The notes under the pieces were generated by a model. It was given only the letters and a program-made list of their open reading frames with translations, had not been told where the DNA came from and did not search any database. A stretch of 14,554 nucleotides of DNA. It comes from Candidatus Hydrogenedentes bacterium CG07_land_8_20_14_0_80_42_17 (lineage in GTDB: Bacteria > UBA8481). The stretch's first letter is position 1. The number at the start of each line of letters is the position of its first letter. The stretch is from the NCBI GenBank assembly GCA_002780065.1, contig PEWQ01000021.1:1-14554 (forward strand). The letters are read 5' to 3'. Made by a program: the position numbers and the translations under genes. Below, in pieces: positions 1 to 14,554 of the stretch.

Positions 1-237
1 TACGAAATGGCAAAAAAAGGTTCATCGCCGTAATTTCGCTGTTAATAATCCACAAGACACATCCGCCCGAATTCGAATTTTTCTACAGTCTCGTTAGCTG
101 AAGTGACAAATGAAAGAAGTAGCTAAAGATTTCAATACGGTTTTAAAACCGTAATATCCTTCATTGGATAATGCTTTATTTTCTTTTCTAAGGTGGTCAA
201 TGAGTATGTCACTGTCTATCAGGAGTGACTTGTGCAT
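1..237 (-). pseudogene. VapC-like PIN-domain toxin, broken after 47 codons
   Basis: An ATG at 237-235 overlaps the stop of the upstream antitoxin-like ORF in a TGATG arrangement typical of vapBC pairs. The first residues, SLLIDSDILIDHLR, match the N-terminal beta strand of PIN-domain ribonucleases, including the first metal-binding aspartate (LIDxDILID). The frame stops at TAA (96-94) after 47 residues, whereas VapC toxins are usually about 130 residues. Past the stop no long frame continues. Short stretches in the other minus-strand frames, such as FVTSANETVEKF and GLLTAKLRR, faintly recall later PIN segments and suggest frameshifts, but this is speculative. Active PIN enzymes need three or four acidic residues spread over the whole domain, so the 47-residue product should be inactive. 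The remnant may extend beyond the left edge of the window. The PIN N-terminus is fairly secure; the decay path is not. Confidence 0.6.
136..153. repeat. 18-bp perfect palindrome inside the vapC-like remnant
   Basis: TACGGTTTTAAAACCGTA reads identically on both strands with no spacer. In the vapC-like frame it encodes YGFKTV, a stretch that does not look like the helix expected in that part of a PIN domain. It has no T-tract, so it is not an intrinsic terminator. It could be a protein-binding site or an insertion scar. Confidence 0.5.
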
Positions 238-458
238 CAGTCATTGATCCTATCGAGCCGAGATTCCCAACCTTTTCGAATATTGTTTACATAATCAATG
301 CTTCCATTAATATCTCGTCTTTTGGTCCAGAGCCCGAAACTCTTTTTGAGAAGATTCTTCTTTGATGCTGAGAAGACCTTTTCGCGACGTGCCAATATTT
401 CCTGAAGAAACCTCTGTTGAGATTCAGTAAGTAATTGAATCTTTTTTTGTCCAATCAA
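237..458 (-). CDS. Putative VapB-like antitoxin
   Basis: A 73-residue, strongly basic, soluble protein. The C-terminal half, SFGLWTKRRDI followed by SIDYVNNIRKGWESRLDR, resembles a pattern I recall from VapB-type antitoxins (FGxWKDRxDI...EYVxxIRxxWxxRL), where it would wrap the toxin. I do not recognise a named family for the N-terminal half (LTESQQRFLQEILARRE, probably helical). The start is TTG at 458, chosen because AAGGTG lies 7 nt upstream and no ATG gives a comparable ORF. That ribosome binding site overlaps the TAA of the PilZ-like gene, so translation is probably coupled to it. The stop overlaps the ATG of a PIN-domain ORF, which is the main argument for the assignment. If the toxin is dead, this is an orphan antitoxin that may persist as a DNA-binding protein or simply be decaying. 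Confidence 0.55.
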   Translation of the reverse strand: MIGQKKIQLLTESQQRFLQEILARREKVFSASKKNLLKKSFGLWTKRRDINGSIDYVNNIRKGWESRLDRIND

Positions 459-465
459 TGGGGTA

Positions 466-471
466 CACCTT
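466..471 (-). promoter_or_regulatory. Ribosome binding site for the TTG-started antitoxin ORF
   Basis: AAGGTG on the minus strand, 7 nt before TTG (458-456) and overlapping the TAA stop (472-470) of the upstream gene. It supports the non-ATG start and translational coupling. Confidence 0.55.
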
Positions 472-1237
472 ATAACTTACGTTTCTTTGAAGCTTTCATA
501 GCGGTATCAAGAATTTTTAAAAGAATATCGTCTCCGAGCGAATTAGTCTTATTAGAATTTAAATCTTCAATCGATGAACTCTCTCCATTCATCAACCTCT
601 TAACTCCAGGAGCGATTATTCCCAAAACGACTGCGCCATTGTTCAGCCCTATTCTTTGAGGAATACACGGAACTTTATTCTCCTCAATATTAAGCATCCA
701 ATCGTTCAAAAAAACATCTCCCCAATTGATAAGAGTCAGGTCCGGAGCATTTATCTCTATTCCAATCCCATCGTCATCTCCGACATTTAGTACGTTTCCG
801 GATATTCGAATTCCCTTTCGATAAAGCAATACGCTTCTTTTCCCCTTCGAAGTGCGATTTGAAGCTCTCCGTGTGCTAATAAAAAATTTCTCCGAATTAT
901 TCTTTGATGAGGCAGAAACCGGTAACGCAGATACTCTGATTCCACTGATAGTTTCAATTACCATCGGCACAGCATTTGTGAACTTAACCGTAAAATCTAT
1001 TTTACCTTTCTTAGTCTGCCGCGATAACTTCCACCCTGCTAAAAAGGAAGACAAAGGCACTTTCGATATGCCGCAATCTCTTGGCAAAAAGAACCCTATT
1101 CCACCAAATTTGTTTACGTCAAGCAATTCAACTTTGACTTTAACATTCAATCCTATAGATAGCATCTCAATCTGAAGTCGGCCTGCAGTTTTGTATCTTT
1201 TTTCAATACGCGTATTGACAGTGTCTTTAGCACTCAT
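470..1237 (-). CDS. Protein with two PilZ-like domains, downstream of fliD
   Basis: A 255-residue soluble protein with two PilZ-like motif sets. The first is R10-I-E-K-R14 (RxxxR) followed by D40-V-N42-K-F-G45, matching DxSxxG with Ser replaced by Asn, then GIGFFL as in PilZ beta strands. The second is R124-A-S-N-R128 followed by N151-V-G-D-D-D-G, a more degenerate version. PilZ domains bind cyclic di-GMP, and YcgR-like members with two domains slow the flagellar motor, so a motility role next to fliD is reasonable inference. Ligand binding is uncertain because both second motifs deviate. The C-terminal tail of about 50 residues is polar, Ser/Asn rich and ends in a basic KASKKRKL. The gene starts 70 nt after the fliD stop and is probably co-transcribed. 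ATG 1237 has no clear Shine-Dalgarno. Confidence 0.6.
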   Translation of the reverse strand: MSAKDTVNTRIEKRYKTAGRLQIEMLSIGLNVKVKVELLDVNKFGGIGFFLPRDCGISKVPLSSFLAGWKLSRQTKKGKIDFTVKFTNAVPMVIETISGIRVSALPVSASSKNNSEKFFISTRRASNRTSKGKRSVLLYRKGIRISGNVLNVGDDDGIGIEINAPDLTLINWGDVFLNDWMLNIEENKVPCIPQRIGLNNGAVVLGIIAPGVKRLMNGESSSIEDLNSNKTNSLGDDILLKILDTAMKASKKRKL

Positions 1238-1286
1238 TTGAAGATTCTATTTTAAGTAATATTGCATTGCAATGTGCATTTAATTG

Positions 1287-1302
1287 ACGCACATAAGTGC
1301 GC
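1287..1302. repeat. Short hairpin between fliD and the PilZ-like gene
   Basis: CGCAC-ATAA-GTGCG gives a 5-bp GC-rich stem with a 4-nt loop. On the minus-strand transcript a G-U pair extends it to 6 bp. It lies 6 nt after the fliD stop. There is no U-tract, so it is more likely an mRNA-stabilising or processing hairpin than a terminator. Confidence 0.4.
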
Positions 1303-1307
1303 CTCTA

Positions 1308-3515
1308 CTAGTTTTTGCTCAGCTGCAGCATCTGACTCGAAATGTAATTCGATTGCGATTGAAGAGAAGAGACAAGCTGGTCCGCAGTTGCAAACTGTTT
1401 CTTCAATGCCGCATCTTTTGCATCGAGTTTTTCCTGTTGGTAAATCAATTCATCATCAAGATTGTCGATTTCGGATTGATAGCTATCCATCTGCTGTTGT
1501 AATACTCCGCTTGGAGAATCAGCATAGCTAGCCACATATTTATTTAAACTATACGCAATTCCCCCATCTATATTTCCGTCGCTGTTGGAATCGTACCTGA
1601 AAACTTTTGCCACCGAATCCGCGTCCTCATCGAGAATATTCGTCAGCGCTGTTTTATTGAGTTCGATCTTTCCATTTCCGGAGTCAGACATTTGAAATGC
1701 GTAATTTCCTTCGCTGTCTTTCAGTTCAAAGAGCGACCTGTAAGTGTAACCCAAATCAGGATTCAAAGCTGTGACTCCATTGACAAGATTATCACGAAGA
1801 CTTCTTGCCAAAGATTCAGTCGCAAGAATTCCGTCTGCACCTTCCGGATTAATATTTATATCTGAAGAAATTAAATCTATAGCAGAGTTGTATTGATTTA
1901 CAAAACTCTCGATCGAGTTTGCCATAGAATTCGAATCTTTTTTTATCGTAAGAGTAGTAGAGGCATAGTCTGTAGGAAAATTTGAGCCGGTCGAAGAAGA
2001 TGGAGCAATAAGGTTCAACGTCACGCCGCTTAAAGCGTCAGTAATACCGGTATTTTGGGAACGTGTTATAGTGATCCCATTTATCGAGAAGACAGCATCA
2101 GAGCCGGTCTGCAAATATCCGCCGAGCTCATTATTATTGGCAAAATCATTCGAAATAGTTGTATCGTCCGACGCATCGTTTATTAAAATTCCAAGTTGTT
2201 CGAATATTCCACCGGAAAGCGCATTATCTTTCAGTTGAAGAGCATTTGCAGTTCCGACATCGTTTGATTGAATCAAGAGGCGACTGTCCACAACCGAAGA
2301 GGAAAATGTTTTGCCGCTGACCGCGTTTATAGAATCCCGAATATCATTGAGCGAAAGGTCGGCTCCATTCGAATCATATCCGCCATTCAAAAAAACTCGG
2401 AAGTAAGAAGAATCACTCGCTCGCTTTATTTGCAAAACATGCGAGTCTCCAAATAAACCTAAATCACTTGCTGTTGTTCCTCCATTTTCCTCAATCGCAA
2501 GAGATAGATTAGATGTGCCCGCATCAATTCGAAAGCCTTTGCCGCCGGAATCGATAGACGATGTGACTGACAAACCTGATGTATTTATTGAATTGATTAC
2601 ATCACTGACTTTTGTTGCAGTTGACAAATTAATATTCTGTGAAGAAGTTCCAAGCTTCAATGTGATTCCTGAAGTTAAATCAGAAACGCCGTCGCCTCCG
2701 TTCAAAGCTGACAAATTTGAGTCGAGCTGAATCGATGGATCGAGATCTCCACCATCAATCGGAGAATCAACAAGATCTGCAGTTGCAGCTCCTAGCTTAG
2801 TGGCTGTCTGTTTGCCATCAACTCCGTCGGCTATCGATATATTTCCTGTTCCCGAAGTGAATAAAAGACCGTTGTTCGATGCGTTCAGCGAAACTGTGAC
2901 CGCCGAACCCGCTAGCGAAAGCTGATTGTTCACCTCATTCATAGCATCCTGAACTGTGTTCGAGGAAGTCAGTGTGGCTCCGAGATCAATGGAAACGGGT
3001 CCGGTCACTCCGTCATCAATTGAAAGCTGACCGATGTCCTCATTTGTAAAAGCCGCGCTATTGTCCCTGCGATGCAGAGAACCGAGTTGAGTAATATTAG
3101 ATTCGATTATCGTATTTAAATCCGTTCCAGAATAGCCCGCAGTAAAACTGCCTGCAGAGGCTCCTGTTGCCGAAATAACGCTTTCAGCTTGAGCAAGATT
3201 TTTAACTCTGACATCATATGTTCCAGCCTCAGCTGAAGTAGATGCTGTCGCAGTTAAAACGCTCGTATTTGAAGATGTAGCGGAAATTTTATTAAAAATA
3301 TTGGTGCTTGTATAGTCAAGTAGAGACGAAAGCGTTGTCTTTAAAGAATCCATTCGTGAATCAATATCTTTAAAGGCATCTCTCTTTTGTTTTAGAAGAC
3401 TTTGTTTATCAGTTATTCTGGTGAGTGATTGTCGCTCGACAAGCATCAAGGCCTGGCGCAAAGAATCAAAATCTATGCCCGAGCCCATGCCAGCAAAAGA
3501 AATGGAATTTGTCAT
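1308..3515 (-). CDS. fliD: Flagellar filament cap protein FliD (HAP2)
   Basis: FliD caps the growing flagellum and folds exported flagellin into the filament. The N-terminal domain (about residues 5-105) carries the typical SFAGMGSGIDFDSL start and a heptad-like helix. Three flagellin-IN-like repeats follow (about 160-250, 260-355 and 360-445); the second contains LSALNGGDGV and the pattern STATKVSDVINSINTSG. The C-terminal FliD domain (about 470-730) contains SGVTLNL, GILATESLARSLRDNL and LGYTYRSLFEL. It ends in a coiled coil (about 675-720) and the usual QSQSNYISSQML tail. At 735 residues it is much longer than the enterobacterial protein (about 470), the extra length being in the middle repeats. 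ATG 3515 is preferred over TTG 3521 because AAGGAGG ends 8 nt before the ATG and only 2 nt before the TTG. It has its own sigma-28 promoter. Confidence 0.96.
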   Translation of the reverse strand: MTNSISFAGMGSGIDFDSLRQALMLVERQSLTRITDKQSLLKQKRDAFKDIDSRMDSLKTTLSSLLDYTSTNIFNKISATSSNTSVLTATASTSAEAGTYDVRVKNLAQAESVISATGASAGSFTAGYSGTDLNTIIESNITQLGSLHRRDNSAAFTNEDIGQLSIDDGVTGPVSIDLGATLTSSNTVQDAMNEVNNQLSLAGSAVTVSLNASNNGLLFTSGTGNISIADGVDGKQTATKLGAATADLVDSPIDGGDLDPSIQLDSNLSALNGGDGVSDLTSGITLKLGTSSQNINLSTATKVSDVINSINTSGLSVTSSIDSGGKGFRIDAGTSNLSLAIEENGGTTASDLGLFGDSHVLQIKRASDSSYFRVFLNGGYDSNGADLSLNDIRDSINAVSGKTFSSSVVDSRLLIQSNDVGTANALQLKDNALSGGIFEQLGILINDASDDTTISNDFANNNELGGYLQTGSDAVFSINGITITRSQNTGITDALSGVTLNLIAPSSSTGSNFPTDYASTTLTIKKDSNSMANSIESFVNQYNSAIDLISSDININPEGADGILATESLARSLRDNLVNGVTALNPDLGYTYRSLFELKDSEGNYAFQMSDSGNGKIELNKTALTNILDEDADSVAKVFRYDSNSDGNIDGGIAYSLNKYVASYADSPSGVLQQQMDSYQSEIDNLDDELIYQQEKLDAKDAALKKQFATADQLVSSLQSQSNYISSQMLQLSKN

Positions 3516-3523
3516 CTTCAACC

Positions 3524-3530
3524 CCTCCTT
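3524..3530 (-). promoter_or_regulatory. Strong Shine-Dalgarno of fliD
   Basis: AAGGAGG on the minus strand, 8 nt before ATG 3515. It decides the fliD start against the upstream in-frame TTG at 3521. Just upstream, TGGACA (3537-3542) and TGTCCA (3556-3561) form a possible 6-bp hairpin in the leader. Confidence 0.85.
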
Positions 3531-3571
3531 GGGTTTTGGACATTATAAGGTTCTTTGTCCACTATTATTGT

Positions 3572-3598
3572 TTATCGGCAAGAGTCAGGATTACTTTA
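3572..3598 (-). promoter_or_regulatory. Sigma-28 (FliA) type promoter of fliD
   Basis: On the minus strand, TAAAGTAA (3598-3591), an 11-nt spacer, then GCCGATAA (3579-3572). The established FliA consensus is TAAAGTTT, 11 nt, GCCGATAA, so the -10 and spacing are exact and the -35 differs at only two positions. The start of transcription should be near 3565, giving a leader of about 50 nt before the fliD ATG. Confidence 0.88.
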
Positions 3599-3624
3599 GT
3601 GATATTTTGAGTAATTTTGTTCAA

Positions 3625-3646
3625 TTTGGGACGAACACTGCCCAAA
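3625..3646. repeat. Inverted repeat TTTGGG/CCCAAA
   Basis: TTTGGG (3625-3630) and CCCAAA (3641-3646) are separated by 10 nt. This lies directly beside the GGGCGAA element and may form one composite element with it, between the regulator gene and the fliD promoter. Confidence 0.4.
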
Positions 3647-3649
3647 CCA

Positions 3650-3681
3650 GGGCGAAATATAGGTTCGCCCCTACTTCGCCC
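3650..3681. repeat. REP-like palindromic element at the 3' end of the regulator gene
   Basis: GGGCGAA (3650-3656) pairs with TTCGCCC (3664-3670) across a 7-nt loop, and a second TTCGCCC follows at 3675-3681. The stem starts immediately after the TAG stop (3673-3671) of the Crp-like gene, and the third arm encodes its last residues, WAK. There is no U-tract. The motif resembles a GTAGGGGCGAACC-type palindrome that I recall as a dispersed intergenic repeat in unrelated bacterial genomes; this is recollection, not a search result. Confidence 0.5.
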
Positions 3682-4375
3682 ACGACTTCAATCCGTCTAG
3701 GTCAGTGATGTCAATTGTTCCTCGGCCGCAATCGATTATTTTTTCCTTCTGGAATTGTGCAAGAAACTTGGATGTATATTCTCTTGAAGTGCCTACGAGG
3801 TCGGCTATTTCTGCATGCGTAATCAAAAGCCTAAATGCATCATTGCCACTAGCCGCAACAACTTTTTCACCGAATCGCTCCGCAAGGTAAACTAAAGCGC
3901 TTGCAACTCTAGCAGGAACGCCTTGAAAAATAATTTCTTCCACATGCTGATCAAGCCGCCTCAATCTTCTAACTACCAATTTCAAAAAAGGAATGACTGC
4001 ATTCTTATTCGATAAAATCTCTTTCTTAAAATCTTCAGCCGCAAGAAAATCAACGGCAACCGCTGTGACGCATTCAGCAGTCATGGATCTCGGTTCGCCG
4101 TCAATTATAGCCATTTCTCCAATGACATCTCCATCGGAAATGATATCGAATATTTTTCGTTCGCCTGTTGAAGAGAATGAATAGAGCATCACTCTGCCGC
4201 TACGAATAATGTAACAGCCGTCGCCAATAGTTCCTTCTCTAAAGATTACTTCGCCTGTAGAATATGTTTTCTTTTGCATCATCTTTTCAAAGCCTTTACG
4301 AATCTCTTCAGAGAGCTCAGTAAAGATGCCAATATTATGCTTCATTCTTTCGAAGTATGGTTCCTTTGTATTCAT
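3671..4375 (-). CDS. Crp/Fnr-family transcriptional regulator
   Basis: A 234-residue protein with the standard layout. A cyclic-nucleotide-binding beta barrel (about 15-130) contains a well-preserved phosphate-binding cassette, G86-E-M-A...G-E-P-R96-S97, as in cAMP-binding members. A long dimerisation helix follows (about 125-150), then a C-terminal winged helix (about 160-225) with THAEIADLVGTSREYTSKFL as the helix-turn-helix. The N-terminal cysteine cluster of oxygen-sensing FNR is absent, so an iron-sulfur sensor is unlikely. The preserved Arg-Ser argues for a cyclic nucleotide, but the ligand is unproven. The gene is divergent from the lipoprotein pair and upstream of fliD on the same strand. 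ATG 4375 has no Shine-Dalgarno; ATG 4345 (residue 11) is an alternative start closer to the usual family N-terminus. The last three residues come from a palindromic repeat. Confidence 0.9.
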   Translation of the reverse strand: MNTKEPYFERMKHNIGIFTELSEEIRKGFEKMMQKKTYSTGEVIFREGTIGDGCYIIRSGRVMLYSFSSTGERKIFDIISDGDVIGEMAIIDGEPRSMTAECVTAVAVDFLAAEDFKKEILSNKNAVIPFLKLVVRRLRRLDQHVEEIIFQGVPARVASALVYLAERFGEKVVAASGNDAFRLLITHAEIADLVGTSREYTSKFLAQFQKEKIIDCGRGTIDITDLDGLKSWAK

Positions 4376-4377
4376 GC

Positions 4378-4412
4378 ATTATATTTTACATTACCAAATG
4401 TTAAAGATGCAA
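4378..4412 (-). promoter_or_regulatory. Candidate promoter of the Crp/Fnr-like gene
   Basis: Overlapping -10 candidates TAAAAT (4388-4383) and TATAAT (4383-4378) lie just upstream of ATG 4375. A weak -35, TTGCAT (4412-4407), is 18 nt from the first. With TAAAAT the transcript would begin at about the ATG. With TATAAT it would begin inside the first codons, favouring ATG 4345. Confidence 0.35.
4388..4401. promoter_or_regulatory. FNR-like 5-4-5 inverted repeat, possible operator
   Basis: ACATT-ACCA-AATGT is a perfect 5-bp inverted repeat with a 4-nt centre, the same geometry as Crp/Fnr-family sites (TTGAT-N4-ATCAA). It lies in the 79-nt spacer between the Crp/Fnr-like gene and the divergent lipoprotein genes and overlaps the regulator's promoter, so autoregulation is a reasonable inference. 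Confidence 0.4.
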
Positions 4413-4454
4413 TCTTTTTCTTTTCAAATTTTTTTTCTTTACTAGACTTCACAT

Positions 4455-5168
4455 ATGCGCTCAAAATTTTTCATATTTGCATATCTTTTTTTTATACTGA
4501 TTGTAAATTGCGGTTCTGAATTGTATAGGCCTTCAAAAATTTCAGTGCCTCTCGGCTTTAGACCTGCTGTCATGGCAATAGATCCTGACTTACATCTTAT
4601 TGAATACTCTTCGCTTTCTGATTCCAGAATATTAAGTTCTGGAGTCATTGCAGTGTTTGATTCTGCTCCTCAAGGATACGAAATAAAAAACAATTGGCTT
4701 AGCGACAAACTATTTCTTTTAGTCAGGACCGATCTGGGAAACATAGAAGATTCTCCTCCGAAAATTAATTCAATTGCAGATGCAATGACATATTTGAAAA
4801 GCATTCAGCAAAACGAAATAGAGAATAAAATCGCAGTCTCCGATGCAGTTTTCTCGCGAATTGAAGAATGCAAAGGAGCGCTCTCCCCTCTAATTGATGA
4901 ATACAGATTAATCGAGTTTGATGATCCGATTTTAGCATTAGAAAAAGAAGAATCCGCCGCGGCAATAATATCCGGCTCTGAACGTGCGGCATTAGCAATT
5001 AGAAAAGGAGATATTGTCGAAAGGTCAGTCATTATCAATATTGAAGGAAGCGAGCGGACTTTAAAACTTTGCGTAAGAAAAGATGACAATTCAGCATTAT
5101 TGACTTCAAAACTTCTTATCGAAAAAAAATATAAAGCAGAGAAGGCAGGATATGAGCCTGCTGAATAA
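4455..5168 (+). CDS. Putative lipoprotein of unknown function
   Basis: I do not recognise the family. The 237-residue product has a short basic start (MRSK), a hydrophobic stretch from about residue 5 to 17 and Cys19 in the sequence LIVNC-GS. This looks like a lipoprotein signal, though Asn just before the cysteine is unusual because Gly, Ala or Ser is normal there. The mature part is mixed and acidic, with two more cysteines (in IEECKG and LKLCVR) and a charged C-terminal tail; it has no further membrane segment. It overlaps the start of the DUF192 lipoprotein gene by 17 nt, so the two are surely co-translated and may work together at the envelope. It is divergent from the Crp/Fnr-like gene. 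No Shine-Dalgarno precedes ATG 4455; TAGACT (4443-4448) is a possible -10 that would give a leaderless transcript. Confidence 0.7.
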   Translation: MRSKFFIFAYLFFILIVNCGSELYRPSKISVPLGFRPAVMAIDPDLHLIEYSSLSDSRILSSGVIAVFDSAPQGYEIKNNWLSDKLFLLVRTDLGNIEDSPPKINSIADAMTYLKSIQQNEIENKIAVSDAVFSRIEECKGALSPLIDEYRLIEFDDPILALEKEESAAAIISGSERAALAIRKGDIVERSVIINIEGSERTLKLCVRKDDNSALLTSKLLIEKKYKAEKAGYEPAE

Positions 5169-5601
5169 ACTTGTCATAATCATAAGCTTAATTATTGTTT
5201 CATGCGATCAAAACCCTATCGAATTACAAAACACGCAAATAACTCTGGAAGGTGATTACAGGACTGTTGTAATATCCGCAGAAATTGCCGATGAGCCCAG
5301 TGAACGAGCAAAAGGATTAATGAATCGCGACAGCCTCGGAGAAGATCATGGAATGCTTTTTATTTTTCCTGACGAGAGCGTTCATACATTCTGGATGCAC
5401 AACACGCACTTTTCTTTGGATATGATTTTCATCGATTCGAACGGAACTATCGCGGGAATCATTCGGCGCGCGGCGCCGGACAGCGATGAAACTCTTGCAG
5501 TGGATAAAGCCTCTAAATATGTATTAGAGGTCGAAGGCGGGCTCTGCGACAGAATAGGAATCGGCGAGGGAAAAAGAATCGAGTTGCACGCTCGGTATTA
5601 A
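5152..5601 (+). CDS. DUF192 family lipoprotein
   Basis: A 149-residue protein with a lipoprotein signal (hydrophobic residues 7-17, lipobox IVSC18) followed by a complete DUF192 domain. Family hallmarks are SERAKGLMNRDSL (about 50-62), GMLFIFPDE (67-75), FWMHNT (80-85), LDMIFID (89-95) and KYVLEVEGG (122-130). DUF192 proteins are widespread small exported or periplasmic proteins without an established reaction. Residue +2 after the lipidated cysteine is Asp19; in E. coli this retains lipoproteins in the inner membrane, but the rule may not apply here. The start overlaps the upstream lipoprotein gene by 17 nt, with AAGGCAGG just before the ATG as a usable ribosome binding site. It ends 48 nt before the convergent ABC permease gene. 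Confidence 0.9.
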   Translation: MSLLNKLVIIISLIIVSCDQNPIELQNTQITLEGDYRTVVISAEIADEPSERAKGLMNRDSLGEDHGMLFIFPDESVHTFWMHNTHFSLDMIFIDSNGTIAGIIRRAAPDSDETLAVDKASKYVLEVEGGLCDRIGIGEGKRIELHARY

Positions 5602-5604
5602 AAT

Positions 5605-5616
5605 CAGTGTAATCTG
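5605..5616. repeat. Short dispersed-repeat-like motif between convergent genes
   Basis: CAGTGTAATCTG lies in the 48-nt spacer between the DUF192 gene and the ABC permease gene. Its exact reverse complement is at 11465-11476, also at a convergent gene junction. A 12-nt match alone can arise by chance in a window of this size; matching position and resemblance to a repeat type I recall are the reasons to list it. Confidence 0.35.
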
Positions 5617-5649
5617 AGTTCATGCGGTCATCAGACATATAAAGTTAAT

Positions 5650-7347
5650 TTACAATCCATAAATTTTTTCAGTAAAGCGTTCGAATTCCATTCTAGCAGT
5701 CTTCAAAGAAGCTGAAGTAATTGCTAAAGACGACAGAATAACAATTAGCAACGCGGTGATGCCTTTCAAACTCAAGTAACTTGTATTTCCGAAAGCGGCA
5801 TCGTATGTGGGCAGAACAAGTATAAGAATAGTTCCTCCGGCATATAAAAGGGACATGATAAGAAAAACTATTCCGCCGGGAGAGGATGATATTTCAAAAA
5901 CATTCTGCTTATGAAATGACGGCATACTGAATCCTATTCCGATCCCCATAGCCGAAATTGCAGTTGTCATCGAAATTGATGCAATACACCAAGCCAGTGA
6001 AAGATCCATTCCGACTCCGATAAACGAATTAGAAGCGGCAATGATCAAGAGAGAAAAAATTGTCAGAGGTGCAGCCGCAACAAAGAATTTCAAAATGACA
6101 TAGTTTTTCGAGTCAACAGGCGAAGATGCTATTCGCCAAAAACTAGTTCCTTCAAGAGAAGGTGCCGGAAAGACAAACCTAACCGAAACGGCGGCGATTA
6201 GAAAACCTACAAGACCAAGATTCAAAAAAGCAACTAGAACCTTTGAAGACGAATGAATTTCAAAAGGAAGTTCGCTCAAATTGGCGAGATGCAAAGCCAC
6301 GATAGCCGCCATGAGTATCAAGTGAGACAACTGCATCGGATCGCGCAGATTCTCTACAATCTCCTTGTAAACAAGTCCGGACATGCGCTGTGGAAAGAGT
6401 CGTGAAATATATTTTGCAAAAGAATCGAATCTTACCATGCGTTCAATTAATCCGCGCGATGAAGCATTGCCTGATACAGGGCGATCTGTCTCAAATAAAA
6501 AATACCCCGCAAGGAGAAATACGGTGAATGCAATCGAGGAATAGATGAGCAATTGTCCAAGACTTATAAAATATCTATCCGGCTTCATCGCCGAGGCAGA
6601 GAGCAATGCCTTAGTCATCATGCTGGAGGGAAGTTCTTCAGACAACGGCAAAGTTAATTCTTGAATATATTCTGTTGCATCAGTGAGCAATCTTTGCGGA
6701 GCAAAAAGGTTTGTCGGTGAAAGAAGTCGATAAAGATAAACAATAGCAAATGAAATAACCACACCTACTCCGATTACAGATTCTCTAGCGCGGTCAACAG
6801 TCATAAACCTCACGATAAATATAACAAGTGAAGATGCAAATGAGACGGCTGGAATTGTAAATAAAAAAAGTGCAAGAATGGAAAGCGGCAAATGCGAGTA
6901 TCCTAGTCCGTAAGCTCTGCTGTAACCAAGCATCACAGGCGGAACAACAATAAAAACTATCCATGCACTCGTCAAATATATTTGAATGAATTTTTTTAAA
7001 AGAACAGTATTTTTCGAGATAGGTTTTGATGCCAGAAAGTCGATATCGGAATCAAAATACAGCGCGTCAATTGCGGCGATCATAGTGCCAAAAAAAAGCA
7101 GTGCCATAATTATCAAGAAGAAGAGCGAGAGTGATCTCATAGTCAATGCCATCGCTATAAATTCAAGAGTAATTCCTCCAACTGAAGAGAATGCTGTAAA
7201 GATTCTAAAAGAAAGATATTCTGCAGAGATAAAAAATAATGCAATCAGCCCGACAAAAAGCAGTCCTCTCAATTTATCTTCAAAATTGGAATGTCTGATG
7301 AATGAAAACCAATTTTTCAGTTCAGCTTTTAAGAGAGAGCTCAGCAA
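5650..7347 (-). CDS. ABC-2 type exporter, membrane permease
   Basis: A 565-residue integral membrane protein with roughly twelve hydrophobic segments spread along its length, for example near residues 29-45, 75-95 and 150-175, and a final one near the C-terminus. The loop FDSDIDFLASKPISKNTVLLKKF after the second segment is typical of ABC-2 type export permeases of the putative ABC exporter group. The substrate cannot be deduced. It is the partner of the ATPase encoded just upstream: the start, TTG 7347, overlaps the ATPase stop by 7 nt (TTGCTGA), implying coupled translation. A weak GGCAGG lies 8 nt upstream of that TTG and no nearby ATG fits better. The gene ends against the convergent DUF192 gene. 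Membrane permease is secure; export direction is inferred from the family. Confidence 0.85.
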   Translation of the reverse strand: MLSSLLKAELKNWFSFIRHSNFEDKLRGLLFVGLIALFFISAEYLSFRIFTAFSSVGGITLEFIAMALTMRSLSLFFLIIMALLFFGTMIAAIDALYFDSDIDFLASKPISKNTVLLKKFIQIYLTSAWIVFIVVPPVMLGYSRAYGLGYSHLPLSILALFLFTIPAVSFASSLVIFIVRFMTVDRARESVIGVGVVISFAIVYLYRLLSPTNLFAPQRLLTDATEYIQELTLPLSEELPSSMMTKALLSASAMKPDRYFISLGQLLIYSSIAFTVFLLAGYFLFETDRPVSGNASSRGLIERMVRFDSFAKYISRLFPQRMSGLVYKEIVENLRDPMQLSHLILMAAIVALHLANLSELPFEIHSSSKVLVAFLNLGLVGFLIAAVSVRFVFPAPSLEGTSFWRIASSPVDSKNYVILKFFVAAAPLTIFSLLIIAASNSFIGVGMDLSLAWCIASISMTTAISAMGIGIGFSMPSFHKQNVFEISSSPGGIVFLIMSLLYAGGTILILVLPTYDAAFGNTSYLSLKGITALLIVILSSLAITSASLKTARMEFERFTEKIYGL

Positions 7348-8129
7348 GTTTTAGACCTGCCTGCGGCATCAGCCAATGCCTCCCACCGCCTTCGTTCATC
7401 ACTTCCCTCTTCACGTCGTTCAGCAAGCAGTCTCAAAAATATTTCTTCAAGTCTAGTGTTCTTATTTTTCATTAATTCATCAAGTCTTCCAACCGAGGCT
7501 AATTCTCCTCGATCAATAATGCCGACACGATCGCATAAAAGTTCGGCAATCTCCAAAAAATGAGTCGACATGAATACGAGAACTCCATCTTTTTTAAGTT
7601 CTATGAAAAGATCTTTTACAGTTCTAGCCGCAGGAGGATCGAGTCCAATAAGAGGCTCATCAACTACGACTAATTTAGGATTAGGAAGTACTGCTCCGAT
7701 AATAGAAAGTTTCTGCCGCATACCAAAAGAATAAGAGTCGATAAAATATTCGAGTGAGCCGGCGAGGTCAAATCTTTCTGCGAGTGTAAATATTCTCTTT
7801 TTAAAATTCTTCAATCCATAGAGATGAGCAACCAGTTCCAAATATTCATAACCTGTCAATTTCGGATACAGATACGGTGCATCAGGAATATAACCTGTAA
7901 TCATCTTTGCTTGAATTGCGTCTTCAACAGTATCGTAGCCTGAAATACTAATTTTACCTTCTGTCGGCCTTAAGATTCCAACAATCATTCGAATCGTAGT
8001 TGTCTTTCCTGCTCCATTCGGTCCAAGAAATCCGAATATGCTTCCCTCTTCAGCATTGAGGTCAAGAGAACTAATAATTGTTTTTGAACCGAATTGTTTT
8101 GATACTCTATGAATTTCTAAAAGCGCCAT
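7341..8129 (-). CDS. ABC exporter ATP-binding subunit
   Basis: All nucleotide-binding motifs are present (numbering from the longest frame, TTG 8150): Walker A GPNGAGKT 43-50, signature YSFGMRQKL 140-148, Walker B LVVVDEP 160-166 with catalytic Glu165, D-loop GLDP 169-172 and switch His197. The Q-loop glutamine is replaced in GYIPDAPYLY (Asp90), a substitution I recall in relatives that pair with ABC-2 permeases. ATG 8129 is preferred: it begins at MALLEIHRVSKQFG as in homologues, whereas TTG 8150 and ATG 8141 collide with a good -10, TATAAC (8147-8142). The product is then 262 residues. The last 25 residues (about RREEGSDERRRWEALADAAGRSKTC) are unusually basic and encoded by a GC-rich patch. 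It overlaps the permease gene by 7 nt, and ATPase and permease form one transporter. Confidence 0.93.
   Translation of the reverse strand: MALLEIHRVSKQFGSKTIISSLDLNAEEGSIFGFLGPNGAGKTTTIRMIVGILRPTEGKISISGYDTVEDAIQAKMITGYIPDAPYLYPKLTGYEYLELVAHLYGLKNFKKRIFTLAERFDLAGSLEYFIDSYSFGMRQKLSIIGAVLPNPKLVVVDEPLIGLDPPAARTVKDLFIELKKDGVLVFMSTHFLEIAELLCDRVGIIDRGELASVGRLDELMKNKNTRLEEIFLRLLAERREEGSDERRRWEALADAAGRSKTC
7354..7400. repeat. GC-rich patch with hairpin at the 3' end of the ATPase gene
   Basis: This stretch is about 60% GC against about 40% around it and contains GGCAT (7365-7369) and ATGCC (7376-7380) around a 6-nt loop. It encodes the atypical last residues of the ATPase, and could be a small repeat element that has lengthened the ORF toward the permease start. 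Confidence 0.3.
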
Positions 8130-8141
8130 CTTATTCGCCAT

Positions 8142-8169
8142 GTTATACAAAAATTGTATTTGTCATCAA
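8142..8169 (-). promoter_or_regulatory. Candidate promoter of the ABC exporter operon
   Basis: Minus strand TTGATG (8169-8164), a 16-nt spacer, TATAAC (8147-8142). Transcription would begin near 8135, leaving a very short leader before ATG 8129. The -35 overlaps that of the divergent AsmA-like gene. Confidence 0.45.
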
Positions 8170-8187
8170 AATGAGTTAGCATAATAA
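8160..8187 (+). promoter_or_regulatory. Candidate promoter of the AsmA-like gene
   Basis: TTGTCA (8160-8165), a 16-nt spacer, TAATAA (8182-8187). The predicted start of transcription falls at about 8194, the A of the ATG, so the mRNA may be leaderless. It is back to back with the ABC exporter promoter. Confidence 0.4.
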
Positions 8188-8193
8188 AAGTAT

Positions 8194-11100
8194 ATGCTGA
8201 AGATCATTCGCCGTAAATATTGTCAAAAAGAAGGAAGAATATTATTTCGAGTAATTGCAATAATTGCGGTTCTTGCCTTATTATTTTTTCTAAAAATCAA
8301 GTTAGAAAAAACAATAACAGAAAAACTTGATATCGAATTGAAGAGGAGTATAGGCCGAAGCGTTTCAGTCGAAAATCTTAAACTTTTTCTTCCTGTCAAA
8401 ATTGAGAGAATAATAATTTCCAGCGGTGACGAATTCGACAAGACTCCGCTCGGAGAAGTAACCGGAATCACTGCATGGCCTAATTTACTTTCACTTTTAG
8501 TTTTGAATCCGCAAATAGATAAAATCAACGCAGAGCAAATCACGCTGATAATAAGAAAACGCGCAGACGGCTCGTGGAACACTCGAGGACTTTTTCCTCT
8601 GGAACCTGCCGAAAAGCCGAAGATAAATTCGATCTCCACACCGAATATGGTCATTTATTTAGATAATGGAGAAAAAACTTATCAAAGAGATTTCAAAGCC
8701 TCTATTCAGCTCGGCAATAAAGGCGCTTTCAGCTTGGATTTTAGCGATTCAAAACTTAAAGGGCTTCTAACTTATTCAGGTAAAAAAGTTTCGCCTTTGA
8801 AATTCAATATGAAATTAGAGCTAGATTCCTACGTAATTTTCGACAGAATAAAAAACAGCCGCTTCGAGGCAGAATATTTAACTGAATCGGGTATCATAGA
8901 TTTTAGACTGTCAGCCTTAATCTCGGATACTGCTGCGAATATGTCAGGGAGAATTTCATTCGATTCTAATTCGATCAGATGTGACTCTTCAATCTGGTCA
9001 TTCAACGGAACTGAAGGCAGAATGAAATTAATCGTTGACGATTTTAAAAATAAGTTTTTTAGATTTGAAGCAGCAGGAGCCATAAATGTTTCCGCTGTGC
9101 TTCTTGACTCAAAGGCAAAAGCAGGAGATCTGAAGATCAGCAAGGCATCTCTAAGCGGATACTTTGAAAAGGAATGGAAGATTTCAGCCGACATTAAAAT
9201 TTCAGGGCTTGAATACACTTCGCCTCTTATTGAAGATCTCAATTTTGATGGAACTATCGAAGGTTCAGCGGATAAAAATTTCGTTCTCAAACCGAACACT
9301 TCCAAAGGTCGTCTTTCATTCAGAAGAGCCTTGATCGAAAAATACGATGTCAAGAATGCCGACTTCGATTTTGTTTGGAGCAATGATAATCTGAATCTCA
9401 CAGGAGCGGCGAATTTTTCAGAAGGGAAAATTTCTGCAAAAGGTCTCGATATAAAACTGGATTCTCTTTATCATCCGAAGCGCGCAGAGGGCAAGGTTTC
9501 TATAAAAAGCGTAGATGTCAGCCAATACGGAATAAAAGTCGATGACCTGCAGTTATTCAATATTACCGGTGAATTCTTTATCGATTTTGAGAAGCGCAAA
9601 GTTTGGCAATTGCAAAAGGTTTCCGGTCAGATGCGAGATATGGATTATTCGTTCAGAGGCGACAGAGGCAGAGTAATAAAAGGAACCGCAGATTTTTCGA
9701 TAAATTCGAGAGACAAATTCGACGGAAAATTTAGAGGCAATGTAGAAGCATTAGGCGGCATTGGAGATATGAATCTTGAGATTGGCATGTCGAAAGTTGT
9801 ATATGCCGAAATTAAATTGAGCGGCATCAGGACAAAAAGAATTGCAACAGTATTTCCAAGTGAAGGTTCAAAAAAGGCGATAGATTTTGCAGAGAAAATA
9901 GATCTCGATGGAAAATTAAAAGCCGGAGTCCAACCAGAGGAATGGCAGTATGACGGCAGCATAAGCTCTTCGTCGTTCAAAATTATAAATGATGCCGGCA
10001 GAGCGCTCATATTGCCAATAACTGCTGAAGTTAAATGTTCGTTTTCAGAAAAGAATTCATCAGTATTTATTGATAAGCTCAAGTTAAATAGTCGTGGAAC
10101 TCAAAATGAAATGACAATTTTAAATCCATTTGTCTACGATGGAAAAAAGTTTTCAAATTCTATAGCAATTACTAGGCTTGATATTGATGAAGCGGTAAAG
10201 ATAGCAAAATGGCTGAAGCCGGATCTAAAGATATCGAGTAGAAATCTCGAAGGCGGATTCAAAAACGGACAGCTGAATGTTTTCTATAATTTGCCTGAAT
10301 GGAAAATCGAAGTAAAAAATCTGGACGGAAATTTTAATGTCAATAATTCACCTTTGGTTTTAAATATATCGTCATCTGAAATTTCAGATAAAGGAATCGC
10401 TTTGCTGATAAACATTGAAAATTGTTTTCCTAACTCAATCTATAAATGGGCTTCGGAAGAATCCGAAAAGGTGCCTGACAAGATTGCGGAGATGAAAGGA
10501 AGTGCAGGCGGTATTGTTGAAGTAGTAAGCAAGACATGGAATGATGCTCCTGACATTCGAGCCACATTAGAATTCAAAAACTTTTCCATCGATTTCCCTA
10601 CACAGGATATTTCCTTTCAAGGTATAGAGGGTAAGCTGCCCGTAATCTGGCAAATAGGCTCTAATATAAGTGTTGACAGTTGGATTACAGGAAAAATACA
10701 TGTAAGCAAATTAAAGTATGGAGCATTTTATGTGACTGATATCAATACATTTTGCGGTTTCAACGAAAAGCATCTCTATCTTGACAAGATCAATTATTTA
10801 TTTGCCGAAGGTCATGGCAAAGCGGCATGCTTTGTCAATTTGGAAGATTGGCAAAATCCAAAAACTGTAATTAAAGGAACATTCGAAGATGTTAATTCAG
10901 AGATCGTATACAATACAATGCAACCGTATCAAGGAAAGTTTGAAGGTTTGGCCAATGGCCAATTCGAAATAAGTATGCATCAGCATAGGTTCGATAAATT
11001 CGATCTCGATTTCATAATCAATGATGGAATATTGGGATCTCATCTCTTAAAAATGATTTCAGCGCAAGCCGGTAATTCATTAGCGAAGACTGTTTTGGAT

Positions 11101-11448
11101 TCACTAGAAGTATGGTATTACAAAAAAATGACAATCAAAGTCAAATTACATGAAAATTCCTACGACTTGGATGTGCTCAAAGAAAAGTTTTCTGATCCTG
11201 CTGATTGGAACAACAGAAACGAATTTTTAGTTGATCTATCAATTAAAGGTCAAGCTCGTTCTCCAAAAAATAGGTATATCGGAGTGTCAAACGTTGAAGG
11301 AGATACAGCGGCGGGCAGGCCCGATCATATGTGGATAGCCAATCTTTTACCGACCAACATATTTCTTAACCTTCTGCAGATGAATGTTCGTATAGAAAAT
11401 ATGCCTCTGAGATTTGTGATGAATTTAGTCGGAAAGCGATTGAAGTAA
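8194..11448 (+). CDS. Large AsmA-like envelope protein
   Basis: A 1084-residue protein with one N-terminal membrane segment (about residues 16-33) after a basic start, then a long periplasmic part rich in alternating beta-strand patterns. The first 150 residues are typical of AsmA: an amphipathic stretch ending in GRSVSVENLKLFL, then IDKINAEQITLIIRKRADGSWN. Near residues 905-950 the segment GKFEGLANGQFEISMHQHRFDKF...INDGIL matches the C-terminal AsmA/DUF3971-type repeat, and the protein ends in a short basic tail. Members of this superfamily (AsmA, TamB, YhdP, YdbH) form grooved beta rods linking inner and outer membranes and carry phospholipids; which branch this one belongs to is not clear. 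It is a single-gene unit divergent from the ABC exporter, with 64 nt between start codons. No alternative ATG, GTG or TTG start precedes the membrane segment. Confidence 0.85.
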   Translation: MLKIIRRKYCQKEGRILFRVIAIIAVLALLFFLKIKLEKTITEKLDIELKRSIGRSVSVENLKLFLPVKIERIIISSGDEFDKTPLGEVTGITAWPNLLSLLVLNPQIDKINAEQITLIIRKRADGSWNTRGLFPLEPAEKPKINSISTPNMVIYLDNGEKTYQRDFKASIQLGNKGAFSLDFSDSKLKGLLTYSGKKVSPLKFNMKLELDSYVIFDRIKNSRFEAEYLTESGIIDFRLSALISDTAANMSGRISFDSNSIRCDSSIWSFNGTEGRMKLIVDDFKNKFFRFEAAGAINVSAVLLDSKAKAGDLKISKASLSGYFEKEWKISADIKISGLEYTSPLIEDLNFDGTIEGSADKNFVLKPNTSKGRLSFRRALIEKYDVKNADFDFVWSNDNLNLTGAANFSEGKISAKGLDIKLDSLYHPKRAEGKVSIKSVDVSQYGIKVDDLQLFNITGEFFIDFEKRKVWQLQKVSGQMRDMDYSFRGDRGRVIKGTADFSINSRDKFDGKFRGNVEALGGIGDMNLEIGMSKVVYAEIKLSGIRTKRIATVFPSEGSKKAIDFAEKIDLDGKLKAGVQPEEWQYDGSISSSSFKIINDAGRALILPITAEVKCSFSEKNSSVFIDKLKLNSRGTQNEMTILNPFVYDGKKFSNSIAITRLDIDEAVKIAKWLKPDLKISSRNLEGGFKNGQLNVFYNLPEWKIEVKNLDGNFNVNNSPLVLNISSSEISDKGIALLINIENCFPNSIYKWASEESEKVPDKIAEMKGSAGGIVEVVSKTWNDAPDIRATLEFKNFSIDFPTQDISFQGIEGKLPVIWQIGSNISVDSWITGKIHVSKLKYGAFYVTDINTFCGFNEKHLYLDKINYLFAEGHGKAACFVNLEDWQNPKTVIKGTFEDVNSEIVYNTMQPYQGKFEGLANGQFEISMHQHRFDKFDLDFIINDGILGSHLLKMISAQAGNSLAKTVLDSLEVWYYKKMTIKVKLHENSYDLDVLKEKFSDPADWNNRNEFLVDLSIKGQARSPKNRYIGVSNVEGDTAAGRPDHMWIANLLPTNIFLNLLQMNVRIENMPLRFVMNLVGKRLK

Positions 11449-11459
11449 AAAAAAAGAAG

Positions 11460-11476
11460 AACCACAGATTACACTG
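11460..11476. repeat. Short dispersed-repeat-like motif carrying the luxE-like stop
   Basis: AACCACAGATTACACTG lies in the 20-nt spacer between the AsmA-like gene and the convergent LuxE-like gene and runs into the end of the latter. The TAA stop (11471-11469) is inside it. CAGATTACACTG is the reverse complement of 5605-5616. I recall motifs of the CCACAGATTACAC type as frequent intergenic repeats in several bacterial lineages; that is recollection only. Confidence 0.4.
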
Positions 11477-12416
11477 TTGTTGAACAACCTTTAATTGGAG
11501 CGGATTTAATTCGTCCCTTCAGATGAAGTCTTCCCTCTTTGATATAGCCCAAATCAGCAGTCAGAATTCCGATGCTCGAACCAACATTAGCCAGATCGTA
11601 AATTGCAATCGCTCCGATATTTCCTTCGTCAACATCAAAAAGATTTTCCGGATTTAAAATTCTTATTCTTACCCACGGAGGAATTTTGAAGCCACGCATC
11701 TCCTCAGGTTTTTCCCATAGCGGGCTAGAAAGCTCACACATTCCGTATTCCGAAATAATCCTTGAAACAGGTATCGAAAACTTTTCGGAAATCATTATGT
11801 AAAGTTCATCTTTGGGAATTTCCCTCGTTCTGCCCTTGTATCCGCCAGTCTCAATCGCAATTGAGCCTTTAGGCAATCTAAAAACTTGATTCTTCTCTAT
11901 AGCTTCAACATAATTAAATGCCGCACCAATAAGCAATACCTGTGAATCTTTCTCGCATTCAAACTCTGCTTTTCCGAATTTTTCCGATATCCAATCTATC
12001 ATGCAAGCGAGAGATGAATTGTCGCGCTTTTCCCACAACGAAATGATTTTAAATCTATTTTCCCCCAGCGCCCAATCAGCTGCCTGAAGCGAAGCCGCTT
12101 CGTAAAGCTGAAGTGTCTCAAAATAATGTCTTCCGACATTATTTCTCGTAGTACCGCTCGATTCGAATACTCGAATCGCATTCTTTACATCGAACGAAGC
12201 GATCACATTGGAAGAGAAAAGTGAAACTGGGACAAGAGGAATCTCTCTCCAATCACAAGGCTTCTTTTGTGAAAGTCGTGCAATAGGTTTACACCGAGCC
12301 GCCTGAAAGGTATGAAGTGAAAGAGCTAATTCATTGAAAAGATCATTGTCTGAAACTCCATCGTGTCCTTGTCGAATGAGAGCAAGAATTCTATCTAGAA
12401 GTTTGTTTGATAGCAT
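11469..12416 (-). CDS. LuxE-type acyl-protein synthetase (ANL superfamily)
   Basis: A 315-residue protein of the LuxE family, relatives of the adenylate-forming enzymes. Visible motifs are ESSGTTRNNVGRHYF (85-99, ATP phosphate loop), ETGGYKGRTREI (189-200), ISEYGMCELSSPLW (221-234, adenine/Mg motif with Cys where Thr is usual), TADLG (286-290, ribose-binding Asp) and LKGRIKSAPIKGCS (299-312), which matches the conserved GR...RGCS end. LuxE itself activates fatty acids with ATP and passes the acyl group to a reductase (LuxC). No LuxC is visible here, so the substrate is unknown and could be another carboxylic or amino acid. The start overlaps the aminotransferase gene by 26 nt; GGAG lies 10 nt before ATG 12416. 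It is the last gene of the mtgA operon. Confidence 0.85.
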   Translation of the reverse strand: MLSNKLLDRILALIRQGHDGVSDNDLFNELALSLHTFQAARCKPIARLSQKKPCDWREIPLVPVSLFSSNVIASFDVKNAIRVFESSGTTRNNVGRHYFETLQLYEAASLQAADWALGENRFKIISLWEKRDNSSLACMIDWISEKFGKAEFECEKDSQVLLIGAAFNYVEAIEKNQVFRLPKGSIAIETGGYKGRTREIPKDELYIMISEKFSIPVSRIISEYGMCELSSPLWEKPEEMRGFKIPPWVRIRILNPENLFDVDEGNIGAIAIYDLANVGSSIGILTADLGYIKEGRLHLKGRIKSAPIKGCSTTV

Positions 12417-13632
12417 CGCGTAAAATCTCCAACCCTTCTTTCAGCAATTTATCCGAAATATTTAGAGCCGGAAGAAGAACAATAGTTTCGTGTACGAGTC
12501 CATCAACAAGAATTATCAATCCATTATCTAAAGCTATTTTTGCTGAGCGCAAAGCATCTCGAGAATTCTTACAATCGATTCCAAGCATCAATCCTCTGCC
12601 GCGCAGTGTCCATCCATTTTCTCGAACTGCATCGGACAGAAAATCGAATATGACTTTTCCTTTTTCCCGAGCAGAAATATGTAACTTTTCTTTTTGGATA
12701 ATTCCTATGACCTCGAGCGCGGCCGCCGAGCAAAGAGGATTGCCTAGAAAGGTAGAGGTATGAATAGAGTCTAATTCCTGTTTCGGCCATGAGTCCATGA
12801 TTTCAGCTCTAGCAAAAGATGCGGAAATAGGAAGCCCTCCTGCCATTCCTTTTCCGAGCGCAATTACATCAGGTTCTATGCCTTCATTCTGAAAAGCAAA
12901 GAGCGAGCCTGTTCTGCCGAATCCGGTCATTACTTCATCAAGGATCAAAAGAGCTCCTGAATCATGAACGCACTTAGAAAGTTCTGAAATAAATCCATCA
13001 GGAAACGGTCTAATCCCGCCTCTTCCTTGAATTGGTTCGAGCAAAACTGCTCCGACATCATTTCGCTTAAATTCTTTCTCAATAACTGCAAGAACTTCAT
13101 CAAATAAATTTTTATTATTATCCGGAAACGGCGCTCTGAAAAAAATATCCGCGGTCTGATCTAAAAACAATTCGGAAAAATCTTTTCTTCCCGCAGAGCG
13201 AAGAACTCCATATCCCAAACCATGGTATGCTCCTTCAAACACTATGACTCGAGGTTTGCCTGTATAAATTTTTGCAGTCTTCAAAGATGACTCAACAGCT
13301 TCCGTACCTGTACTCGATAAAATACCTTTTGCCGAAAAACCTAAAAGCCTTTCAATGGACTCCATAAGCTCCAATTTCGGCAATGAAGAGTATACGTCAC
13401 CCAAGCCGTGAATAAGAGATTCAGATTGAGTTTTGATTTTGCTGACAAGAAGCGGATGAGAAAATCCTACAGATGCCGCTCCAAAACCTGAAGAAAAATC
13501 GATATATTTTTTCCCTTCAGCATCCCACACTTCACTTCCCAAAGCTCGCAACCAAAATAATGTTTCGTGAGACGGAACTAAATTCGGAGATTCAACTCGC
13601 CTCAAGCGTTCGAGCAGATTCAAATGATTCAT
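12391..13632 (-). CDS. Class III pyridoxal-phosphate aminotransferase
   Basis: A 413-residue fold-type I aminotransferase of class III, the group containing acetylornithine, 4-aminobutyrate, omega-amino acid aminotransferases and glutamate-semialdehyde aminomutase. Key residues are the phosphate-binding STGTEA (107-112), EGAYHG (133-138, aromatic and His stacking on the cofactor), EPIQGRGG (199-206), LDEV with Asp232 contacting the pyridine nitrogen, ALGKGMAGG with Schiff-base Lys261, and HTSTFLGNPL (291-300). The length is normal and no catalytic residue is missing. The specific donor and acceptor cannot be read from sequence. The overlap with the LuxE-like gene suggests that the two act on the same molecule, for example amination of an aldehyde or keto acid followed or preceded by carboxylate activation. 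AAGGA lies 8 nt before ATG 13632, inside the end of mtgA. Confidence 0.92.
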   Translation of the reverse strand: MNHLNLLERLRRVESPNLVPSHETLFWLRALGSEVWDAEGKKYIDFSSGFGAASVGFSHPLLVSKIKTQSESLIHGLGDVYSSLPKLELMESIERLLGFSAKGILSSTGTEAVESSLKTAKIYTGKPRVIVFEGAYHGLGYGVLRSAGRKDFSELFLDQTADIFFRAPFPDNNKNLFDEVLAVIEKEFKRNDVGAVLLEPIQGRGGIRPFPDGFISELSKCVHDSGALLILDEVMTGFGRTGSLFAFQNEGIEPDVIALGKGMAGGLPISASFARAEIMDSWPKQELDSIHTSTFLGNPLCSAAALEVIGIIQKEKLHISAREKGKVIFDFLSDAVRENGWTLRGRGLMLGIDCKNSRDALRSAKIALDNGLIILVDGLVHETIVLLPALNISDKLLKEGLEILRDAIKQTSR

Positions 13633-13635
13633 CTT

Positions 13636-14334
13636 CTACATCCTTGCCAAAATCCGAGCGGCGCGTCGTTCTGTAAAGCGCGAATGATCCCTCGGATTAT
13701 GTCTTAAAGGCGAAGGCAAAACTGCGGCAAGATGCGCGGCTTGACCTCTTGAAAGGCCTTTCGCAGAAACTCTGTAATAATTTTTTGCCGCTGATTCCAC
13801 TCCGTAAATTCCTCTTCCCCACTCGACTACGTTGAGATATATCTCGAGTATCCTATCTTTTGGCAGAAGCAATTCGAGCCAAAGGGTTAAATAAATTTCC
13901 ACACCTTTTCTAAAAAATTTATCATATTTTGTAGCTCCTTCCCAGAGATACAAATTTTTCACCAGCTGCATGCTGATGGTGGAAGCTCCGCGCATTCTGC
14001 GGCCGTCATTGTAGTCATCGATCGCATCTTCAGCCTGTTCAAAATCAATTCCATCATGCTGAAAAAATTTAGCATCTTCCGCCGCAATGACTGCCCTTCT
14101 CATATACCGAGAAATATTATTAAGTTGAGTCCATGAGCGTTCGTACTTGAACTTTTCACCTTTGACAATCATACCCACGCATCTTTGAACCTGAATTGAA
14201 GTCACGTAAGGATTCAATTTATTCAAAGGCAAAAAAAGAATGACAGGAATAGAAACAGCAAGAATTACAAAGGCGGCGACTACTCGGAGGAGAAGTCTGA
14301 AACATCCTGAAGATTTTTTATTTTCTTTAGTCAT
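13636..14334 (-). CDS. mtgA: Monofunctional peptidoglycan glycosyltransferase MtgA
   Basis: MtgA (GT51) polymerises lipid II into glycan strands on the outer face of the inner membrane. The 232-residue protein has the standard length and layout: a short cytoplasmic start, one membrane anchor (about 15-36) and the GT51 domain. Visible motifs are AAEDAKFFQHDGID with the catalytic Glu86-Asp87, RGASTISMQLVKNLYL (115-130), KDRILEIYLNVVEWGRGIYGVESAA (159-183) with the second catalytic Glu171, and the Ala-rich QAAHLAAVLPSP (198-209). There is no penicillin-binding transpeptidase domain. ATG 14334 lacks a Shine-Dalgarno and overlaps the stop of a possible 15-codon ORF (ATGA). The aminotransferase gene starts 3 nt after its stop, so mtgA heads a three-gene operon. 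Confidence 0.94.
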   Translation of the reverse strand: MTKENKKSSGCFRLLLRVVAAFVILAVSIPVILFLPLNKLNPYVTSIQVQRCVGMIVKGEKFKYERSWTQLNNISRYMRRAVIAAEDAKFFQHDGIDFEQAEDAIDDYNDGRRMRGASTISMQLVKNLYLWEGATKYDKFFRKGVEIYLTLWLELLLPKDRILEIYLNVVEWGRGIYGVESAAKNYYRVSAKGLSRGQAAHLAAVLPSPLRHNPRDHSRFTERRAARILARM

Positions 14335-14430
14335 AAAATAAGAGCTAAATAATAGAACGAAAAGATATCCAAAGTCATGCTAATTAAATCTGAAATAATC
14401 GGAAGGCATGTGCATAATAAGGATGCGTTG
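14335..14430. other. Upstream region of mtgA without a recognised gene
   Basis: Mostly AT-rich DNA. On the minus strand it holds a 15-codon ORF (14378-14331, MTLDIFSFYYLALIL) whose TGA overlaps the mtgA ATG. It has no ribosome binding site and may be chance. No other coding signal, terminator or clear -35/-10 pair is seen here. Confidence 0.3.
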
Positions 14431-14499
14431 CAAGCACAGGCGTGGCGTCCATTGACGCGAGGCGCCTGTATCTCCAGAGTAAGGCCGCCTGTGCCTCCA
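14431..14499. repeat. GC-rich ACAGGCG inverted-repeat element
   Basis: Three copies of the core ACAGGCG lie here: one forward (GCACAGGCG, 14434-14442) and two reverse (CGCCTGTATCTCCA, 14463-14476, and CGCCTGTGCCTCCA, 14486-14499), the last two spaced 23 bp apart with 12 of 14 bases matching. The forward copy can pair with either reverse copy; an inner stem GGCGTC/GACGC with a 4-nt loop (about 14444-14457) strengthens the first hairpin. The element is far richer in GC than its surroundings, has no ORF, and looks like a REP-type or MITE-like repeat. Confidence 0.55.
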
Positions 14500-14521
14500 A
14501 GACGTTTCTCATTGCAATGTT

Positions 14522-14554
14522 ATTATATTTGAAAGTGCAAATTGGAAAGTGCAA
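14522..14554 (-). promoter_or_regulatory. TATAAT box with two upstream TTGCACTTTC direct repeats
   Basis: On the minus strand, two exact copies of TTGCACTTTC (14554-14545 and 14540-14531) with a 4-nt spacer end 3 nt before TATAAT (14527-14522). Direct repeats at this position are typical of binding sites for response regulators. It points toward mtgA about 190 nt away, with the GC-rich repeat in between, and the window edge cuts the view. Confidence 0.35.

Follow-up and report, generated by a model that had tools for sequence, protein, structure and literature searches.

The window analysed here is a whole contig of 14,554 bp from a MAG (2.39 Mb, 87% complete; referred to as G000). The part of interest lies on the reverse strand and carries the following features:

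13636-14334, reverse strand: mtgA (TIGR02070, 203 bits), upstream neighbour of the class III aminotransferase gene
12391-13632, reverse strand: class III aminotransferase (AT), 413 aa, proposed transaminase of type A converting 7-formyl-7-deazaguanine to preQ1
13216-13218, reverse strand: Leu139 codon of the AT, at the position of GABA-AT Arg141
12850-12852, reverse strand: Lys261 codon of the AT, the PLP Schiff-base lysine
12478-12480, reverse strand: Val385 codon of the AT, at the position of GABA-AT Arg398
11469-12416, reverse strand: LuxE-like gene, 315 aa, carboxylate adenylase/acyl-enzyme synthetase, proposed activator of 7-carboxy-7-deazaguanine (CDG)
11730-11750, reverse strand: EYGMCEL motif of LuxE, with Cys where Thr is usual
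11484-11486, reverse strand: Cys311 codon of LuxE, the proposed thioester-carrying Cys

The AT and LuxE reading frames overlap by 26 nt (12391-12416), and the AT starts 3 nt after the end of mtgA; open reading frames and Pfam and TIGR matches bore out the sequence-only reading on both points. The three genes are probably co-transcribed, and 220 nt of DNA can be read upstream of mtgA before the contig ends. An overlapping AT-LuxE pair also occurs in G001 (48% and 44% identity to the window), the sole other genome of the window's order among those compared, the rest of the 98-genome sample described below being no closer than domain; because the pair recurs there, its arrangement is not due to chance. 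Neither in G001 nor at any further AT-LuxE locus with neighbours read does mtgA stand beside the pair. Among the loci read, the adjacency to mtgA, from which a link had been proposed, is therefore peculiar to the window, and mtgA is no functional part of the AT/LuxE system. On the other side, a gene for a 1084-aa AsmA/DUF748-like protein (8194-11448, forward strand) converges with the LuxE gene. G001 encodes a homologue of this protein (22% identity over 1036 columns, E 5e-61) at L057, 2728-5979, roughly 3 kb away from its LuxC gene, possibly a trace of former synteny.

The LuxE-like protein reaches PF04443 (E 6e-13, 49 bits; gathering cut-off 24.9) and does not reach NF052244, the equivalog of fatty-acid LuxE (43.7 bits; cut-off 550). 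Its predicted structure is a full-length ANL-type fold (pLDDT 89), and the nearest PDB matches of the model, PaaK, BT_0428 and ClxA, are mostly aromatic-acid adenylating enzymes. Relatives in genome contigs were found with an alignment query, a single-sequence scan giving none. Cys311 is invariant in 21 of 21 aligned LuxE proteins, phage ones included, and we take this conserved C-terminal Cys to be the acylated residue. The Cys in EYGMCEL, pointed out earlier as unusual, is indeed so: among the aligned rows only G001 has it too, and the remaining rows have Thr. The companion observation, that no LuxC reductase is visible, holds within the window but not genome-wide, as another contig (G000:C22) encodes a LuxC homologue (PF05893, 114 bits) with the catalytic motif GCLSPQ (Cys207). 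In G001, LuxC also lies on a contig apart from the AT-LuxE pair.

Gene neighbourhoods across genomes, the first check suggested with the sequence-only reading, showed that the pair is kept in G001 and that larger groupings occur elsewhere. Outside Bacteroidetes, LuxE and LuxC mostly adjoin and overlap. AT, LuxE and LuxC stand together in G030, in Verrucomicrobia (L061), Omnitrophota (L071), Minicystis rosea (L083) and Myxococcota (L134), and AT with LuxE in Omnitrophota L067, where the contig ends, and Myxococcota L117. Given this grouping in several genomes, conversion of an acid to an aldehyde and then to an amine is the natural reading of the chemistry. The neighbours of these genes provide a clue to the acid. 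In L061, queE, AT, LuxE and LuxC are contiguous, and the QueE is confirmed by a curated model (304 bits; cut-off 300); in four Verrucomicrobia (L069, L070, L073 and L084) queD directly follows LuxC, confirmed by a curated model for L069 and L084 (102 and 108 bits; cut-off 89). The position of queE before the trio and of queD behind LuxC points to CDG. In G121 and G106, queE adjoins the AT. A 109-aa QueF-family T-fold reading frame lies between AT and LuxE in G030 (L014, 10889-11218, reverse strand); it scores 30 bits to PF14489 and weakly matches the QueF-like archaeosine synthase. No preQ1, TPP or other Rfam riboswitch or family was found in the window and eight related loci (nine sources).

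The AT matches Aminotran_3 (PF00202; E 2e-88, 297 bits, reaching the gathering score) and reaches none of the NCBIfam equivalogs, the best score being 262 bits against a cut-off of 552 (GABA / acetylornithine aminotransferase test). Type A was defined by a profile built from nine linked ATs and searched in 45 genomes with a LuxE match, 44 of them with a LuxE of the window's type and one, G096, with a classical LuxE. One match of at least 427 bits was obtained in 33 of the 45, every other match scoring at most 351 bits. Phylogeny, which had been proposed as a means of placing the AT, put it inside a clade of its own kind: type-A ATs are monophyletic in a quick tree (SH-aLRT 100). Lys occupies the Lys261 position in all 31 type-A ATs and in all 26 of the other class III ATs, and this residue and the catalytic Asp (Asp232 in the window) are invariant in type A. 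At the position of GABA-AT Arg141, 29 of 31 type-A ATs have Leu; at that of Arg398, Arg occurs in none of the 31, versus 14 of 26 other class III ATs from the same genomes. G110 has a partial type-A AT. A second AT clade has one member each in G013, G063, G100, G111, G129, G132 and G135, all lacking type A, and groups them with phage ATs (FastTree 0.955). In G013, LuxE overlaps a class I/II aminotransferase gene (PF00155) by 4 nt (L012, 10516-11724, forward strand), and the phage-clade class III AT is encoded in addition. Neither AT type was found in G096, which has QueF.

As for queuosine genes, G000 encodes FolE, QueE (its best families are QueE models), Tgt (464 bits; cut-off 307) and QueA (368 bits; cut-off 324). 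It gave no match to QueC, and the QueF model matched only FolE, a cross-match; in a MAG 87% complete such absences are weak evidence by themselves. Across the 44 genomes with window-type LuxE, true QueF (more than 60 bits) occurs in none, QueA in 43 and Tgt in 41. With G096 included, 42 of the 45 have Tgt and 44 have QueA, and G096 is the only one with true QueF or with QueC at full strength (240 bits). QueE, searched together with QueD and LuxE as one joined query, turned up in at least 38 of the 45 genomes, G000 among them. Two complete chromosomes, those of Minicystis rosea (G120) and of a Longimicrobiales genome (G131), also lack canonical QueC and QueF. Weaker matches were set aside. Seven other LuxE genomes have PP-loop proteins at 74-127 bits to the QueC model, and the two full reading frames scanned score below the TIGR00364 cut-off; short QueC matches on reading frames of 300-700 aa were taken, by length only, as other PP-loop enzymes. 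QueF matches of 20-30 bits on reading frames of about 200 aa mostly fit FolE by length, as confirmed for G000.

A second sample of 98 genomes was chosen regardless of LuxE, and 86 of them have QueA; many of the genomes counted in this analysis are incomplete MAGs. All six QueA-positive genomes with window-type LuxE lack QueF, whereas 50 of the 80 without this LuxE have it (Fisher p = 0.004, with genomes treated as independent of shared ancestry). The other 30, some of which have QueE, lack both QueF and window-type LuxE, so absence of QueF must have further causes, such as additional routes or salvage. Seven genomes (G004, G025, G036, G041, G079, G086 and G097) have QueA and a QueE match but neither QueF nor window-type LuxE; they may possess another preQ1 route or use CDG otherwise.

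Phages carry the same genes. A scan of IMG/VR returned 11 contigs, some of them near-duplicates, with LuxE, LuxC and class III AT in this order; INPHARED gave no match to the phage LuxE. A reading frame with a QueD motif follows the AT in 10 of the 11 (L195 stops within the AT), and a queE-like radical SAM reading frame comes next in all four contigs read fully (L194, L198, L199 and L204), with folE in L198, L199 and L204. For L194, PHROGs and Pfam identify QueD and QueE, and for L199 FolE. Ahead of LuxE, all 11 have a reading frame with no Pfam match; the five PDB entries closest to its structural model (pLDDT 78) are all TGT enzymes (E 1e-4 to 1e-3, TM about 0.4), and judging from the model it is likely a DpdA-type transglycosylase. 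The phage stretches read, which are parts of phage genomes, showed neither QueC nor QueF. The same gene set thus spans many bacterial phyla and is also found in queuosine-gene clusters of phages.

Conversion of CDG to preQ1 turns COOH into CH2NH2, exactly the step usually performed by QueC and QueF. The AT and LuxE belong to a gene set that is linked to queE, queD and folE in bacteria and phages, that co-occurs with Tgt and QueA, and that is found where QueF and canonical QueC are missing. We consider it very likely (probability about 0.85) that they are two members of a three-enzyme, nitrile-free route from CDG to preQ1 which replaces QueC and QueF. The reactions, their order, the cofactors and the amino donor are modelled on what LuxE, LuxC and class III transaminases are known to catalyse. 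CDG would be supplied by QueE, and LuxE would adenylate its carboxylate with ATP and form a thioester on the C-terminal Cys311. The acyl group would then pass to Cys207 in the GCLSPQ motif of LuxC, encoded on G000:C22, and this enzyme would reduce it to the 7-formyl base at the expense of NAD(P)H. Finally, the PLP-dependent AT would turn the aldehyde into the aminomethyl group of preQ1 (7-aminomethyl-7-deazaguanine), which would be used by Tgt and then by QueA to give queuosine. Several observations weigh against this route. In many genomes the AT lies apart from LuxE and LuxC; neither AT type was found in three genomes with window-type LuxE (G101, G107 and G117); and a search with a single QueD query (E<=1e-4) found no QueD in G000 or G001. 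As regards the amino donor, type A lacks both carboxylate-binding Arg residues of GABA-AT.

The best-surviving alternative, which we regard as unlikely, is that these genomes salvage preQ1 or queuine, while LuxE, LuxC and AT make an amine or amino lipid from another carboxylate, such as a fatty or amino acid. Salvage is common among bacteria that have Tgt and QueA (PMC11130926; PMC6593275), and the 30 QueA-positive genomes lacking both QueF and window-type LuxE are in keeping with this. By annotation, LuxE and LuxC are families of fatty-acid enzymes, and the AT adjoins fabI, the sole lipid gene seen, in three Gemmatimonadota loci. However, QueE would be useless to a pure salvager of preQ1 or queuine, yet it is present in most of the LuxE genomes, including that of the window; phages combine folE, queD and queE with LuxE, LuxC and AT; and in Verrucomicrobia the genes are flanked by queE and queD. 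It had been reasoned that a luxC elsewhere in the genome and action as an ordinary fatty-acyl synthetase would speak against a new pathway. A luxC is indeed present, but fatty-acyl activation is disfavoured because the partner genes are those of queuosine, the LuxE model resembles aromatic-acid adenylases and the protein scores 44 bits against the 550 of the equivalog. Of the undescribed pathway proposed from sequence, with carboxylate activation and an amino group, the core idea has survived and become specific as queuosine. The targets then offered (amino acid loading, a carrier protein, lipid or cell wall) find no support.

It is still less probable that the trio acts on CDG but yields another 7-deazaguanine, e.g., the 7-formyl base, rather than preQ1 for tRNA. 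The TGT-like (DpdA-type) gene of the phages suggests DNA modification, whereas nearly all genomes with window-type LuxE have QueA, which acts on preQ1-tRNA; no other source of preQ1 was detected in them, and a conversion of acid into aldehyde and then amine supplies just the chemistry that is missing.

A third alternative arises from a sister module, LuxE-LuxC-SDR, found on plasmids of Pantoea, Azospirillum, Priestia and Lactiplantibacillus, with LuxE at 35-43% identity to that of G030:

L226, 7728-11273: LuxE-LuxC-SDR operon, Pantoea plasmid
L227, 7775-13911: LuxE-LuxC-SDR operon, Azospirillum plasmid
L225, 7989-13825: LuxE-LuxC-SDR operon, Priestia plasmid

The Pantoea and Azospirillum operons are each immediately preceded by a TPP riboswitch (72 and 59 bits, respectively), and those of Priestia and Azospirillum come with an NMT1/THI5-like ABC importer. 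The probable role of these operons is to salvage a thiamine pyrimidine in oxidised (carboxy) form, which we infer to be reduced to the alcohol. The clade nests, weakly placed, within the queuosine-type LuxE proteins; with such relatives in another role, LuxE alone is not diagnostic of a queuosine function. The module also suggests that the LuxE/LuxC family reduces heteroaromatic carboxylates, not fatty acids. On a Lactiplantibacillus plasmid (L228, 1624-6321), a solute carrier family 23 transporter precedes LuxE-LuxC-SDR, likely as another salvage operon for a heteroaryl carboxylate. A Priestia megaterium plasmid (L229, 2684-8616) encodes a more distant LuxE-family protein with a fatty acyl-AMP ligase, a phosphopantetheine carrier, an oxidoreductase and a cysteine desulfurase, and looks like a small biosynthetic cluster.

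From the riboswitches and importers of these operons it could be argued that the window's pair is a TPP-linked version, in which a carboxylated thiamine pyrimidine is reduced and the AT gives an aminomethyl pyrimidine. This is highly improbable: the Rfam search of the window and the eight related loci revealed no TPP riboswitch or other family, the thiamine operons have an SDR instead of an AT, and linkage to queE and queD points to queuosine. Modification of peptidoglycan, a carrier protein or a lipid tied to mtgA, for which the 3-nt spacing in the window speaks, hardly deserves credence, as the pair stands without mtgA in G001 and the other loci read and no carrier-protein gene was seen beside it.

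The preQ1 route can be set in a wider frame, which we hold to be rather likely, with less assurance than the route itself. LuxE/LuxC and a class III AT recruited at least twice would constitute a second complete queuosine pathway in many phyla and in phages, there maybe for DNA modification, and LuxE/LuxC would, with a sister LuxE/LuxC-SDR module reducing carboxy thiamine pyrimidine, represent a general family of heteroaryl-carboxylate reductases. Queuosine is a very widespread wobble-base modification. If the proposal is true, preQ1 formation has a second chemical solution; many Verrucomicrobia, Gemmatimonadota, Myxococcota, Omnitrophota, Sumerlaeota and Bacteroidota without QueC and QueF are queuosine makers; phages own another way to a 7-deazaguanine base; and widespread LuxE/LuxC genes, at present labelled as long-chain acyl enzymes, gain a function. 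The routes given in the literature are QueD-QueE-QueC-QueF or salvage (PMC11130926; PMC6593275; PMC6884629), and genomes are sorted into makers and salvagers on the assumption that preQ1 synthesis needs QueC and QueF (PMC11130926; PMC6593275). A paper on the QueC family mentions neither QueF nor an alternative (PMC13329287). Full-text searches of the open literature brought up no paper that connects LuxE/LuxC with queuosine; subscription papers and most preprints fall outside this scope, leaving priority uncertain.

Compared with known systems, the proposed route shares its start (CDG), its end (preQ1), the upstream FolE, QueD and QueE and the downstream Tgt and QueA with the QueC and QueF step. 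That step has amide and nitrile intermediates, whereas an aldehyde is proposed here, formed and used by an adenylase, an NAD(P)H reductase and a PLP transaminase; the two enzyme sets have no sequence relation. Bacterial luminescence employs the same LuxE and LuxC families, with the C-terminal Cys of LuxE and the GCLSPQ Cys of LuxC, in reducing an activated carboxylate to an aldehyde. No luciferase or LuxD occurs in the neighbourhoods read here, however; queuosine genes are the partners, LuxE does not reach the luminescence-type equivalog (44 versus 550 bits), and the aldehyde is proposed to undergo transamination. Type A has its fold and PLP-site Lys and Asp in common with GABA-AT, acetylornithine AT and PigE, but forms its own clade, remains below every NCBIfam cut-off and lacks the equivalents of Arg141 and Arg398. 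Cascades of carboxylic acid reductase and transaminase also lead from acid through aldehyde to amine; here LuxE and LuxC are separate, and the proposed substrate is heteroaromatic, in a natural tRNA-base pathway. The phage clusters for 7-deazaguanine DNA modification (PMC6884629) share folE, queD, queE and a TGT-like protein with the LuxE-type phage contigs; where the former have QueC and QueF or QueF-L, the latter have LuxE, LuxC and a class III AT instead.
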